Source: Thermococcus stetteri
GTDB taxonomy: Archaea; Methanobacteriota_B; Thermococci; Thermococcales; Thermococcaceae
Direction of reading: 5' to 3'
DNA: 64,000 nucleotides
NCBI RefSeq assembly: GCF_017873335.1
Contig: NZ_JAGGKB010000003.1
Span: 62,001-126,000 of the forward strand
A model generated the notes under the pieces. It worked only from the letters and a program-made list of their open reading frames with translations, was not told where the DNA came from and did not search any database. A program made the position numbers and the translations under genes. Positions 1 to 64,000 of the stretch are shown here, piece after piece (position 1 is the stretch's first letter; each line of letters starts with the position of its first letter).

Positions 1-3000
1 TCTGGCACGCTCTCAAGGGTAAGAAGAGCTACATAGTAGTCCCGACAACTCCTCTCGTCATCCAGACCGTCAGGAAGATAGAGGCCATCATGGAGAACAC
101 GAACGCCAGCGTCAGGCTCGCTTACTACCACGGAAACCTCAGGAAGAAGGAAAAGGAGGAGATGCTTGAGAGGATCAAAAAGGAGGACTACGACATCCTT
201 GTAACCAGCGCCCAGTGGCTGGCCAGGAACTACGAGGAGGTTCTGAAGGGACGGCACTTCGACTTCATCTTCGTCGATGACGTTGACGCTTTCCTGAAGG
301 CGAGCAAGAACATAGACCGCTCGCTCTACCTCCTCGGCTTTACGGACGAGATAATCCAGAAGGCCTGGGAAATAATCAGGCTGAAGAAGCAGATGTCAAA
401 GTACCTGAACGGGAACTCTGAGGACAGAAACGAAAAGCTGAACGGACTCAACAGAGAGATAGAAAAGCTTCAGAGGGAGATAGAAAAGTTCAAGCGGAAG
501 AACAAGATTGGAATAATGATAATCGCCTCCGCCACCGGTTCTGCGAGGGGAGACAGGATAAAGCTCTACCGCGAGCTTTTGGGCTTTGAAGTCGGAAGCG
601 GGCGGAGCGCCCTCAGGAACGTCGTTGACAGCTATCTAAAGCCCACCAAGGACATCAAGGAGCACGTTGAGGAGCTTCTCGCAAGGCTTGGAAAGGGCGG
701 GCTCATCTTCGTCCCTATTGACCAGGGCCTTGACTACGCTGAGGAATTGGCCAATTATCTCCGCGAGAGGGGCTTTAAGATAGAACTAGTCTCATCAAAG
801 AACAAGAAGGCCCTTGAGAAGTTCGAGAACGGCGAAGCTGACTACCTTATAGGTTCTGCCACCTACTACGGCTCCCTCGTCAGGGGGCTGGATTTACCCC
901 ATCTCATACGCTACGCAGTCTTCACGGGCGTTCCGAAGTTCCGCTTTAGTATAGACCTCGAGAGGCCAACCATATACCGCGCCCTGGGCCTGCTCAGCGA
1001 GATAATGGACTTCCTCAGCGACGAGGATAGAAGAACAGCCGAAAAGCTCCACGCCCGCTTGAGAAGGCTCATAAGGAACATCCCGCAGTTCGAACTCCTA
1101 AAGATTGAAGAGGCACTTGCTGAAGGTCTTCCGATAGAGAACGAGTTCCACAACCACGTCCTCGGCGTCTTCCGCGAGCTGGTCGAGTTTCTGAGGAAGG
1201 CGCTCCACGATGAGGAAGTCCTGAGAAAGCTGGCAGAAGATCCGTTCATAAGCCTGACCAAGGAAGAGGGCAAGTGGTACATCGAGATACCCGACGTTAG
1301 AACCTACATCCAGGCAACTGGAAGGACGAGCAGGCTCTTCGCGGGCGGAATCACAAAGGGTCTAAGCGTCCTCATAGTGGACAACGAGAAGGTCTTCAAC
1401 GGCCTCGTCAGGCAGATGCGCTGGCGCTTCCAGGAGTTCAAGATGGTTCCCTTCGAAGAGCTTGACCTCGATGAAATCCTCAGGCAGATAGACGAGGACA
1501 GGGAGAAGGTCAGGCTCGTTATGGAGGGCAAGATAAGCGCCAAGGTCAAGGACCTCGTCAGGTCTGCCCTCATGATAGTCGAGAGCCCGAACAAGGCCAG
1601 GACGATAGCGAACTTCTTCGGCCAGCCGAGCAAGACGAGGATAGGTGACTTAGTTGCCTACGAGATAAGCGTCGGAGACAAGATGCTGACGATATTGGCG
1701 AGCGGCGGCCATATGTTCGACCTCGTCACGAACGAGGGCTACCACGGTGTTTTAATCCAGAACGAGGGTGACATGCTGAAGTTCATTCCCGTTTACGACA
1801 CCCTCAAGAGGTGCCGCGACTGCGGCCACCAGTTCGTGGACTGGGAGAAGAAGGGGGTCTGCCCGCGCTGCGGATCAACCAACGTCAGGGACGCCCTTGA
1901 GAACGTCATTGCCATGCGCGAGATAGCGCAGGAAGTTGATGAAATCCTCATAGCGACTGATCCCGATACAGAGGGTGAGAAGATAGCCTGGGACATCCGG
2001 AACGTCCTCGCTCCGTACACGCCAAACATAAAGCGCATAGAGTTCCACGAGGTAACGAGGCCGGCCATAATGAAGGCCATCCAGGAGGCGAGGGACGTAA
2101 ACGAGAACCGCGTCAACGCCCAGATCGTTAGAAGGATAGAGGATCGCTGGATAGGCTTCGAGCTCAGCCAGGAACTCCAGAGGGTCTTTGAGAGCTACAA
2201 CCTGTCAGCCGGAAGGGTTCAGACGCCTGTTCTCGGCTGGATCATCGAGCGCTATAAGGAGTTCACGGAGAGCGAGGTTTACTTCCTCGGCCTGACCCTT
2301 GAGAACGGCCTTCAGGTAACTATTGAGCTCGGCAAGGATGGCAAAGACATGGAGCCGCCCGAATATGTCACCGTCGAAGAAGTCCAGCTCGAGGAGAGGG
2401 AACTCAACCCAGCTCCGCCATACACCACGGACGCGATGCTGAAGGACGCTTCGACATTCTTGAAGCTCTCTGCACCCGAAACGATGAGGCTCGCTCAGGA
2501 TCTGTTCGAAATGGGTCTGATCACCTACCACAGGACCGACAGTACGCACGTCAGCAACACGGGAATAGAAGTGGCCAAGGAGTACATAACCCAGGAGCTC
2601 GGCGAGGAGTACTTTAAACCGAGACCGTGGGGAGAGGAAGGAACCCACGAGGCCATAAGGCCCACGAGGCCGATAGACACCGGAAGGTTAATGCAGCTCA
2701 TCCGCGATGGCATAATCCAGCTCCCAAGGAACCTCACGAGGAACCACTACAGGCTCTACGACATGATATTCAGGCGCTTCATGACGAGCCAGATGACTCC
2801 GGCGAAGATACTCTACGAGAGGGCCGTTATAGACGCGGGAGTTGGAAAGGCCGAGCTTGAAGGCTACGTTGAGATAATTGAAGATGGCTGGACAAGACTG
2901 CGCTCTCCGCCGCTCAGGGAGCTTCCGAAGCTTGGGAAAGGAGCGAGGCTCAAGGTTACCGAGGCCAAGAAGTGGAAGGCTCCGAAGGTTCCGCTTTACA

Positions 3001-3308
3001 CCCAGGGAGAGGTCATAGCCCTGATGAAAGAAAGGAAGATAGGAAGGCCCTCCACCTACGCCAAGATCGTCGAAACTCTCATGCGCAGAGGCTACGTGGT
3101 TGAAACGAAGGGAAGGAAGAAGCTCCTCCCGACGGAGAAGGGCATCAAGGTTTACCACTACCTCGTCAGCAAGTACAGAGACCTCGTGAGCGAGGAGAGA
3201 ACGAGGGAACTTGAGGAAATAATGGACCGCATAGAAGAGGGAGCCGAGGACTACCTAAAGGTTCTCCGGGAGCTTTATTCGGAGATCCAAAGATACGTTA
3301 CGGGCTGA
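1..3308 (+). CDS. rgy: Reverse gyrase, 5'-truncated by window edge
   Basis: Reverse gyrase couples a helicase-like ATPase to a type IA topoisomerase and introduces positive supercoils into DNA; it is a hallmark of hyperthermophiles. The reading frame is open from base 3, so the start and roughly the first 100-150 residues lie outside the window. Visible helicase parts are the DDVDAF box (about 275), SATGSARGD (about 530) and QATGRTSRL (about 1312). The topoisomerase half begins with the toprim motif [11 protein letters not shown] (about 1573), followed by a four-cysteine zinc finger (about 1812-1875). The active-site tyrosine is in the motif ITYHRTDS, codon 2526-2528. No intein interrupts any visible part. 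The neighbour downstream is trmBL2, the same order as I recall for T. kodakarensis TK0470-TK0471. Confidence 0.97.
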
Positions 3309-3323
3309 GTAATTCTTTTTTCA
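3309..3323 (+). terminator. T-rich terminator after reverse gyrase
   Basis: A run of six T residues follows the reverse gyrase stop codon within 15 bases. Archaeal RNA polymerase terminates on such T tracts without a hairpin. The assignment is inferred from position and composition only. Confidence 0.4.
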
Positions 3324-3475
3324 CTATTTTCCCGTTCTTCCTTATCATTCTATAGTGTCCTTTTAAAGCGCCGAAGTCTTCCAAACAATACATCCAAAGT
3401 AACCCATCATGTTACCTTGTTCTCTAATTGAGGTCTAGCTCTCCAAAAACTTTAAAACTCATGCCGTAGTAAGCA

Positions 3476-3495
3476 GGTTGTATCCTCATACAACC
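3476..3495 (+). promoter_or_regulatory. 8-bp inverted repeat upstream of trmBL2
   Basis: GGTTGTAT, four bases, ATACAACC: a perfect 8-bp inverted repeat in the 300-base gap between reverse gyrase and trmBL2. A TATA-like CTTTAAAAC lies about 25 bases upstream (3449-3457). It could be an operator or an RNA hairpin of a longer leader. The rest of 3324-3560 shows no other gene or repeat that I can recognise. Confidence 0.4.
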
Positions 3496-3568
3496 AAGAT
3501 ATAATCTGTGTAAGTTATCCAATCCAACTAGAGCCAACACGTATAATGAACTCCTATATGGAGGAAAA

Positions 3569-3578
3569 GATTTATATT
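3569..3578 (+). promoter_or_regulatory. TATA box of trmBL2
   Basis: GATTTATATT preceded by the purine-rich GAGGAAAA as BRE. The expected start of transcription about 25 bases downstream gives a leader of about 20 bases before the ATG at 3624, which carries the ribosome-binding sequence AGGTGGTGG. Confidence 0.65.
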
Positions 3579-3623
3579 GGTTGAGCTACAAATTAGAAAA
3601 TGAAAAATTAGGTGGTGGTAAAG

Positions 3624-4418
3624 ATGGTTAAGGACAGGATGGTAGAGCTCCTTCAGGAGCACTTTGAGTTGAACCTGTACGAGGCTAGGGCGTACGTGGC
3701 CCTCGTCGGGTTCGGAGTACTTACCCCTGCAGAACTCGCCAGCGTCTCCGAGGTTCCGGCACCGAGAACCTACGACGTCCTCAGGAGCCTTGAGAAGAAG
3801 GGCTTCGCCATAAGCCAGCCGGGCAAGGTCAACAAGTACAGGCCGGTTCACCCGGAGAACATCCTCGAGAAGTTCATCGAGGAGTGGCAGGAGCGCGTTA
3901 AGGAAGAGCTTGAGGCCAAGAAGAAGGCCAAGGAGGAGCTCATCGAGCTCATGAAGCCGCTCATTGAAACCGAGATTCCGAAGTACGGTGTCGAGAGGGT
4001 CTGGGTCGTCCGCGGAATAAGGAACGCCACGCTCAAGACCAGGGAGATGTTCGAAGAAGTCAAGGAGAAGATCCTCCTTGCCGACGATGGATACATAGCC
4101 ATAAACCTCGAGAACGACCTCATTAAGGCCATCGACAACGGCGCCAAGGCCAAGATCATCGTGAGCAAGTCCCTCCTCAAGAGGCTTGAGGGCTCAAAGA
4201 TCATGGAGTACGCCAAGAAGGGCAAGCTCGAGCTCAGGGCCCTCGACAAGTTCGAGCTCCCGATGCTCATCTGCGACGACGAGGTCTTCTTCGCCCTTGA
4301 GGACATGGCTGCAAGGTACTTCAACTACGAGACCCAGGTCTGGATCAAGGACTTCAGGGTCAGGGACCTCTTCGAGACAAAGTTCAACGAGTACTGGGAG
4401 AAGGCCGAGAAGGTCTGA
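3624..4418 (+). CDS. trmBL2: TrmB-family chromatin protein TrmBL2
   Basis: A 264-residue TrmB-family protein. The N-terminal winged helix (about residues 5-75) reads through LYEARAYVALV and VPAPRTYDVLRSLEKKG, and is followed by a basic/acidic helix and a TrmB-like C-terminal domain. TrmBL2 in T. kodakarensis is an abundant protein that coats DNA, forms thick fibrous chromatin filaments and represses genes rather than sensing sugar. Identification rests on the length of 264 residues and on its place directly after reverse gyrase, both as in T. kodakarensis. In-frame GTG codons exist at 3612 and 3615, but they fall inside the ribosome-binding sequence, so ATG 3624 is preferred. It has its own promoter. 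Confidence 0.88.
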   Translation: MVKDRMVELLQEHFELNLYEARAYVALVGFGVLTPAELASVSEVPAPRTYDVLRSLEKKGFAISQPGKVNKYRPVHPENILEKFIEEWQERVKEELEAKKKAKEELIELMKPLIETEIPKYGVERVWVVRGIRNATLKTREMFEEVKEKILLADDGYIAINLENDLIKAIDNGAKAKIIVSKSLLKRLEGSKIMEYAKKGKLELRALDKFELPMLICDDEVFFALEDMAARYFNYETQVWIKDFRVRDLFETKFNEYWEKAEKV

Positions 4419-4522
4419 TTCCCTTTTCTCTCCGTTCTTGCTTTTCCGCTGTTCTGAGGTTTTTCAGAGGAACACAACTTGATAAGCCAAAAAAATATAG
4501 AGATAATGAAAATAGACGCGAA

Positions 4523-4735
4523 TCAAACGTATTTGAACTCCTCTTCCTCTTCGCTCTTCTCTTTAATCTTCCAGAGGAGCTTTCCTTCTTTTTGAAAGCT
4601 CTCTACCTTGCCCTGCTCGGTGAATCTTAGGAGGTAGCGCCTTACTTCCATTGGGCTGATTCCAGTCTCCTCGGCTATCTCCTCAACGGTCTTTGGACCG
4701 CTTTCAAGGGCCTTCAAAACTCTCTGGTTCTTCAT
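4523..4735 (-). CDS. Small winged-helix DNA-binding protein
   Basis: A 70-residue protein consisting of one winged-helix domain: the segment VEEIAEETGISPMEVRRYL looks like helix-turn-helix, followed by a short wing (GKLLWKIKEK) and an acidic tail. It overlaps the start region of the upstream zinc-ribbon gene by four bases, so the two are co-translated. It is probably a DNA-binding or protein-binding regulator; the target is unknown. Confidence 0.7.
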   Translation of the reverse strand: MKNQRVLKALESGPKTVEEIAEETGISPMEVRRYLLRFTEQGKVESFQKEGKLLWKIKEKSEEEEEFKYV

Positions 4736-5067
4736 TCCAATCCCTCCAGTTGCTTATACCTCTCCAACAGCTCAATTATCTTCTCCATTACCCTTAAATG
4801 TTTCTCAAGCTCATCGATGTCATCAGGAAGGGAGTTCGCAAGCTGTGTCAGCTTCTCCCTCAGCCTCTCTTCAACTCCCTTAACTTCCTCCTTCATTTCG
4901 GCCTTCCTCTTCTTCTCTCTGTACTCGCATACTGGACAGAAGATCCTGCCGTCCTTCTCAAAGAGCGGTGAACCGCACTTGGGACAGTGCCTATCAAGCA
5001 TTCTGGCACCCGAGAGCATCAGGGGCATTATGACGTTCCTTATTTCCTCCTCAGTCGGCCCCTTCAC
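4732..5067 (-). CDS. Zinc-ribbon protein of the Sjogren/scleroderma autoantigen p27 (UPF0148) type
   Basis: A 111-residue protein with an N-terminal helix (EEEIRNVIMPLMLSGARML) and a zinc ribbon, CPKCG...CPVCEY, at about residues 28-50. A long charged, probably coiled-coil C-terminus follows. This order is typical of archaeal UPF0148 proteins related to autoantigen p27; their cellular role is not established. The gene overlaps its upstream neighbour (arginase family) and downstream neighbour (winged helix) by four bases each, which indicates a three-gene operon. Confidence 0.75.
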   Translation of the reverse strand: MKGPTEEEIRNVIMPLMLSGARMLDRHCPKCGSPLFEKDGRIFCPVCEYREKKRKAEMKEEVKGVEERLREKLTQLANSLPDDIDELEKHLRVMEKIIELLERYKQLEGLE

Positions 5068-5798
5068 TCCAATCCCTCCGTCAGGAGCTGAAAGACCTCA
5101 AAGAGCGCCCGCTTTCCAAGGCGGGAGTGCCTTATTCTGTCCGAGATTTCGGCTATATCGAACGCCACAATGTTAAACTCCCTCTTTATTGCCTCAAGTA
5201 TTTCAAGCAGTTCGTTGAGGGTCAGCTCGCCGTGCTGGAATCTGGCTATCTTGTACTCCGGTCTGAGGACGTCCATATCAACGGTGAGGTATACTTCACC
5301 CCCAAGATACTTCTTTGCATCCCTCATTATTTCATCAATGGAATTAGTCTGGAAGTTCTTATACGCCCTCCACTTCCCCCCTCTTTTTCTGCTCCTCAAC
5401 AGGGCCGGATATATCCTGACTCTCCTTGTCCAGAGCTGGGTTCTGTCCGTCGTTGGTATCATAAGGACGGGTGCCATCACGGCGGCCCTCTCAATGAATC
5501 TGCCCTCGAGGGCGTAGGCCAACCATGAGCCGTGATCGAGGTAGTCATGCATAAGATCGGTGTGAGCATCTACGCTGATCAGGGATTTCGGCCTCAGTCT
5601 ATCAATTATGCCGTATGTTGCTAGATGTTCCCCGACTACATAGGCCCTATCTTGAGGGATTCGCTCGGATAAAAGGTCAATCCTGCTGGCTTCAATGATG
5701 ACGTAATCCTCGATGAGTTTGTTCCGCTTCAATAGCTGGAGTGCATACAGAACCCCGTCTCGGTTGGGCTTCTCTCCGAAGGGTATGAAAGTTACCAT
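5064..5798 (-). CDS. Arginase/agmatinase-family metallohydrolase
   Basis: A ureohydrolase-fold enzyme of 244 residues. The binuclear metal ligands are recognisable: GEH in the position of the family GGDH, then DAHTD, then the pair in VDMDVLRPE. The family includes arginase, agmatinase, formiminoglutamase and histone-deacetylase relatives, so the substrate cannot be told from the sequence. An upstream in-frame TTG at 5858 exists. However, the likely TATA box (5829-5837) lies between the two, and GGTGG sits five bases before ATG 5798, so the shorter start is chosen. First gene of the minus-strand operon ending at 4523. Confidence 0.8.
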   Translation of the reverse strand: MVTFIPFGEKPNRDGVLYALQLLKRNKLIEDYVIIEASRIDLLSERIPQDRAYVVGEHLATYGIIDRLRPKSLISVDAHTDLMHDYLDHGSWLAYALEGRFIERAAVMAPVLMIPTTDRTQLWTRRVRIYPALLRSRKRGGKWRAYKNFQTNSIDEIMRDAKKYLGGEVYLTVDMDVLRPEYKIARFQHGELTLNELLEILEAIKREFNIVAFDIAEISDRIRHSRLGKRALFEVFQLLTEGLE

Positions 5799-5827
5799 CC
5801 TTTCCACCGTCCCGAATTGGCCCAGGC

Positions 5828-5837
5828 TTTTAAAAGC
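5828..5837 (-). promoter_or_regulatory. TATA box of the arginase-family operon
   Basis: On the minus strand GCTTTTAAAAG lies about 30-35 bases before ATG 5798, which predicts a very short leader. It supports the shorter start of the downstream gene. Confidence 0.5.
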
Positions 5838-5882
5838 GTTGGGAAAATCTATTGACAAATATGTGTTAATATCTCATGCTAA

Positions 5883-5891
5883 CCTTTAAAA
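5883..5891 (+). promoter_or_regulatory. TATA box of the HPS-PHI operon
   Basis: CCTTTAAAAA about 45 bases before ATG 5937, with the ribosome-binding sequence GGAGGTCG just before the start codon. Confidence 0.55.
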
Positions 5892-5936
5892 ACTCGACCC
5901 AAAACTTTCAACTGAAAAATCTCCGGAGGTCGAGTC

Positions 5937-7157
5937 ATGATACTCCAGGTCGCCCTTGACCTTACCGATATTGAACATGCCATGTCCATAGCCGAGAAGG
6001 CCGCCCGCGGCGGCGCCCACTGGCTTGAGGTCGGAACCCCACTCATCAAGAAGGAGGGAATGCGGGCAGTAGAGCTCATGAAGAGACGCTTCCCAGACAG
6101 GAAGATCGTCGCAGACCTGAAGACCATGGACACCGGCGCCCTTGAAGTTGAGATGGCCGCGAGACACGGTGCTGATGTTGTTTCTATCCTCGGCGTTGCC
6201 GACGACAAGACGATTAAGGATGCCGTCGAAGTCGCGAGGAGGTATGGAATCAGAGTAATGGTTGACCTCATAGGCGTCAAGGACAAGGTAAAGAGGGCCA
6301 AAGAGCTCGAGAAGATGGGAGTTCACTACATCCTCGTCCACACGGGAATAGACGAGCAGGCCCAGGGTAAGAATCCGCTTGAGGATCTTGAGAAGGTAGT
6401 TAAGGCCGTCAAAGTTCCCGTTGCGGTCGCCGGTGGTCTTAACCTCCAGACGATACCCAAGGTCATAGAGCTCGGAGCCACAATAATCATCGTTGGAGGC
6501 GCCATAACCAAGGCTAAAGACCCTGAGGAAGTCACCAGAAAGATAATAGACCTCTTCTGGGGCGAGTACATGATGACGATAAGGAAAGCAATGGTGGACA
6601 TAACCGACCACGTAAAGAGCGTCGCCGAAAACCTCGAGCTCGAACAGGTCAGGGGCCTCGTCGATGCCATGATAGGCGCCAACAAGATATTCATCTACGG
6701 CGCCGGAAGGAGCGGACTCGTTGGAAAGGCCTTCGCGATGAGGCTCATGCACCTCGACTTCAACGTCTACGTAGTCGGCGAGACAATCACACCAGCATTC
6801 GAGCCGGGTGACCTTCTCATAGCCATTAGCGGTTCCGGTGAAACAAAGACAATCGTTGACGCCGCCCAGATAGCGAAGGAGCAGGGTGGAAAGGTCGTCG
6901 CCATAACTTCCTACGCGGACTCAACACTCGGAAAGCTCGCGGACGTTGTCGTCGAGATTCCAGGAAGGACCAAGGCGGACGTCCCCACGGACTACATCGC
7001 CAGGCAGATGCTCACCCAGTACAAGTGGATAGCCCCGATGGGAACCCTCTTCGAGGACTCAACGATGGTCTTCCTTGACGGCGTTATAGCACTCCTCATG
7101 GCAACGTTCCAGAAGACCGAAAAGGATATGAAGAGAAAGCACGCGACCCTTGAGTGA
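5937..7157 (+). CDS. hps-phi: Bifunctional 3-hexulose-6-phosphate synthase / 6-phospho-3-hexuloisomerase
   Basis: A fusion of 406 residues. The N-terminal half (about 1-210) is the HPS TIM barrel of the OMP-decarboxylase superfamily (LEVGTPLIKKEG, VADLKTMD, GGLNLQTIP). The C-terminal half (about 220-406) is the PHI SIS isomerase (GAGRSGLVGKAFAMRL, ISGSGETKTIV, MGTLFEDS). In Thermococcales, which lack a classical oxidative pentose phosphate pathway, this enzyme runs in the reverse direction. It makes ribulose 5-phosphate and formaldehyde from fructose 6-phosphate for nucleotide synthesis. It matches the fused arrangement known in T. kodakarensis (TK0475). It is the first gene of a six-gene operon; its stop is 8 bases before the next ATG. 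Confidence 0.96.
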   Translation: MILQVALDLTDIEHAMSIAEKAARGGAHWLEVGTPLIKKEGMRAVELMKRRFPDRKIVADLKTMDTGALEVEMAARHGADVVSILGVADDKTIKDAVEVARRYGIRVMVDLIGVKDKVKRAKELEKMGVHYILVHTGIDEQAQGKNPLEDLEKVVKAVKVPVAVAGGLNLQTIPKVIELGATIIIVGGAITKAKDPEEVTRKIIDLFWGEYMMTIRKAMVDITDHVKSVAENLELEQVRGLVDAMIGANKIFIYGAGRSGLVGKAFAMRLMHLDFNVYVVGETITPAFEPGDLLIAISGSGETKTIVDAAQIAKEQGGKVVAITSYADSTLGKLADVVVEIPGRTKADVPTDYIARQMLTQYKWIAPMGTLFEDSTMVFLDGVIALLMATFQKTEKDMKRKHATLE

Positions 7158-7165
7158 GGGTCGCG

Positions 7166-7909
7166 ATGTTCCCCTTTACCCATATTTTTGTTGGAATTGG
7201 GAGCAACGGTTCAAGAATAGTGAATGGAATAGAAACGGACTCAGTGGTAAAAGTATCCCTGAACCCGGCCAGGTACCTCCTGAGACCAGGGGAATATGAA
7301 GAGAGGCTTGTGAACTTCTTCTCGAACGTTCCAAAAAACAGCTTTGTGTGGCTCGTCTTAGATGACACCCAGATAAACAGGGAGATTATGGAGATAATCC
7401 TTGAGGCACTCCCGTCAGATTCTATAAGGCTCGCTTATGTGCTCACGCCCAAGGTTGAACTGATCAACCGAAAACCCGAATGGGCGGATGAGTTTGAGAC
7501 AGTGTTCTACGACTCCCTCTGGGACTTTTTAAAGGAAGACGTGCCCCTTGGAAGGGCTTTTGAGGAAGCTTCCAAGAACATTTCCGAGATGTTCTCAAGG
7601 CTATACCACTACCTTGAAAGCGAGATGCTCGTGAACATAGACTACGCCGATCTCTTTAGCATGATACGCGGAGGAAACGTTGGTATAATGCGCCTTCTCC
7701 GCGAGGTGGACTTCAGCTGGCACTGGGGCATCTGGGAGCGCGGGCTTGTGGGAATACTTGTTGGTAAAGACTTCCCGCTGAGCGGTGCTCACGGGATACT
7801 CTCCAGGTTCCAGGAGATACTCTCTGAGAAGGACATAATCTGGGGCGTGATCACCGACAAAAACATTAAAGGCTCGGAAGTCCTCGCCCTGCTCGTAAAG
7901 AGGTGGTGA
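7166..7909 (+). CDS. Divergent FtsZ/tubulin-superfamily protein with degenerate GTP site
   Basis: A 247-residue protein that follows FtsZ in outline. Residues 6-21 (HIFVGIGSNGSRIVNG) match the first beta strand and T1 glycine loop. Residues 124-150 match FtsZ helix H6-H7. Residues 157-162 (NIDYAD) match the T7 catalytic loop with the Asn, Asp and Asp in place. Residues 193-240 match the C-terminal sheet (GLVGILVGKDFPL, DIIWGVITD). The T4 tubulin signature GGGTG(T/S)G is absent: about residues 60-80 read VWLVLDDTQINREIM instead. FtsZ polymerises with GTP; this protein probably cannot bind GTP normally. ATG 7166 is chosen over GTG 7154 because GTGAGGG gives it a ribosome-binding site. Function unknown. 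Confidence 0.7.
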   Translation: MFPFTHIFVGIGSNGSRIVNGIETDSVVKVSLNPARYLLRPGEYEERLVNFFSNVPKNSFVWLVLDDTQINREIMEIILEALPSDSIRLAYVLTPKVELINRKPEWADEFETVFYDSLWDFLKEDVPLGRAFEEASKNISEMFSRLYHYLESEMLVNIDYADLFSMIRGGNVGIMRLLREVDFSWHWGIWERGLVGILVGKDFPLSGAHGILSRFQEILSEKDIIWGVITDKNIKGSEVLALLVKRW

Positions 7910-7910
7910 T

Positions 7911-8564
7911 ATGGGCAGGATAAAGGCCGTTCTCTTCGACATCGATGGTACACTGCTAACTGAGATGCCGCTGATTCAGCTGTTTCTCCCCCAAGTGTAT
8001 GAAAAGCTGGCAAAAAAGCTGGGCATCAACAAAGAAGAGGCCAGAAACATGTTTATCTCCGAGATATTCTCAAGGCGGGACACCTACGACTGGCATGACT
8101 GGAACTTCTTCTTTGAGCTTTTTGGTCTCGAGATGCATTATGAAGACCTCTTGAGGAGGTATCCCCACAAGCTTCACGTTTATCCGGACACTATCCCGAC
8201 CCTTGAGTGGCTTAGGGAATCCGGGTACAGTCTGGGAGTCGTCACGAGCGGGCCGGAATACCAGCGCCTTAAGCTCAAGCTAGCAGGGCTTGACGGGTAT
8301 TTCGATGTTGTCGTGACTAGAGAGGACGTTAAGGCGATAAAACCGGAGCCCAAGATATTCCTCTACGCACTTGAAAAACTCGGTGTTGAACCAAAAGAGG
8401 CCGCCTTTGTTGGGGATTCCCTGAGCCAGGACGTTTATGGGGCGAAACACGTCGGAATGCTCTCAATATGGATAAACCGTGAGGGCGAACCCGGGCATCA
8501 TCTGGCAGACTATGAAATCAGGACGCTCCACGAGCTTAGGAAAATACTGGGGGTGGTAGAATGA
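7911..8564 (+). CDS. HAD-family phosphatase (phosphoglycolate-phosphatase type)
   Basis: A 217-residue HAD hydrolase. Motif I is FDIDGTLL with the nucleophile Asp, motif II is VTSGP, and the motif III lysine is in KAIKPEPKIF. Motif IV is VGDSLSQDV. A helical cap lies between motifs I and II (about residues 18-85). Such enzymes dephosphorylate small phospho-metabolites; the substrate is not predictable. It starts one base after the stop of the FtsZ-like gene and overlaps the next gene by four bases. Confidence 0.85.
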   Translation: MGRIKAVLFDIDGTLLTEMPLIQLFLPQVYEKLAKKLGINKEEARNMFISEIFSRRDTYDWHDWNFFFELFGLEMHYEDLLRRYPHKLHVYPDTIPTLEWLRESGYSLGVVTSGPEYQRLKLKLAGLDGYFDVVVTREDVKAIKPEPKIFLYALEKLGVEPKEAAFVGDSLSQDVYGAKHVGMLSIWINREGEPGHHLADYEIRTLHELRKILGVVE

Positions 8565-8749
8565 AGAAGGTGTTCGAAGGGGAAGGAACGTTTGTTGAGT
8601 ACGAAGAGAGGAGGGTAAAGCTTGAAAACGGCCACGAGATAACGCACAGGCGTGAAAACCCGACTGACCTCTGGTGGAGGCTGAAGGAAGCCATCAAAGG
8701 CAAGAAAGTTAAGATAGTAGTCTATGGACTGGAGGAGAGCGAAGGCTGA
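8561..8749 (+). CDS. Small conserved-type protein of unknown function
   Basis: A 62-residue, highly charged protein with alternating short strands (FVEYEERRVKLENG, KKVKIVVYGLEE) and a central tryptophan pair (DLWWRLKEAI). The start ATG overlaps the stop of the HAD gene, and its own stop TGA overlaps the next ATG, so translation is coupled on both sides. I do not recognise a family. Confidence 0.6.
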   Translation: MKKVFEGEGTFVEYEERRVKLENGHEITHRRENPTDLWWRLKEAIKGKKVKIVVYGLEESEG

Positions 8750-9561
8750 TGATCGCTCACCTTGTAAACACGGACGTTGGGAGCAGGGGGATAGGCAGGC
8801 TGTATCTGGACTACCGCACCAGAAACTTCCATTTTTTAGAGGACGCCGCGGAGACGTTTCTCAACAACCTCGAAAGGACGCTTATAATAACGGGCTTCCC
8901 GATTCCGCCGTCTATGACTCCCGAAACTGACGGCCCGCCAGGTGCCCTAGCGGTTGAAAAGGCCGTAGAGAAGCTCGGGGGAAGGGCAGAAGTCCTCAGC
9001 TATCCAGAGGTAATGGAAGCATTGAGGCCGTTTGGCATTCCCTTTGCAGGGTACGTTGATGTCTCGAGATACTCGCTGGTCGTCGCCGTTGAAACTCCCG
9101 GAAGGGCAGTTGACGGCAGGTACTACTCCATGAGCGGCATGGAGATAACGAGGGAAGCCTTTGATGGGCTGGTAATTGATGCGAGAGACTACGGAATACC
9201 GACGATAGCCGTTGGAGACGGTGGAAACGAAGCCGGGATGGGCAACGTTAGAGACCTCATCGAGATTTACATTCCACTTGGTGAAAAGATAGCCAGCGTT
9301 GTTGAGGCTGACCATCTGATAACGGCTGGAGTGTCAAACTGGGGTGCCTATGGATTGGTTGCGCAGGCGTCAATCATAGCCGGGACGAATCTCCTTGCCG
9401 ACTGGGAAGAGGAGATGGTAGTAAAAGCCCTGGCAGGTGCTGAGTTGATAGACGGCGTCAGAAAGAAGCCAAGTGAGAGCGTGGACGGGATAGGCCTTGA
9501 GGTTCACAGGGAAGTCGTTGGGCTTTTAAAGGCGCTCGTTAATGATGCCCTAGGTGGTTGA
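8749..9561 (+). CDS. D-glutamate cyclase-like (DUF4392) protein
   Basis: A 270-residue protein of the DUF4392 family, which includes mammalian D-glutamate cyclase (converts D-glutamate to 5-oxo-D-proline). Recognisable features are the glycine-rich ITGFPIPPSMTPETDGPPGA near residue 45, VGDGGNEAGMGN around residue 155 and ITAGVSNWGAYGLVA near residue 190. Whether the archaeal members use D-glutamate is not shown by sequence. The start ATG overlaps the previous stop, and the HD hydrolase gene follows directly. Confidence 0.75.
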   Translation: MIAHLVNTDVGSRGIGRLYLDYRTRNFHFLEDAAETFLNNLERTLIITGFPIPPSMTPETDGPPGALAVEKAVEKLGGRAEVLSYPEVMEALRPFGIPFAGYVDVSRYSLVVAVETPGRAVDGRYYSMSGMEITREAFDGLVIDARDYGIPTIAVGDGGNEAGMGNVRDLIEIYIPLGEKIASVVEADHLITAGVSNWGAYGLVAQASIIAGTNLLADWEEEMVVKALAGAELIDGVRKKPSESVDGIGLEVHREVVGLLKALVNDALGG

Positions 9562-10182
9562 ATGAAGCTTGAGGAGTTCATATCCGACCCAAAGTCAAGG
9601 GAGCTGATAGAGACCGTCAGGGAGTTTGCCAAGAGCTTCTTTGACAGAGAGGGTACACACGGCTTCAGCCACGTTGAGAGGGTCTTCAACCTCTGCATGC
9701 ACATTGGGAGGGAGGAAGGTGCCGATCTGGAAGTCTTAGCCCTGGCGGCGCTTCTCCACGACATTGCCCGCCCGCTGGAGGATTCTGGAAAGGTAGAGGA
9801 CCACGCCATTGAGGGGGCGAGAATAGCGAGGAGATACCTGAGAAGCCTCGGCTATCCCGAGGACAAAGTGGAGGCAGTTGCCCACGCGATAGAGGCCCAC
9901 CGCTTTTCCCGCGGACCGGAGCCGAGGACTCTTGAGGCAAAAATCCTGAGTGATGCCGATAAGCTCGACGCAATAGGGGCCGTAGGGATAGCTAGGGTCT
10001 TCATGTACTCAGGGGAGCACGGAAGGGACATAGACGCCTCAATAAAGCACTTTGAGGAGAAGATACTGAAGCTGAAAGACCTCATGTACACGCAAACCGC
10101 AAGGAAGATGGCGGAGGGGAGACACCGCTTCACCGAGGAGTTCATTGAACGGCTTGGGCGCGAGATAGAGGGCGAAATCTGA
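9562..10182 (+). CDS. HD-domain metal-dependent phosphohydrolase
   Basis: A 206-residue HD-superfamily protein. Metal ligands are in SHVERVF (H), LLHDIARP (HD) and LSDADKLDA (D), which is the order of the YedJ-like subfamily. These are phosphohydrolases of nucleotides or related phosphoesters; the substrate is unknown. The gene begins immediately after the stop of the DUF4392 gene and closes the HPS-PHI operon. Confidence 0.82.
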   Translation: MKLEEFISDPKSRELIETVREFAKSFFDREGTHGFSHVERVFNLCMHIGREEGADLEVLALAALLHDIARPLEDSGKVEDHAIEGARIARRYLRSLGYPEDKVEAVAHAIEAHRFSRGPEPRTLEAKILSDADKLDAIGAVGIARVFMYSGEHGRDIDASIKHFEEKILKLKDLMYTQTARKMAEGRHRFTEEFIERLGREIEGEI

Positions 10183-10213
10183 CCTTGTGGAGGGGAGCTT
10201 TTCTCCATAATAA

Positions 10214-10223
10214 CCTTTTTAAA
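10214..10223 (+). promoter_or_regulatory. TATA box of the KH-domain gene
   Basis: CCTTTTTAAATG about 55 bases before the GTG start at 10277. Confidence 0.45.
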
Positions 10224-10276
10224 TGTCTTCCTGAATTAGGAGGTAGTCCGCTCAATGTCATTCTGGGGGTGAGAAC

Positions 10277-10789
10277 GTGAAGGCGCCGATCTGTGAGGTG
10301 TGCTTGAAGACGGATGGCATTCTCTGTCCCGCCGATGAGAAAAAACTCCAGGAAGGTATAATCTCCGAGCTTGACGTTAAGGTTGCGAGGCTTCTCTACA
10401 AGCTTCTCGGTGACGCTGATATCGAGTTCAAGAAGGCCGTCGAAGCTGGAGACCTCGTTGTTATCGTCGTTGGAGAAGGAGACGTGCCAGTGGTCATCGG
10501 CAAGGGTGGAAAGAACATCAAAGCCCTGATAAGGGAGCTTGGAAAGCGCGTTAGGGTTATCGAGGGCATGAAGGCGGAAAATCCGAACGAGCTGAAGAAG
10601 CTGGCCTCTGACCTCTTCTATCCTGCTGGAGTCTTTGGTGTCAATGTTGTCTACAAGGCCGGAGGAAAGAGGGACTACAAAATCCTCGTCTTTGGAAGGG
10701 ATAAAAAGAAGCTCCCGGAGAAGCCGGAAGTGCTTGAGAGCATCCTCAGCCAGATAACCGGCAAGGATGTTAAGATATCCTTTGTCTGA
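10277..10789 (+). CDS. KH-domain RNA-binding protein (NusA-like)
   Basis: A 170-residue protein with an N-terminal CxxC pair region (CEVCLKTDGILCPADE) and a KH domain whose GXXG loop is seen in VIGKGGKNIKAL. A second alpha-beta region (VNVVYKAGGKRDYKIL) follows. It resembles archaeal NusA-like KH proteins, which bind RNA during transcription or rRNA maturation. The start is GTG 10277, with GGGGGTGAG placed 6 bases upstream. It stands alone between the HPS-PHI operon and aspS. Confidence 0.8.
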   Translation: MKAPICEVCLKTDGILCPADEKKLQEGIISELDVKVARLLYKLLGDADIEFKKAVEAGDLVVIVVGEGDVPVVIGKGGKNIKALIRELGKRVRVIEGMKAENPNELKKLASDLFYPAGVFGVNVVYKAGGKRDYKILVFGRDKKKLPEKPEVLESILSQITGKDVKISFV

Positions 10790-10850
10790 TTCTTATACTT
10801 TTTATCGAATAGCTTTAAAAGGTGCCCACAACTCTTTCTGGGGGGTTGCC

Positions 10851-12167
10851 ATGTACAGGACGCACTACTCAAGCGAGATTACGGAGGAGTTAAACGGCCA
10901 GAAGGTTAAAGTTGCCGGCTGGGTCTGGGAGGTCAAAGACCTCGGAGGCATAAAGTTTCTCTGGATAAGGGACAGAGACGGAATCGTCCAGATAACCGCT
11001 CCCAAGAAGAAGGTCGATCCGGAGATATTCAAGCTCATTCCAAAGCTCAGGAGCGAGGACGTGGTTGCGGTCGAGGGAGTTGTGAACTTCACGCCCAAGG
11101 CAAAGCTGGGCTTTGAAATCCTGCCAGAGAAGATAGTGGTGCTAAACAGGGCTGAAACGCCCCTACCGCTCGACCCGACTGGAAAGGTCAAGGCCGAGCT
11201 TGACACCAGGTTAGACAACCGCTTCATGGACCTGAGAAGGCCCGATGTCATGGCCATCTTCAAGATACGCTCAAGCGTTTTCAAGGCTGTCAGGGACTTC
11301 TTCCACGAGAACGGCTTCATCGAGATTCATACTCCCAAGATAATCGCCACAGCCACAGAGGGCGGAACTGAGCTCTTCCCGATGAAGTACTTCGAGGAGG
11401 ACGCCTTCCTCGCCCAAAGTCCTCAGCTCTACAAGCAGATAATGATGGCGAGCGGGCTGGACAAGGTCTACGAGATAGCGCCGATATTCAGGGCAGAGGA
11501 GCACAACACGACGAGGCATTTAAACGAGGCCTGGAGCATTGACAGCGAGATGGCCTTCATTGAGAACGAGGAGGAAGTGATGGAGCTCCTAGAGAGGCTC
11601 GTCGCTTATGCCATTGAGTACGTCCGCGAGCACAACGCGAAGGAGCTTGAACTCCTCAACTTCGAGCTGGAGGAGCCGAAGCTACCCTTCCCGCGCTTGA
11701 CCTACGATAAGGCCCTTGAGATCCTCACTGATCTCGGCAAGGAGATTCCCTGGGGGGAGGACATAGACACCGAAGGGGAGAGGCTTTTAGGAAAGTACAT
11801 GATGGAGAACGAGAACGCTCCGCTCTATTTCCTCTACCAGTATCCAAGCGAAGCGAAGCCGTTCTATATAATGAAATATGATAATAAGCCTGAGATATGC
11901 AGGGCCTTTGACCTTGAGTACCGCGGCGTGGAGATAAGCTCCGGCGGCCAGAGGGAGCACAGGCACGACATCCTCGTGGAGCAGATAAGGGAGAAGGGCC
12001 TTAATCCAGCAAGCTTTGAGTTCTATCTAAAGGCCTTCCGCTACGGAATGCCTCCACACGGCGGTTTCGGCCTAGGTGCCGAGAGGCTCATCAAGCAGAT
12101 GCTCGACCTCCCAAACATAAGGGAGGTCATACTGTTCCCGAGGGACAGGAGGAGGCTGACACCGTAA
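10851..12167 (+). CDS. aspS: Aspartyl-tRNA synthetase, archaeal type
   Basis: Class II aspartyl-tRNA synthetase of 438 residues, the length I recall for the T. kodakarensis enzyme. The N-terminal OB fold (about 1-105) recognises the anticodon ([23 protein letters not shown]). The catalytic domain carries motif 1 ([13 protein letters not shown]), motif 2 ([14 protein letters not shown]) and motif 3 (GFGLGAERL). It charges tRNA-Asp, and in many archaea also tRNA-Asn. The frame is open further upstream to 10767, but ATG 10851 is preceded by GGGGGGTT and by a TATA box (CTTTAAAA, 10813-10820), so the shorter start is used. Confidence 0.97.
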
Positions 12168-12171
12168 GGTC

Positions 12172-12180
12172 TTTATATCT
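12172..12180 (+). promoter_or_regulatory. TATA box of the surface-protein gene
   Basis: CTTTATATCT directly after the aspS stop and about 75 bases before ATG 12251, which has GGGAGG seven bases upstream. The leader would be about 45-50 bases. Confidence 0.5.
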
Positions 12181-12250
12181 TTTCGTTCATTTTCCTCGGA
12201 TAATCTACAGGTGGAAGAAACCCTGTAACAATGTGTAGGGAGGAATTCGC

Positions 12251-14329
12251 ATGAAAAAACTGGTTTCAATCGGTGTTTTGATGTTGCTTTTTGCATGGAG
12301 TGCCGCAGTCTCCAGTCCAGTAGTGGCTGGCAGTAGCGTCAGCTATGCGACGATCACTGGTATTCACTTGAAGATGGGCGACCAGGTTAAACTGGGCGCG
12401 TTTACAGTAAAGTTCTCCGACCACAGCCCTGACTGGAATAAGGTCAGCATCGAGATATCCGGACCTGGAGGGACAGTCTACGACGTGGTTACAGAGGATG
12501 GTAGTGTGTACTATCGCAAGGAAAGCGACCCTTATTTGATCGTTAGGGTTGTGTGGATAAGCAAGTCGTCGGAAGAGATACTCGTAGAGCTGAGATCCCC
12601 GATTAAGACTAATGTTTTTGAGAACTATGAACTAAAGAAGGGGAGCTCACTCACCCTTCCCTCGGAGTTTCCAAGGATTGAGATACACCTTGAGTCCATA
12701 GACACGACGCACAAAAAAGCAAAGTTTAAGATAGTCTATCCCTACGGGGACACCGAATATTTGACGATCGGCGTTAATGAGACAGGTCCTGCAGATTACA
12801 GGCTCCCAGGCGGCTTTACGTACTATCACTACCTCAACATCCATGTATCTTCGCTAACCTCCACTGCTGCCAAGATAACGGTTACTCTCCCGAAGGTGGC
12901 TTCTACTTCCTTCAGTGTAAGCGGTTCCAGCGGTGGGGGAAGTACTAACGCCGGTACTTCTACCAACATCGTCCCCGTTTACAGTGGCCTTCTGTACACA
13001 AACGAAATACTCACAATGAACGTTTCTGGTACTATCTACCGGCTCAGCATCGTGACGGTAGTATCGACAAAGGTTAGCATCAAAGTCGGCAAGAACGATG
13101 AAGTTCTGGGAACGTACACTGTCAACCTTGGTGATTCAGCAAACATTCCAAACACGCTCATCAAGGTTTCTGTTCAGAATATTGAACCCGAGTATTCGAG
13201 GGCCAAAGTGGTCATATCCGCCCCCGAAGGTACCAGCGTGACTCCCATAGTCAGGCCAGCAAACATAGTGGCCTCTATAGACACTGTGCCCAAGAGCGTC
13301 ATGGTCGGACAGGACATGGTTATCATAGTGGCAGTCGAGAACAAGGGTAGGGGAGACGCCTACGATGTTACCGTAGCGGCCCCGGTTCCGGAGGGCTTTA
13401 AACTCGTCAGCTCCGTCAAGAGCTGGACTTTCAAGAGCCTCCCAGCATTCACGAAGATGCCCGCCTTGATATACGTCCTTCAGCCGACGAAGGTTGGCAA
13501 ATACGACATAGGTAAGGTCGTGGTCACTTACTATGACGATCAGAGCCTCCAGACTGGAAAGGCCAAAACGGTCTCCTCACAGCCCCTTACTGGAGTAGTA
13601 GTCTATGGAATCCCCGAGATAAGTGTTGACGCCGTTGCGTACAACGGCACCAGCACTGCCAAGTACGTCTCCTCGGCCATTGGCAAACCCGTTGCTCTAA
13701 GGTTCCACATCCGTGCTTCAAAGGGTGATCCGAACTACGAATTCGTTAAAAACGCAACTCTCTTGCTGTCACTCCCCGATGGAGTCATAGGGAACTCACA
13801 GATACCTGTGGGGGACATTAAGGCTGGAGAGGAGAAAACTGTTCATGCCGTTGTTAATGTTACAGCGGAGGAGGTATTTAACATCGGTGCAGTTCTCGTC
13901 TATAAAGACCCCGTTGGCAATGAACACCGTATCCCGCTTGGAAACCTCGTAACGATAAACAGCATACCTCCAGTTGTCATAACGAAAGAGGTAAAGGTCT
14001 GGCCCACACCGAAGGAGCTTCCAGAGTACATAAACAAGACACTCGCCAGCATGGATAACGCGACTCCACTCGCGGAGCAACTACTCAACATCTCCAAGGC
14101 GTACCTCCCACCGGAAGAAAAGAAGGGGAACCCGTGGAAGCCGATTGCAATATTGCTCCTCATAACTACCCTCGTTGCTGGGGGAGTAGCTTTCTACTAC
14201 TGGAATGAGTCCACTAGGCTCAGGGAGACACTTACAAGAAAGAGGCAGAGGCGCCCGGGAGGACTTCCAAAGAAGGAAGAAGAAACTGAAGAGAAATCAT
14301 CTCGCCCAGAGGAGAGCGGCAAACTTTGA
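12251..14329 (+). CDS. Secreted cell-surface protein with C-terminal membrane anchor
   Basis: A 692-residue protein with an N-terminal signal peptide (hydrophobic core ending VVA-GSS at about residue 28). It has two to three related beta domains (compare GIHLKMGDQVKLGAFTVKF with YTVNLGDSANIPNTLIKV), a Ser/Gly/Thr linker (SSGGGST, about 225-240) and CARDB-like domains (VENKGRGDAYDV, about 375). A C-terminal membrane helix (IAILLLITTLVAGGVAFYYW, about 640-660) is followed by a basic, then acidic, cytoplasmic tail. The architecture is that of archaeal COG1361/S-layer-like envelope proteins. The role is unknown; it may be structural or an assembly scaffold. It stands alone with its own promoter. 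Confidence 0.75.
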   Translation: MKKLVSIGVLMLLFAWSAAVSSPVVAGSSVSYATITGIHLKMGDQVKLGAFTVKFSDHSPDWNKVSIEISGPGGTVYDVVTEDGSVYYRKESDPYLIVRVVWISKSSEEILVELRSPIKTNVFENYELKKGSSLTLPSEFPRIEIHLESIDTTHKKAKFKIVYPYGDTEYLTIGVNETGPADYRLPGGFTYYHYLNIHVSSLTSTAAKITVTLPKVASTSFSVSGSSGGGSTNAGTSTNIVPVYSGLLYTNEILTMNVSGTIYRLSIVTVVSTKVSIKVGKNDEVLGTYTVNLGDSANIPNTLIKVSVQNIEPEYSRAKVVISAPEGTSVTPIVRPANIVASIDTVPKSVMVGQDMVIIVAVENKGRGDAYDVTVAAPVPEGFKLVSSVKSWTFKSLPAFTKMPALIYVLQPTKVGKYDIGKVVVTYYDDQSLQTGKAKTVSSQPLTGVVVYGIPEISVDAVAYNGTSTAKYVSSAIGKPVALRFHIRASKGDPNYEFVKNATLLLSLPDGVIGNSQIPVGDIKAGEEKTVHAVVNVTAEEVFNIGAVLVYKDPVGNEHRIPLGNLVTINSIPPVVITKEVKVWPTPKELPEYINKTLASMDNATPLAEQLLNISKAYLPPEEKKGNPWKPIAILLLITTLVAGGVAFYYWNESTRLRETLTRKRQRRPGGLPKKEEETEEKSSRPEESGKL

Positions 14330-14444
14330 TTGACCTTCCCTTTCCTTTTACTTGTGCCCTACCCTTCTGTATTAGCTATCTGAGAAGTTGCCGATAATAT
14401 TTTGGTCAAGTTTACATAAAATGGTCAAAAAAGATAGCGGCTAT

Positions 14445-15599
14445 TCAACTCTCCAAGAATTCAAACGCCAGAGCAACTTCCATTGCGGTTCCAATGTATA
14501 GGACGTCCTCATCGACATCGAACTTGGGATGGTGGTGGGGATACACTATGCCCTTCTCTTCGTTTCTTATGCCGAGAGCAAGGAACGCTCCAGGCACCTC
14601 CTGCAGGTAGAAGGCAAAGTCCTCAGCGCCCATCGTAGGTCTGACCTCTGTGTAGTTAAGTTTATACTTCTCCGCGACTTTTCTCGCGAATCCTGCCATT
14701 TCAGGTGAGTTTATGGTTGGCGGTGTCAGCTCCTCTATGCTGAGCTCATACTTAGCCCTGTGGGCTTTGGTTATGCCGTCAAGGATCTCTTTCATTCTTG
14801 TTTGGATTAACTCACCTACCTCCGGCTTGAAAAAGCGGAAGGTCCCCTTGAACTCGACATCCTCAGGGATGACGTTGAAGGCCGTTCCAGCATGAATAGA
14901 GGTAACGCTGACGACCCCAGTTTCAATCGGTTCTATGTTCCTGCTGACTATCGTCTGGAAGGCCAGAACAGCCTCGGCTGCTATTGGGATTGGGTCGATG
15001 GTCTCATGTGGAGAAGCACCATGACCTCCTTTGCCGATGATCTTTCCGTTGAATATCCCCGCTCCCGCTAGGAACGGTCCGTCTCTAATTCCTATGACTC
15101 CACTCGGGAGGTCCATCCAGACGTGGAAGCCAAAGATGGCATCGACCCCTTCTAGTGCACCGCCCTCAATCATTTTGACCGCGCCGTTTCCCCCTTCCTC
15201 TGCTGGCTGGAAGATCAGTCTGACCCTCCCCTTTAGCTCGTCTTTGTGTTCTGCTATTATCTTCGCTGCTCCAAGTAGCATGGCGGTGTGGGCATCGTGA
15301 CCGCAGGCATGCATCTTTCCAGGAACCTGGGACTTATACGGGACATCGTTTTCTTCTTGGATTGGAAGGGCGTCCATATCTGCCCGGAGGGCTATGGTTT
15401 TTCTACCCCCACCGATGTCGGCAATTACACCTGTTCCAACGCGTTTTATGGAGTAGCCCCACTCGCGGAGGTGCTCTTCCACTATCCTCGAGGTCCTTTC
15501 CTCCTCGTACTTAAGCTCTGGGTGCATGTGGAAGTCCCTGCGCCAGGATATTATCAGGTCTTCAATCTTCTTGGCCTCAGAAACGGGGTCGAAGTTCAT
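14445..15599 (-). CDS. M20-family amidohydrolase / carboxypeptidase
   Basis: A 384-residue zinc peptidase of the M20D group (aminoacylase, hippurate hydrolase and the thermostable carboxypeptidase CpsA). Visible metal and catalytic signatures are RADMDALP, HACGHDAH, FQPAEEGGNGA and MGAEDFAFYLQ. The dimerisation domain lies at about residues 175-290. It releases amino acids from N-acyl amino acids or short peptides, fitting a peptide-fermenting organism. ATG 15599 is used because GGTGAGACC lies just upstream; a longer frame to 15668 has no such site. Confidence 0.9.
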   Translation of the reverse strand: MNFDPVSEAKKIEDLIISWRRDFHMHPELKYEEERTSRIVEEHLREWGYSIKRVGTGVIADIGGGRKTIALRADMDALPIQEENDVPYKSQVPGKMHACGHDAHTAMLLGAAKIIAEHKDELKGRVRLIFQPAEEGGNGAVKMIEGGALEGVDAIFGFHVWMDLPSGVIGIRDGPFLAGAGIFNGKIIGKGGHGASPHETIDPIPIAAEAVLAFQTIVSRNIEPIETGVVSVTSIHAGTAFNVIPEDVEFKGTFRFFKPEVGELIQTRMKEILDGITKAHRAKYELSIEELTPPTINSPEMAGFARKVAEKYKLNYTEVRPTMGAEDFAFYLQEVPGAFLALGIRNEEKGIVYPHHHPKFDVDEDVLYIGTAMEVALAFEFLES

Positions 15600-15670
15600 G
15601 GTCTCACCGGGGATAATTAGAATGAGGGAAATATTAGCTTTTCGATTTGCATCTAAAGGAGACCGCAAAA

Positions 15671-15678
15671 TTTATAAA
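15671..15678 (+). promoter_or_regulatory. TATA box of the tRNA pair
   Basis: TTTATAAA preceded by GCAAAA, 36 bases before the mature 5' end of tRNA-Ala. It is suited to drive a two-tRNA transcript; the M20 gene runs the opposite way from the same gap. Confidence 0.6.
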
Positions 15679-15713
15679 CCCACTCAGATAGGTGATTACG
15701 GCGTCGTTGGAGT

Positions 15714-15791
<78 letters not shown>

Positions 15792-15801
15792 TCCTTGGGT
15801 T

Positions 15802-15879
15802 GGGCCCGTGGTCTAGACTGGTTATGACGCCACCCTGACAAGGTGGAGGTCCGGGGTTCGAATCCCCGCGGGCCCACCA
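15802..15879 (+). tRNA. tRNA-Val (anticodon GAC)
   Basis: A complete cloverleaf ten bases after tRNA-Ala. The acceptor arms are GGGCCCG and CGGGCCC, the anticodon stem CCACC/GGTGG encloses CTGACAA (anticodon GAC), and the T arm GGGGTTCGAATCCCC is intact. CCA is encoded at 15877-15879. No intron. Probably cotranscribed with tRNA-Ala. Confidence 0.97.
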
Positions 15880-16475
15880 TAACAGCCCTTTCTTACGAAA
15901 GCGCTGGCGGAAAAAGTACGTGTTTTTAAGTAGGCTCATTTTATGAGGGTTTACTTTCAATTGACCAGTTCAAAGGATTTTCTCATCGTATAGTGCTCGA
16001 AGGGCGTTAAAAAAGAAGAAAACCCGTATTGCCCTGCTCTTTTATCAAGAGAATCTAACCGCATCAGGCCAACTTCAAGAAGACATTCAAGCTTTTGGTG
16101 AAGCTTTTCCTAAAAGCTTCCTCGCTAAGTTTGATCAAGGTTCGTTGTTCATTATAAAGTTGTCATTTTACGAGGATTTTCACGTATCACGGGCCATAAG
16201 TGAGTGAATTTCTCGAACATGCTGATTAAAAGGGAGTTTCTACCACTTTGACGCCCTGCGAGCGTCGATTAAAAAGCAAACTCCCACAGAGCGAGCGAAC
16301 AAAAATGGAATTCACAACCACGACAGTATTCAACAAGGAAAATCTATGGAAAGAGTTTCCTATGGATTCTCCCTTGGGAGGGCTGTGTTAAAGTGAGGAA
16401 CTTTCGGGATGTTCTGGCAGAAGAGTTTAACTCTTACTTATCAAGAGTTCCATTATGAACACTTGCATGCAAAGA
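15880..16475. other. Non-coding stretch between tRNA-Val and L37Ae
   Basis: About 600 bases without a credible long gene on either strand, in sharp contrast to the dense coding around it. It contains the paired element at 16232-16285. On the minus strand there is a short open frame beginning MFEKFTHLWPVIREN (about 16220-16154) followed by stop-riddled sequence. The composition is AT-richer than the neighbouring genes. It may hold the remains of a dispersed repeat or an integrated element beside the tRNAs, or an unannotated RNA. I see no promoter-driven gene here with confidence. Confidence 0.5.
16232..16285. repeat. 54-base palindromic element (nested inverted repeats)
   Basis: The outer arms GGGAGTTT and AAACTCCC (8 bp, perfect) enclose an inner hairpin GACGC-7 bases-GCGTC. 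It is followed by GAGCGAGCGAAC. I have a vague memory of similar sequence recurring in Thermococcales intergenic regions, but only the structure is seen here; no second copy occurs in this window. Confidence 0.5.
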
Positions 16476-16484
16476 TTTATAAAA
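16476..16484 (+). promoter_or_regulatory. TATA box of the L37Ae-RpoP operon
   Basis: TTTATAAAA with the upstream BRE-like GCAAAGA, 63 bases before ATG 16540. Confidence 0.6.
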
Positions 16485-16539
16485 CGTCTCCAGGAAAACA
16501 CTCCAGTCTGCGAATAGCGGTAATCCAGAGGTGATGCTC

Positions 16540-16800
16540 ATGGGAAGGACCACTAAGGTTGGATCGGCTGGAAGGTTGGGTCCCAGGTACGGTCTCAAGA
16601 TAAGAAGAAGGGTGGCGGCCGTTGAGGCCAGGATGAAGCAGAAGCACGTCTGCCCAGTCTGCGGAAGGAGAGCCGTTAGAAGGATCAGCACGGGAATATG
16701 GCAGTGCCAGAAGTGCGGCGCTACCTTCGCCGGCGGTGCCTACCTCCCGACCACCCCGGCCGGGAAGGTCGCCAAGCGCGTTACGGCCTCCAAGGCCTGA
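16540..16800 (+). CDS. rpl37ae: Large-subunit ribosomal protein L37Ae (eL43)
   Basis: An 86-residue zinc-ribbon ribosomal protein: [17 protein letters not shown] at the N-terminus, then CPVCG and CQKCG zinc ligands (about residues 38-60) and the conserved [13 protein letters not shown]. It binds 23S rRNA in the large subunit. Earlier in-frame GTG/ATG codons at 16531 and 16534 overlap the ribosome-binding sequence GAGGTGA, so ATG 16540 is preferred. It starts the operon with rpoP. Confidence 0.96.
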
Positions 16801-16826
16801 TCCCTTTTTCATCTTGAGGTGATACT

Positions 16827-16976
16827 ATGGCGACCGCAGTTTATCGCTGTGCAAAATGCGGTAGGGAGGTCGAGCTTGACCTCGCGACCGCGAGGGAAGT
16901 CCGCTGCCCGTACTGCGGCAGCAAGATACTCTACAAGCCCAGGCCCCGCGTTGCCCGCAGGGTTAAGGCCATCTGA
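16827..16976 (+). CDS. rpoP: DNA-directed RNA polymerase subunit P (Rpo12)
   Basis: A 49-residue polymerase subunit. The protein begins MATAVYRCAKCGREVELDL and contains CAKCG and CPYCG zinc ligands followed by the basic tail KPRPRVARRVKAI. It is the archaeal counterpart of eukaryotic Rpb12 and helps hold the Rpo3/Rpo10 assembly platform. GAGGTGATAC precedes the ATG. It lies 26 bases after L37Ae, the usual archaeal arrangement. Confidence 0.95.
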   Translation: MATAVYRCAKCGREVELDLATAREVRCPYCGSKILYKPRPRVARRVKAI

Positions 16977-17029
16977 ACTATTTTTCCCTGCGAAAAGCTT
17001 TTATCACACATTCCGAACAAGTGATTGCC

Positions 17030-17656
17030 ATGATGCTGATAACAACGTCCCACCGGCCGACCAGGAGGACGAGGAGCTTCGGCCACGATCTGGAGAAAGT
17101 CTTCCCGAACTCACTTTACATGACTAGGGGAAAAAAGACTCTCAAAGACCTCCTGATGGAGGCCTACGACAGAAACTACGAGAGACTGCTAATAATCAAC
17201 GTCTGGAAAGGGAACCCGCTCAAGATGACCTTCATCAAGGTCGACCCCAAGGACTGGGGATACCTTGGCTACCTCTACCTCCACGGAATAAAGCTTCAGA
17301 GGGAGATTGGCTTCAGGAACCTACCGCCGATAAGGGAGGAGATGCCCTTCGTTGTGACGACGGCCAAGAGAGTAGGAATTGACCACACAGCCTTTGCCCA
17401 GGTTTTCGCTGAACTAACCGGCGGGAAGTTCGTTCCACGGGGAAACAAGAGCCTCCAGGCGATAGCGGACAAGAACGGCACGGACGTCATTGGGGTGATA
17501 GAGAATTATCCCCGCGGAATGGCCGTGAACTTCTACCGCCTCGACATAACCAGGGAACGTCCCGTAGGTCCGCTCATCCTCGTCAAGATATGGATAATGG
17601 AAGACGGCCGGAGATGGGACTACAAAGAGGCCCTCGGCATCAAGGCGAAGGAGTAG
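17030..17656 (+). CDS. Brix-domain ribosome biogenesis protein
   Basis: A 208-residue Brix/IMP4-like protein. The N-terminus TTSHRPTRRTRSFGHDLEKVFPN is the typical opening. The central beta strands (LLIINVWKGNPLKMTFIKV) and the segment QVFAELTGGKFVPRGNKSL follow. Archaeal Brix proteins act in pre-rRNA processing and large-subunit assembly. Its stop codon is TAG (17654-17656). ATG 17030 has GTGATT as a ribosome-binding sequence; the next ATG three bases later is also possible. It has its own TATA-like CTTTTATC at about 16999. Confidence 0.9.
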   Translation: MMLITTSHRPTRRTRSFGHDLEKVFPNSLYMTRGKKTLKDLLMEAYDRNYERLLIINVWKGNPLKMTFIKVDPKDWGYLGYLYLHGIKLQREIGFRNLPPIREEMPFVVTTAKRVGIDHTAFAQVFAELTGGKFVPRGNKSLQAIADKNGTDVIGVIENYPRGMAVNFYRLDITRERPVGPLILVKIWIMEDGRRWDYKEALGIKAKE

Positions 17657-17661
17657 CCCGA

Positions 17662-17670
17662 AACCGTTTT
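17662..17670 (+). promoter_or_regulatory. TATA-like element of the mnh operon
   Basis: CCGTTTTTAACC six bases after the Brix stop codon and about 30 bases before the mnhE ATG at 17696. It predicts an almost leaderless mRNA. Confidence 0.4.
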
Positions 17671-17695
17671 TAACCTCAAGAACCTATACAACCCT

Positions 17696-18301
17696 ATGAG
17701 CCGCATGCATTTCTATCTCCGACAGCGTCTTGAGGAGGTCAAAAATAGGGTTCTCTACGAGAGCTACGAGGCCCAAAGGCTCCCAACCTGGGAGCGGATC
17801 GGAATCACGTGGCTGACCCTCTTCGCCTTCTGGCTCGTCGTAAGCGGCAAGTTCTCATCCCCCCACATTGTCACGGGGGCCCTCGTGACCCTTATCGTTG
17901 CCGTAGTGACGAGGGACTTCCTGACCGACGATATAAGGCGGACGGGGCATCTCCTCTCGAAGGCGGCCTACATATTCCTCTTCCTCGTCCCTTAGTATCT
18001 CTTCATCATGGCCTTTCGGCTACTTGAGAGCAACTTAGGGGTCGTCAAGAACGTCATCCTCATGGACATAAACCCCGGGATAGTGAAGGTGAAGTCCGAC
18101 CTACACTCCAACACGGGCCTAACGGTTCTCGCTAACTCCATAACGCTCACGCCGGGGACCCTAACTCTCGACGTCAACAAGAAGCTCGGCGAGTCCTACC
18201 TCTACGTCCACTGGATTGATGTCGAGACCCTCGACCAGGAGAAGGCCGGAGTAAAGATAAAGGGGGAGCTTGAAGAATGGCTGAAGAAAATCTTCTGGTG
18301 A
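17696..18301 (+). pseudogene. mnhE: Mnh/Mrp antiporter subunit E, interrupted by an in-frame amber codon
   Basis: MrpE/MnhE-family subunit of a multisubunit cation/proton antiporter. Both halves lie in one frame. Residues 1-99 hold two hydrophobic segments (ITWLTLFAFWLVVSG, IVTGALVTLIVAVVT) and the start of a third (AAYIFLFLVP). A TAG codon at 17993-17995 interrupts that third segment. The frame then continues with YLFIMAFRLLESNLGVV and the cytoplasmic MrpE domain (GLTVLANSITLTPGTLTLDV) to the TGA at 18299-18301. The ATG at 18008 has no ribosome-binding sequence. The protein ends inside the next gene (25-base overlap), which suits the intact ancestral gene. A single C-to-T or G-to-A change from CAG or TGG would explain the stop. 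Sequencing error cannot be excluded. Confidence 0.88.
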
Positions 18302-18549
18302 TCTTGCCCTACGCAGTGGCTTTCCTCGTGTTTACTGCCACACTGGTCAGCTACCGCGTCATCCTCGGCCCGACGCTGGGGGACAGGGCAGTGGCCCTGA
18401 ACACCGCTACCACAAAGGCAGTGGTGATAATAGCGATGCTCTCTCTCCTCTACGATGCTCCATACCTCCTCGACGTGAGCATAGTGCTCCTCATGGTGAA
18501 CGCCGTCGGCGGGCTGATCATAGCGAAGTATATGGGGGTGAGGGCGTGA
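18277..18549 (+). CDS. mnhF: Mnh/Mrp antiporter subunit F
   Basis: A 90-residue MrpF-type membrane protein with three hydrophobic helices and the family signature RVILGPTLGDRAVALNT after the first helix. It is a small subunit of the Mrp/Mnh cation/proton antiporter or of the equivalent module of membrane-bound hydrogenases (MbhB). It overlaps mnhE by 25 bases and mnhG by 4. Confidence 0.92.
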   Translation: MAEENLLVILPYAVAFLVFTATLVSYRVILGPTLGDRAVALNTATTKAVVIIAMLSLLYDAPYLLDVSIVLLMVNAVGGLIIAKYMGVRA

Positions 18550-18860
18550 TAGAGTGGGCCTTCCTCTTCTTCGGGCTGTTCATAATGTTCTTCGGAGCCC
18601 TCGGCCTGCTCCGCTTCCCTGACGTTTACACGAGGCTCCACGCAACAGCGAAGTGCGACACCGGTGGAGCTACAAGCATACTCCTGGCCTTAGCCCTCGC
18701 CTCGGACTTCCCCCTCACGGGAAAGCTGAAGTTTCTGGTGATAGCGTTCATGATAGCCATGATAAACCCGATGGTCAGCCACGCGATAGCGAGGGCCGCT
18801 TATAAGAGTGGGGTAAAGCCGAAAGCGGTGGTGGACATGTATGCCTGGGACAATCCATGA
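18546..18860 (+). CDS. mnhG: Mnh/Mrp antiporter subunit G
   Basis: A 104-residue MrpG-type subunit with three membrane helices and the family signature LLRFPDVYTRLHATAKCDT. It corresponds to MbhC in membrane-bound hydrogenase. It overlaps mnhF by four bases and the following DUF4040 gene by 20 bases. Confidence 0.92.
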   Translation: MIEWAFLFFGLFIMFFGALGLLRFPDVYTRLHATAKCDTGGATSILLALALASDFPLTGKLKFLVIAFMIAMINPMVSHAIARAAYKSGVKPKAVVDMYAWDNP

Positions 18861-19071
18861 GGTGCTCCTCGTGGCGATAATGCTCCTCTCGGCCTCGGTG
18901 GTCGAAGCCGAGAAACTTTCCGCTGCAGTGATGCGCTACGGTCTCCTGAGCTTAGCATTCGTCATAGTACTGATCCAGCTCAGAGCCCCTGACGTTGCCC
19001 TCTCGGCCGTGGTCGTGGGCGCTATAGTCACGGGGCTCTTCCTCTACACCGTAAAGGAGGTTGGGGAGTGA
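18841..19071 (+). CDS. DUF4040 subunit (MrpA C-terminal / MbhD-like)
   Basis: A 76-residue, two- to three-helix membrane protein whose core QLRAPDVALSAVVVGAIVTG is the DUF4040 signature found at the C-terminal end of MrpA and in stand-alone MbhD of hydrogenases. It is a part of the sodium-translocating module. It ends in a GTGA overlap with the next gene. Confidence 0.85.
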   Translation: MPGTIHEVLLVAIMLLSASVVEAEKLSAAVMRYGLLSLAFVIVLIQLRAPDVALSAVVVGAIVTGLFLYTVKEVGE

Positions 19072-19312
19072 AGCGCATCGTCGGGGCACTCCTCAGTTCA
19101 GCCCTCCTGCTGGAGCTCCTCAGGCTTGACTACGTCAAAGTTCCCGGGGGGAGCTACGCCTATTACGTGGCGCACTGGCACGAGGTTGGAATCCCAAACC
19201 TTGTGACGGCAATATTGGCCGACTGGAGGGCCTACGACAGCCTTGGCGAGGCAACGCTCCTCTTCGCGGCAGCCACCGGCTTCTATCTGCTCCTTGGGGG
19301 AAGAAAAAGTGA
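19068..19312 (+). CDS. MbhE/MrpA-C-like subunit with apparently lost stop codon
   Basis: A small membrane subunit with helices at residues about 4-14 and 55-75 (VKVPGGSYAYYV, EATLLFAAATGFYLLL), similar in position and type to MbhE of membrane-bound hydrogenase. As written, the frame runs on to 19637 through 320 bases of mnhB, producing an implausible basic tail. If one A were added to the AAAAA run at 19304-19308, it would end GGRKK-TGA at 19310-19312. That would overlap the GTG start of mnhB in the same GTGA manner as the preceding junction. A one-base deletion or sequencing error is therefore likely. The expected length is 81 residues. Confidence 0.65.
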
Positions 19313-19716
19313 AGATGAGCCTCGTTGTGAGGACGACTACAAAGCTTGTGGCACCTTTCCTTGTTACGTATGGGGCCTACCTTACCATATACGGCTACGA
19401 GAGCCCCGGGGGCGGCTTTCAGGCGGGGGTTATCTTTGCCGTGAGCGTTATCCTTCTCATGACCGCCTACGGCTACAGGAGGACGAGAAAACACTTCCCG
19501 CTAAGGATCATCCAGCTCGTGGAATCTTCAGCGGCCCTCTTCATAGTGGGAATCGGAATAGCTGGCCTTACCTTTGGAGCCTTCTTCCTCAACTTCCTCC
19601 GTCCCTACGTTCCCGGGGGAACCGTAATGACCTTTAACATAGGCGTGGCCCTCAAGGTGGGAACATCCTTCGTCCTCGTATTCTACATCCTGTCGAGGTG
19701 GGTTGACCGTGATTAA
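19309..19716 (+). CDS. mnhB: Mnh/Mrp antiporter subunit B
   Basis: A 135-residue MrpB/MbhF-type subunit with four membrane helices and the family signature GAYLTIYGYESPGGGFQAGV. It is part of the cation-translocating module. GTG 19309 is used because GGGGGA precedes it by seven bases; ATG 19315 is a possible alternative. It overlaps mnhC at its 3' end. Confidence 0.9.
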   Translation: MKMSLVVRTTTKLVAPFLVTYGAYLTIYGYESPGGGFQAGVIFAVSVILLMTAYGYRRTRKHFPLRIIQLVESSAALFIVGIGIAGLTFGAFFLNFLRPYVPGGTVMTFNIGVALKVGTSFVLVFYILSRWVDRD

Positions 19717-19999
19717 CGCCGAGACAGCTGGAATAATCGTGATTCTCATCGGCCTCTACGGCCTTATATCAAAGGAGAACCCGATAAAGCAGGTGCTTTC
19801 AATAAACGTAATCTCCCTCGGCCTGATACTATTCTTCACAGGCACCGGCTACGTCGAGGGGGGAGACTTCCCCATAATGCCCTCCAACCCGGTTGACCCG
19901 CTCCCGGCCACTCTAATGCTGACAACGCTCGTAGTTGACGTTGCCATAACCGCGCTGGCTCTTGCGATGATACTGCAAAATGGGGGGGAGTGGGCTTGA
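19709..19999 (+). CDS. mnhC: Mnh/Mrp antiporter subunit C (NuoK-like)
   Basis: A NuoK/MrpC-type subunit of 96 residues with three membrane helices: AGIIVILIGLYGLISKENPIKQVLS, then a middle helix and a third ending LALAMIL. It carries the conserved ADPLPATLMLT-like segment (VDPLPATLMLTTLVVDVAI). GTG 19709 has GAGGTGGG six bases upstream; an in-frame TTG at 19703 is less likely. It overlaps mnhD by ten bases. Confidence 0.9.
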   Translation: MINAETAGIIVILIGLYGLISKENPIKQVLSINVISLGLILFFTGTGYVEGGDFPIMPSNPVDPLPATLMLTTLVVDVAITALALAMILQNGGEWA

Positions 20000-21474
20000 T
20001 AGCCGTTCTCGTCGCAATCCCGCTCCTCTTCGCATTCCTTACTGCACTCACGATACCCCTGAGAATGGAGAAGTACGCTAAGTACATCTTCTTGGCCGGT
20101 GCGCTCCTTCCCTGGCTGGCCTATCTCCTCGCGGGGCGTGGAAGTGAGGTAGTCGGCGGCTGGCCGAAAATAGGCGGGATAGAGGTCGCGCTCGATACCT
20201 ACAGCTCCCTTCTCGTGCTCGGCGAGCTGATTCTCTTCTCAGCTGTAGCTTTGTATTCAATCAACTACTTCAAAAAAGACGTGAAACCCCTGGTACTGCT
20301 CCTCCTGGTGCATGCTGGTCTTCTCGGGGCGTTCATAAGCAGGGACCTCTTCAACTTCTACATCTTCATGGAGATAGCCTCGGTGTCTTCCTTTGCCCTG
20401 GTGGGCCTTCCCGGAGAGAAGAGGGCAATAAGGGCTGCATACAGATACCTCATGCTCTCCCTCCTCGCCTCCTACTTCTTCGTGTTCTCGATAGGCATCA
20501 TCTACCTCAAGACCGGCTACCTGAACCTCGAACTGGTTTCCCAGGTCCCACCCTCAAAGGAAATTAGGGCGGCCGTTGCGGTGGCCTTCACGTCACTTCT
20601 CCTCAAGGCGGGCATCTTCCCCCTCCACCTGTGGCTCCCCGATGCCCACGCCAACGCCCCCTCCCCTGTCTCGGCGCTCCTCTCCGGTGCAGTTGTCAAG
20701 GCCCCAGCCTACGGTATGGTGCTCCTCTCGCTCCACCTCCCGCTCAGCGGAACCTTCAGGACTGTTCTGCTCGGCACGGCCTTTGCCTCCATGCTCTTCG
20801 GCGTTGCCATGGCGCTCCTCCAGAAGGACATCAAGAGGCTCCTCGCCTACCACACCGTCAGCCAGATGGGCTACGTCCTCCTCGGGATAGCGACCCCCAA
20901 CCCGCTCGGAGCTATCTACTACGCCTTCGCCCACATGCTCTTCAAGGGTGGCCTCTTCCTCTCTGCCGGAGTCCTGGTCGACAGAGCCAAGACGAGGGAG
21001 CTGAATGAGCTCTCCTACAGGGGTGACCCCCTTCTGATGGCCTCCACCCTGATGCTGAGCCTTGCAATAGGAGGGATATGGCCTTTTGTTGGCTCTTCAG
21101 CGAAGGCAGCCCTCCTAAAGGCGCTTCCCTATGGGAGAGAGCTGTTCTACCTCGCTGGTCTGGGGACTCTCGCTTCCTTCACAAAGCTCAACTACTACCT
21201 GATGAAAGGAGAAGGAAATAGATACGGTTTCACAGTGCTCCCGCCTCTGATAATGGCGCTTGCAACGCTTCTCGCCGGCATTTGGCTTGGAAGCTCTCCA
21301 AAGGCGGTGGACGCTTACCTGCTCCTGGGTGGAGTGGTGCTTTTCCTGCTTCTCAAAACAAGCGGCGTACTCAACGCGAAGCTCCCAAAATGGGAAACAA
21401 CGCCAAGGGACGTGAACATAGGAGCGGCCCTTTTCGCGCTCGTCCTCCTGCTACTCCACCTCTCTCAGGGTTAG
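19990..21474 (+). CDS. mnhD: Mnh/Mrp antiporter subunit D (NuoN/MbhH-like)
   Basis: A 494-residue, about 14-helix ion-translocating subunit of the NuoL/M/N family. It shows the conserved glutamate in YIFMEIASVSSFALVG. It also has the lysine/histidine helix LLKAGIFPLHLWLPDAHA, the SPVSALLSGAVVKAPAYG segment and KRLLAYHTVSQMGY. It is the only large antiporter subunit in the operon; no MrpA large subunit and no hydrogenase genes follow. A start at TTG 19996 is possible since GGGGGGGAG lies directly before it. Stop TAG. Its end overlaps the convergent ACT gene by 24 bases. Confidence 0.93.
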   Translation: MGLIAVLVAIPLLFAFLTALTIPLRMEKYAKYIFLAGALLPWLAYLLAGRGSEVVGGWPKIGGIEVALDTYSSLLVLGELILFSAVALYSINYFKKDVKPLVLLLLVHAGLLGAFISRDLFNFYIFMEIASVSSFALVGLPGEKRAIRAAYRYLMLSLLASYFFVFSIGIIYLKTGYLNLELVSQVPPSKEIRAAVAVAFTSLLLKAGIFPLHLWLPDAHANAPSPVSALLSGAVVKAPAYGMVLLSLHLPLSGTFRTVLLGTAFASMLFGVAMALLQKDIKRLLAYHTVSQMGYVLLGIATPNPLGAIYYAFAHMLFKGGLFLSAGVLVDRAKTRELNELSYRGDPLLMASTLMLSLAIGGIWPFVGSSAKAALLKALPYGRELFYLAGLGTLASFTKLNYYLMKGEGNRYGFTVLPPLIMALATLLAGIWLGSSPKAVDAYLLLGGVVLFLLLKTSGVLNAKLPKWETTPRDVNIGAALFALVLLLLHLSQG

Positions 21475-21858
21475 CTCCTTAACCTCTTTCAGCTCCATGA
21501 GGGCCTTTTTAAGTTCTTCAAGTGAAATCCTACTCCCGCTGACGTCTACTATTGCAACTATCGCCGCGAGCCCCAGCTCGGACAGCTCCTCGCTCTCGTT
21601 GAAGAGAATGTTTATCCCGTGCTTTCCAAAGAGCCCGCTGACCTTAGCCAAAACTCCCGGTTTGTCCTCGACCACAAGCTCGACTTCCACAAGCTTCTTT
21701 CCCGGTAGGGCTATCCTCTCAATGTGGGCTTCTTTGAGGTCGGTGTCCACCTCCACGAGGAAGTATGCCCCTTTAACTAGCCCGAGCTCGTAGGAGAACT
21801 CAAGGGGAAGCTCGATCTTTCCATCTTCCTTGATCTTTACAAGCTCGTAGTGCCTCAT
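21451..21858 (-). CDS. AbrB-like plus ACT-domain regulatory protein
   Basis: A 135-residue protein. Residues 1-40 resemble a swapped-hairpin AbrB fold (IKEDGKIELPLEFSYELGL). Residues 55-130 form an ACT domain (VVEDKPGVLAKVSGLFGKHGIN), a small-molecule-sensing fold often binding amino acids. It is probably a ligand-responsive regulator; the target is unknown. It is convergent with and overlaps the end of mnhD. Confidence 0.75.
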   Translation of the reverse strand: MRHYELVKIKEDGKIELPLEFSYELGLVKGAYFLVEVDTDLKEAHIERIALPGKKLVEVELVVEDKPGVLAKVSGLFGKHGINILFNESEELSELGLAAIVAIVDVSGSRISLEELKKALMELKEVKELTLREVE

Positions 21859-21901
21859 ATTTCTTCACTTCTCTTGACACCCTAAAAAGTTTGGCATCTC
21901 A

Positions 21902-21911
21902 AAATATTTAA
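21902..21911 (+). promoter_or_regulatory. TATA box of the CPA2 antiporter gene
   Basis: AAATATTTAAAA about 30 bases before the first possible start codon (TTG 21933), consistent with a leaderless or very short-leader transcript. Confidence 0.5.
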
Positions 21912-21932
21912 AAAGGGGAAAAGGTATAGCTT

Positions 21933-23117
21933 TTGGGATGCACAGTGGCATTTAACGTTATAGGCTACGTTTTCATTATAATCGCAGTCGCAAGGATTTT
22001 CGCCGAGGCCTTTGAGAGAATAGGTTATCCTGGCTTTCTAGGCGAGATTACGGCAGGTTTGATGCTCGGCGTCTTTCTCCACGACCTCCCGAGAGAGGAT
22101 CTCACTCTAATGGCTGAGTTCGGCTTGTTCTTTCTCATGATGTACGCGGGACTAGAGCTGACCCCTGAAGAGGTTCGCATCGGCGGGAGGAAGAGCCTTC
22201 CAATCTATGTTATCACGCTCGTTGTCATGTTCTTCCTGACCTTACCCTTCACGGGCTACAGGATAGAGACTGACAACTTCATAGTAGCTTCGATTCTTGC
22301 TGTTGCTTCAGCGCCGATAGTTATACGCCTGACTCGATTCTTCGGTCAGGAGTTCCTCCACATAGCCCTCTCCTACGCAGTTATAAGTGAAGTAGGAACC
22401 CTTGTAATCCTCTATATCCTCATAAACTTTGAGTTGCACCACCTCAGCTACTTCGAGCTCTTCCTTGAACTGGTGAAGGATGCTATCTTTCTGACGGTTG
22501 TCCTCGGCCTGAACTATGTAATCGGGATAAAGCAGAGACTCAAGATAATCCGGGCCCTCAGGAGGCTCCAGAGCGACGAGGCCGTCTTTGGCCTGGTTAT
22601 GATCTTAGCAACGTCTCTGGCCCTGATCAGTGAGGAGCTTGGCCTCCACTTCAGTATAGGGGCTTTCCTAGTCGGCCTGATGCTCCACAGCGACCTGCTT
22701 GGAACTAAGCAGTATGAGAGGGTTCATACGATAATTTCAGGAGTGACCTACGGCATCTTTGCCCCCATATTCTTCGCCTGGAGGGGGATAAACTTCGAGA
22801 CGGAGTTTTCGCTTGAAGTTGTGTACTTCTTTGTTGTGATATACCTAGTGAGAATCCTTATAACCACTGTTCTCGTCTGGGAGCGGGATATAAAGGTCTC
22901 GCTCACGAAGGCCGCTGGTATCTCGAGCTTCGGCGTCCTTGGCCTGCTCGTCGGTGAAGTGGGTTACTCCTACGGTGTACTGAGCGAGCACATGTACGCC
23001 CTGGCTTCCCTCGCCAGTGTTCTGGGCATATTTGTGTCGGCGAGCATTGGCTTGGCACTTTCCAGGCTGTCTCCTGCTGAGGCTTCCGGTGAGCTGGAAG
23101 GTTCGAGCAACACTTAA
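21933..23117 (+). CDS. Sodium/proton antiporter of the CPA2 (KefB/NapA) family
   Basis: A 394-residue membrane protein with about 12 helices. The first amphipathic region RIGYPGFLGEITAGLMLGVFL is the CPA2 signature. FGLFFLMMYAGLELTPEE and LHFSIGAFLVGLMLHSD are further conserved segments. In the unwound helix where NapA-type exchangers carry Asp-Asp, this protein seems to read AVISEVGTLVILY, so the ion-binding residues may differ. The start is uncertain: TTG 21933 or GTG 21945. It sits beside the Mnh operon, another cation transport system, but has its own promoter. Confidence 0.85.
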   Translation: MGCTVAFNVIGYVFIIIAVARIFAEAFERIGYPGFLGEITAGLMLGVFLHDLPREDLTLMAEFGLFFLMMYAGLELTPEEVRIGGRKSLPIYVITLVVMFFLTLPFTGYRIETDNFIVASILAVASAPIVIRLTRFFGQEFLHIALSYAVISEVGTLVILYILINFELHHLSYFELFLELVKDAIFLTVVLGLNYVIGIKQRLKIIRALRRLQSDEAVFGLVMILATSLALISEELGLHFSIGAFLVGLMLHSDLLGTKQYERVHTIISGVTYGIFAPIFFAWRGINFETEFSLEVVYFFVVIYLVRILITTVLVWERDIKVSLTKAAGISSFGVLGLLVGEVGYSYGVLSEHMYALASLASVLGIFVSASIGLALSRLSPAEASGELEGSSNT

Positions 23118-23158
23118 ATAGTTTACAAGCGTACTCCTTCCGCCGGGGGCGCGCTGAA

Positions 23159-24145
23159 ATGGACTACACTACCATCATAGCTGCTGGAATCGCCATTGGT
23201 GCATCCGCCTTTGCAGTTTACTATTCCCATGATACAAGTGAGAAGATTAAGAACCGGCTTTTTGAGCTTAAAAAGGAAGTTGATTCCCTCGGCGAGAATT
23301 TTGAGTCCCTTAGAAAACAGTTACTTGAGAAAATCAATGAACTCGAAAGAAAATCAACAACGCAGCAACCCCCCAATGAAGCTAATTACGAGAGAATATC
23401 TCGCCTCACCGAGCGTTTGTCAAAGTTAGAGTCTCTCTTTAAGGAGAAGCTCAAAGGGCTGGAAAAAAGCAACGTCCAGCTTGAGTATGAGCTGGGCTCC
23501 CTGAAGAAGAGGTTGGATGAGGTTGAGAAAGAGGTTGGCGAAGTTGCGCAATCCTTCACGAGTTCTCGGGAGGAAATCAAGGAGGAGCTGAAACGGGAAC
23601 TCTTAGCCGAAGTCGAAGAGGAGATCGAGCGGCTTGAAGAGCTTATCGAAAGGAGGAAGGAAGAGGGGGTAGAAGAGTTCCTGGATATGCTTAGAACTGC
23701 GGTCACCATGAATCCTGAGAAGATAAGCTCTGGCCTTCTAGAGGCAAAGAGGGCGCTTCTTTCACTGAGGGACATAGCCAAGGTCTATGTCCTGACTGGA
23801 AAGGGCAGGGATGAGTTCACAGCTCTCAAGGAGAACCTCCTCGGCCTCCTTAAAAACCTGCGCAAGCTGGTTATAGTATCAGTCCCAGAAGAGGAAATAT
23901 ACTCAAAGTTCAGGGACATAATAATAGACGTTAAGCGCCTCGATCTCACGATGAAGGACGAAAAGAGCGGAAAGGATCTCAATCCCGAGAGAAGCTTCAT
24001 AGAGATTCACAAGCTTATTTACAAGCTGGCCGGTGAGTTTGACGAGATAGCGAACAAGATAAACGAACCCGTCCCCGTAACACCAGTTGAGAAGGAGTTT
24101 TATGAGAAGCTCCGCTACCAGTTTGAGGAGCTGAGCACGATATGA
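23159..24145 (+). CDS. Membrane-anchored coiled-coil protein, unknown function
   Basis: A 328-residue protein with one N-terminal membrane helix (TIIAAGIAIGASAFAVYY, residues 5-22). A long coiled coil follows from about residue 28 to 165 (heptads such as RISRLTERLSKLESLFKEKL and EEEIERLEELIERR). The C-terminal domain (about 180-328) is helical, with no motif that I recognise. The layout recalls a signalling or scaffold protein. It is followed after 21 bases by the CheF-family gene in the same direction, so the pair is probably one operon. A relation to chemotaxis or archaellum control is inferred from that alone. Confidence 0.6.
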   Translation: MDYTTIIAAGIAIGASAFAVYYSHDTSEKIKNRLFELKKEVDSLGENFESLRKQLLEKINELERKSTTQQPPNEANYERISRLTERLSKLESLFKEKLKGLEKSNVQLEYELGSLKKRLDEVEKEVGEVAQSFTSSREEIKEELKRELLAEVEEEIERLEELIERRKEEGVEEFLDMLRTAVTMNPEKISSGLLEAKRALLSLRDIAKVYVLTGKGRDEFTALKENLLGLLKNLRKLVIVSVPEEEIYSKFRDIIIDVKRLDLTMKDEKSGKDLNPERSFIEIHKLIYKLAGEFDEIANKINEPVPVTPVEKEFYEKLRYQFEELSTI

Positions 24146-24166
24146 AAATGAAAGAGGATGAGGACT

Positions 24167-25192
24167 ATGGCGATTGCCCAGGTTAGGGTCAAGGCTACTA
24201 TTCAATCCACATGGAAGAGGTCGACCTCAATAAAGTGGAGAGATGCGATTGCATACTTGGACAACGATAGGATTACTCTGAAGTACCTCAGAATGGGCCA
24301 GGTAGTTGGCGAGGACGTATTTTCGTTCTCTTCATTAATTGATCTTGGAATCAAAATACCGGATGAGCTTAAGCTCGATCCTCAGCTCCCCCATTTTGGT
24401 ATGAAGTTCTACGTCCCCGGCTCTGGAGAGAAGACCCTCGTTTTAACCATTGGGAGTAACCTTCTAATTTATGATGAGAAAGCATTTAGGGCTTTCATTC
24501 ACAAGGTGTTTGAGACTCTAATCAATGGGGTTAAAGTAAGGCTCCTTCTTGCAAGGATGCGTGGCGGTGCGCTTAATATGGACGCTAAGTGGGAGGAAGG
24601 AACGCTTCGCATCGTCACCGTTAGGTCTGTGAGAAAAAACAGACGCGAGAGAAACATCATAGTCCTCACTACCGAAGGGAAACCGATACCCCTCTTCTCC
24701 GATATGGAGGACCTTGACATAGAAGAGATAGAGATGGAAAACAAAAAAGTTGAGGCGTGGAAGATAAAGCACTTCTACGAAAACGAGAGCGTCGTTTCGT
24801 ACCTTTTCATTGATGACAAAAAGGTCCGCCTTTACATCCTGAGATACCTTCTCACATACGGAAGGGAGTACGTTGAGCTCTTAATAAAGGCCTCCGAGGA
24901 GTTCCCAACGATTAAGACCGAGTTCCAAGAGGAGCTTGAGAGGGAGCTTAAAGAACTCGGTGGGCTTGATGAGATGGAGCAGCAGGTCTTGATGGCCCTA
25001 TACTCCGGTATGGATCCGCTTACCCTCCACGAAATGTTCGGGATAAGTGAAAAGGATCTCGAAGAGATCTATGACAGACTGATAGATAAGGGTCTCCTAA
25101 AGCTGGTCATGATAAGGAAAGTCATTGATCTGACCAGGGACGGAAGAAAGCTTGTCAATAAGCTCATGAAGTACAACATGGGAGTCATGTGA
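24167..25192 (+). CDS. CheF-family archaeal chemotaxis adaptor protein
   Basis: A 341-residue protein that I assign to the archaeal CheF family. CheF links the Che signalling cascade (CheY, CheC/D) to the archaellum. The first two thirds are PH-like beta domains (DNDRITLKYLRMGQVV, LVLTIGSNLLIYDEKAF). The C-terminus is a helix-turn-helix-like domain (VLMALYSGMDPLTLHEMFGISEKDLEEIYDRL). No other che or archaellum gene lies in the window, which is unusual. ATG 24167 is chosen since GATGAGG lies just before it; ATG 24158 is possible. Confidence 0.65.
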   Translation: MAIAQVRVKATIQSTWKRSTSIKWRDAIAYLDNDRITLKYLRMGQVVGEDVFSFSSLIDLGIKIPDELKLDPQLPHFGMKFYVPGSGEKTLVLTIGSNLLIYDEKAFRAFIHKVFETLINGVKVRLLLARMRGGALNMDAKWEEGTLRIVTVRSVRKNRRERNIIVLTTEGKPIPLFSDMEDLDIEEIEMENKKVEAWKIKHFYENESVVSYLFIDDKKVRLYILRYLLTYGREYVELLIKASEEFPTIKTEFQEELERELKELGGLDEMEQQVLMALYSGMDPLTLHEMFGISEKDLEEIYDRLIDKGLLKLVMIRKVIDLTRDGRKLVNKLMKYNMGVM

Positions 25193-25202
25193 GGGGAGGA
25201 CA

Positions 25203-25448
25203 ATGAGGAACCCGATAGAAGCTGTCATAGAGCTGGAGTTCCCGAATAATGAAGTCGCTAGGGTGGTGTATGAGAGCGTTAGAATAGAGCACGAGACAGT
25301 GCCATACAAGAGAACGAAAGGTAAGTTCATTCTTGAGGGGAGAAAGGTAAGGCTTGAGTTCATAGCAGAGGACAACTCCGCCCTCAGGGGGACGCTGAAC
25401 TCCTATCTTAGGTGGATAAAGGTCGCTATGGACTCCATTGAGGTCTGA
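25203..25448 (+). CDS. pcc1: KEOPS complex subunit Pcc1
   Basis: An 81-residue protein of the Pcc1 family (IEAVIELEFPNNEVARVVYESVRIEH, KVRLEFIAEDNSALRGTLNSYLRWIKV). Pcc1 dimerises within KEOPS, together with Kae1, Bud32 and Cgi121, which makes the universal t6A37 modification of ANN-decoding tRNAs. GGGGAGGACA precedes the ATG. It is followed by prefoldin beta, a neighbourhood common in archaea. Confidence 0.9.
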   Translation: MRNPIEAVIELEFPNNEVARVVYESVRIEHETVPYKRTKGKFILEGRKVRLEFIAEDNSALRGTLNSYLRWIKVAMDSIEV

Positions 25449-25519
25449 GTTTCTCCACCGAAACTATTTAAAGCCTGCCCCTTTACTCTCACCGGGATTA
25501 CGATTACGGAGGTGTTGGC

Positions 25520-25873
25520 ATGCAGAACATCCCGCCACAGGTTCAGGCGATGTTGGGCCAGCTCGAGAGCTACCAGCAGCAGCTCCAGCTCGTCGTCCAG
25601 CAGAAGCAGAAGGTACAGCTCGACCTTACGGATGCAAAGAAGGCCCTTGAGGAAATAGAGAGCCTTCCCGATGATGCCGTCGTCTACAAGACCGTCGGCA
25701 CGCTCATCGTCAAGACTACCAAGGATAAGGCCGTTGCGGAGCTGAAGGAGAAGATAGAGACCCTCGAGGTAAGGCTCAACGCCCTTGAGAGGCAGGAGAA
25801 GAAGCTCAACGAGAAGCTCAAGGAGCTTACCGCCCAGATACAGGCCGCGTTAAGGCCGCCGACTGCTGGCTGA
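25520..25873 (+). CDS. pfdB: Prefoldin beta subunit
   Basis: A 117-residue coiled-coil chaperone subunit. An N-terminal helix (VQAMLGQLESYQQQLQLVVQ) and a C-terminal helix (LEVRLNALERQEKKLNEKLK) flank the beta hairpin around DDAVVYKTVGTLIVKT. Four beta and two alpha subunits form the jellyfish-shaped hexamer that hands unfolded proteins to the thermosome. GGAGGTGTTGGC lies before the ATG. Confidence 0.96.
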   Translation: MQNIPPQVQAMLGQLESYQQQLQLVVQQKQKVQLDLTDAKKALEEIESLPDDAVVYKTVGTLIVKTTKDKAVAELKEKIETLEVRLNALERQEKKLNEKLKELTAQIQAALRPPTAG

Positions 25874-25919
25874 GCCCTCTTCTTTCTTACCGCTTATCGC
25901 TTGTCCCGCGGTGATGACC

Positions 25920-26234
25920 ATGGAGAGCGAGGGGAGGAGAGTAGTCCACATAGGTCTGCCAGAGCTTACGGAAGAGCAGATAATCGAGGTGGGCGAGCTC
26001 GCGCAGAACGTCGTGATAAAGCACGTCTTCGACGCCCTTAACAGGAGCGACGTGAAGGACATAGAGGTGACGACGAGGATAAACAGGGGTGAGACCCTCG
26101 ACCTCGAGCTTGAGGTTTACCTTGAGGTTCCTGTCTTCGTGAAGGTTGACGTGGAGAAGCTGATCGACGAGGCCGTTGAGAAGGCCTATGCGGTCGTTGA
26201 GAAGAAGCTGAGGGAGATTGCAGGAAAAGGTTAA
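25920..26234 (+). CDS. DUF3194-family protein
   Basis: A 104-residue archaeal protein with the motifs RVVHIGLPELTEEQIIEVGELAQ and DLELEVYLEVPVFVKVDVEKLID. It is found beside prefoldin beta in many archaeal genomes; the function is unknown. ATG 25920 is preferred to GTG 25911 because GCGGTGATG forms its ribosome-binding sequence. Confidence 0.8.
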   Translation: MESEGRRVVHIGLPELTEEQIIEVGELAQNVVIKHVFDALNRSDVKDIEVTTRINRGETLDLELEVYLEVPVFVKVDVEKLIDEAVEKAYAVVEKKLREIAGKG

Positions 26235-26270
26235 ATCACTCGGGATAGCAAATTATCTTGGTGGGCAATA

Positions 26271-26591
26271 ATGGACTACCGCATGGTGGCTAAGAAGTTC
26301 GCAGAGGACGTCAGAAAATCACTCGGTGATCTTGTTAAAGAGGTGATACTCTTTGGCTCTGTGGCCAGGGGAGAGTACAGGAGCGACAGCGACATTGACA
26401 TTCTCATTGTTGTCGATGCCGATCCGTGGGAAATTCAAAAGAGGGTTTCTGACCTGGTTGTTGAGTATCTTCTAAAATATGGGGCCTACATCTCGGCTAA
26501 AGTCGTCAGCACTGAGGAGTTCGAGCTTATGAGGGGCATCAACACCGCGTTCTATACCAACGTCCGCAGGGAGGGAGTTTCACTTGGTTAG
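26271..26591 (+). CDS. Minimal nucleotidyltransferase (MNT), HEPN partner
   Basis: A 106-residue nucleotidyltransferase. The polymerase-beta signature is complete: G29-S30 in LFGSVARGE, then D41 and D43 in SDSDIDILIV. In two-gene HEPN-MNT modules the MNT partner acts as antitoxin, in some cases by adenylylating a HEPN residue. The stop overlaps the start of the HEPN gene, so they form a translationally coupled pair. The pair lies between DUF3194 and the DHH gene. Confidence 0.85.
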   Translation: MDYRMVAKKFAEDVRKSLGDLVKEVILFGSVARGEYRSDSDIDILIVVDADPWEIQKRVSDLVVEYLLKYGAYISAKVVSTEEFELMRGINTAFYTNVRREGVSLG

Positions 26592-26970
26592 TGACGAAGT
26601 CGCTCTTCTCATGGAGCACGCCCACGAATCCCTCAGTGCGGCGGAGCTGTTGCTGGAGAATGGCCTCTACCGGGACTCAATGAGCAGGGCGTATTATGCT
26701 ATGTTCTACGCCGCCAGTGCGCTTCTCAGGGCTAAGGGGGTTGTTACAAAGAGTCATCGCGGAGTCATAGCAAAATTCGGTCTCGAATTCGTGAAGAGTG
26801 GTGTAGTTGAGGCGTACTATGCCAAAGCCCTTGCCCTCGCCGAGAGCCTTAGAGAGCGGGCGGACTACGACTCAACCTTCAGGCCCACCTTTGAAGAAGC
26901 TGAGGAGATAGTGGAAGAGGCCAAAAGGTTCGTGGAGAGAGTAGAGAAAGCCTTGGAGGAGTTGAAATGA
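26584..26970 (+). CDS. HEPN-domain protein with altered catalytic motif
   Basis: A 128-residue all-helical HEPN protein. Helix 2 reads SRAYYAMFYAASALL. HEPN ribonucleases carry R-X(4-6)-H; here R35 is present, but the position of the usual histidine is Tyr42, so RNase activity is doubtful. It is the presumed toxin-type partner of the MNT protein upstream (8-base overlap). Start TTG 26584 with GGGAG upstream. It overlaps the DHH gene by four bases, which ties it to that operon. Confidence 0.82.
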   Translation: MVSDEVALLMEHAHESLSAAELLLENGLYRDSMSRAYYAMFYAASALLRAKGVVTKSHRGVIAKFGLEFVKSGVVEAYYAKALALAESLRERADYDSTFRPTFEEAEEIVEEAKRFVERVEKALEELK

Positions 26971-27950
26971 AAGGCAAGATAAAGCTCAGGCGCTTCCTTG
27001 AAACCGCTGGGGATAAGTCCTTCCTCCTCCTCTGCCACCACAACGCCGATCCGGATTCCCTCGGCTCGGCCATAGCCTTCGCCCGCTTCCTGAAGGCGAG
27101 AGGGATTGAGAGGGTCAGAATTGGCGTCGCCCAGAGCGTTTCTTCCTACGCTAAAAGGCTTCTCACGCTCTCTCCAGTTCCCGTCGAAAGGAACCCTTCC
27201 GTCGATGAGGACATCGTTGTGATATTCGACACATCTTCCCTTGAACAGCTTGAACCTGTAGAAATTCCCGCCGGAAAGTTTACGATACTAATAGACCACC
27301 ACGTCGAGAAAAAGAACCCGATAAAGGCGGATATCTCCGTTGTTGACTCTTCAAGAACTTCCACGGCTGAAATCGTGTGGGAGCTCTTTAAGTACCTTGG
27401 ATTCGCTGAGGAGATTTCGGTTAAGGCCCTCCTTGCGGGAATCGTCACCGATACGGCCAACTTCAGGTTTGCAAACTCGAAAACGTTTAAGTCTGTATCC
27501 GAGATGCTCGAGGCTTTTCCAGTTCAGATGGGTGAGATCTTCCAGATGGTTGCTCCAGTGAGCGACGAGAACATCGACCAGGCGAAGCGGATGGCCGTTC
27601 TCAAAGCCTGCCAGAGGATGGAGATAAGAAAGTTCAGGAAGTACATCATAGCGGTTTCAAAGGTCTCGGCCTACGAGTCTCTCGCCTGCAAGGTCTTCCT
27701 CCAGCTCGGGGCGGATATAGCCATCGTTGGGAGCGAGAAGAACGGGGTCAGAATTTCGGCGAGGGCAAAAGAGGGACTCGTAAAGAAGGGGCTCCACCTC
27801 GGGAAGATAATGGAGAAAGTCGGGCCGATAATTGAAGGCTCCGGCGGGGGACATGCTGGGGCCGCTGGAGCGAACGGTAAGAAGAACCTTGAGGGTGCAG
27901 TTAGGCTCATACTGAAGGAGATTGAGAAGTTTTTGAGGGAGGTGGACTGA
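26967..27950 (+). CDS. DHH-family phosphoesterase (NrnA/RecJ-like)
   Basis: A 327-residue DHH/DHHA1 protein. The motifs are HHNADPDSLGSA (motif I), VVIFDTSS (motif II), ILIDHHVEKKN (DHH, motif III) and GIVTDTANFRF (motif IV). The C-terminal DHHA1 glycine motif is GSGGGHAGAAG (about residue 297). Family members hydrolyse short oligonucleotides (nanoRNase), pAp or single-stranded DNA. It overlaps the HEPN gene, and the zinc-protein gene begins directly after its stop. Confidence 0.9.
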   Translation: MKGKIKLRRFLETAGDKSFLLLCHHNADPDSLGSAIAFARFLKARGIERVRIGVAQSVSSYAKRLLTLSPVPVERNPSVDEDIVVIFDTSSLEQLEPVEIPAGKFTILIDHHVEKKNPIKADISVVDSSRTSTAEIVWELFKYLGFAEEISVKALLAGIVTDTANFRFANSKTFKSVSEMLEAFPVQMGEIFQMVAPVSDENIDQAKRMAVLKACQRMEIRKFRKYIIAVSKVSAYESLACKVFLQLGADIAIVGSEKNGVRISARAKEGLVKKGLHLGKIMEKVGPIIEGSGGGHAGAAGANGKKNLEGAVRLILKEIEKFLREVD

Positions 27951-28277
27951 GTGGCCAGATGCCCGCTCTGTGGAAAGGTTCTTGACTGGGCCGATCTCAT
28001 CAACCAGATGCTTGAGAGAGGCCTTGATGAGGAGACTCTCAAGAACCGGGAGAAGTTTATGGAGATCTTTAAGGAGTTCGTCTTCAGGTGCCCTCACTGC
28101 GGTGAGGAGTTCTACGGGAGAAACCTTCCGACTTCAGAGGCAGAAAAGGTGTTTGAGCTGTTGAACGACTTCAAAGGCTCGATAGACTGGAATAACAAGA
28201 AAGTCCGCCTCAGGCTCAACAGCCTGCTGGCCCTAGATTCAATGCTTGAGAACTGGGATAAAAAGATGAAGGGTTAG
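27951..28277 (+). CDS. Small zinc-ribbon protein of unknown function
   Basis: A 108-residue protein with two CxxC pairs, CPLCG at residues 4-8 and CPHCG at about residues 47-51, which could bind one zinc. A helical remainder follows. GTG start immediately after the DHH stop (TGA-GTG), with GGGAGGTGGA upstream. It is likely co-expressed with the DHH protein. The function is unknown. Confidence 0.75.
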   Translation: MARCPLCGKVLDWADLINQMLERGLDEETLKNREKFMEIFKEFVFRCPHCGEEFYGRNLPTSEAEKVFELLNDFKGSIDWNNKKVRLRLNSLLALDSMLENWDKKMKG

Positions 28278-28318
28278 GCTTTTAGGCCCTACGCATATTT
28301 TCTTCATTGGTGGTTTCT

Positions 28319-29503
28319 GTGGAAACGGTAAAGAGGTACCTCTCACGAAAGGACTTCAAGAGCGCTCTCAATTCTGCACTTAAAATTGAGGATAGCTTTG
28401 AGCGTCTTCTGGCACTCCTAAGGATTTTCGATGAGTTTCCGAGAGAGGAAGTTCTCTCCGAGATGCTCCGAGCCCTTGACGGCATCGAAGACAAGAGGGA
28501 AAAAGCACTCGCCTATTCCATAGTGGGGAGAGCCTTCTATCGGCTCGGACGCGAGAGCGCTGGGGAGAGGTACATGACACTGGCGGTTTCCCTTGCAAAG
28601 GAATTTTCATCTCCACGAGTTAGGGGAGAACTTCTCGCGGGTATTGCCAGAAACCTAGCCATCTCCGATAGATACAGGGACGCTTATCTGCTCTTCTGGG
28701 AAGCCGTTGAGACCCTCCAATCGGCGAGGGGACTTTCATCGGCAGCTCTCTCCTCGCTCCTCAGGGTGGCGAGACTGATAGAGAAAACTGCCGACGAGAT
28801 AAACGCTCCGATTGCCCTCGACTACTACCGCCTGGCAAAGGAAGTCTACGAGTCCCTGTTCTTCAACCTTCAGGCCAAAGAGCTTTCTGAGAAGATTTCC
28901 CTGATAGAAGAAGTCTTCAAACGGGGAAAGACAGTGGTCGATTCCCTTGTGGAAAAAGGGGACGTTGAAAAGGCAGTGGATCTGATCCGCTTCCTCGACC
29001 TTAAGGAGAGGGCCTCTGAAATGCTGAAGCTCAGCTACTGGCTCTTCCTCCACGAGAGGCCGGATCTCGGAGGGAGGGTCTTTGAAGACGCCATGAACCT
29101 CATACTCGTTGGAAAGTTCAAGCCCTCCGACGAAGAGCTTTTCAAAATAGCAAAGAGGATGCTCCGCATTGGTCTCGTTGAAGAGCCACTTGTCCTCGCG
29201 GGCATCATTGAGGATTCTCAGCTCGCTTCTGAAATTTTAGGAGAGGTGGCAATCGCCTACAAGCGGATAGGGGAGCTCTCAAAGGCCCGCTCGATAGCGG
29301 AGGGAATTCCCGACGAAAGTGTTAAGAACCGCGTTTTGAAGGCACTGGAAGGTGGTGAAGATGTGGGACACGAGCAAGGATTACCGCTTACTGGTCGCGG
29401 AGAAGAGCGTGGAGCTGTTCCTGAAGACGATAGAGGGGGCGAAGTTCAAGGGAAAGTGGGACAAGAAGAGGGCAATCCAGCTCGCGAAGGAGATGATTCC
29501 TGA
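28319..29503 (+). CDS. Helical-repeat (TPR-like) protein, stop codon possibly displaced
   Basis: An alpha-helical repeat protein: paired helices with A/L/Y spacing ([39 protein letters not shown]) run from about residue 5 to 345. Such solenoids mediate protein contacts; the partner is unknown. The last about 50 residues are written over the start of the next gene by 143 bases and look like out-of-frame translation ([16 protein letters not shown]). A TGA at 29356-29358, inside the ribosome-binding site of the next gene, would end the protein naturally if one base were inserted just upstream. The true C-terminus is therefore uncertain. GTG 28319 is used because GGTGG precedes it. Confidence 0.65.
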
Positions 29504-30086
29504 GATACAGGCTATGCGATACAGCTACATTGACCCGAAGGAGCTCGTTGACACACCTCAGATGAAGGCCCTGAAGGAGAAGGCCCTCGGGATAATAGAG
29601 GCCCTCAGCGGAGAGGACTGGCACCACAAGTTTCTAAGCTTAGCGGACAAGAACGAACGCGAGAAGGTTGAAGAGGCCGTTGCGAAGGTCCGCTTCTTCC
29701 TCAACACGATACTCGGACTAGATAAGAGACTCGCCCTCGGGAAGATAAACGACCCGGTCATAGCGGTGGACATCAAGGTCGGGGAGGTCATGAGCGTTGG
29801 GAAGCACCCGAACGCCGACAGGCTTCTCGTCACTAACGTCAACATCGGAGACAGGGCGATAACCGTCGTCACCAACGACCTCACCGTCAAGAAAGGCAAC
29901 CGCGTGGCCGTTGCCCTGCTCCCGCCCGCAAACTTCCGCGGGATAGTCAGCGAAGGTATGTTCCTCGGCGCAGGGGAGGGTGTTTTGAAGGACGTCAAGG
30001 GAGAAATCGGCGGTCTTCCTAAGGGAATCCCGCTTGAGGCTCTCAATGAGACTAGGAACATCGTTGAGGCGTTTTTAAAGGGGTGA
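29361..30086 (+). CDS. tRNA-binding (EMAPII/Arc1p-type) domain protein
   Basis: A 241-residue protein. An N-terminal helical part (about 1-120) is followed by an EMAPII/CsaA OB-fold domain: [56 protein letters not shown]. This domain binds the elbow of tRNA and occurs in methionyl- and phenylalanyl-tRNA synthetases and in free-standing cofactors. The protein probably assists aminoacylation. ATG 29361 follows GGTGGTGA at 29351-29358. Confidence 0.85.
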
Positions 30087-30195
30087 CTTCAGTTCATCTT
30101 TGCATGATTATTGTTTCTTCCCTTTGAATTTTTATTATAGTTCCTGGATGGAAGGAATTATGCCCAAATAAGTTTTTATTAACTCAAAAAGAAAA

Positions 30196-30209
30196 GGTTT
30201 ATATAATAT
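30196..30209 (+). promoter_or_regulatory. Strong TATA box upstream of small membrane protein
   Basis: GGTTTATATAATATA preceded by the purine-rich AAAGAAAA, a near-ideal archaeal BRE/TATA. The leader to the GTG at 30297 would be about 65 bases. No gene is seen in the 210-base gap apart from this promoter. Confidence 0.6.
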
Positions 30210-30296
30210 AGGCGTTTGAGATTTCATATATGTGGTTGAAAGGAAAAACATTAACGTTCCGCGGAGGGTAGTAACTAGACCTCTAAGACTCGCTGG

Positions 30297-30623
30297 GTGT
30301 TGGACCATGATGGGATACTCCTAACCCCTCTTGTGGCCTATGGGCTGCTCTTCCTCCTTCCATCTATTTACAATGGAATGTCTAGAAGAAAGGCCGACAT
30401 CGTTGCAGGAGCTCTCTATATCTTGTTTCTCCTTCCATCGGCTTTTTACTTCCTTTTTGTGAGCGCTGCGGTCATAGATACTCCTGGAATAGACAGGCAT
30501 TTGCCGGCATCTGTGGACTTACTAGCAATAGTCTTGCTCGCCTCGTTAACGGCCACGATTGTCGCGTTAATCCCGCTCATACCAGTTAGGAAAAAGAGGG
30601 AGATAAAAAGACCAGTACTCTAG
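30297..30623 (+). CDS. Small three-helix membrane protein, unknown
   Basis: A 108-residue protein with three hydrophobic segments (LVAYGLLFLLPSIY, DIVAGALYILFLLPSAFYFLFV, LLAIVLLASLTATIVALIPLIPV) and a basic tail KKREIKRP. The start is GTG 30297 or TTG 30300; no clear ribosome-binding sequence is seen. It lies behind a strong promoter and is not obviously linked to its neighbours. I do not recognise a family. Confidence 0.55.
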   Translation: MLDHDGILLTPLVAYGLLFLLPSIYNGMSRRKADIVAGALYILFLLPSAFYFLFVSAAVIDTPGIDRHLPASVDLLAIVLLASLTATIVALIPLIPVRKKREIKRPVL

Positions 30624-30690
30624 ATTTTCCTCTAGATTTTCCTCGTGAGCTTTCTCTGGGATTTGGTTCTCGTAGCGGTCTTCGGCTTTC

Positions 30691-32556
30691 TCACGGCTGG
30701 TTAAATCCCATCCTTTTCTTCACCACTTCAAGCGCCCTCTCCGCATCTTCTTTGAACTCCGGGAGACCGAGCTTCTCAATCGTCTCTGGCAGCGGGACGC
30801 CAAGCTCCTCGTGCCAGCCCCTCAGCCTGTAGAACTCCCTTCTCGCTTCGAGGAAGTCGTTGTAATCTATGAAGGCGGCGTTGCCCTTAGCTGGACCGTC
30901 CGGCTCGGGCTCCCACCAGCGCGGCGGAATGGTGTCGTCCATCGGAGGTGTCACCCAGTCGAGGGCATCGTGTATCCTCGCTATGCTCTCGACGCCCCAG
31001 GCCCTCTTCCTGAGTTCCTCGACCGTCCACTCCTCGCCAGTGGCGAGTGAGTAGAGCCTCGCTAGGTCCTCCATCTTGTAGGGCACGAACTTGCAGGTTC
31101 CGAGCATGTCGGTAATGTAGCTCTCGTCCCTCCCTTCTATCATGGAAGGCACGAGTTCCTTCGCGGGCCCCTGATTCGGCAGCTGGTGAGGCCTCGGCCA
31201 GCCGCGGAGGTGGCTCGCTCCCACATCCGCCGTCGCGTAGCTCAGGGCGTAGGTTCTCCTTCCCCTTGGGTCCCAGGCAGGGCTCTCCATGCCCTTGACG
31301 TGGACGGCAAACTCACACCCCCTGCCGAGCCTCTCGCAGGCCCTCTTAACGCCGTCGGCAAGGATTGCACCTATGCCCTTCCTCTCGGCCATCAGCCTTA
31401 TGAGCCTCTCCTCGGCCTCGGCGTCGCCAAACCCTTTCACAGGGAAGCCTATCTCGTCCTCGCCGATTAAACCGCGCTCGACCATCTCGAAGAGCCAGCC
31501 GATAGTTGCTCCGGTCGCTATGCTGTCCATTCCGTAGTCGTTGACGAGGTGTATGAAGTAAGCCACCGCCGGAAAGTCGAAGACACCAGTGGCTGCTCCG
31601 AGCATGGCTATGCTCTCATATTCGGGCTTGACGCGGACTTTCTTGCCCTTGTACTCGACTTCTACATACCTAGCGCACTTTATCGGGCAGCTCTTCCCGT
31701 GGACGAACCACTCCGGCTCTACCTCGTACTTCTTCACCTCATCGCCCCCGAGTTTAGAGGCAAGCTCGTCCGGGATGTAGGGCCTTGAGAAGTTGTAGGC
31801 TGGGCTCATTCCTATTGAAGCGGCGCTTCTCAGGGCATCTGTCGTTCCGTAGGTTCTGGTGTGCTCGTACTTCGGATTCGTGGCGAACTCGTTGTAGTAC
31901 TCCTGCCACAACCTCTGGAACTCCTCTGGGTTTGCCACCTTCGGCCTCTCGCCGGGCTCGACAACCACCGCTTTGACCTTCTTGCTCCCGAGTACCGCAC
32001 CAAGTCCACCCCTTCCGCTGGCCCTCTCCGTGTCGTAGATGATGTCCGCTATCCTGCTGAGCTTCTCTCCAGCGGGACCGACCATTGCCATGCTCGCCGT
32101 CGGGTACTCTTTCCAGAGTTCCTTTGCAACCTCGTAGTTGCCCTTGCCCCAGAGATGGCTTGCATCCTTAATCTCGACCTTTCCGTCGTGGATGTGCAGA
32201 TAGACTGGCTCCTCGCTTTTCCCTTCGATTATGAGCGCATCAAAATGTCCCCTGAGCTTTGGACCGAAGGCGTCGCCGCCGCTCGAGTCGCTGATGAGCC
32301 TCGTTTCTGGGCTCTTGCTCACCGCTATGACCTTGCTCGAACCAGGGACGAGGCCGGTCAATCCTCCAGCCGCGAAGACGAACTTGTTTGCCGGGCTGAG
32401 CGGGTCAGTCCCCGGCGGAACCTCTTTGTAGATGATGTAGTAGCCGAACCCCTTACCACCGATGAACTTCCTTATCACCTCGTCAGGAAGCTCCTCGTAG
32501 GTAACCTTTCCCGTTGTGAGGTTCACGCGGGCAATCCTGTTCTGGTAGCCGTACAT
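30691..32556 (-). CDS. wor4: Tungsten-containing aldehyde oxidoreductase family protein, probably WOR4
   Basis: A 621-residue member of the AOR family (tungsten-bispterin plus iron-sulfur cluster). N-terminal pterin-binding segments are visible (FIGGKGFGYYIIYKEVPPGTD, ERASGRGGLGAVLGSKKVKAV). The cluster ligands of AOR are C-X2-C-X3-C and a distant C. Here the first is Gly287 (GKSCPIKC), while Cys290, Cys294 and Cys488 (LGTCKF) remain. P. furiosus WOR4, encoded next to adhD as I recall, has this length and was described with a 3Fe rather than a 4Fe cluster, which fits. The substrate is unknown. ATG 32556 overlaps the adhD stop (TGATG). Confidence 0.85.
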   Translation of the reverse strand: MYGYQNRIARVNLTTGKVTYEELPDEVIRKFIGGKGFGYYIIYKEVPPGTDPLSPANKFVFAAGGLTGLVPGSSKVIAVSKSPETRLISDSSGGDAFGPKLRGHFDALIIEGKSEEPVYLHIHDGKVEIKDASHLWGKGNYEVAKELWKEYPTASMAMVGPAGEKLSRIADIIYDTERASGRGGLGAVLGSKKVKAVVVEPGERPKVANPEEFQRLWQEYYNEFATNPKYEHTRTYGTTDALRSAASIGMSPAYNFSRPYIPDELASKLGGDEVKKYEVEPEWFVHGKSCPIKCARYVEVEYKGKKVRVKPEYESIAMLGAATGVFDFPAVAYFIHLVNDYGMDSIATGATIGWLFEMVERGLIGEDEIGFPVKGFGDAEAEERLIRLMAERKGIGAILADGVKRACERLGRGCEFAVHVKGMESPAWDPRGRRTYALSYATADVGASHLRGWPRPHQLPNQGPAKELVPSMIEGRDESYITDMLGTCKFVPYKMEDLARLYSLATGEEWTVEELRKRAWGVESIARIHDALDWVTPPMDDTIPPRWWEPEPDGPAKGNAAFIDYNDFLEARREFYRLRGWHEELGVPLPETIEKLGLPEFKEDAERALEVVKKRMGFNQP

Positions 32557-33392
32557 CAGACGCACCCCCTCGCCTTCTCTCTATCTTCCTTCGAGAGCCT
32601 CCACCCCATGGCGCCAAAGTTTTCCTCAAGGTGCTCCCTGCTTCCGGCCTTTGGAATTGCCACAACGTTCTCCTCCCAGATCAGGTAGTTCAGAGCGACC
32701 TGAGCGGATGTTTTTCCGTACCTCTCCCCTATCTCGGCCAGGCAGGAGTTTCTCGCGAGGCTTCCCTTTTCAAGGGGCGTGTAGGCTATGAGGGCCATTT
32801 TTTCGCGTTTCATGTAGTCGAGCAGGCCTGTAGTTTCTGGCCATCTATCGCGGAGCGAGTACTTGACCTCATTTGCAACTATCTCGTACTTTCTCATCGC
32901 CTCCTGGGAGCGCTTGAGAAGCTCAAGGTCGAAGTTGCTGACGCCGATGTACCTTATGAGGCCTTCATCAACCAGCTCTTCCAGCGCGTGGAGGGTCTCT
33001 TCAATCTTTCTGAAGTCGTCCACCGGCCAGTGGAGGAGGTAGAGGTCTATGTGCGTCCCAAGTCTTTTCGCGCTCGCCCTCGCGGCCTTCTTTGCCTCCT
33101 CGTAGCCGAAGTGGGTCGGCCACACCTTGCTGATGATGAAAATGTCCTCGCGCTCGAACTCCTTTACTGCCTCCCCAACGAGCTCCTCCGAGTGGCCGGC
33201 ACCGTAGAACTCGGCAGTATCGATGAGGTTCATCCCCAGCTCGAGGCCATACTTCAGCGCTTCAACGCTCTCTCTGTCCCTCGAATAGTCGGGGCTCTCG
33301 TAGCCCCCTATTCCCCACGTCCCCATGCCGATGGCCGTAACCTTATCGTCGCCTATCCTCTTCAGGTCATTAAAAATCCTGACCCTCTTCAT
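32556..33392 (-). CDS. adhD: Aldo-keto reductase AdhD (alcohol dehydrogenase D)
   Basis: A 278-residue aldo-keto reductase with the full catalytic tetrad: Asp58 and Tyr63 (LIDTAEFYGAGH), Lys89 (ISKVW) and His121 (LLHWPVDD). The sequence follows P. furiosus AdhD closely as I remember it; that enzyme reduces ketones and oxidises secondary alcohols or diols with NAD(P)H. It is the first gene of a two-gene operon with wor4, which suggests linked aldehyde/alcohol interconversion. A palindromic element sits upstream at 33421-33434. Confidence 0.92.
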   Translation of the reverse strand: MKRVRIFNDLKRIGDDKVTAIGMGTWGIGGYESPDYSRDRESVEALKYGLELGMNLIDTAEFYGAGHSEELVGEAVKEFEREDIFIISKVWPTHFGYEEAKKAARASAKRLGTHIDLYLLHWPVDDFRKIEETLHALEELVDEGLIRYIGVSNFDLELLKRSQEAMRKYEIVANEVKYSLRDRWPETTGLLDYMKREKMALIAYTPLEKGSLARNSCLAEIGERYGKTSAQVALNYLIWEENVVAIPKAGSREHLEENFGAMGWRLSKEDREKARGCV

Positions 33393-33420
33393 CTTTCACA
33401 CCGGGATTATTTGGGATTCG

Positions 33421-33434
33421 ACCTTAATTAAGGT
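33421..33434. promoter_or_regulatory. Perfect 14-bp palindrome upstream of adhD-wor4
   Basis: ACCTTAATTAAGGT is a perfect palindrome centred about 36 bases before the adhD ATG, where a TATA box or operator is expected. The central TTAATTAA could itself serve as TATA. A dimeric repressor site overlapping the promoter is a reasonable inference. Confidence 0.5.
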
Positions 33435-33489
33435 TTTCCTCTGAACGGTAAAATGGGAAGAGATATGGAAGGTAGAAAAGGCCCTGTGT

Positions 33490-34024
33490 TTAAGATTCAA
33501 AGTTAAGTCCGTGAGATGCAACTTCCGAATAAACCCCAAAGTGGTCGCTCAGCCCCCTATCCCTCAGGATCCTCCTCGCCGAGAGGACTTCGAGGCCCTT
33601 AACAAAGACGTAGTCTATCCGCATCCGTGGCTCTTCCGCCGGAAATGTGTATCCCTGATCGTCGTTAAGGACGCTTCACGACGGCGGCCTTCCTCGGGAG
33701 GAGCGGAGGGATTGGAATCTCGTTCAAATCCACCGCCCACTCCCCTCTGAATGGATGCCTTGAAATGACTGCAACGCCCTCGGAGTACTTCTCGTAGAAT
33801 AGATGCGTCTCGACGAAGTAAGAGTAGTATTCCTTACCAGTTCCCTCTTCAAGTAACTCCGCGAGCATCTCCGCCGTTGTCTTATTACCCTCAACAATTA
33901 CTTCCTGGAGGGCACAGAGATCTGGCTTAAGACCCGAGAGGATTTCGGCTATTCTAGAAAACCGGGTATCATCGTTCTCCTGCGTTCCATGGAGGTTGAA
34001 GGTACAAATTCTCAAAACTGCCAA
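33490..34024 (-). pseudogene. Endonuclease/exonuclease/phosphatase-family gene with internal deletion
   Basis: The N-terminal part (34024 to about 33668) reads LRICTFNLHGTQEND and DLCALQEVIVEGNKTTAEML, including the catalytic Glu of the EEP fold. The C-terminal part (about 33667 to 33490) is in a different frame and reads MRIDYVFVKGLEV and LSDHFGVYSEV, including the catalytic SDH motif. The middle of the domain, on the order of 80 residues, is missing, and the junction (about 33660-33670) shifts frame. This is a deletion derivative of a Mg-dependent EEP hydrolase (a family of DNases and phosphatases) and cannot be active. TTG start with CAGGAGG upstream. Confidence 0.85.
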
Positions 34025-34067
34025 GGTAAAAGCCTCCTGAAAGTAAGTGGAGAAGGGTAGCAAAAAA

Positions 34068-34715
34068 TCAGTCCTCAAGCCATATCTCGAGCCTCTGCTT
34101 GCCCCTTCCGAGGCTGGAGCGCTTGAGCTTCTTGAGGTGTCCTATCTCCTTTATGTCCCTCACGTGCGTCCCGCCGCAGGGAATCGGCTCGAAGTCCCTT
34201 ATCTGAGTGTAGCGCGTCTCTTCTTCCCACCATATCTTCATCTCGCCGCCCTCATCAACGTACCGGTTGAAGAGCTCGATTATCTTCTCCTTGTACTGGT
34301 TCACGTTCTCGGGATACTCTATGTCGTACCTGCCCTTCTCATAGCTCATTCCGCTCCCGTAGAGTCTCCAGTTGCCCTTTCCAAGCACTTCGTTGAGTAC
34401 GTGGTCGAGCAGGTGCATCGCGCTGTGTATCCTCATCAGCTTGTAGCGGTAGTCCCAGTCTATCTTTAGCTCGACCTTGTCCCCGGGCTTGAACTTCTCA
34501 GGCTCGGCGACGACGTGCCACACGTTGCCTTCCTCGTCCTTGTAAACGTCGAGGACTTCAACGCCGTTTATCGTTCCCCTGTCGTGGGGCTGGCCGCCGC
34601 CGGTCGGGTAGAATATCGTCTGGTCGAGAAGGAGAGCATTGTCTCGTATTTCTAAAACCTTCGCCTTAGCCTCCTTCATATAAGCATCTTCATAGTAGAG
34701 CTTCCTCGTGGCCAT
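34068..34715 (-). CDS. alaX: Alanyl-tRNA editing protein AlaX
   Basis: A 215-residue free-standing editing domain homologous to that of alanyl-tRNA synthetase. It hydrolyses mischarged Ser- or Gly-tRNA-Ala. Zinc ligands are visible in HSAMHLLDH and CGGTHVRD; the N-terminal glycine-rich region is QTIFYPTGGGQPHD. The length fits AlaX-M type. ATG 34715 is chosen, with GGTGAT upstream. Confidence 0.9.
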   Translation of the reverse strand: MATRKLYYEDAYMKEAKAKVLEIRDNALLLDQTIFYPTGGGQPHDRGTINGVEVLDVYKDEEGNVWHVVAEPEKFKPGDKVELKIDWDYRYKLMRIHSAMHLLDHVLNEVLGKGNWRLYGSGMSYEKGRYDIEYPENVNQYKEKIIELFNRYVDEGGEMKIWWEEETRYTQIRDFEPIPCGGTHVRDIKEIGHLKKLKRSSLGRGKQRLEIWLED

Positions 34716-34794
34716 TCTCATCACCAGCGAAAAATAAGTCGCCCCCATTTAAATGAGTATCGAAAGGGAAGAAAAGGAACTAGAATGAAAGCTT

Positions 34795-36201
34795 TCACTT
34801 CCTCCTCCTGAGGAGGAGCGGAACCACTGCGAGACCGACGAGGAACGCCGGACCGCAGGTGCTCTTTGAGCCTGCTTCAACGTCGTTCACGTACTTGAAC
34901 TCGACCTTGTCGGGAACCTTTGCCATTAAGTCCTTGTAGTCCTCTGCTGGGACGCCGTAGCGGAGGAGGACGTTGCTGGTTATCACCACTTCCCTCTTGC
35001 TGACGTTCTCGATTCTCATCGTGACCGATCCGGCCTTGGAACTTACGGAGATGTCGCTGGGGATTGAAGTGAAGTGATAGCCCTCGGGCAGGATTATTCT
35101 GGTGATCTTCGTTTCGTTGACTTCGGCGTTCAGCCTGTATGGGAAGTCCAGGGTTCCAAGCTCAAGTTTTGGGTCGTAGACATAGACGTAGCTGTCGTTG
35201 ACTCTCTTTACGAGGCCTTGGAGAACCCAGTGGTATTTAACTACTAACGGCCCGGTTGAGTTGAGGTTGAGTAGTTTAACGTTTCCACCTAGAACCTTTA
35301 TCCCCTCTGCCTGGAACTGCTGGAAGTATCCCTGGTAGAGGGACTGCTCCGCGTTCTGAGTTCCCCCGCTTATGAACTGAACCTTGAGGTAGTTCACGTA
35401 ATCAGAGGGTTCTATGTACTCTTCGACAGTATCGAGTATTGTCTCGTTTTCTTTGACTGTGATGTTGTTCCTGATCACCATACTCCAGGTGGTGTAGTTC
35501 TCGCTCCCCTCTTTTCCGATGTAGGCTATCACAACTGGTTGAAGCTCTGAGTAGAGGACTTTGAGGCTGTCCTGGAATATTCCTTCCTTGAGGTAGACAA
35601 CAGAGTGAACGTTGATAACCCTGCCAGAGCTTTCAGTCTCCAGCTTTATGTAGCTCCCGTTTGATTCGACGTTAAAGCCCCTGGTGAGGTTTTTAATGAC
35701 CGCGCCTTCAGGAATGGTTATTGTGAAGTAGTTCTCGAGGTAGATTGAGCCGTTGACTGCGGCAGGGTTTATTCTAACCAGGTCAGAAATCCTGAGTGCA
35801 TCTAGAGTTATCTCCCAAACACCGTCGTAAGAGTAGTACCTCGCAAAGTTCACCAGCCTGCCCTTTATAACGGTCGTGAGAGGCCCGGTAGTGTCGTATC
35901 CTATTATCTCACCGGTAGCGTTTTCCAGATTAAGTCCAAGTCCCGCTAAGGCCTGGACTTTCTGCGCAATGAACATTTTCGTAGCGTTTTCAATCCCCAT
36001 TTCCATTATGCTCTTCTTGGTCGCGTTCACCATGTCCTCCGGACTGTAAAAGATTGTCTGGAGGGTCACGTTTGCACTCCCGTCCCATCCAACTATGTAC
36101 TCGTTCTTCTGAACCTCCTTGTAGTCCTCCCCTGCGGAGACAGCACCAGCGAGAAGTCCTGAGAGGACGAGGAAAACCATCAAAAACCCAAACTTTCTCA
36201 T
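34795..36201 (-). CDS. CGP-CTERM sorted cell-surface protein
   Basis: A 468-residue secreted protein. The signal peptide is FGFLMVFLVLSGLLAGAVSA (residues 4-23). A large extracellular beta-rich region has many N-glycosylation sequons. The C-terminus is CGPAFLVGLAVVPLLLRRRK. This matches the CGP-CTERM signal of Thermococcales: Cys-Gly-Pro, a membrane helix and a basic end, thought to be processed for lipid anchoring. The function of the extracellular part is unknown. GGAGGT precedes ATG 36201. Confidence 0.85.
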   Translation of the reverse strand: MRKFGFLMVFLVLSGLLAGAVSAGEDYKEVQKNEYIVGWDGSANVTLQTIFYSPEDMVNATKKSIMEMGIENATKMFIAQKVQALAGLGLNLENATGEIIGYDTTGPLTTVIKGRLVNFARYYSYDGVWEITLDALRISDLVRINPAAVNGSIYLENYFTITIPEGAVIKNLTRGFNVESNGSYIKLETESSGRVINVHSVVYLKEGIFQDSLKVLYSELQPVVIAYIGKEGSENYTTWSMVIRNNITVKENETILDTVEEYIEPSDYVNYLKVQFISGGTQNAEQSLYQGYFQQFQAEGIKVLGGNVKLLNLNSTGPLVVKYHWVLQGLVKRVNDSYVYVYDPKLELGTLDFPYRLNAEVNETKITRIILPEGYHFTSIPSDISVSSKAGSVTMRIENVSKREVVITSNVLLRYGVPAEDYKDLMAKVPDKVEFKYVNDVEAGSKSTCGPAFLVGLAVVPLLLRRRK

Positions 36202-36320
36202 GCCATTACCTCCCTGCATTCTCCAGAGGGGAAACCCCGGAGAGTATATAACCTTTGCCCAGGTTTGGGAAGGGTACAGAAGAAGAGAAAAAGTGGGATA
36301 AAGAGGAAACCACCACTCCT

Positions 36321-37610
36321 TTAACGCCACTTGCTCTCGTCCAGCTCGTTCTCGGTCTTGGCCACGATAACCGTCCCCGCGAGGTCGCCGGTAACATTGA
36401 CCATCGTCCTGCCCATGTCGAGTATGGCATCAATTCCGAGGATCATGGCGTAGGCGAGTGCCACGGGGCTTCCGGCAGTTAGGTCGAGACCAACGCTCTG
36501 GAGCACCATCGCGAGCATTATAGCTCCCGCACCCGGAACACCGGCGGTTCCTATTGATGCCAGAACCGCGGTTAGAACGACCACGAGCTGCTGGCTGAGG
36601 GTGAGCGGGTGGCCTATTGCGTTGGCAACGAAGAGAACCGTAACACCCTGATAGAGGGCTGTTCCGTCCATGTTTATCGTCGCACCGAGGGGCAGGGTGA
36701 AAGAGAATATCCCCTTATCAACGCCCATCTCCTCCTCGGCCACGCGCATCGTAACGGGCAGCGTTCCGCTGGAACTCCTTGTAACAAAGGCAGTGAGCAT
36801 CGCGTCCTTCGCCTTCTTGATGAACTTAAGCGGGTCGATGCCGAAGACCTTCAGCAGGATGAAGTACGTGATGACTATCTGAAGGAAGAGGCCGGTGTAG
36901 ACCGCTCCAACGACCTTGGCGAGCGGTCCGACGACCTTGACACCCTGCTCAGCCATGACGTAGGCTATGAGGGCGAAGACGCCTATCGGTGCGTACTGCA
37001 TGACCCCTCCGACTATGAGGTACATAGCCTCGGCCAGGCCATCGAAGACCCTCAGGAGCGTCTCCGCGGATTTTCTGACTCTTTCCTCGTTCCTGTTCAT
37101 CAGGTAGGTTATGGCTATCCCGAGGATTATGGCGAAGAATATCACCGGAAGGACCTCACCCTTGGAAAGGGAAGCGAACGGGTTGGTTGGCACTATGTTG
37201 AGGAGGGTCTGGACGAGGGAAGGTGACTTTGCCTCTATGGCTTTTCCCGTGCCGCTTCCGAGATTCACACCGGCACCGACGTTGAAGAGTCTACCAACGA
37301 TGAGACCGAAGAAAACGGCCATGGCCGAGGTAGCAAGGTAATAGACCACTATCTTAACTCCAACACGGCCAAGACGTGCCGGGCTGATGCTCGCGGCACC
37401 GACGACGAGCGACGCCAGAACTATCGGCATCACAAGCATCTTCAGCAGTCTGACGAACAGGTCGCCGAAGGGCTTAATGTACGTCTTCACCGCACCTGCG
37501 TAGCCGAAATGCCCCGCTATAAGACCAAAGACGGCACCGAGAACCAAACCGATCAGGATTTTTCACAGAACTGGATAGTCTAGATAGCGCCTCAAGAGGC
37601 CCTTTCCCAT
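36321..37610 (-). pseudogene. gltP: Sodium-coupled aspartate/dicarboxylate symporter (GltTk-like), in-frame opal stop at codon 16
   Basis: Nearly identical, as far as I can recall it, to GltTk, the structurally known T. kodakarensis Na+/aspartate symporter of 430 residues. The natural start is ATG 37610 after GGAGGTGGG. Codons 1-15 encode MGKGLLRRYLDYPVL, then codon 16 is TGA (37563-37565) where GltTk has Trp. The frame continues without further stops through the 3-serine hairpin loop (TRSSSGTLP), NMDGTALYQ and [10 protein letters not shown]-like segment ([14 protein letters not shown]) to 36321. One G-to-A change explains the lesion. Internal initiation at TTG 37547 would omit the N-terminal helix start, so function is doubtful. 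Confidence 0.92.
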
Positions 37611-37628
37611 TTTCCCACCTCCTTATTG

Positions 37629-37645
37629 GCTGGCTTATTGCCAGC
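37629..37645 (-). promoter_or_regulatory. Hairpin in the gltP leader
   Basis: GCTGGC-TTATT-GCCAGC, a perfect 6-bp stem with a five-base loop, lies between the likely TATA (AATAAACTTTC on the minus strand, about 37663-37673) and the ribosome-binding site. It could be an operator or influence translation. Confidence 0.4.
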
Positions 37646-37711
37646 ACACGATTGGTGGAGAAGAAAGTTTATTAGAGTTATCGATGGGGAAATTGGCAAA
37701 ATGTCAAAAAC

Positions 37712-38407
37712 TCAGATAATCCTGAGCGATACATCACCGTAGAGCACTTTAATTATCTGTCCATCAACGTCCAGAAGGAGTGAGCCGTCACCGGAAACAT
37801 CTACCACGGTACCAACGAGTTCACCACCATCCTGCAGAACCCTGACCTTTTTTCCGATCAACACGGTCCTTTCCCTGACTTCACCCACCAAAAGGGCAGG
37901 ATTCTCAAGGAAAACGCCGTACCAGTGCCCCAAGTGGTGTAACAGCTTCTTCAAAACCTCTTCAAGGTTCACCGATTTGTCGAGAAGCCCCTTCATCGAT
38001 ACGGCGGTTTCCTTCAGCTCGTTCGGGATTTCATTGTTCACGTTGAGGCCGATGCCCATAATCACCGAGCTTCCCTTTGCCTCTGTAAGGATTCCGGAGA
38101 TCTTTTTCTCTCCAACCCAGACGTCGTTGGGCCACTTTATCCATGCATCAATACCAAAGTCCCTCAGCGTGTCCGCGACGGCCAGAGCACCCACGAAGAC
38201 CAGCCTTGGGTCAATCTTAGGCGGCTTTAGAACAACGCTCATCCACAGGCCGCCTTCAGGCGATGCCCAGGCTCTGCCCCTCCTTCCCCTACCGGTGGTC
38301 TGCCTCTTTGCAACTACGACGGTTCCCTCAGGTGCATCCGGGATGAGCTTCTTGGCGTACTCGTTGGTAGAGTCAACTTCATCGAGGCGAAGGATTTTCC
38401 ACTCCAT
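37712..38407 (-). CDS. birA: Biotin protein ligase
   Basis: A 231-residue biotin-[acetyl-CoA carboxylase] ligase without the N-terminal DNA-binding domain of E. coli BirA. The motifs are STNEYAKKL, the biotin/AMP loop [19 protein letters not shown] and the lysine-containing [18 protein letters not shown] small C-terminal beta domain ends the protein. It attaches biotin to the carrier subunit of the methylmalonyl-CoA/oxaloacetate decarboxylase complex. ATG 38407 follows GGGGGAAACC. It is divergent from the aldolase gene. Confidence 0.95.
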
Positions 38408-38476
38408 GGTTTCCCCCACTGGAGTTCGGGCGGATGTTTAAATCGTTATGGAAAACCTTAAATTCTTCCACTAATA

Positions 38477-38493
38477 TATCACTCTCGGTGAGT
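38477..38493 (+). promoter_or_regulatory. Thermococcales glycolytic motif (TrmBL1/Tgr-type operator) of fba
   Basis: TATCAC-TCTCG-GTGAGT matches the glycolytic motif TATCAC-N5-GTGATA at 10 of 12 defined bases, one half perfect. It directly follows the TATA sequence TAATATA (38472-38478) and ends three bases before ATG 38497. It also contains the ribosome-binding GGTGAG. TrmBL1 (Tgr) represses or activates glycolytic and gluconeogenic genes through this motif depending on its place relative to TATA; downstream placement implies repression. Confidence 0.7.
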
Positions 38494-38496
38494 AGT

Positions 38497-39342
38497 ATGG
38501 ATGCATACCAGAGTGTTGGTATTAGGAGAAGGCTCAAGAGGTTCTTCCGCAGGGACGGGAGGGCCCTAATATTCGCGATGGATCACGGCTTTGAGCACGG
38601 GCCAACAGATTTCGAGCCCGTCTGGGAGCACGTGAACCCGAGGGTCATCATAAGGAAGGTCGTTAGGGCCGGCGTTGACGGCGTCATGATGCTACCAGGT
38701 ATCGTCAGGATGGCCGGCGATGAGGTCAAGCCCGACAGAGGTCTGATGATAAAGCTCACGAGCAAGACCAACCTCAGGCCGAAGGACGAACAGCTCCTCC
38801 AGAGCCAGCTTGGCTACGTTGAGGACGCGATAAAGCTCGGCGCCGACGCTATAGCGGCAACCGTCTACTGGGGCTCACCGCAGGAAGACGTTATGATGCG
38901 CCAGTTTGCAGAGATAGCGAGCTACGCCCACGATCTGGGCTTCCCGGTTGTCCAGTTCGCCTATCCGCGCGGCCCGTACATCAACGAGAAGTACGGCAAG
39001 AAGGAGGACTACCGCGTCGTAATGTACGGCGCTAGGGCGGCCGCCGAAACTGGAGCCGACATGATAAAGACCTACTGGACGGGGTCAAGGGAGACCTTCG
39101 CCAAGGTCGTTGACGCCGCGGCCGGCGTTCCGGTTCTCCTCAGCGGAGGGGCAAAGACCGAGAACCCAGTGGACTTCCTTAAGGTCGTCTGGGAGGTCAT
39201 CGAGGCCGGTGGCTCAGGAGCAGTCGTCGGAAGGAACATCTTCCAGCGCGAGAACCCAGAGCCGATGATAAAGGCCCTCATAAGGGTCATTCACAGGAAT
39301 GAAGATCCAGAAGAGGCGGCAAAGGCAGAGGGGCTTATTTAA
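38497..39342 (+). CDS. fba: Class I fructose-bisphosphate aldolase, archaeal (DhnA) type
   Basis: A 281-residue Schiff-base aldolase of the archaeal DhnA family. The substrate and lysine segments are [19 protein letters not shown] and DMIKTYWTG with Lys191 as Schiff-base residue. LLSGGAKT and VVGRNIFQR bind phosphate. It interconverts fructose 1,6-bisphosphate with dihydroxyacetone phosphate and glyceraldehyde 3-phosphate, chiefly in gluconeogenesis and the modified Embden-Meyerhof pathway. ATG 38497 is preferred to the frame opening at 38434 because promoter and operator lie in between. Confidence 0.95.
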
Positions 39343-39591
39343 GGTTTGGTCAATCCTCATCCAGCTCTTTCTTTTTCCGATCTCAAAAGTCGGCGATCTG
39401 ATAGCCTGTTGAGATTTCTAGGTGGAGGACGCTAAAGGTGTATCCTGCCAGAAGGAACGCCCTTTTTACACCAAAATAGGTCCATTGGTGAACTTTTAAC
39501 TTCATCAGCGCCCGAATTTTTCTCTGCGCAACATTTTTATACATTCCCGCGGAATTTCTACTCGAAAGTTGCTTTCTCAGGAGGGATAGGA
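39343..39591 (+). promoter_or_regulatory. Leader and promoter of the acyl-CoA synthetase operon
   Basis: A gap of about 250 bases. Near its 3' end CATTTTTATACA (about 39532-39543) is a good TATA box, about 50 bases before ATG 39592, and CAGGAGGGATAGG is the ribosome-binding region. The first 180 bases show no gene or clear repeat. Confidence 0.45.
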
Positions 39592-41016
39592 ATGGCAGAA
39601 AAGATCGTTGAAGAACTCAGGCCCTTCTTCGACCCTAAGGCGGTCGCAATCATCGGTGCCACTGACAAGAAGGGGAAGGTTGGAAACGTCATTTTTGAGA
39701 ACTTTAGGATGAACAAGGAGCGCGGCATTTTCAAGGGCAACATCTATCCCGTCAACCCCAAGCTCGATGAGATTGAAGGATACAAGGTCTACCACAGCGT
39801 TAAAGAACTTCCAGATGACACTGATCTTGCCGTCATAGCTATTCCTGCCAAGTTCGTGCCGGCAACGATGAAGGACATTGCTGAGAAGGGCATTAAGGCG
39901 GTCGTCATCATCACCGGAGGCTTCGGCGAGCTCGGTGAGGAAGGCAAGAAGATGGAGCGCGAAATCTACGAGATAGCCAAGGCCCACGGGATAAGAGTCA
40001 TCGGGCCCAACTGCGTCGGCGTCTACGTTCCGGATACTGGTGTCGATACCGTCTTCCTGCCCGAGGAGAAGATGGACAGGCCGAAGAGCGGGCCGATAGC
40101 CTTCGTCAGCCAGAGCGGTGCATTCGCAGCTGCCATGCTCGACTGGGCGGCGATGGCGGGAATAGGCATCGGTAAGATGGTCAGCTACGGCAACAAGATA
40201 GACGTTGACGACGCCGACCTAATGGAGTACTTCATCCACGACGACGAGATAAAGGTCGCTACATTCTACATCGAGGGCGTTAAGGACGGAAGGAAGTTCA
40301 TGGAGGCTGCAAAGAAGATCACCAAGGTCAAGCCCGTAATCGCCTTGAAGAGCGGAAGGACCGAGTACGGTGCCAAAGCCGCCTCTTCGCACACCGGCTC
40401 GCTCGCTGGAGCGGATACCATCTACGACGCCGTCTTCAAGCAGACTGGAATAATCCGTGCCGAGGACTTCGAGCACATGTTCGACTTGGCTAAGGCCTTT
40501 GCAGCCCTGGGCCACAAGCTCCCGAAGGGCGACAGGATAGGCATAATCACAGACGGCGGTGGAGCCGGCGTCATGGCGAGCGACGCAGTTGCCAAGTTCG
40601 GGTTGAAGATGGCGGAGCTGAGTGAGGATACGATAAAGTTCCTCAAGGAGAACTTCCCACCACATGCCGTAGCTGGCAACCCCACTGACGTCGTCGGCGA
40701 CACAGACGCTGAGAGATACAGAATAGCTATTGAAGCCTTCACGAAGGACCCGAACGTCGATGCAATAGTGGTAATCGTCCTCTTCCAGGTTCCGCTCCTT
40801 GAGGAGGAGAAGATAATCGAGATACTCGCCGACTACCAGAAGAAGACTGACAAGCCGATAGTGGCTGTTGCGATGGGTGGAAGGAAGACCGACCGCTACG
40901 CGAGGATGCTTGAGGAGAAGGGCGTCCCGGTTTATCCGACCCCAGAGAGGGGAGTTAGGGCCATGGAAGGCCTCGTTAGGTATGCCGAATACCTCCGCAA
41001 GGTTAAGGAGGAATGA
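39592..41016 (+). CDS. ADP-forming acyl-CoA (acetyl-CoA) synthetase alpha subunit
   Basis: A 474-residue alpha subunit. It has a CoA-binding Rossmann domain (FDPKAVAIIGATDKKGKVGN, about 12-130), a succinyl-CoA-synthetase-like flavodoxin domain (VSQSGAFAAAMLDWAA) and the phosphohistidine loop AASSHTGSLAGADTIY (His about 268). ADP-forming synthetases convert acyl-CoA, ADP and phosphate to acid, CoA and ATP, the main substrate-level phosphorylation of peptide and sugar fermentation. Several paralogues exist in Thermococcales, so the acyl specificity is unknown. The beta gene follows after three bases. Confidence 0.92.
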   Translation: MAEKIVEELRPFFDPKAVAIIGATDKKGKVGNVIFENFRMNKERGIFKGNIYPVNPKLDEIEGYKVYHSVKELPDDTDLAVIAIPAKFVPATMKDIAEKGIKAVVIITGGFGELGEEGKKMEREIYEIAKAHGIRVIGPNCVGVYVPDTGVDTVFLPEEKMDRPKSGPIAFVSQSGAFAAAMLDWAAMAGIGIGKMVSYGNKIDVDDADLMEYFIHDDEIKVATFYIEGVKDGRKFMEAAKKITKVKPVIALKSGRTEYGAKAASSHTGSLAGADTIYDAVFKQTGIIRAEDFEHMFDLAKAFAALGHKLPKGDRIGIITDGGGAGVMASDAVAKFGLKMAELSEDTIKFLKENFPPHAVAGNPTDVVGDTDAERYRIAIEAFTKDPNVDAIVVIVLFQVPLLEEEKIIEILADYQKKTDKPIVAVAMGGRKTDRYARMLEEKGVPVYPTPERGVRAMEGLVRYAEYLRKVKEE

Positions 41017-41019
41017 GTT

Positions 41020-41784
41020 ATGGCCAAGGAAGAGGCCCTTAAGGTTATTGAGGACGTTTTGAAGTCCGGGAGGACTGCGCTCGTTGAGTACGAGGCCAAG
41101 CAGGTCTTGAAGGCCTACGGCCTGCCCGTTCCAGATGAGAAGCTTGCGAAGACCCTCGATGAGGCACTAAAGTACGCCGAGGAGATAGGCTATCCAGTTG
41201 CAATGAAGCTTATGTCGCCGCAGATACTCCACAAGAGCGATGCTAAGGTCGTTATGCTCAACATAAAGTCTCCTGAGGAGCTGAAGCAGAAGTGGGAGGA
41301 GATCCACGAGAACGCGAGGAAGTACCGCCCCGATGCAGAGATACTCGGCGTCCTAATAGCGCCGATGCTCAGACCCGGAAGGGAGATCATCATCGGTGTC
41401 ACTGAAGACCCACAGTTCGGCCACGCGATAATGTTCGGTCTCGGCGGCATCTTCGTCGAGGTTCTCAAGGACGTTACCTTCAGGATAATCCCAATAACCG
41501 AGAGGGACACGAGGAAGATGATAACCGAGATCAGGGGCTACCCGATTCTGGCAGGGGCGCGCGGTGAGGAGCCGGCGGACATAGATGCAATCGTGGACAT
41601 GCTTCTGAAGGTCTCCCAGCTCGTTGATGAGCTCAGGGACTACATCAAGGAGATGGACCTCAACCCGGTCTTCGTCTACGAGAAGGGCAAGGGCGCTGTA
41701 ATCGTCGACGCCAGGATAATAGCGAAGATTCCCGAGGAGAAGAAAGAGGAGATAGGCGTCGAGTACAAGGAAAGGTGTGCTTGA
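41020..41784 (+). CDS. ADP-forming acyl-CoA synthetase beta subunit
   Basis: A 254-residue ATP-grasp beta subunit that binds ADP/ATP and works with the alpha subunit just upstream. Features are EYEAKQVLKAYGLPVP, the lysine loop PVAMKLMSPQILHKSDA, the metal-binding EVLKDVTFRIIP and MDLNPVFVYEKGKGAVIVDARI. The alpha-beta adjacency seen here supports that they form one heterotetramer; beta subunits can also be shared among several alpha subunits. Confidence 0.93.
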   Translation: MAKEEALKVIEDVLKSGRTALVEYEAKQVLKAYGLPVPDEKLAKTLDEALKYAEEIGYPVAMKLMSPQILHKSDAKVVMLNIKSPEELKQKWEEIHENARKYRPDAEILGVLIAPMLRPGREIIIGVTEDPQFGHAIMFGLGGIFVEVLKDVTFRIIPITERDTRKMITEIRGYPILAGARGEEPADIDAIVDMLLKVSQLVDELRDYIKEMDLNPVFVYEKGKGAVIVDARIIAKIPEEKKEEIGVEYKERCA

Positions 41785-41855
41785 TCCTTTTCCTTATTTT
41801 CCTCCTTGAGAGCACTCGGAGGCAGTTTCTTCTATCTCACTCCAGTTCGAGGGTT

Positions 41856-42188
41856 CTATCGAGAGCACCTCCAGAGTTCCCTTTTGAGGGTTACCTTATA
41901 AATGGAGCCGCCCCTCGGTTCGTGGCTATCCCCCACTCTTACGAGTGTGTAGTTGACCCATAGAAAGGCAATGGAGGTGTTGTTTCTGTATTCAATGTAG
42001 CCTGCGATCCCATCGCATGTAATGTTGGGGAAATACTCACCGCACAGTTCCTCCATGGTGTAGATAAAGCTGTGCTCTCCTGTGGGACCTGTAGCGCCTT
42101 TGTTCTCTCCCCGGGGGCTAAAGTATAACGACAGGATGATCAAAAAAGAGAAAATGCCAATGGCGAGGAGCTTTTTTATGATAGTCAC
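41856..42188 (-). CDS. Small membrane-anchored or secreted protein, unknown
   Basis: A 110-residue protein with an N-terminal hydrophobic signal or anchor (KLLAIGIFSFLIILSLYF, residues 6-23). A small extracellular domain follows with two cysteines (LCGEYFPNITC) that could form a disulfide and three N-glycosylation sequons. GTG start 42188 with GGTGAG upstream. No family recognised. Confidence 0.55.
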   Translation of the reverse strand: MTIIKKLLAIGIFSFLIILSLYFSPRGENKGATGPTGEHSFIYTMEELCGEYFPNITCDGIAGYIEYRNNTSIAFLWVNYTLVRVGDSHEPRGGSIYKVTLKRELWRCSR

Positions 42189-42230
42189 CCGTGCTCACCT
42201 TTATCCCGCTGTATTCTCGAGGAAGTCTTA

Positions 42231-43022
42231 TTAGAGGTTGCCCCGCTCAAGAACCAGCTCCCACTTCTCGCAGACCTTCTTCAGCCGTTCCATTACCTCC
42301 CGCTTCCCCCCAAGGACTGGCCACAGAATCGAATCTATATGAAGCGGTGGAATTCCCGTCTCTTGGGCGACCTTTCTCCAGAAGCTCACCGGCGGCTCGT
42401 TCGTTATCCTCTCGGTGTACGCCTTTATCCTGACGTCCTCTGGAATGTCGATCTCCATTGGGTACGGGACGAACTCCTCAAAAGCTATTCTCCCCGCGTA
42501 GCCGAACATCTTGACGGCGAAAACCACGGTCTTAGCGCTCTTTGGAGAACCCAGGGCTTCGGCGATATCGTTTCGAAGTCCAGCCATGTCTTCAAAATAA
42601 TACTTCTCAAGTTCTGGAAGCGTTAGCGAGTCCAGGAAAGGCTCAAGCTTTTTCAGTCTCCTGAGCTTCCCCTCAACGAGGCGGCGGTTGGTTCTGGATG
42701 CCGGCAAAAACTCAGAGTAGGCTTCGGCTATGCTATTGCTCGGAGGATTCTGGGAGAAGTACTTTGAGAACTCCCACCACCAGTCCTCTCCCTTCCCGCT
42801 CAGCTGGTAGCTGACTATGGAGTTGGCTATCACCAGCTTGATGAATGTCTCATCGCTGTTTAGGTTTTCGTGGAGGTTCCGAAGGGCGTCGAACTGCAGG
42901 TCTACCCTTTCCTCGATGGTTCTCCCACACTCGATGCCCAGCTCTTTGAGGCCTTCTATAAGTTTGCGAGTCTTTTCCTCGTTTTCCCTGTACTTTATCT
43001 TCACGAACCTGTCGAGGGTCAT
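42231..43022 (-). CDS. Archaeal 8-oxoguanine DNA glycosylase/lyase (AGOG)
   Basis: A 263-residue helix-hairpin-helix glycosylase of the AGOG type. The N-terminal helices ([22 protein letters not shown]) precede the lysine-bearing helix-hairpin-helix region [21 protein letters not shown]. The conserved Asp region follows ([21 protein letters not shown]). AGOG removes 8-oxoguanine from DNA and nicks the abasic site, which matters at high temperature. The ATG overlaps the stop of the upstream pterin gene by one base (TAATG), so the two are cotranscribed. Confidence 0.9.
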
Positions 43023-43996
43023 TACTTACCACCGGCGACGTTTTTTATAATCCTGCTCAGGAAGGCGTTCTCCTCAACGATCTCTGCTCCTCTATTTCTC
43101 GGTATCCCCAGTTCAATCTTACCCCTTATTCCGTGATCCGTTAGGTAGTCGAAAACCTCGGCACTGAGCATTTGAAACTCTGACTTCAGGATCAGGCCGT
43201 ATACCGTCGGCCCCCAGCTGCTCTGGCCCGCTCCGTAGGTCTTTTCGTTGAGAAACTCCACTATCAGTGAGATGTCCTCCCTGAACTCACCTCCCTGGAA
43301 GCCTGCGAAGTGCCTCCCAACGAGCTTCTGTATGGTGCTCAGGTGCTCTCCAAAGGCTCTTATGTTGCGTTCTTTGAGGGCTGGCAAGAGACCGAGCAGA
43401 ATCCTGTGGCTTATCTCCCTGGCCGCTTCAACGTCGCCAAAACTGGACTCCATCGTGGGCTTCTCCTCTTCTTCATCTGGACCGCGTTTGAGCTCCGGTA
43501 TCACGAGGAGAAAAGCCCACTCCTCGGGAAAGTCCTCACGTACTACCAGAGGTGGGACGGAACCCTTGACACCACCATCGAGCACGAAGCCGCCGTAGGC
43601 AAAGGTGTATATCCCAGCCCCGCTGTTTTTGCCCCTGCCGAGGGCTCCGGCAAGCCCCTCGATGGGAATATGAATTCCGTTGAGCCTCGCTATTGCGGTT
43701 CCCACACTTAAGCTGAGCTGGGTTGTGGAGCCGAGACCCACGTGCCTCGGGATTCCCCTCCTTACCTCAACGAGGTAGTTCACCCCGGTCCCGAAAGTCA
43801 TGTTCATTTTTTCAATGGTTTTTTCGATAGTCTCAACGTCTTCCCCGTGGGCTTTGATCTCCAGTCTCTCGGACGGGAGGACCCTCACTTCATACCCGCC
43901 TTCGAGTGCTACCCCCATACTTCCAAACCGTCTGCCCAGACTGCCCGCTGGGTCTATGAGGCCGAGGTGAAGCCTTCGCGGTGTGTGGATTCTCAT
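43022..43996 (-). CDS. Beta-ribofuranosylaminobenzene 5'-phosphate synthase
   Basis: A 324-residue GHMP-like enzyme. It opens [30 protein letters not shown] and contains [21 protein letters not shown] and the substrate segment [15 protein letters not shown]. Beta-RFAP synthase condenses 4-hydroxybenzoate (or aminobenzoate) with PRPP, the first committed step of tetrahydromethanopterin-like cofactors. ATG 43996 follows GGTGG. It is divergent from a dihydropteroate synthase gene 400 bases away, the next enzyme type in the same pathway, which supports both assignments. Confidence 0.9.
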
Positions 43997-44086
43997 TAAG
44001 ACCACCTCTAGAATATACTGATGTTCCTTTTTAATCGTTGGCAAAAACTTTTTAGGGTTAGATATGTTACAAACTTTGGTGATAAA

Positions 44087-44395
44087 ATGGACAAGGAGAT
44101 GGGCCTCGGAGAATTGTTCACCTGGCTGCTCTACATAGTGACCTTCATTCTGCCGCTCAATATGCTAACCGTGGAAAGCACTGTTCTGGTGCTGTCTCAG
44201 GTATACTTCGTGGTGGCCGCCGCGAGGTCGGGAAAGAATGTAGCCCGACCCGAGATACCTGGGGGCTTCCTGATACTTAACGTTGGTTTTATTCTCATCG
44301 AGGTGTCCTAGGAAACCGTTCAGCTGCTCTCCATGATAACTGCCTTAATTCTTATATTATGGGGCATCAAGCTCACATTCGAGGTGGAAGAATGA
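44087..44395 (+). pseudogene. Small membrane protein interrupted by an in-frame amber codon
   Basis: From ATG 44087 (GGTGAT upstream) the frame encodes two helices (FTWLLYIVTFILPLNML, VLVLSQVYFVVAAA) and begins a third (GGFLILNVGFILIEVS). TAG follows at 44309-44311. The same frame then continues with another hydrophobic helix, SMITALILILWGIKLTF, and ends EVEE-TGA at 44393-44395. That stop overlaps the ATG of the dihydropteroate synthase gene in the usual ATGA manner. The continuous frame, the last helix and the precise stop/start overlap argue that a 101-residue protein was broken by one substitution. Family unknown. Confidence 0.65.
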
Positions 44396-45210
44396 GGTTC
44401 GCTGGGGTCGACCTGAGTGAGCCCAGGATAATGGGAGTCATCAACGTCTCCCCCGAGAGCTTCTACAAGGGAAGCGTCAGGAACGATGAGGAGAAGCTGG
44501 TAGAAACTGCCCTGAGGATGGTGGAAGATGGAGCGAGCTTCATTGATGTAGGGGCGAAGTCCACAGCCCCGTACCTTGAGACCCAGATTCCAGTTGAGGA
44601 GGAGATCAGGCGGGCAGTCTGGGCTGTGAGAACGATCCGAGATCACGTTGATGTCCCGATAAGCATTGACACGACAAACGCAAGGGTCGCGGAGGAGGCT
44701 ATCAAAGCCGGGGCAGACATAATCAACGACGTTACAGGCCTGAAAGGAGACCCCAATATGGCCAGGGTTGCCTCTGACTACGGTACCCCCGTTGTCCTCT
44801 GCGCCAGCGGTAGGGTAAAAGACTTCAGCGACCCGGTTCACACAGTCATGGACTTTCTCCAGGAGAGCCTTGTGATAGCCGAGAAGCACGGGATTGAAGA
44901 CGTTGCAGTTGATCCCGCCATCGGCTTTCTCCGCCCGGAATGGCCGCCTTGGTATGTGTGGGACTCAAAGGCCATAGCCAACCTCAACCTGCTGAAATCC
45001 CTCGGAAAACCTATTCTAGTGGGCATCTCGAGAAAGTCCTTCATAGGGGCAATAACTGGAAGGCAGGATCCCTACGAGAGACTGGCGGGCAGCCTCTCAG
45101 CAACCGCCATAGCAGTGTTAAAGGGTGCGAACATAATAAGGACTCACGACGTCAAGGAGACGCTGGACGCTGTGAAGGTTGCCAGCTTCATCAAGGACTT
45201 CTCTCTTTGA
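44392..45210 (+). CDS. Dihydropteroate synthase-like protein
   Basis: A 272-residue TIM-barrel protein of the DHPS family. The signatures are PRIMGVINVSPESFYKG (motif for pterin pyrophosphate), ASFIDVGAKSTAP, SIDTTNARVAEEAI, IINDVTGLKGDP and VGISRKSFIGAIT. It would couple a dihydropterin diphosphate to the arylamine or phenol unit made by the divergent beta-RFAP synthase. ATG 44392 follows GAGGTGG. Its end overlaps the convergent PerM-like gene by 20 bases. Confidence 0.9.
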   Translation: MRFAGVDLSEPRIMGVINVSPESFYKGSVRNDEEKLVETALRMVEDGASFIDVGAKSTAPYLETQIPVEEEIRRAVWAVRTIRDHVDVPISIDTTNARVAEEAIKAGADIINDVTGLKGDPNMARVASDYGTPVVLCASGRVKDFSDPVHTVMDFLQESLVIAEKHGIEDVAVDPAIGFLRPEWPPWYVWDSKAIANLNLLKSLGKPILVGISRKSFIGAITGRQDPYERLAGSLSATAIAVLKGANIIRTHDVKETLDAVKVASFIKDFSL

Positions 45211-46183
45211 TCTCCTTCCATTCCTCTATGAGGGTCTTCAGGAGGCCAAGTGAGACTGGACCGATTATTATCCCCACGAACCCAAAGGCTATGTATCCGC
45301 CGATGAAACCCAGGAGGCTGATGATGGCATCCACCCCCCACTTCACGCGGCTTATCTTCTCCTTCAGCAGGATGTCGGGGAGCGGCGAGACCAGGGAGAA
45401 CCCAAGAACCGTTAAGAGAACAGCGGGAAGAACTTGCCCTTGGTTGGCCAGATAAGCGACACCCCCAACCCACACGATCCAACCACCAACGACTGGGAGG
45501 AGCTCGATTATCACCGTTAGAATACCAGCGGCAACAGCCCCCCCAACATCGGAAACCCCAAAAGCCCTGAACAGGAGGGCCAGTACCATGCCCTTTCCAA
45601 CTCCTATGAGGAGCCACCCTCTAAGGACAATGTTGAGCGTTTCAGCCCCGCTGTCTATCAGTTCCCTTGCCAGATTGCGGTTGGAAGGGGGGATGAGCGA
45701 GTAGACCTCTCTTTTTATAGTGCTGGCGTTCACAAGGATGCCGTAAAATGAGAAGACCATAACGACTACCTGGAGGATCAGCGTGGGAAGGGAATACGTA
45801 TAGCCGAGAACGTAGCTGTTAAACCGCTGGGAAATGCCAAGCGAGATTTTTTGAATGACTTCATAGGCGGAGGGGGGCAGGTTTAAGCCGAGGAGCCAGT
45901 CAACAAAAGTGTCAACGTAGTTTGCCAGGGAGTATTTAACGTCGTTTATGAGGAGGGCAAAACCGAAGACAAACAGGAGAGAGATCACCGTCAAAATCCC
46001 AGTTAGGGTGAGTGCCGACCACCGCCCCCCGATTTTTCTTTCGAGGCGTTCGTGAATTGGGTAAAGGATGTAGGCCGTAGTGGCGGCTATTATAATCGGC
46101 GAGAGAATTGGGCTAACCGTTTCCCACGTCAGGTAGAGGGCCCCTATGGAAACTGCGGCCCACACTGCGGTCTCAACTCTCAT
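45191..46183 (-). CDS. AI-2E/PerM-family membrane transporter
   Basis: A 330-residue membrane protein with about seven to eight helices. The family region is GVGKGMVLALLFRAFGVSDVGGAVAAGILTVIIELLPVVGGWI near the C-terminus, and PILSPIIIAATTAYILYPIHERLE lies near the N-terminus. PerM/TqsA-like proteins are permeases of small molecules or ions; the substrate is unknown here. It overlaps its upstream neighbour by 11 bases and ends the sppA operon. Confidence 0.85.
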   Translation of the reverse strand: MRVETAVWAAVSIGALYLTWETVSPILSPIIIAATTAYILYPIHERLERKIGGRWSALTLTGILTVISLLFVFGFALLINDVKYSLANYVDTFVDWLLGLNLPPSAYEVIQKISLGISQRFNSYVLGYTYSLPTLILQVVVMVFSFYGILVNASTIKREVYSLIPPSNRNLARELIDSGAETLNIVLRGWLLIGVGKGMVLALLFRAFGVSDVGGAVAAGILTVIIELLPVVGGWIVWVGGVAYLANQGQVLPAVLLTVLGFSLVSPLPDILLKEKISRVKWGVDAIISLLGFIGGYIAFGFVGIIIGPVSLGLLKTLIEEWKEIKERSP

Positions 46184-46652
46184 CCAGCATCCCCAGGTAT
46201 TTTAGTATCAGCTCCCTGGCGGAGGGTTTGTTGAAGAGGAAGAGGTAGCCCCTCTCATCGAGGATAAAGCTCTTCCCAAGGGCGAGTAGGCCCTTTCCTA
46301 GCTTTGCAACCTCAGCCTTTTCAACCTCTATGGCCTCTTTAACTTCAGCGGGTGCATCTATTTCAGAAAGAGCCTTTTCGAGCCGGTTGAGGATGCTCTG
46401 GTTCAGGAACTTCACCGGGGCAAGTCGGGGCTCTTCCGCTCTAATCTCGGATGGGTCCATGTAGATGCCCCAGAACTCCTTGGCGCATTCAAAGGGATAG
46501 ACGTAGTCCTCTCCATAGTCGGGAAGATAGAGCTCGCGTATAATTGCGAGGAGAAGCTTTCTGGCGTCTTTTCCATAGTACTCAATCCTGAGGTTGAACT
46601 TCCCATCCTCAAAGCCGTTCTCAAACACCTCTAGCTTCTCCTCGCACTGCAT
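46173..46652 (-). CDS. Conserved-type protein of unknown function
   Basis: A 159-residue soluble, mixed alpha/beta protein (KFNLRIEYYGKDARKLLLAIIRELYLPDYG at the start, KSFILDERGYLFLFNKPSARELILKYL at the end). No motif recognised. Four bases separate it from the sppA stop, and it overlaps the permease gene, so it belongs to that operon. GGGGGTGAG precedes the ATG. Confidence 0.65.
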   Translation of the reverse strand: MQCEEKLEVFENGFEDGKFNLRIEYYGKDARKLLLAIIRELYLPDYGEDYVYPFECAKEFWGIYMDPSEIRAEEPRLAPVKFLNQSILNRLEKALSEIDAPAEVKEAIEVEKAEVAKLGKGLLALGKSFILDERGYLFLFNKPSARELILKYLGMLDES

Positions 46653-46656
46653 CAGC

Positions 46657-47655
46657 TCACCCCCTCAAAGCGAGCAGATATCTCGGATCGAGATAGAGGG
46701 CGGTGCTACCATAGACCCCAAACTCTTCTGGAGTCTCAAGGTCTTTATACACCACAACTTTTGCACCACTAACGTTCATTAACCTTTCGAGGACGCTTAT
46801 GGCAGTGTCTATGCCACCAAGTTCATCAACGAGGGTTCCAGTAACGTTTTTGGCGAACCAGGTTTCTCCTGTTGAGAAGTTTTTGACCTCGTCAATTGTC
46901 ATGTTGCGCCCCTCGCTTACTGCGTTGAGGAACGCCTGGAAGTAGGTATTTATCATCTCCGCTATCTTCTCGCGCTCCTCCGGTGTTAAATCCCTCCATT
47001 CAGCACCCATGTCCTTATGCTTCCCGGTCTTGAAGACGTTCACCTTTATCCCGTTCATTTCGTAGTTCTTTTCCAGATCATAGTGGACGTAGAGAACTCC
47101 AATGCTACCAACCTCTGCGAGCGGACTGGCGACTATTTTCTGAGCCCCAACTGCTATGTAATACCCTCCTGAAGCCATAATGTCTCCGCTGTACGCAACA
47201 ACAGGTTTAATGAGGGATAGCTTCTTGACCTCAGAGTGTATGCTGATAACCGGTCCAACCATGCCTCCAGGACTTTCCACCCATAGGAGAACGCCACCAA
47301 TTGATTCGTTCATGGCCACTTTCCGTAAAAGTGGGATGACCTGTAGGGCAGTGTAGTCGTCTATAAGCCCGAATATCGGGACAATAGCAATAGTTGTGCC
47401 CTTCTGCTTTGGTGCAACGAGGCCCTGGAGAAAAACGATTTGATCCTTGAGTTCTGCAACCTCGGTTTCAGTGGCATTGAGGCCGCCCCCACACACGAGT
47501 GTAAAGTTTGCGGGAGTTTCGACGACGAATCCAGTCTGATTACCAGGAACCGTGGGTGGGTTAATTTGGGAGTACAACACGGCAACGCTCACAATGGAAA
47601 GGGCCAGCAGGAGAATCAGAACCGCCGAGATGTATTTCCATATTCTCTCGTCCAT
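46657..47655 (-). CDS. sppA: Signal peptide peptidase SppA, membrane-bound
   Basis: A 332-residue S49 peptidase. The N-terminal membrane anchor is residues 7-28. The catalytic dyad Ser162 (GDIMASGGYY) and Lys214 (KTGKHKDMG) matches the residues established for the T. kodakarensis enzyme. LLWVESPGGMVGP and ASPLAEVGSIGV are further conserved segments. It degrades signal peptides in the membrane, acting on the outer face. First gene of a three-gene operon; GAGGGTGAGAAG precedes the ATG. Confidence 0.93.
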   Translation of the reverse strand: MDERIWKYISAVLILLLALSIVSVAVLYSQINPPTVPGNQTGFVVETPANFTLVCGGGLNATETEVAELKDQIVFLQGLVAPKQKGTTIAIVPIFGLIDDYTALQVIPLLRKVAMNESIGGVLLWVESPGGMVGPVISIHSEVKKLSLIKPVVAYSGDIMASGGYYIAVGAQKIVASPLAEVGSIGVLYVHYDLEKNYEMNGIKVNVFKTGKHKDMGAEWRDLTPEEREKIAEMINTYFQAFLNAVSEGRNMTIDEVKNFSTGETWFAKNVTGTLVDELGGIDTAISVLERLMNVSGAKVVVYKDLETPEEFGVYGSTALYLDPRYLLALRG

Positions 47656-47711
47656 CTTCTCACCCTCCAGTTGTGCACGCGGAAACTTTTAAACCTGTCC
47701 CAGGATGGACA

Positions 47712-47721
47712 AACTTTTATA
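47712..47721 (+). promoter_or_regulatory. TATA box of the TIM-barrel gene
   Basis: ACTTTTATATC about 38 bases before GTG 47756. Confidence 0.5.
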
Positions 47722-47755
47722 TCTTCTCAAGCGACTTCAAAGGTAGGTGATACCC

Positions 47756-48562
47756 GTGGAGATAGGAGTGAGCATCTACCCCCACTTCATTACCAAGGAC
47801 AAGGGCCTCGCATCAATTCTGGCGGACGTAAAGATCAAGGACTACGATTTCGTTTCGCTGTTCCCCCACGCTCTGGGCCTGATAAAAAACGGCTCTGTGG
47901 TTGAGAAGAACCTCCGCAACTTTGAGACGACCCTTAAGGGTGTTGGGATAGACTACATTCTCAGGATGCCGACCTCGATGAACCTCAGGGATCACGTCTA
48001 CCACAGCAGGCACTTCAGGGTGGCGAGGGCAGTTGCCGACGTCGCCATAAAGCTCGGCGCAAAGGTAATCGTCATGCAGAGCGGAAAGACTGGAAGGCTC
48101 GACCTCGAAATTGAGGCCATACAGAGCCTCGCGGACATGCTGAAGCCCTTCGACATCAAGATAGCCCTAGAGAACACCTACAGCGTTAAGGACACCCTCT
48201 ACGTCGTGGACAACGTGGACAGGGACAACGTTGGCTTCGCCCTCGATGTCGCCCACGCCTTCCTGAGCGCTCAGGGCAACGAGGAGAAGCTCCTCGAGGA
48301 TATAAAGCTCGGAACCGATAAGGCGATAATCCTCATGGTGCACGACAACTTCGGAAAGCTCTTCCCGCAGGTCGAGCCCGAGGACGCTTTGGCCTACGGA
48401 GTTGGAGACCTCCACCTCCTGCCGGGAGAAGGCTGCATACCCTTTGGAAAGGTTCTGAAGCTCTTCGGCGACGTTCCAATACTCCTAAAGGTCAAGGATC
48501 CCGACAAGTTCCAAAAAGTACCAACAAAGAAGGGTCTTATAGACCTTCTCCTCAGCCTTTAA
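47756..48562 (+). CDS. TIM-barrel sugar-isomerase/AP-endonuclease-family protein
   Basis: A 268-residue TIM barrel of the xylose isomerase-like/AP endonuclease 2 superfamily. Putative metal ligands are in IALENTY (Glu), FALDVAHAFLSA (Asp, His) and ILMVHDNFG (His, Asp), with the terminal GEGCIPFGKVL. The family includes endonuclease IV, sugar isomerases and epimerases, so the reaction is not assigned. GTG 47756 has GGTGA six bases upstream. The end overlaps the convergent RNase III-like gene by 11 bases. Confidence 0.75.
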   Translation: MEIGVSIYPHFITKDKGLASILADVKIKDYDFVSLFPHALGLIKNGSVVEKNLRNFETTLKGVGIDYILRMPTSMNLRDHVYHSRHFRVARAVADVAIKLGAKVIVMQSGKTGRLDLEIEAIQSLADMLKPFDIKIALENTYSVKDTLYVVDNVDRDNVGFALDVAHAFLSAQGNEEKLLEDIKLGTDKAIILMVHDNFGKLFPQVEPEDALAYGVGDLHLLPGEGCIPFGKVLKLFGDVPILLKVKDPDKFQKVPTKKGLIDLLLSL

Positions 48563-48953
48563 GCCCAAGCCTCTTTCCTATTTCTTCATACAGGACGGCA
48601 AAGGCCCTCCCTATTGTCTCCTTCTTTCTCGTGAAGTGCGTGACGTCATCATCGAGGTTCCGACTAAGTATCCTGGCCGCCTCCTCTATGGTTATCTTCT
48701 TCTCCAGCCAGGCGTAGGCAAAGAGGGCCTCGGCAATGTCTCCCTTGCCGTGTTTGTCCGTTCTTGGGGGTATGATGTGTTTGAGCCCTGCCATCTCAAG
48801 CGCGATTGCGAGGGAAGCATTTGGGACCCTTTCCCCGGTTGGCCTGCCAAGGTACTCGCTCAAGGCAAGAGAAAAGACGAGGTTGATGAGGGCGTCGCCG
48901 AGTTTGGCGAGCCCCTTGTCGGTGAAGTCCCTCGTGTAGGAGATCAACTCCAT
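48552..48953 (-). CDS. RNase III-like protein
   Basis: A 133-residue protein with an RNase III-type helical core: KGLAKLGDALINLVFSLALSEYLGRP and KGDIAEALFAYAWLEKKITIEEA, where Asp and Glu sit where family metal ligands are expected. There is no double-stranded-RNA-binding domain. Archaea rarely have canonical RNase III, so activity is uncertain. The ATG overlaps the rpoL stop (TGATG), placing it in the csl4-rpoL operon, which suggests an RNA-processing role. Confidence 0.65.
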   Translation of the reverse strand: MELISYTRDFTDKGLAKLGDALINLVFSLALSEYLGRPTGERVPNASLAIALEMAGLKHIIPPRTDKHGKGDIAEALFAYAWLEKKITIEEAARILSRNLDDDVTHFTRKKETIGRAFAVLYEEIGKRLGLKG

Positions 48954-49237
48954 CACTCTATAGCCGCTTTCCAGGCCTCAAGGACTTCTCTGGCCCTGTC
49001 GAATATCTTCTGGGCCGCCTCCTCAAGGGCCTTCTCGGGCGTTATCTTCCCGTCGGTAACTACCTTGAAGCGGGGCTTCCTTGCCATCGTTATCGGGTGC
49101 TCAATGGTGTATCCTGCGAACGTCACGTGCTCGTTCTCGTGGAGGGTCTCAGTGAGCAGGTTGGCAAAGGTGTGGTCTTCTCCCTCAAGATAGAACTCAA
49201 GGAGGTTCTCTTCACGCCTTATGACCTCAATCCTCAT
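48953..49237 (-). CDS. rpoL: DNA-directed RNA polymerase subunit L (Rpo11)
   Basis: A 94-residue polymerase subunit equivalent to eukaryotic Rpb11. It is recognised from [36 protein letters not shown]. It pairs with Rpo3 to nucleate enzyme assembly. ATG 49237 (MRIEVIRRE) is preferred; in-frame codons upstream lack a ribosome-binding site. It overlaps the DUF2067 gene by 11 bases. Confidence 0.96.
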
Positions 49238-49856
49238 CCACATCACCTTCAAGGGCTTTCAGCAACTCTTCCAGCGCCTGTTCCTTGTTCTTGATGAGTT
49301 CGTATTTAAACTTATCCTCCTTCCACTCTGCCAAGCCAAGCTCAACGAGCCTATCTATGACTTCCTCAGGGTCGAGGTCGTACGCTATCGCAACGGGAAG
49401 GACAACCTCCCTTATCTGCCTAGTAGTCTGAAGGGATATCTCTCCCAAAGCCTCACCGAGACGGGAAGTCACCTCGACGGCTTCCTCCCAGGGCATAGAG
49501 GTAATGATCTCGTCATCTTTCACCTCTACTCTCTCACCCAAGAGTTCAAGGGTCTTAACGAGTATCGGGGTTGAAACGCTGGTTCCCGCGTCCCTCAGCA
49601 GGTCGTCCACCTTGTAGCGGTAAAGCCCCCTTCTATCAGGGTATAGCTTCGCCCTAACCCTCGTGTGGATCTCCCTTATCTTCTGAATGGCTTCCCTGAT
49701 CTCATCCTTCGTCCCCTGGACGTTTATCTTGAGCGAATCCAGCTTGCCGTGGACGTAGATGAAGGCAGGTAAGCGGAGCCTCTGGAGTTCCCTCATAAAC
49801 TCTTCCTTCTCCCTGTCGTCCCTAACGTGGATTGTTATAACTCTCTTGGCCCTCAT
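49227..49856 (-). CDS. DUF2067-family protein
   Basis: A 209-residue protein, which I assign to DUF2067. It has an N-terminal RNA-binding-like alpha/beta part ([45 protein letters not shown]) and a C-terminal helical part. Its ATG overlaps the csl4 stop (ATGA). Constant company with csl4 and rpoL points to RNA metabolism; the function is unknown. Confidence 0.7.
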
Positions 49857-50449
49857 AGAGACACCTTCAGCTTTCTGTACAGTGAGGACAGCTTTCTCGT
49901 CTCGACGTTCCCACAGCGCGGGCAGATGAGCTTATCACCGCGCCTTATGAGGGGGGTTCTACAGCGGGAGCAGAGGGCATAGACGACGCCGAGGTCGGGT
50001 CCCTTTGTGCTCAGCTGTATTGGGCTCTTCTCGTTGGCGATCACCTTAGCCCTTATGATGTCGCCTATCTTGAACTCCTTCGTGATGTCTTCGACGAATC
50101 CATCCTTTATCTCGGAGATGTGTATCCCGGCCAGCTTTGAGGTTGCTATCTCCCTGTCGTTTTCCCTGCCCTCGATACTGATAAGCTGAACGATTACTGC
50201 CTGAGGCTTCACCTCAACGACCCTTCCTATGACTACGTCGCCCACCTTTGGAAGGGGCGGGATGTCGGTTACGGGTTCAACTCTTATCTCCATCTTTTCA
50301 GGGTTAATTCTAACTCTACCGGCTCTTGTGGCGTAAAGCTCGCCGTTCTCCTCCCTCACGCCCTCGCCGGGAAGGTACTCCTCTATGACCCCGAGGTAGT
50401 CCCCGGGAAGCACGAGGTCTCCGTTCTTCACGGTCTTCTTTTCATCCAT
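49853..50449 (-). CDS. csl4: Exosome RNA-binding subunit Csl4
   Basis: A 198-residue cap protein of the archaeal RNA exosome. It consists of an N-terminal beta domain ([19 protein letters not shown]), a central S1 domain ([21 protein letters not shown] through [13 protein letters not shown]) and a C-terminal zinc ribbon ([14 protein letters not shown]). It recruits substrates and DnaG to the Rrp41/Rrp42 ring for 3' RNA decay and tailing. First gene of the operon csl4-DUF2067-rpoL-RNase III-like; GGAGGATG surrounds the start. Confidence 0.95.
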
Positions 50450-50547
50450 CCTCCCACCTCCGAAAGGTTTCCAGCGAGGATTTTTTAAGCCTTCCCTTTG
50501 GGAAAAGTTTTAGTAATCTTCCAACGATGTGTGGGTGGTGGTTAAGA

Positions 50548-52428
50548 ATGAGAATGCTTCTGATACACTCGGACTACCTCGAGTACGAGGTCAAGGACAA
50601 AGCCTTGAAGAACCCGGAACCGATCAGCGAAGAGCAGAAGAAGGGAAGGCTCGACGAGGTTCTGGCGGTCTTCATCAGTGTTGAGAAGGTCGATGAGGCA
50701 AACCCAGAGGAGATAGTTGAGAAGGCCGTTAAGGAGATAGAGGACGTTGCTTCCCAGGTAAAGGCCGAGAGGATATTCGTTTATCCCTTCGCCCACCTCA
50801 GCAGTGAGCTCGCAAAGCCCGACGTCGCCCTCGAAGTCCTAAGGAAGATCGAGGAGAAGCTGAAGGAGAAGGGCTACGAAGTCAAGCGCGCCCCCTTCGG
50901 CTACTACAAGGCCTTCAAGCTCTCCTGCAAGGGACACCCGCTGGCCGAGCTCAGCAGGACGATAGTTCCGGAGGAGGCCGTTAGCAAGGAGGAGCGCAAC
51001 ATAGCCCTCGAAAAGGAGGAGAAGGAGCTCAAGAGCTACTGGTACATCCTCACGCCCGAGGGCGAGCTGATCGACGTTGACAAGTTCGACTTCACCGGCC
51101 ACGAGAACCTGAGGAAGTTCGTGAACTACGAGATCCACAAGAACAGGATAGCGGACAAGGAGCCCCCGCACGTGAGGATAATGCTTGAGCAGGAGCTCGT
51201 TGATTACGAACCTGGAAGCGACGCCGGAAACCTCAGGTACTACCCCAAGGGCAGACTCATAAAAGGACTCCTCGAGCAGTACGTCACCGAGAAGGTTATA
51301 GAGTACGGAGCGATGGAGGTCGAGACGCCGATCATGTACGACTTCGAGCACCCGGCACTCGAGAAGTATCTTAACAGGTTCCCTGCCAGGCAGTACGTCG
51401 TCAAGAGCGGCGACAAGAAGTTCTTCCTCAGGTTCGCGGCATGCTTCGGCCAGTTCCTCATAAAGAAGGACGCTACCATAAGCTACCGCAACTTACCGCT
51501 CAGGATGTACGAGCTGACGAGGTACTCCTTCAGAAGGGAGAAGAGCGGCGAGCTTTCTGGCCTTAGAAGGCTCAGGGCCTTCACGATGCCCGATATGCAC
51601 ACGGTAGCGAGGGATCTTCAGCAGGCCATGGACGAGTTCAAGAAGCAGTACAAGCTCAGCATGGAAGTCCTCAGAGGAGTAGGCCTCACCCCGGACGACT
51701 ACGAGGTCGCCATAAGGTTCACGCGCGACTTCTGGGAGCAGAATAAGGACTTTATCGTCGAGCTGGCGAAGATCATCGGAAAGCCCGTCCTCATCGAGAT
51801 GTGGGACCAGAGGTTCTTCTACTTCATCCTCAAGTTCGAGTTCAACTTCGTCGACAACCTCGACAAGGCTGCTGCACTCAGCACTGTCCAGATAGACGTT
51901 GAGAACGCCGAGCGCTTCGGCATAACCTACTACGACGAGGAGGGCAAGGAGCGCTACCCGCTCATACTCCACTGCTCGCCGAGCGGCGCCATAGAGAGGG
52001 TCATGTACGCCATCCTCGAGAAGCAGGCCAAGCTCCAGGCGAAGGGAATCAAGCCGATGTACCCGCTCTGGCTCAGCCCGATACAGGTTCGCGTTATCCC
52101 TGTCAGCGACGAGGTCATGGACTACGCCCTCTACGTGGCAGGGAAGCTCGAGGGCGCTAAGATAAGGGTCGACGTTGACGACACGGGCGACAGGCTCAAC
52201 AAGAAGATAAGGAAGGCCGAGAAGGAGTGGATTCCCTACATCATCGTCGTCGGAAGGAACGAGAAGGAGCAGAACACCGTTACCGTCAGGAGAAGGAGCG
52301 ACGGAAAGCAGGTCGAGATGCAGCTCGAAGACCTCATCAGGGAGATAAAACAGCAGACTGAAGGCTTCCCGTACAAGCCGAGGCCCTTACCGCTGCTCCT
52401 CAGCAGGAGGCCGAAGTTCAGGGGATGA
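50548..52428 (+). CDS. thrS: Threonyl-tRNA synthetase, archaeal type
   Basis: A 626-residue class II synthetase. The N-terminal domain (about 1-145) is the archaea-specific DTD-like editing domain ([33 protein letters not shown]) that removes serine from tRNA-Thr. The catalytic core contains [15 protein letters not shown], the zinc-site cysteine in [10 protein letters not shown] and motif 2 ([15 protein letters not shown]). The C-terminal anticodon domain is in [20 protein letters not shown] 50548 follows GGTGGTGG. The last 42 bases are antisense to the DUF257 remnant. Confidence 0.96.
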
Positions 52429-53143
52429 GAGCTTTTCGATGTGCATCCTTTCTTCTCCTTTTCTAACTTTCAAAGAGTACACGCCCGGCTCAAAGTCTGC
52501 TGAAATTGACTTGACAGTGTAGAGGAGTTCTTTTATGCCCTCTTCAGTAACTTTGGACGTGGCAAGGATAGCGTAGTCGCTTAGATTAATGGTCCATGCA
52601 ATGAACCTCCTGCTCACCACATCCGAATTTAGGGCCATTAGGAGTACGGACTCTGGAGCCTTGACGCTCCTTTCAGCCACTTTATGGTTCCATAGTTTTA
52701 TCGTCCTCAGCTCGTCAAACATTACGGCCACTCCATCGAGGGTGTACACCATCCTGAACAGTTTCGGGCCGTTCTCCTCTATGAGCTTTGAGTAAATCTG
52801 GCTTATCTTCGGGTTGATGATCTCTGGTTCGGCATGCTCCAGGTAGAAAACTCCGGGAATATCCATGTGGATCGAGGAATACCTAGAACCAAAGATGTCA
52901 ATTACGGCCATTCTACCCTCTTTTAGCTCCGCCATGATGTCCAGGCCAACACTCCGGGCTCGGCGGACGAGGCCGTTGAAAGAACTGCTGTAGTTGGAGA
53001 TAACCGGAAAATAACCCATTTTAAAAGAGTACTTCAAAGAGGAGAAAGGGAATCTGCCAGGCGGAGGAGTATGTGTCGTATATTACCTATATCACTGAGC
53101 CAGCGAGAGTATCCGCGTTGAGGGCGTCTAGTATGGCCCTCAT
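52387..53143 (-). pseudogene. DUF257 (Thermococcales-specific) gene with amber codon and frameshift
   Basis: A Thermococcales DUF257-like gene, probably a degenerate RecA-like ATPase relative. ATG 53143 begins MRAILDALNADTLAGSVI, followed by TAG at 53087-53089. The same frame goes on as VIYDTYSSAWQIPFLLFEVLF and stops at 53021-53023. The rest (MGYFPVISNYSSSFNGLVRR onwards to 52387) is in the next frame. One surplus T in the run at about 53022-53026 explains the shift; 757 bases is 252 codons plus one. The start lies 10 bases after the TIP26-like stop, so it was the second gene of that operon. Two independent lesions make it a convincing pseudogene. Confidence 0.8.
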
Positions 53144-53152
53144 GGTTACCAT

Positions 53153-53869
<717 letters not shown>

Positions 53870-53889
53870 TTAGCGGAAAAATTTAAAAA

Positions 53890-54684
53890 CTACCTTCCAA
53901 AGCGTCGCTGTCTCTTCTGGAACTCGCGGATTATCCTGAGGAAGTCTATCTTCCTGAACTCGGGGAAGTATACGTCAACGAAGAAGAGCTCGCTGTAGGC
54001 GATCTGATAGAGGAGGAAGTTGCTTATTCTCACCTCGCCGCCAGTCCGTATGACGATGTCGGGGTCTGGCATGTTGGGATAGTAGAGATAGCGCTTTATT
54101 GTTTCCTCCTCGATCTCCTCCGGCTTAATCTTTCCCTCGAGGGCGTCCCGCACTATTTCCCTAACCGCGTCCGTTATCTCGCTCCTGCCGCCGTATGCGA
54201 GGGCTATGTTGAGAGTGTAGTTCGAATACTTCCTTGTGACCCTCTCCGCTTCTTCCGCGGCCTTTCTCACGTTTTCGGGGAGCATCTCCTTCCTGCCGAG
54301 GACGTTTACCCTGATGCCGTAGCGGTGAACCCTCTCATCCCTGATCAGCTCCCTGAACTTCTCCTCAAAGAGCCTCATGAGGGCGTTCACTTCCCCCTTT
54401 GAGCGCTTGAAGTTCTCGGTCGAGAAGGCGTAGACCGTGAGCGTCCTTATGTTCAGCTCCCTGCACCACTCGAGGATTTCCTCCAGCTTCTTGGAGCCGA
54501 ATAGATGGCCGTACCATGGAGGCTTTTCGAGCTTCCTGGCCCATCTCCTGTTGCCGTCCATTATTATGGCAACGTGCTTTGGGATATTCCCTGATTTAAC
54601 CTTCTCTAGAAGATAGCTTTCATAAAGGTCATAAACCGGCTTAAAAAGAGTATGGGGAATATGGGAAACCACCCGGTAAAGCAT
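53890..54684 (-). CDS. uppS: Cis-prenyltransferase (undecaprenyl/polyprenyl diphosphate synthase)
   Basis: A 264-residue Z-prenyltransferase. The catalytic Asp is in AIIMDGNRRWAR. Further motifs are WYGHLFGSKKLEEIL, LTVYAFSTENFKRS and the C-terminal DIVIRTGGEVRISNFLLYQIAYSELFF. It makes the long polyprenyl diphosphate that becomes dolichyl-type carrier for protein N-glycosylation. ATG 54684 follows GTGAGG; the start region lies five bases from the carbonic anhydrase stop, indicating an operon. Confidence 0.94.
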   Translation of the reverse strand: MLYRVVSHIPHTLFKPVYDLYESYLLEKVKSGNIPKHVAIIMDGNRRWARKLEKPPWYGHLFGSKKLEEILEWCRELNIRTLTVYAFSTENFKRSKGEVNALMRLFEEKFRELIRDERVHRYGIRVNVLGRKEMLPENVRKAAEEAERVTRKYSNYTLNIALAYGGRSEITDAVREIVRDALEGKIKPEEIEEETIKRYLYYPNMPDPDIVIRTGGEVRISNFLLYQIAYSELFFVDVYFPEFRKIDFLRIIREFQKRQRRFGR

Positions 54685-54689
54685 TGTCC

Positions 54690-55211
54690 TCACTCTATCT
54701 TCTTCCTCTTGAGGTGCTTCTCAGCGAGCTCCATGTAGATTTCGGCGTTCTTCTTGGTCCACTCAATTTCCTCCTCGCTAAGCTGGCGGACTACTTTGCC
54801 AGGAACGCCGACGACGAGGCTGTAGTCGGGTATCTCCTTGCCCGGCGGGACGAGGGCACCTGCTCCAATGATGACGTGCTTTCCAATCTTCGCACCGTCG
54901 AGGATTATCGCACCCATTCCGATTATCGTATAGTCCTCAACGGTAGCGCCGTGAACGACGGCGTTGTGGCCGATGGTGACGTACTTCCCTATCTTCGTTG
55001 GGAGGCCGTGGGAGGTGTGGATGCTCACGTTGTCCTGGACGTTTGAGCAGCAACCGATGTAAATCTGCTCTATGTCGCCGCGGAGGACTGCCGAGGGCCA
55101 GACGCTTGTCTTCTCCTCGAGGACAACGTCTCCTATTATAGATGCGGTCTCATCAATAAAAGCGGTCGGGTGTATCTTGGGCTTTTTGCCCTCTATCTCG
55201 TAAACCGGCAT
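54690..55211 (-). CDS. Gamma-class carbonic anhydrase-like protein
   Basis: A 173-residue left-handed beta-helix protein with hexapeptide repeats. Zinc-ligand histidines lie in SIHTSHG and TIGHNAVVHGATV, as in Cam/PhCA. Members hydrate CO2 or have lost activity. The length equals that recalled for the P. horikoshii enzyme. ATG 55211 follows GGTGATG. It is divergent from hjc, apparently sharing one TATA sequence. Confidence 0.88.
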   Translation of the reverse strand: MPVYEIEGKKPKIHPTAFIDETASIIGDVVLEEKTSVWPSAVLRGDIEQIYIGCCSNVQDNVSIHTSHGLPTKIGKYVTIGHNAVVHGATVEDYTIIGMGAIILDGAKIGKHVIIGAGALVPPGKEIPDYSLVVGVPGKVVRQLSEEEIEWTKKNAEIYMELAEKHLKRKKIE

Positions 55212-55241
55212 GAACATCACCGAGTTATCCTTCCGGGGAGA

Positions 55242-55250
55242 GCTTATAAA
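55242..55250. promoter_or_regulatory. Shared bidirectional TATA element, carbonic anhydrase / hjc
   Basis: CTTATAAAT reads as CTTATAAA on the plus strand and ATTTATAAG on the minus strand. It lies 33 bases from the hjc ATG and 31 bases from the carbonic anhydrase ATG. Only 70 bases separate the two start codons and no second TATA is seen. Confidence 0.5.
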
Positions 55251-55281
55251 TGTAACCGGAAAATATAGATGAGGGTGCGCA

Positions 55282-55668
55282 ATGAGATACAGGCGTGGTG
55301 CAAGTGCGGAGAGGGAACTTGTAAGGCTTCTCGAAAGTAAAGGATTCGCAGTCCTCCGCTCGGCGGGGAGTCATAAAGTTGATTTAGTTGCAGGAAACGG
55401 GGACGAGTATCTCTGCATAGAGGTCAAGAGCACGAGGAGCAGGAAGCTCTACCTTCCGGTCGAGGATGTTGAAAAGCTGATCCAGTTTGCGGGGCGCTTT
55501 GGCGGAAAACCCGTGCTCGCGGTTAAGTTTGTAAACGTTGGGTGGCGCTTTTATGACCCGAGTAAACTGGAGCACGGGGAGAAGAGCTATAAAATCGATC
55601 TCGAACTACCTTTCATGACACTCGACGGGCTTTTGGGGAAGCAGAGAACCCTTGAGGAGGTGCTGTAG
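55282..55668 (+). CDS. hjc: Holliday junction resolvase Hjc
   Basis: A 128-residue archaeal resolvase of the restriction-endonuclease fold. The motifs are [26 protein letters not shown] (Glu), [20 protein letters not shown] (Asp and Glu-X-Lys catalytic core) and [17 protein letters not shown]. It cleaves four-way junctions in recombination and fork repair. Stop TAG. Confidence 0.95.
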
Positions 55669-55669
55669 G

Positions 55670-57250
55670 TTGAGGAAAAAGCACGTTTTGATAGTATTAA
55701 TACTCACCATCTCTATTTTATCAGTTAGTTTACCCTCTGTATCGCCTGAAGAGACCACCGAAAGCGTTTCCCTCCTTGTCACGACTCCAATCACCGAATT
55801 AACGGCACTTCCGGGTGATACCCTGGTTGTGCCATTTTCAGTAAAAAACACTGGGAACACCACGATAACCAACATCACCGTTTACATAACAGGACCCACG
55901 ACGGGATTTCAATACAGCGGGAAAGTTATTAGAACGTCCCTCCACCCGGGGGACGTTTACGAGGACACGCTCCTTTTGAAGGTCTTGAACGTGGAACCTG
56001 GCCAGTACCTTCTTAAAATCATAGCCCGCGTTGGAGAGCAGTACTTTGAGGCTCCAGTTATAGTAACCGTCAAGACTTTGGTGGACTACTCATTGGCTAT
56101 AGATGTTCAGGATAGGTACCTCTACGGCCGGCCAGTGAGAGTATCCCTCTCTTTATACTCCAAGTCAAACACTGTGATCAGCGGTAAGATAGGGTACTAC
56201 ATTGTGGGTGAGGAGGGGGTGATGCTGAACCAAAGCGTGATCACATATGTAAGACCAGGTTTTTCTTGGAAGAAGGATTTGGAGTTCAAAACTCTTCCGT
56301 TGGGGAACTACACAGTCGTCCTGTGGGCAAACATAAGTGGGCTGTACAAGGAAACATCCAAAAGCTTTGAGGTTTACAGGAGGGCGTTGAACTACTCTGT
56401 CCGCTTTGAGAACGGTGCAATTAGGGTTTTCGTATACGACCCTTCAAGAAGAGGAGTCCCGGACATTGCAGTCACTATTAACGGTGTGGAACTGCGGACA
56501 GGTCCCACGGGTGAGGTTGCGTATTCAATCAGCACTCCGGGCACATACAGAGTCGTCCTGAATCTTGATGGGAAAATAGTCTTGGAAAAGATTGTGGTGA
56601 AGTCTCTTCAGATAAGCGGAATCCAGGAAAGGGACAGGTTAATAGTCAGGGTTACGGATGGAAAAGTTCCAGTTCCAAACGTTACGGTCGAGGTAACGGG
56701 GCCAAGGGGTAAGGACTTGGGGGTAACGAACACCACTGGCTTTGTTGTCTTTAACCTTTCCAGAGTCGGCTACGGGACGCTTGTGATAAGGGCCGAGAGT
56801 TCATCGTACCTGCCCATTGAGACGGTTATTACCACAATTGCTCCTCCAACGCAGATAACAACTACTACTCCAGAACAAAAACATTCAAACACAACGACCA
56901 CAACTACCAAGCCTCCACTTCAAACAACCCCGCCTGAATCAAGGAAACCATCCTGGATTAGTGAGGGAACGGCGTTAATCCTGATACTGTCAGGAATAGC
57001 ATTTGCAATCACCTCCTATTTGGCGCTGGCCGCTCCGATCGTCCATGAGGAGACCTTGGACAGGTATTATTTCATAAAAGTCCGCGCACCCCGTCTTAGG
57101 CCTCTGACCGGATACCGGATTGAAAGGCCGGTGAGGGCAGTTGAAGTCCGTGCTACTAAGGGCAACGCCACTCTGAACGAAGACGGCATAGTCTGGGAAC
57201 TTGACCTTGAACCGGGAGAAGAGGCTTATCTCCAGGCCATCCTGGGCTGA
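55670..57250 (+). CDS. Secreted, membrane-anchored surface protein with CARDB-like domains
   Basis: A 526-residue protein. It has a signal peptide (HVLIVLILTISILSVSLPSVS) and a CARDB/NPCBM-like domain with FSVKNTGNTTITNITVYI. Further beta domains include a carboxypeptidase-regulatory-like fold (GVPDIAVTINGVELRTGPTGEV). A Thr/Pro-rich linker (about 400-435), a membrane helix (ALILILSGIAFAITSYLAL) and a small cytoplasmic domain end it. TTG start 55670 right after the hjc stop, with GAGGAGGTG seven bases before, suggests translational coupling. The function is unknown; the organisation is similar to the protein at 12251-14329. Confidence 0.7.
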   Translation: MRKKHVLIVLILTISILSVSLPSVSPEETTESVSLLVTTPITELTALPGDTLVVPFSVKNTGNTTITNITVYITGPTTGFQYSGKVIRTSLHPGDVYEDTLLLKVLNVEPGQYLLKIIARVGEQYFEAPVIVTVKTLVDYSLAIDVQDRYLYGRPVRVSLSLYSKSNTVISGKIGYYIVGEEGVMLNQSVITYVRPGFSWKKDLEFKTLPLGNYTVVLWANISGLYKETSKSFEVYRRALNYSVRFENGAIRVFVYDPSRRGVPDIAVTINGVELRTGPTGEVAYSISTPGTYRVVLNLDGKIVLEKIVVKSLQISGIQERDRLIVRVTDGKVPVPNVTVEVTGPRGKDLGVTNTTGFVVFNLSRVGYGTLVIRAESSSYLPIETVITTIAPPTQITTTTPEQKHSNTTTTTTKPPLQTTPPESRKPSWISEGTALILILSGIAFAITSYLALAAPIVHEETLDRYYFIKVRAPRLRPLTGYRIERPVRAVEVRATKGNATLNEDGIVWELDLEPGEEAYLQAILG

Positions 57251-57280
57251 GTCATTTTCCTACAATTTTCAATTACATGA

Positions 57281-58387
<1,107 letters not shown>

Positions 58388-58517
58388 TTCCTTTCTTCCT
58401 TTAATCCAATTTTCCAGAAATCAATACAGCACTCTTGGATGTTATCAAAACCGATTCAGCGTCTTTTAACGTTGCAGGTGGCTAAAAACTTGAGGGGTAG
58501 AAAAAGGAGCTAAAAGC

Positions 58518-60230
58518 TCAGCTCCCGAAGATAAGCTCCTTCAGCTTCCCTGGGAGCTCCTCAATCTTCACCCTGACCTGCTCCCTCGTGTCGCGGTCCC
58601 TGATCGTCACGGTCCCGTCCTCGGGCGTCTGGTTATCGACGGTTACACAGTAGGGAGTCCCAATTTCGTCGTAGCGCACGTATCTCCTCCCTATGGTGTC
58701 CTTTTCGTCGTAGACGACTATGAAGCCCTCCTTCTGGAGCTTCCTGAAGATATCGTAGGCTATGCTCTTGAGGGGCTCTTTGGCAACAAGTGGAAGCACT
58801 GCCACCTCGATCGGCGCCATGTCCTTCTTGATCTTCAGGTAAGTCCTGTCCTCCTCTATGACAAGGCTGTTCTCAAGGAGCAGGTAGAAGGGCCTGTCTA
58901 TACCAAAGCTCGGCTCGAGGACGTGCGGAACTATCTTCTCGCCGGTTATCTTCTCCTCGACCTCCCTGATTATGAAATCGTCCTTCTCAAGCTCGTAGCC
59001 CTCGATCGTAACCTTCCCGTCCTTTTCGAGAAGCTCAACGAGTCCGCGCTTCTTCTCCTCGTCCCACTCCTTGATAAGCTCATTGATCCTCTTGGCGTCC
59101 TTCTTCAGCTTCGGCCCGACCCTCTTCATGTTAAGGCTTACCTCAAGCTTCTTCACGATCTTCGGCTCGTCGTAGTGGATGAGGACGGTTAAATCTGCCC
59201 CGCTCATCTTCATGTGCCTGCTCAGGTCGTAGTCTCCCCTGTTCGCTATCCCAACGCACTCGACCCAGCCGAAGCGCTCGCTGTGTATCTCTGCGTCCCA
59301 GGTGTCGCGGGAGTAGTGCGCCCTCTCTTCTGGAAGTTGCTGCCTGAAGCGGATCTTGTCCTCGGGGATGCCGATGTCGAGGAGAACTCTCTTGACTATG
59401 ACCATGTAGTAGGCGAAGAATGTGTTCATTATGTAGCCCTTCTTTACTGCCTCTTCCGCGGTCAGCTCTATCATGCCGAGGTTCTTGAGCTGGTGCTCTA
59501 TCGGGTAGAGCCGTAGAACCTCGTCTTTGACCTCGTCGAAGTGAGGGTGCTCGGTTTCGTTGGGGTTGAAGAATATCTCAGCTTCAGCCTGCGTGAACTC
59601 CCTGAGCCTTAACATGCCCTGCCTCGGTGAAATCTCGTTGCGGTAGGCTTTGCCTATCTGGAAGACGCCGAATGGCAGTTTGTTCCTCGCGAAGGCGTTC
59701 AACCTTCTGAAGTTCACGAATATTCCCTGTGCCGTTTCGGGCCTCAGATAGCCCTTCTGGTCGCCGTAGGGGCCTATCCTCGTCTCGAACATGAGGTTGA
59801 AGTACCAGACGTCGGAAAGCTCACCGCCGCACTCCGGACAGCGGATGTCGTGCTCCCTGATTAGCTGGGTGAGGTGTTCCGCGCTCATCCCCTCAGTGTC
59901 TATCCCTAGGGCCTCTTCAACGAGATGGTCTGCCCTGAAACGGGTGCCGCACTTCTTGCACTCCACCAGCGGGTCGACGAACTTCTCGACGTGACCGCTC
60001 GCTATGAACACCTTCTCCGGCGTTATGTCCGGGGTCTCGAGCTCGAAGAAGCCCTCCCTCTGGAAGGCCTCCCTAATCTTCCTCTCTATCTTCCTCTTTA
60101 TCGTCGCTCCAAGCGGGCCGTAGTCGTAGAATCCGCGTGAGCCGCCGTAGATTTCAAAGCTGCCCCAGGCAAAGCCTCTCCTCCTCATCAAATCTTGTAG
60201 AATCTCGTACTTGTCGGGCTTCTCTCCCAT
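58518..60230 (-). CDS. glyS: Glycyl-tRNA synthetase, archaeal/eukaryotic alpha2 type
   Basis: A 570-residue class II glycyl-tRNA synthetase. It opens with GFAWGSFEIYGGSRGFYDYGPLG. It has a zinc-finger-like insertion (CKKCGTRF, CPECGGEL), motif 2 (FQIGKAYRNEISPRQGMLRLREFTQAE), the specificity region HYSRDTWDAE and the anticodon domain (EVAVLPLVAKEPLKS). It charges tRNA-Gly. The likely TATA (GCTTTTTATGAG on the minus strand) is at about 60264-60275. Confidence 0.96.
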   Translation of the reverse strand: MGEKPDKYEILQDLMRRRGFAWGSFEIYGGSRGFYDYGPLGATIKRKIERKIREAFQREGFFELETPDITPEKVFIASGHVEKFVDPLVECKKCGTRFRADHLVEEALGIDTEGMSAEHLTQLIREHDIRCPECGGELSDVWYFNLMFETRIGPYGDQKGYLRPETAQGIFVNFRRLNAFARNKLPFGVFQIGKAYRNEISPRQGMLRLREFTQAEAEIFFNPNETEHPHFDEVKDEVLRLYPIEHQLKNLGMIELTAEEAVKKGYIMNTFFAYYMVIVKRVLLDIGIPEDKIRFRQQLPEERAHYSRDTWDAEIHSERFGWVECVGIANRGDYDLSRHMKMSGADLTVLIHYDEPKIVKKLEVSLNMKRVGPKLKKDAKRINELIKEWDEEKKRGLVELLEKDGKVTIEGYELEKDDFIIREVEEKITGEKIVPHVLEPSFGIDRPFYLLLENSLVIEEDRTYLKIKKDMAPIEVAVLPLVAKEPLKSIAYDIFRKLQKEGFIVVYDEKDTIGRRYVRYDEIGTPYCVTVDNQTPEDGTVTIRDRDTREQVRVKIEELPGKLKELIFGS

Positions 60231-60320
60231 AAGCTCACCACCTGAAACTGGAGTAAAGCCAGCTCATAAAAAGCTTTTGGGATGTCCATTGTCAGTGTGT
60301 CGAACAAATTGAGAGGGGGA

Positions 60321-62619
60321 TTAGCCCCGCTCAAGGATGATGATCCCTATTGGAGGCACTTCAACTGTACCCCGAAGCGGTTCCGAGCTGGAATCTCCAG
60401 GCCAAACTATTTTCCAATCCCCCTTAGGGAGCTCCAGCGAGGCTGGCCTCTTCCAGCTGTTGGCCACCACTAGAACTTCGTCGCTGTGCCCCCTGAAGAA
60501 GGCCATAACACCACCTTTCGCAGTGTAGAACCTTATTGCACTGCTCCTCAATGCTGGAACCCTCTTTCTGAGCTCCGCTAATGCCCTGTAGTGGTTTAGA
60601 ACGTCTTCGTTTACCGTATCCCACTTTATCGGATAGCGTTGCTCATCGTAGTGTCCCTTGTCTCCAAGCAGTCCTCTCTCGTCCCCCTGGAAGGTGACTG
60701 GAGTTCCGGGCAGAGTGTAGAGGAGGGTCGAAAGGAGCTTTAACCTCTGGATTGACTCGTTTGATGGCGTGTCGCCGAGACTTCCTCCACCTAGGTCAGT
60801 GAGAACCCTCGAAGTGTCGTGCGAATCAACCAGGTTGAAACCCATAGCTACGACGTTCTCACCGTAGGAGGCGTAGTAGCGTCCCATCATTTTCATTGCA
60901 CTTTCCCCGCTGAGCAGGCCCTTGGCGTAGTTCAGGAGGATATCCCTCCCGAGGGCGTAGTTCATGAGCGAATCGAAGCGGTCTCCTTTCACCCACTCAG
61001 GAGAGAGCGTCCATATCTCGCCGACAAGGTACGCGTCCGGCTTTTTCCCCTTGACTGCCTTTCTCAGCTCCGGGAAGAACGTCTCTGGATTGAGGACTTC
61101 GTTCGGCACATCAACCCTTATGCCGTCGAAGCCGAACTCTATCCAGTGGAGTGCTGCCCCTATAATGTATTCCCTGACATCTGGGTTTGTGGTGTTGAGC
61201 TTTGGAAGGCTTCCAAAACCCCACCAGCCGACGTAGGCGCTTCCATCGCCGAGCTTGAAGGGCCATTTCTTGATGAAGAACCAATCCCAGTAGGGGCTTT
61301 CGTTGCCCCTCTTCCAGACGTCGAGGAAGGCTGGATGCCCTATGCCGCAGTGGTTGGGCACGAAGTCGAAGATTACCCTCATCCTCCTTCTATGGGCTTC
61401 GTCGAGGAACTCCCTCAGCTCCTCTTCGGTTCCGAACTTGGGGTCGAGCCGGTAGTAGTCGTAGGTGTCGTAGCCATGGACACTTCCCGAGAGAAAGATT
61501 GGATTGAGGTAGATTATGGTCACGCCGAGGTTCTGGAGGTAGTCGAGCTTCTCCGTTATGCCATTCATATCGCCGCCGAAGTACTGGTGACAGCAGTGGA
61601 GGGGAGTTATCGGGTCGCTCCAGTTGGAGAGTACTGGCTGTCCTGGATTGGCTTGGTTCAGAAGAAGCTCGTCGTGGTCTAGGGCAAAGACGTCGTTGCT
61701 CCTGTTCCCGTTGTTGAACCTGTCTGGGAATATCTGGTAGGTTATTCCGTTGCTCACCCACTCCAGCTGGGGGAATCTGTCAACACCGTCAAAGTGGAAG
61801 AAAGGGCTTTCGCTTGTATTCAGAACTACAAACTCCCCGCCGTCGGAGGACGTTATGAGAATGTAGTATTCCGCGGGCTCAACGGGCATCTCAGCGCGCC
61901 AGACCTCCCCGGAGTCCCACCAGACCTGGAGCTTCATCGTGTAGTTCCCATGATCCGTGATAAGAACGGCAGACTCGGCGGTGTTCCTCTTAGCCTTGAA
62001 CCTAACAACGGTCCTGTTGTCTGCGACGCTCAGATAAACCGGGTCTTTTGGGTCAAACTCGACGTAGAACGCTTTACTGCCGTTTACTATCCGCACGGCA
62101 TTCTTTCCACCGTAGCCGTCAGGTGCGTAGCCGTCGGCATCGGGGTCGTAGGGCCTTCCCGTCCCGTCATTGGACATATCCTTGACCCACTGGCCGTTGA
62201 TGAAGTACTTGTACTCGTACCTTCCCGGACGGAGGCAGAGGGTCTTCTCCCATGTACCGTTCTCCATTTTCATCGGCCATTCTCTCCAGTCGTTGAAGCT
62301 CCCGCGGAGGCTGACCGACTTTACGGTCTTGTTTCCGGGGTTGTAGGTGAACTTTACTGGGACTCTTCCCGAGGGACACCCCTCTTTCTATGCCGACATA
62401 GATGGGAGTGTAATTAACGGAGGGCAGTCCAAGCTCCGTTCTTTCGGAAGGGCCGTAGGTGGAGGGCTGTGCCGTGGAGGTGGAAGACTCGGAGGATGCT
62501 ATTGATGTCGGTGGAACTGTCGAAGTCGTGGTCGTTTGGCTTTTCTGGCTCTCTGAGATACAGCCGCTTGCTATAGAGGCCAGAAGCAGGAGAATCAGCA
62601 TCAGGCCACCTTTTTTCAT
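60321..62619 (-). pseudogene. Type III pullulan hydrolase-like GH13 lipoprotein with one-base frameshift
   Basis: The first frame (62619 to about 62370) encodes a lipoprotein signal (LLLLASIASGC), a Ser/Thr-rich linker and VNYTPIYVGIERGVSLG. The second frame (about 62370 to 60321) holds a CBM48/20-like domain (GSFNDWREWPMKM, YEYKYFING) and a GH13 barrel (TYQIFPDRFNNG, VIFDFVPNHCG, FDGIRVDVPNEV, LVGEIW, LVDSHDTSRV). Nucleophile Asp, acid Glu and the third Asp are present. 2299 bases is 766 codons plus one. Removing a G from GGG (62368-62370) joins the frames as GVSLGRVPVKF and gives 765 residues, the length I recall for T. kodakarensis TK0977. It degrades pullulan and starch outside the cell. 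Confidence 0.85.
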
Positions 62620-62630
62620 GCTTCCACCAT

Positions 62631-62647
62631 AATCACTCCTGGTGATA
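62631..62647 (-). promoter_or_regulatory. Thermococcales glycolytic motif at the pullulan hydrolase promoter
   Basis: Read on the minus strand: TATCAC-CAGGA-GTGATT, 11 of 12 defined bases of TATCAC-N5-GTGATA. It lies just downstream of the TATA-like CTATAAG (62651-62657) and 12 bases before the ATG. The placement predicts repression by TrmBL1 when sugars are absent. Confidence 0.75.
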
Positions 62648-62718
62648 CAACTTATAGTCCTTTCCTTTGGATGTGAGAACTCCCGCTCTAATGTTGGATG
62701 GGGCAGAAAGAACGGAAA

Positions 62719-62728
62719 GAGTTATAAA
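62719..62728 (+). promoter_or_regulatory. TATA box of the LSm-L37e operon
   Basis: GAGTTATAAACC with the purine-rich GGAAA before it, about 55 bases before ATG 62780. Confidence 0.55.
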
Positions 62729-62779
62729 CCGTTCTCCTCGTTAAGGCTATGAGCTTTGATTATTTGGAGGTGCGTGAAA

Positions 62780-63010
62780 ATGGCGGAAAGACCACTCGAT
62801 GTTATTCACAAGTCCCTTGACAAGGACGTCCTCGTGCTCCTGAAGAGGGGGAACGAGTTCAGGGGTAAGCTCATCGGTTACGACATCCACCTTAACGTCG
62901 TTCTCGCCGATGCCGAGCTCATCCAGGACGGCGAGGTCGTTAAGAAGTACGGTAAAATCGTCATAAGGGGAGACAACGTCCTGGCCCTCTCCCCTGTTGA
63001 GCTTGAGTGA
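62780..63010 (+). CDS. LSm (Sm-like) RNA-binding protein
   Basis: A 76-residue archaeal Sm protein. Sm1 is seen in DKDVLVLLKRGNEFRGKLIGYDIHLNVVLADAE and Sm2 in KIVIRGDNVLALSP. It forms a heptameric ring that binds U-rich RNA. The frame opens upstream, but ATG 62780 has GGAGGTG before it. It is followed by ribosomal protein L37e, the common archaeal pair. Confidence 0.95.
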   Translation: MAERPLDVIHKSLDKDVLVLLKRGNEFRGKLIGYDIHLNVVLADAELIQDGEVVKKYGKIVIRGDNVLALSPVELE

Positions 63011-63036
63011 AAAACCAAAACCTGTGAGGTGGTAGC

Positions 63037-63228
63037 ATGGGAGCGGGCACCGAGCCAAAGGGCAAGAGGAACCGTACTCCAACTCACATAAGGTGCAGGC
63101 GCTGCGGTAGGAAGGCCTTCAACGTCAAGAAGGGCTACTGCGCTGCCTGCGGCTTCGGCAGGAGCAGGAGAATGAGGAAGTACAGCTGGTCCCACAAGTG
63201 GAGGAAGAAGAGGAACCTCTCCTACTGA
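63037..63228 (+). CDS. rpl37e: Large-subunit ribosomal protein L37e (eL37)
   Basis: A 63-residue zinc-binding ribosomal protein: [19 protein letters not shown], then CRRCG and [20 protein letters not shown]. It sits by the exit tunnel of the large subunit. GTGAGGTGG precedes the ATG; 26 bases after LSm, same transcript. A T-rich stretch after the stop (63231-63246) is a likely terminator. Confidence 0.96.
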
Positions 63229-63289
63229 ACTCTTTTTCTTTTCTCTCTGCCCGCATCAAATTCTATAACCTCACCACAACCCTTATTAA

Positions 63290-63313
63290 CTAAACGTTTC
63301 TCTGTTCGTTTAG
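63290..63313 (+). promoter_or_regulatory. Inverted repeat (probable operator) of the MATE transporter gene
   Basis: CTAAACG, ten bases, CGTTTAG: perfect 7-bp arms with centres one DNA turn and a half apart. It lies directly after the TATA-like CTTATTAAC (63282-63290) and 12 bases before ATG 63326. A site covering the transcription start suits a dimeric repressor of a drug-efflux gene (TetR, MarR or PadR type). No regulator gene is in view. Confidence 0.6.
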
Positions 63314-63325
63314 AGGGACATCATA

Positions 63326-64000
63326 ATGTTCCGCAGCGAGACCCAGAGAAAGATATGGTCGCTGGCATGGCCGGCAATAGTGGGCAACATCTCCCAGACC
63401 CTCCTCAATTTAGTGGACACGATAATGGTCGGCCACGTGAGCGCGCTGGCGATAGCGGCAGTTGGCCTCGGCGGACAGATCAGCTGGTTCATGTTTCCCA
63501 TAATGATGGCCGTCTCCGTCGGAACCCTCGCCCTAACAGCCCGCTTCGTGGGTGCCAAGGACTACCCCCAGGCCGAGCTCGTCCTGGAGCAGAGCCTCTA
63601 CCTATCTTTCCTCCTCGGGATTCCCGTGATGCTCTTCGGATGGTTTTTAGGAGATAATGTCCTTCGGATTATGGGGGCCAGGGGAGAGCTCTTGAGCCTC
63701 GCCTACGCCTACCTTAGGATCGTGTTCATCTTCTACCCCATCAGGTTCGTTGGCTTCACGGTCTTTTCAGCCCTGAGAGGAGCGGGGGATACGAAGACGC
63801 CCATGAAGCTCGGTATTTTTATGAACGTCGTTAACGCCGTCTTTGACTACCTTTTGATATACGGAAAGCTCGGCTTTCCCAGGATGGGTGCAATAGGAGC
63901 CGCTTGGGCATCCGGGATTGGGATCACCTCCTCATCTCTCGTTGGCCTGTACCTCCTCTTGGCTGGAAAGCTCGTCCTCAGATTCAGGCCGAGCTGGAGC
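63326..64000 (+). CDS. MATE-family multidrug efflux transporter, 3'-truncated by window edge
   Basis: 225 codons are visible and the frame is still open at the window end; a full MATE protein has about 450-470 residues. Seen are WSLAWPAIVGNISQTLLNLVDTIMVGHV (helix 1 with the conserved Asp), LALTARFVGAKD, FSALRGAGDTKTPM and FDYLLIYGKLGFPRMGAIGAAWAS. MATE proteins expel cationic compounds in exchange for sodium or protons. The inverted repeat upstream suggests repression in the absence of a toxic compound. Confidence 0.93.
   Translation, partial: MFRSETQRKIWSLAWPAIVGNISQTLLNLVDTIMVGHVSALAIAAVGLGGQISWFMFPIMMAVSVGTLALTARFVGAKDYPQAELVLEQSLYLSFLLGIPVMLFGWFLGDNVLRIMGARGELLSLAYAYLRIVFIFYPIRFVGFTVFSALRGAGDTKTPMKLGIFMNVVNAVFDYLLIYGKLGFPRMGAIGAAWASGIGITSSSLVGLYLLLAGKLVLRFRPSWS

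Follow-up and report, generated by a model that had tools for sequence, protein, structure and literature searches.

A small FtsZ relative of the Thermococcales that keeps the T7 synergy loop and lacks a recognisable GTP site

FtsZ hydrolyses GTP only at the contact of two subunits, and SulA covers the T7 face of the protein; to our knowledge, regulators of archaeal FtsZ are poorly known. In high-resolution filament structures of SaFtsZ, the T7 residues N208, D210 and D213 act on the GTP of the neighbouring subunit, and within the GTP-bearing subunit D46, Q48 and R143 are key, with G72 of the T3 loop also holding the catalytic water (PMC8936486). According to the polarity model, the GTP-bound top is the surface through which an incoming FtsZ monomer attaches; MciZ covers the bottom interface (PMC8936486). 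The plant chloroplast FtsZ chimera ARC3 inhibits FtsZ assembly (PMC5855766). Canonical tubulin-superfamily genes are present in 94/94 Thermococcales genomes, normally three (FtsZ1, FtsZ2 and CetZ), the FtsZ1 being closest to MjFtsZ1 (E 6e-134). For this order, the main text of a survey of the archaeal tubulin superfamily gives CetZ and two strain-specific divergent proteins and describes no order-wide family. Here we describe a small, overlooked FtsZ relative found in nearly every Thermococcales archaeon, which may, if the reading that we favour is true, be a one-sided regulator of FtsZ filaments. No account of the family turned up in searches of openly accessible full texts, among them that on FtsZl-1 and FtsZl-2 (Makarova and Koonin 2010).

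The gene occupies positions 7166 to 7909 on the forward strand of the window, the whole 64,000-nucleotide stretch of Thermococcus stetteri DNA that was analysed, and encodes 247 amino acids, as judged from the open reading frame, the orthologue alignment and the predicted fold. The ATG at 7166 agrees with the start in orthologues, an alternative GTG at 7154 giving 4 extra residues, and the frame, coordinates and residues quoted in the first-pass annotation were all correct when checked again. That annotation had placed the product in the FtsZ superfamily from the letters alone, and the placement is borne out at several levels. A Pfam search gave no match at E ≤ 1, and the NCBIfam model for FtsZ (TIGR00065) matched residues 113 to 171 at E 4e-4 with 19.9 bits, far below its curated cut-off of 295.2. 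A single-sequence search of the PDB put FtsZ1 from M. jannaschii at the top (E 0.018), and a profile of 54 orthologues matched the same protein at E 2e-7, T7 and S8-S10 aligning in the expected order. Profile-profile comparison (hhalign) gave E 1.5e-11 for FtsZ2 and 2.3e-8 for FtsZ1.

The AlphaFold2 model, built on a 54-sequence alignment (pLDDT 87, pTM 0.86), has the predicted element order E-H-E-H-H-E-H-E-H-E-long H-H-E-E-H-E-E, with the two-domain arrangement of FtsZ and tubulin and a long helix at residues 128 to 151 as the central H7. A Foldseek search with this model, a check proposed in the first-pass annotation, retrieved FtsZ and not an unrelated fold: every one of the best 50 PDB matches is an FtsZ, the top one at E 2.9e-12 and probability 1.00, with TM-scores by query of 0.61 to 0.74 among those matches. 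Among viral structures, those of the best matches that carry a name are FtsZ, tubulin or PhuZ. On this model the fold is that of FtsZ with a shortened N-terminal domain. Compared to FtsZ, the H9 region and both the N- and C-terminal tails are missing; the protein stops at the S10 strand and therefore has no tail beyond it for membrane-anchor binding.

Archaeal FtsZ2 and FtsZ1 (for the latter, M. jannaschii FtsZ1, PDB 1FSZ/1W59) share with the 247-residue protein the two-domain fold, the order of elements, the T7 motif NxDxxD, the IIWG of S9 and a residual T1. Identity to them is about 25-31% and confined to the C-terminal half, and the protein differs from both in having lost the T2 Asp/Gln, T3, T4, the T5-H5 Glu/Arg, the T6 Asn and the H7 Asp. 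We aligned 66 distinct orthologues, the lowest having 48% identity to the query, with the Thermococcales FtsZ1 and FtsZ2. In all 66 the T4 signature GGGTGTG is gone from the S4-H4 junction (residues 60-81, positions 7343 to 7408), where S4 (60-66) runs nearly continuously into H4 (69-81) and about 8 residues are deleted; the absence of T4 at residues 60-80 noticed earlier is thus an outright deletion and not just an alteration. The losses go beyond that list to nucleotide residues of T2, T3, T5-H5, T6 and H7. At the former T2 loop, NPARY (residues 33-37, positions 7262 to 7276), the FtsZ Asp is found in 0/66 and the Gln has become Tyr in 63/66, so that the equivalents of SaFtsZ D46 and Q48 occur in none; deletions take in the T3 loop and the position of R143. 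The T5-H5 Glu/Arg is lost in the orthologues as well, and the H7 Asp is replaced by Ser, Ala, Gly or Thr. A recognisable GTP site is missing, and all that is left of it are the three T1 glycines, G10, G12 and G15, in the loop FVGIGSNG (residues 8-15, positions 7187 to 7210), each kept in 98-100% of orthologues.

The T7 synergy loop has fared very differently. NIDYAD (residues 157-162, positions 7634 to 7651) carries the T7 Asn, Asp and Asp, as had been read from the sequence, and N157, D159 and D162 are invariant in 66/66, as is A161; the orthologue alignment thus shows NxDxxD conserved and T4 lost together throughout. There are 108 core columns that FtsZ1 and FtsZ2 both conserve, and the orthologues keep 12 of them at ≥97%. 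All three T7 residues are among the 12 (hypergeometric p 0.001), as are the three T1 glycines. Retention is 3/3 for T7 and 3/23 for the conserved columns on the GTP side, the latter being the T1 glycines (Fisher p 0.008). The S9 region KDIIWGVIT (residues 222-230, positions 7829 to 7855), which also belongs to the bottom half of FtsZ, keeps W226 and G227 in all orthologues.

The most conserved element is the S6/T6 strand, TVFYDS (residues 112-117, positions 7499 to 7516), with a mean conservation of 0.96, Y115, D116 and S117 invariant and the T6 Asn replaced by Tyr115 in 66/66. It belongs to an aromatic-rich T5-H6 stretch, residues 95-118, that is conserved as strongly as T7, with P95, E98, L99, P104, W106, F110, T112, F114, Y115, D116 and S117 invariant. 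Because S6/T6 stands out in this way, the face next to the former GTP pocket may have a function too. Residues 95-118 may fill the core as a hydrophobic plug in place of GTP, or may make up a second face for binding.

The constant neighbours of the gene are metabolic. Upstream on the same strand lies a gene for a bifunctional 3-hexulose-6-phosphate synthase / 6-phospho-3-hexuloisomerase (HPS-PHI; 5937 to 7157; NF041755, 554 bits against a cut-off of 500), and downstream one for a HAD-family hydrolase (7911 to 8564; TIGR02253, 178.9 bits against 169.75), both assignments being supported by synteny. The order HPS-PHI, FtsZ relative, HAD on one strand recurs in 36/36 orthologous loci, counting those that reach 8 kb and have the gene intact; some of them share a genome. 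In orthologous loci the HAD gene often overlaps by 2 bases. A D-glutamate cyclase-like gene follows in 32/36 and is a less constant neighbour, and no ftsZ was found near the gene in the orthologous loci. The first-pass annotation had regarded cotranscription with these genes as unexplained; the puzzle is only narrowed, to an HPS-PHI/gene/HAD order kept throughout the Thermococcales. A hairpin at 7142 to 7165 (forward strand) contains the stop codon of HPS-PHI together with the likely ribosome-binding site, running up to the ATG. The structure is strong; besides the window, part of Thermococcus has it, preserved there with G-U pairs or compensatory changes, and others lack it; in one locus (L048) a paired A-U for G-C exchange has come about via a synonymous codon change. 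With the start codon placed at such a hairpin in some Thermococcus, the arrangement suggests, short of proof, translational coupling to HPS-PHI by termination-reinitiation. The gap between HPS-PHI and the gene is about 0.85 kb in two loci (L049 and L055) and short in most others. Not far away, the same strand of the window also carries the TrmBL2 gene (3612 to 4418; NF041141, 552 bits), and many orthologous loci have it in a like position.

Sequence comparison suggests that the family is probably an old duplicate of FtsZ2. In a full-length tree it forms a long branch with no firm placement, and in a tree of the C-terminal domain it groups with FtsZ2 (support 87/57), a clade with FtsZ1 being rejected (p-AU 0.023). 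As the branch is long, the affinity to FtsZ2 is a weak lean and not proof. CetZ, which belongs to the same superfamily and occurs in the same genomes, retains its GTP site, unlike the 247-residue protein, and hhalign detected no similarity between the two profiles (probability 0.8%); CetZ was accordingly ruled out as parent or close relative.

Taken as half of an active site, the protein, which we call half-site FtsZ, would set its T7 face against the GTP side of a genuine FtsZ, complete the active site there and act as a GTPase-activating negative regulator, a reading to which we give a probability of roughly 0.45. The T7 (bottom) face would contact a subunit of FtsZ2 or FtsZ1 at its top face, where GTP is bound, and Asp159 and Asp162 would position the attacking water as D210 and D213 do in SaFtsZ, so that GTP is hydrolysed. 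As half-site FtsZ has no GTP face, no subunit could stack on it and it would be a dead-end partner, capping the top end of filaments and competing for GTP-bound monomers. With the top surface covered, the polarity model (PMC8936486) implies that monomers would be removed, the top end capped and hydrolysis triggered. The role would thus be that of a GTPase-activating protein, a sequestering factor or an end cap, with FtsZ assembly lowered. FtsZ2 or FtsZ1 would be the likely partner, because CetZ has no detectable profile similarity. Rate covariation over 17 genomes picks out no particular FtsZ as partner (partial r 0.32 for FtsZ2, 0.48 for CetZ and 0.58 for FtsZ1). If translation is coupled to that of HPS-PHI, division could, speculatively, be linked to the supply of pentoses or nucleotides. 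The broader proposition, an order-wide GTPase-activating cap made by nature in which the catalytic T7 half has been split from the nucleotide half, possibly with expression coupled to pentose-phosphate synthesis, is one that we put forward tentatively. The idea of a one-sided regulator was already in the first-pass annotation; there is strong support for its structural premise, namely that every orthologue keeps the T7 half and has lost the GTP half, and one-sided binding to FtsZ as a cap or regulator fits the conservation pattern.

Half-site FtsZ would resemble ARC3 in being a negative regulator derived from FtsZ. ARC3 differs in being plant-specific and carrying a MORN domain, and the likeness would be one of role, with no orthology claimed. 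MciZ and SulA are unrelated proteins that would share with half-site FtsZ the logic of capping or sequestering, with the difference that half-site FtsZ would cover the GTP face instead.

Several observations weigh against a cap. The conservation of S6/T6 would not be needed by a purely one-sided protein, and the distance of the gene from ftsZ, together with its metabolic neighbours, counts against such a role, as does the failure of rate covariation to favour one FtsZ. An alternative is an adaptor that would use its T7 face on FtsZ and a rebuilt top face (residues 95-118) on another conserved partner or a non-GTP small molecule, linking FtsZ to a second system such as metabolism via HPS-PHI/HAD. 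The 11 invariant residues of 95-118, conserved like T7, and the HPS-PHI and HAD gene order identical in 36/36 loci speak for such an adaptor, but the same conservation could reflect the hydrophobic plug described above, and we consider the adaptor unlikely, if worth keeping in view. Less probable still is that the fold was co-opted for work outside filaments, as a scaffold or subunit of an HPS-PHI/HAD metabolic operon, with the T7 residues, as they could be, kept for local loop structure. Synteny is strict with metabolic genes and nil with ftsZ, and covariation with HAD (partial r 0.54) about equals that with FtsZ1 and exceeds that with FtsZ2. Structural constraint alone, however, would not predict exact retention of T7 amid the loss of 20/23 GTP-side columns, and in SaFtsZ the T7 residues are used for touching the adjacent subunit and for catalysis there (PMC8936486). 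Chance resemblance or a decaying pseudogene, which the weak single-sequence scores (TIGR00065 at E 4e-4, none in Pfam) might suggest, is highly improbable; the fold match and the conservation refute it, as profile, fold and motif evidence concur and the gene is intact across six genera.

Matches at E ≤ 0.001 occur in 92/94 Thermococcales genomes, covering all six genera, and in 74/74 of those with completeness of 90% or more and contamination no higher than 5%. A few of these genomes (e.g., G050, G057 and G062) have a lone match at E about 1e-4 in a long open frame; being weak and long, these are probably true FtsZ and no orthologue. The family occurs in Thermococcus kodakarensis and Pyrococcus furiosus, which are genetically tractable, and because hydrolysis needs two subunits, a subunit with one half of the active site would be a tool for separating polymerisation, capping and GTPase activation. 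A scan of genome contigs gave matches in Thermococci only, and a plasmid search found just a distant Haloarcula FtsZ. In the other orders of the class, searches found no orthologue and gave weak matches in frames of FtsZ length; two odd short-frame matches there proved to be true FtsZ, with GGGTGSG or GGGTGTG. A short FtsZ of 327 residues with a complete T4 (GGGTGSG) is encoded at 4957-5940 of a locus from another order of the class (L106), in addition to a standard FtsZ1-like protein (L108) in the same genome.

In genome G000 the block occurs a second time (L066, 5945-6699; G000:C2:360947-361698), comprising half-site gene, HAD, glutamate-cyclase-like, HD and KH genes. Its half-site gene is about 60-75% identical, has a frameshift near residue 103 and is preceded by just the 3' end of HPS-PHI; the copy either came by transfer from a different Thermococcus or is the product of a mixed assembly.
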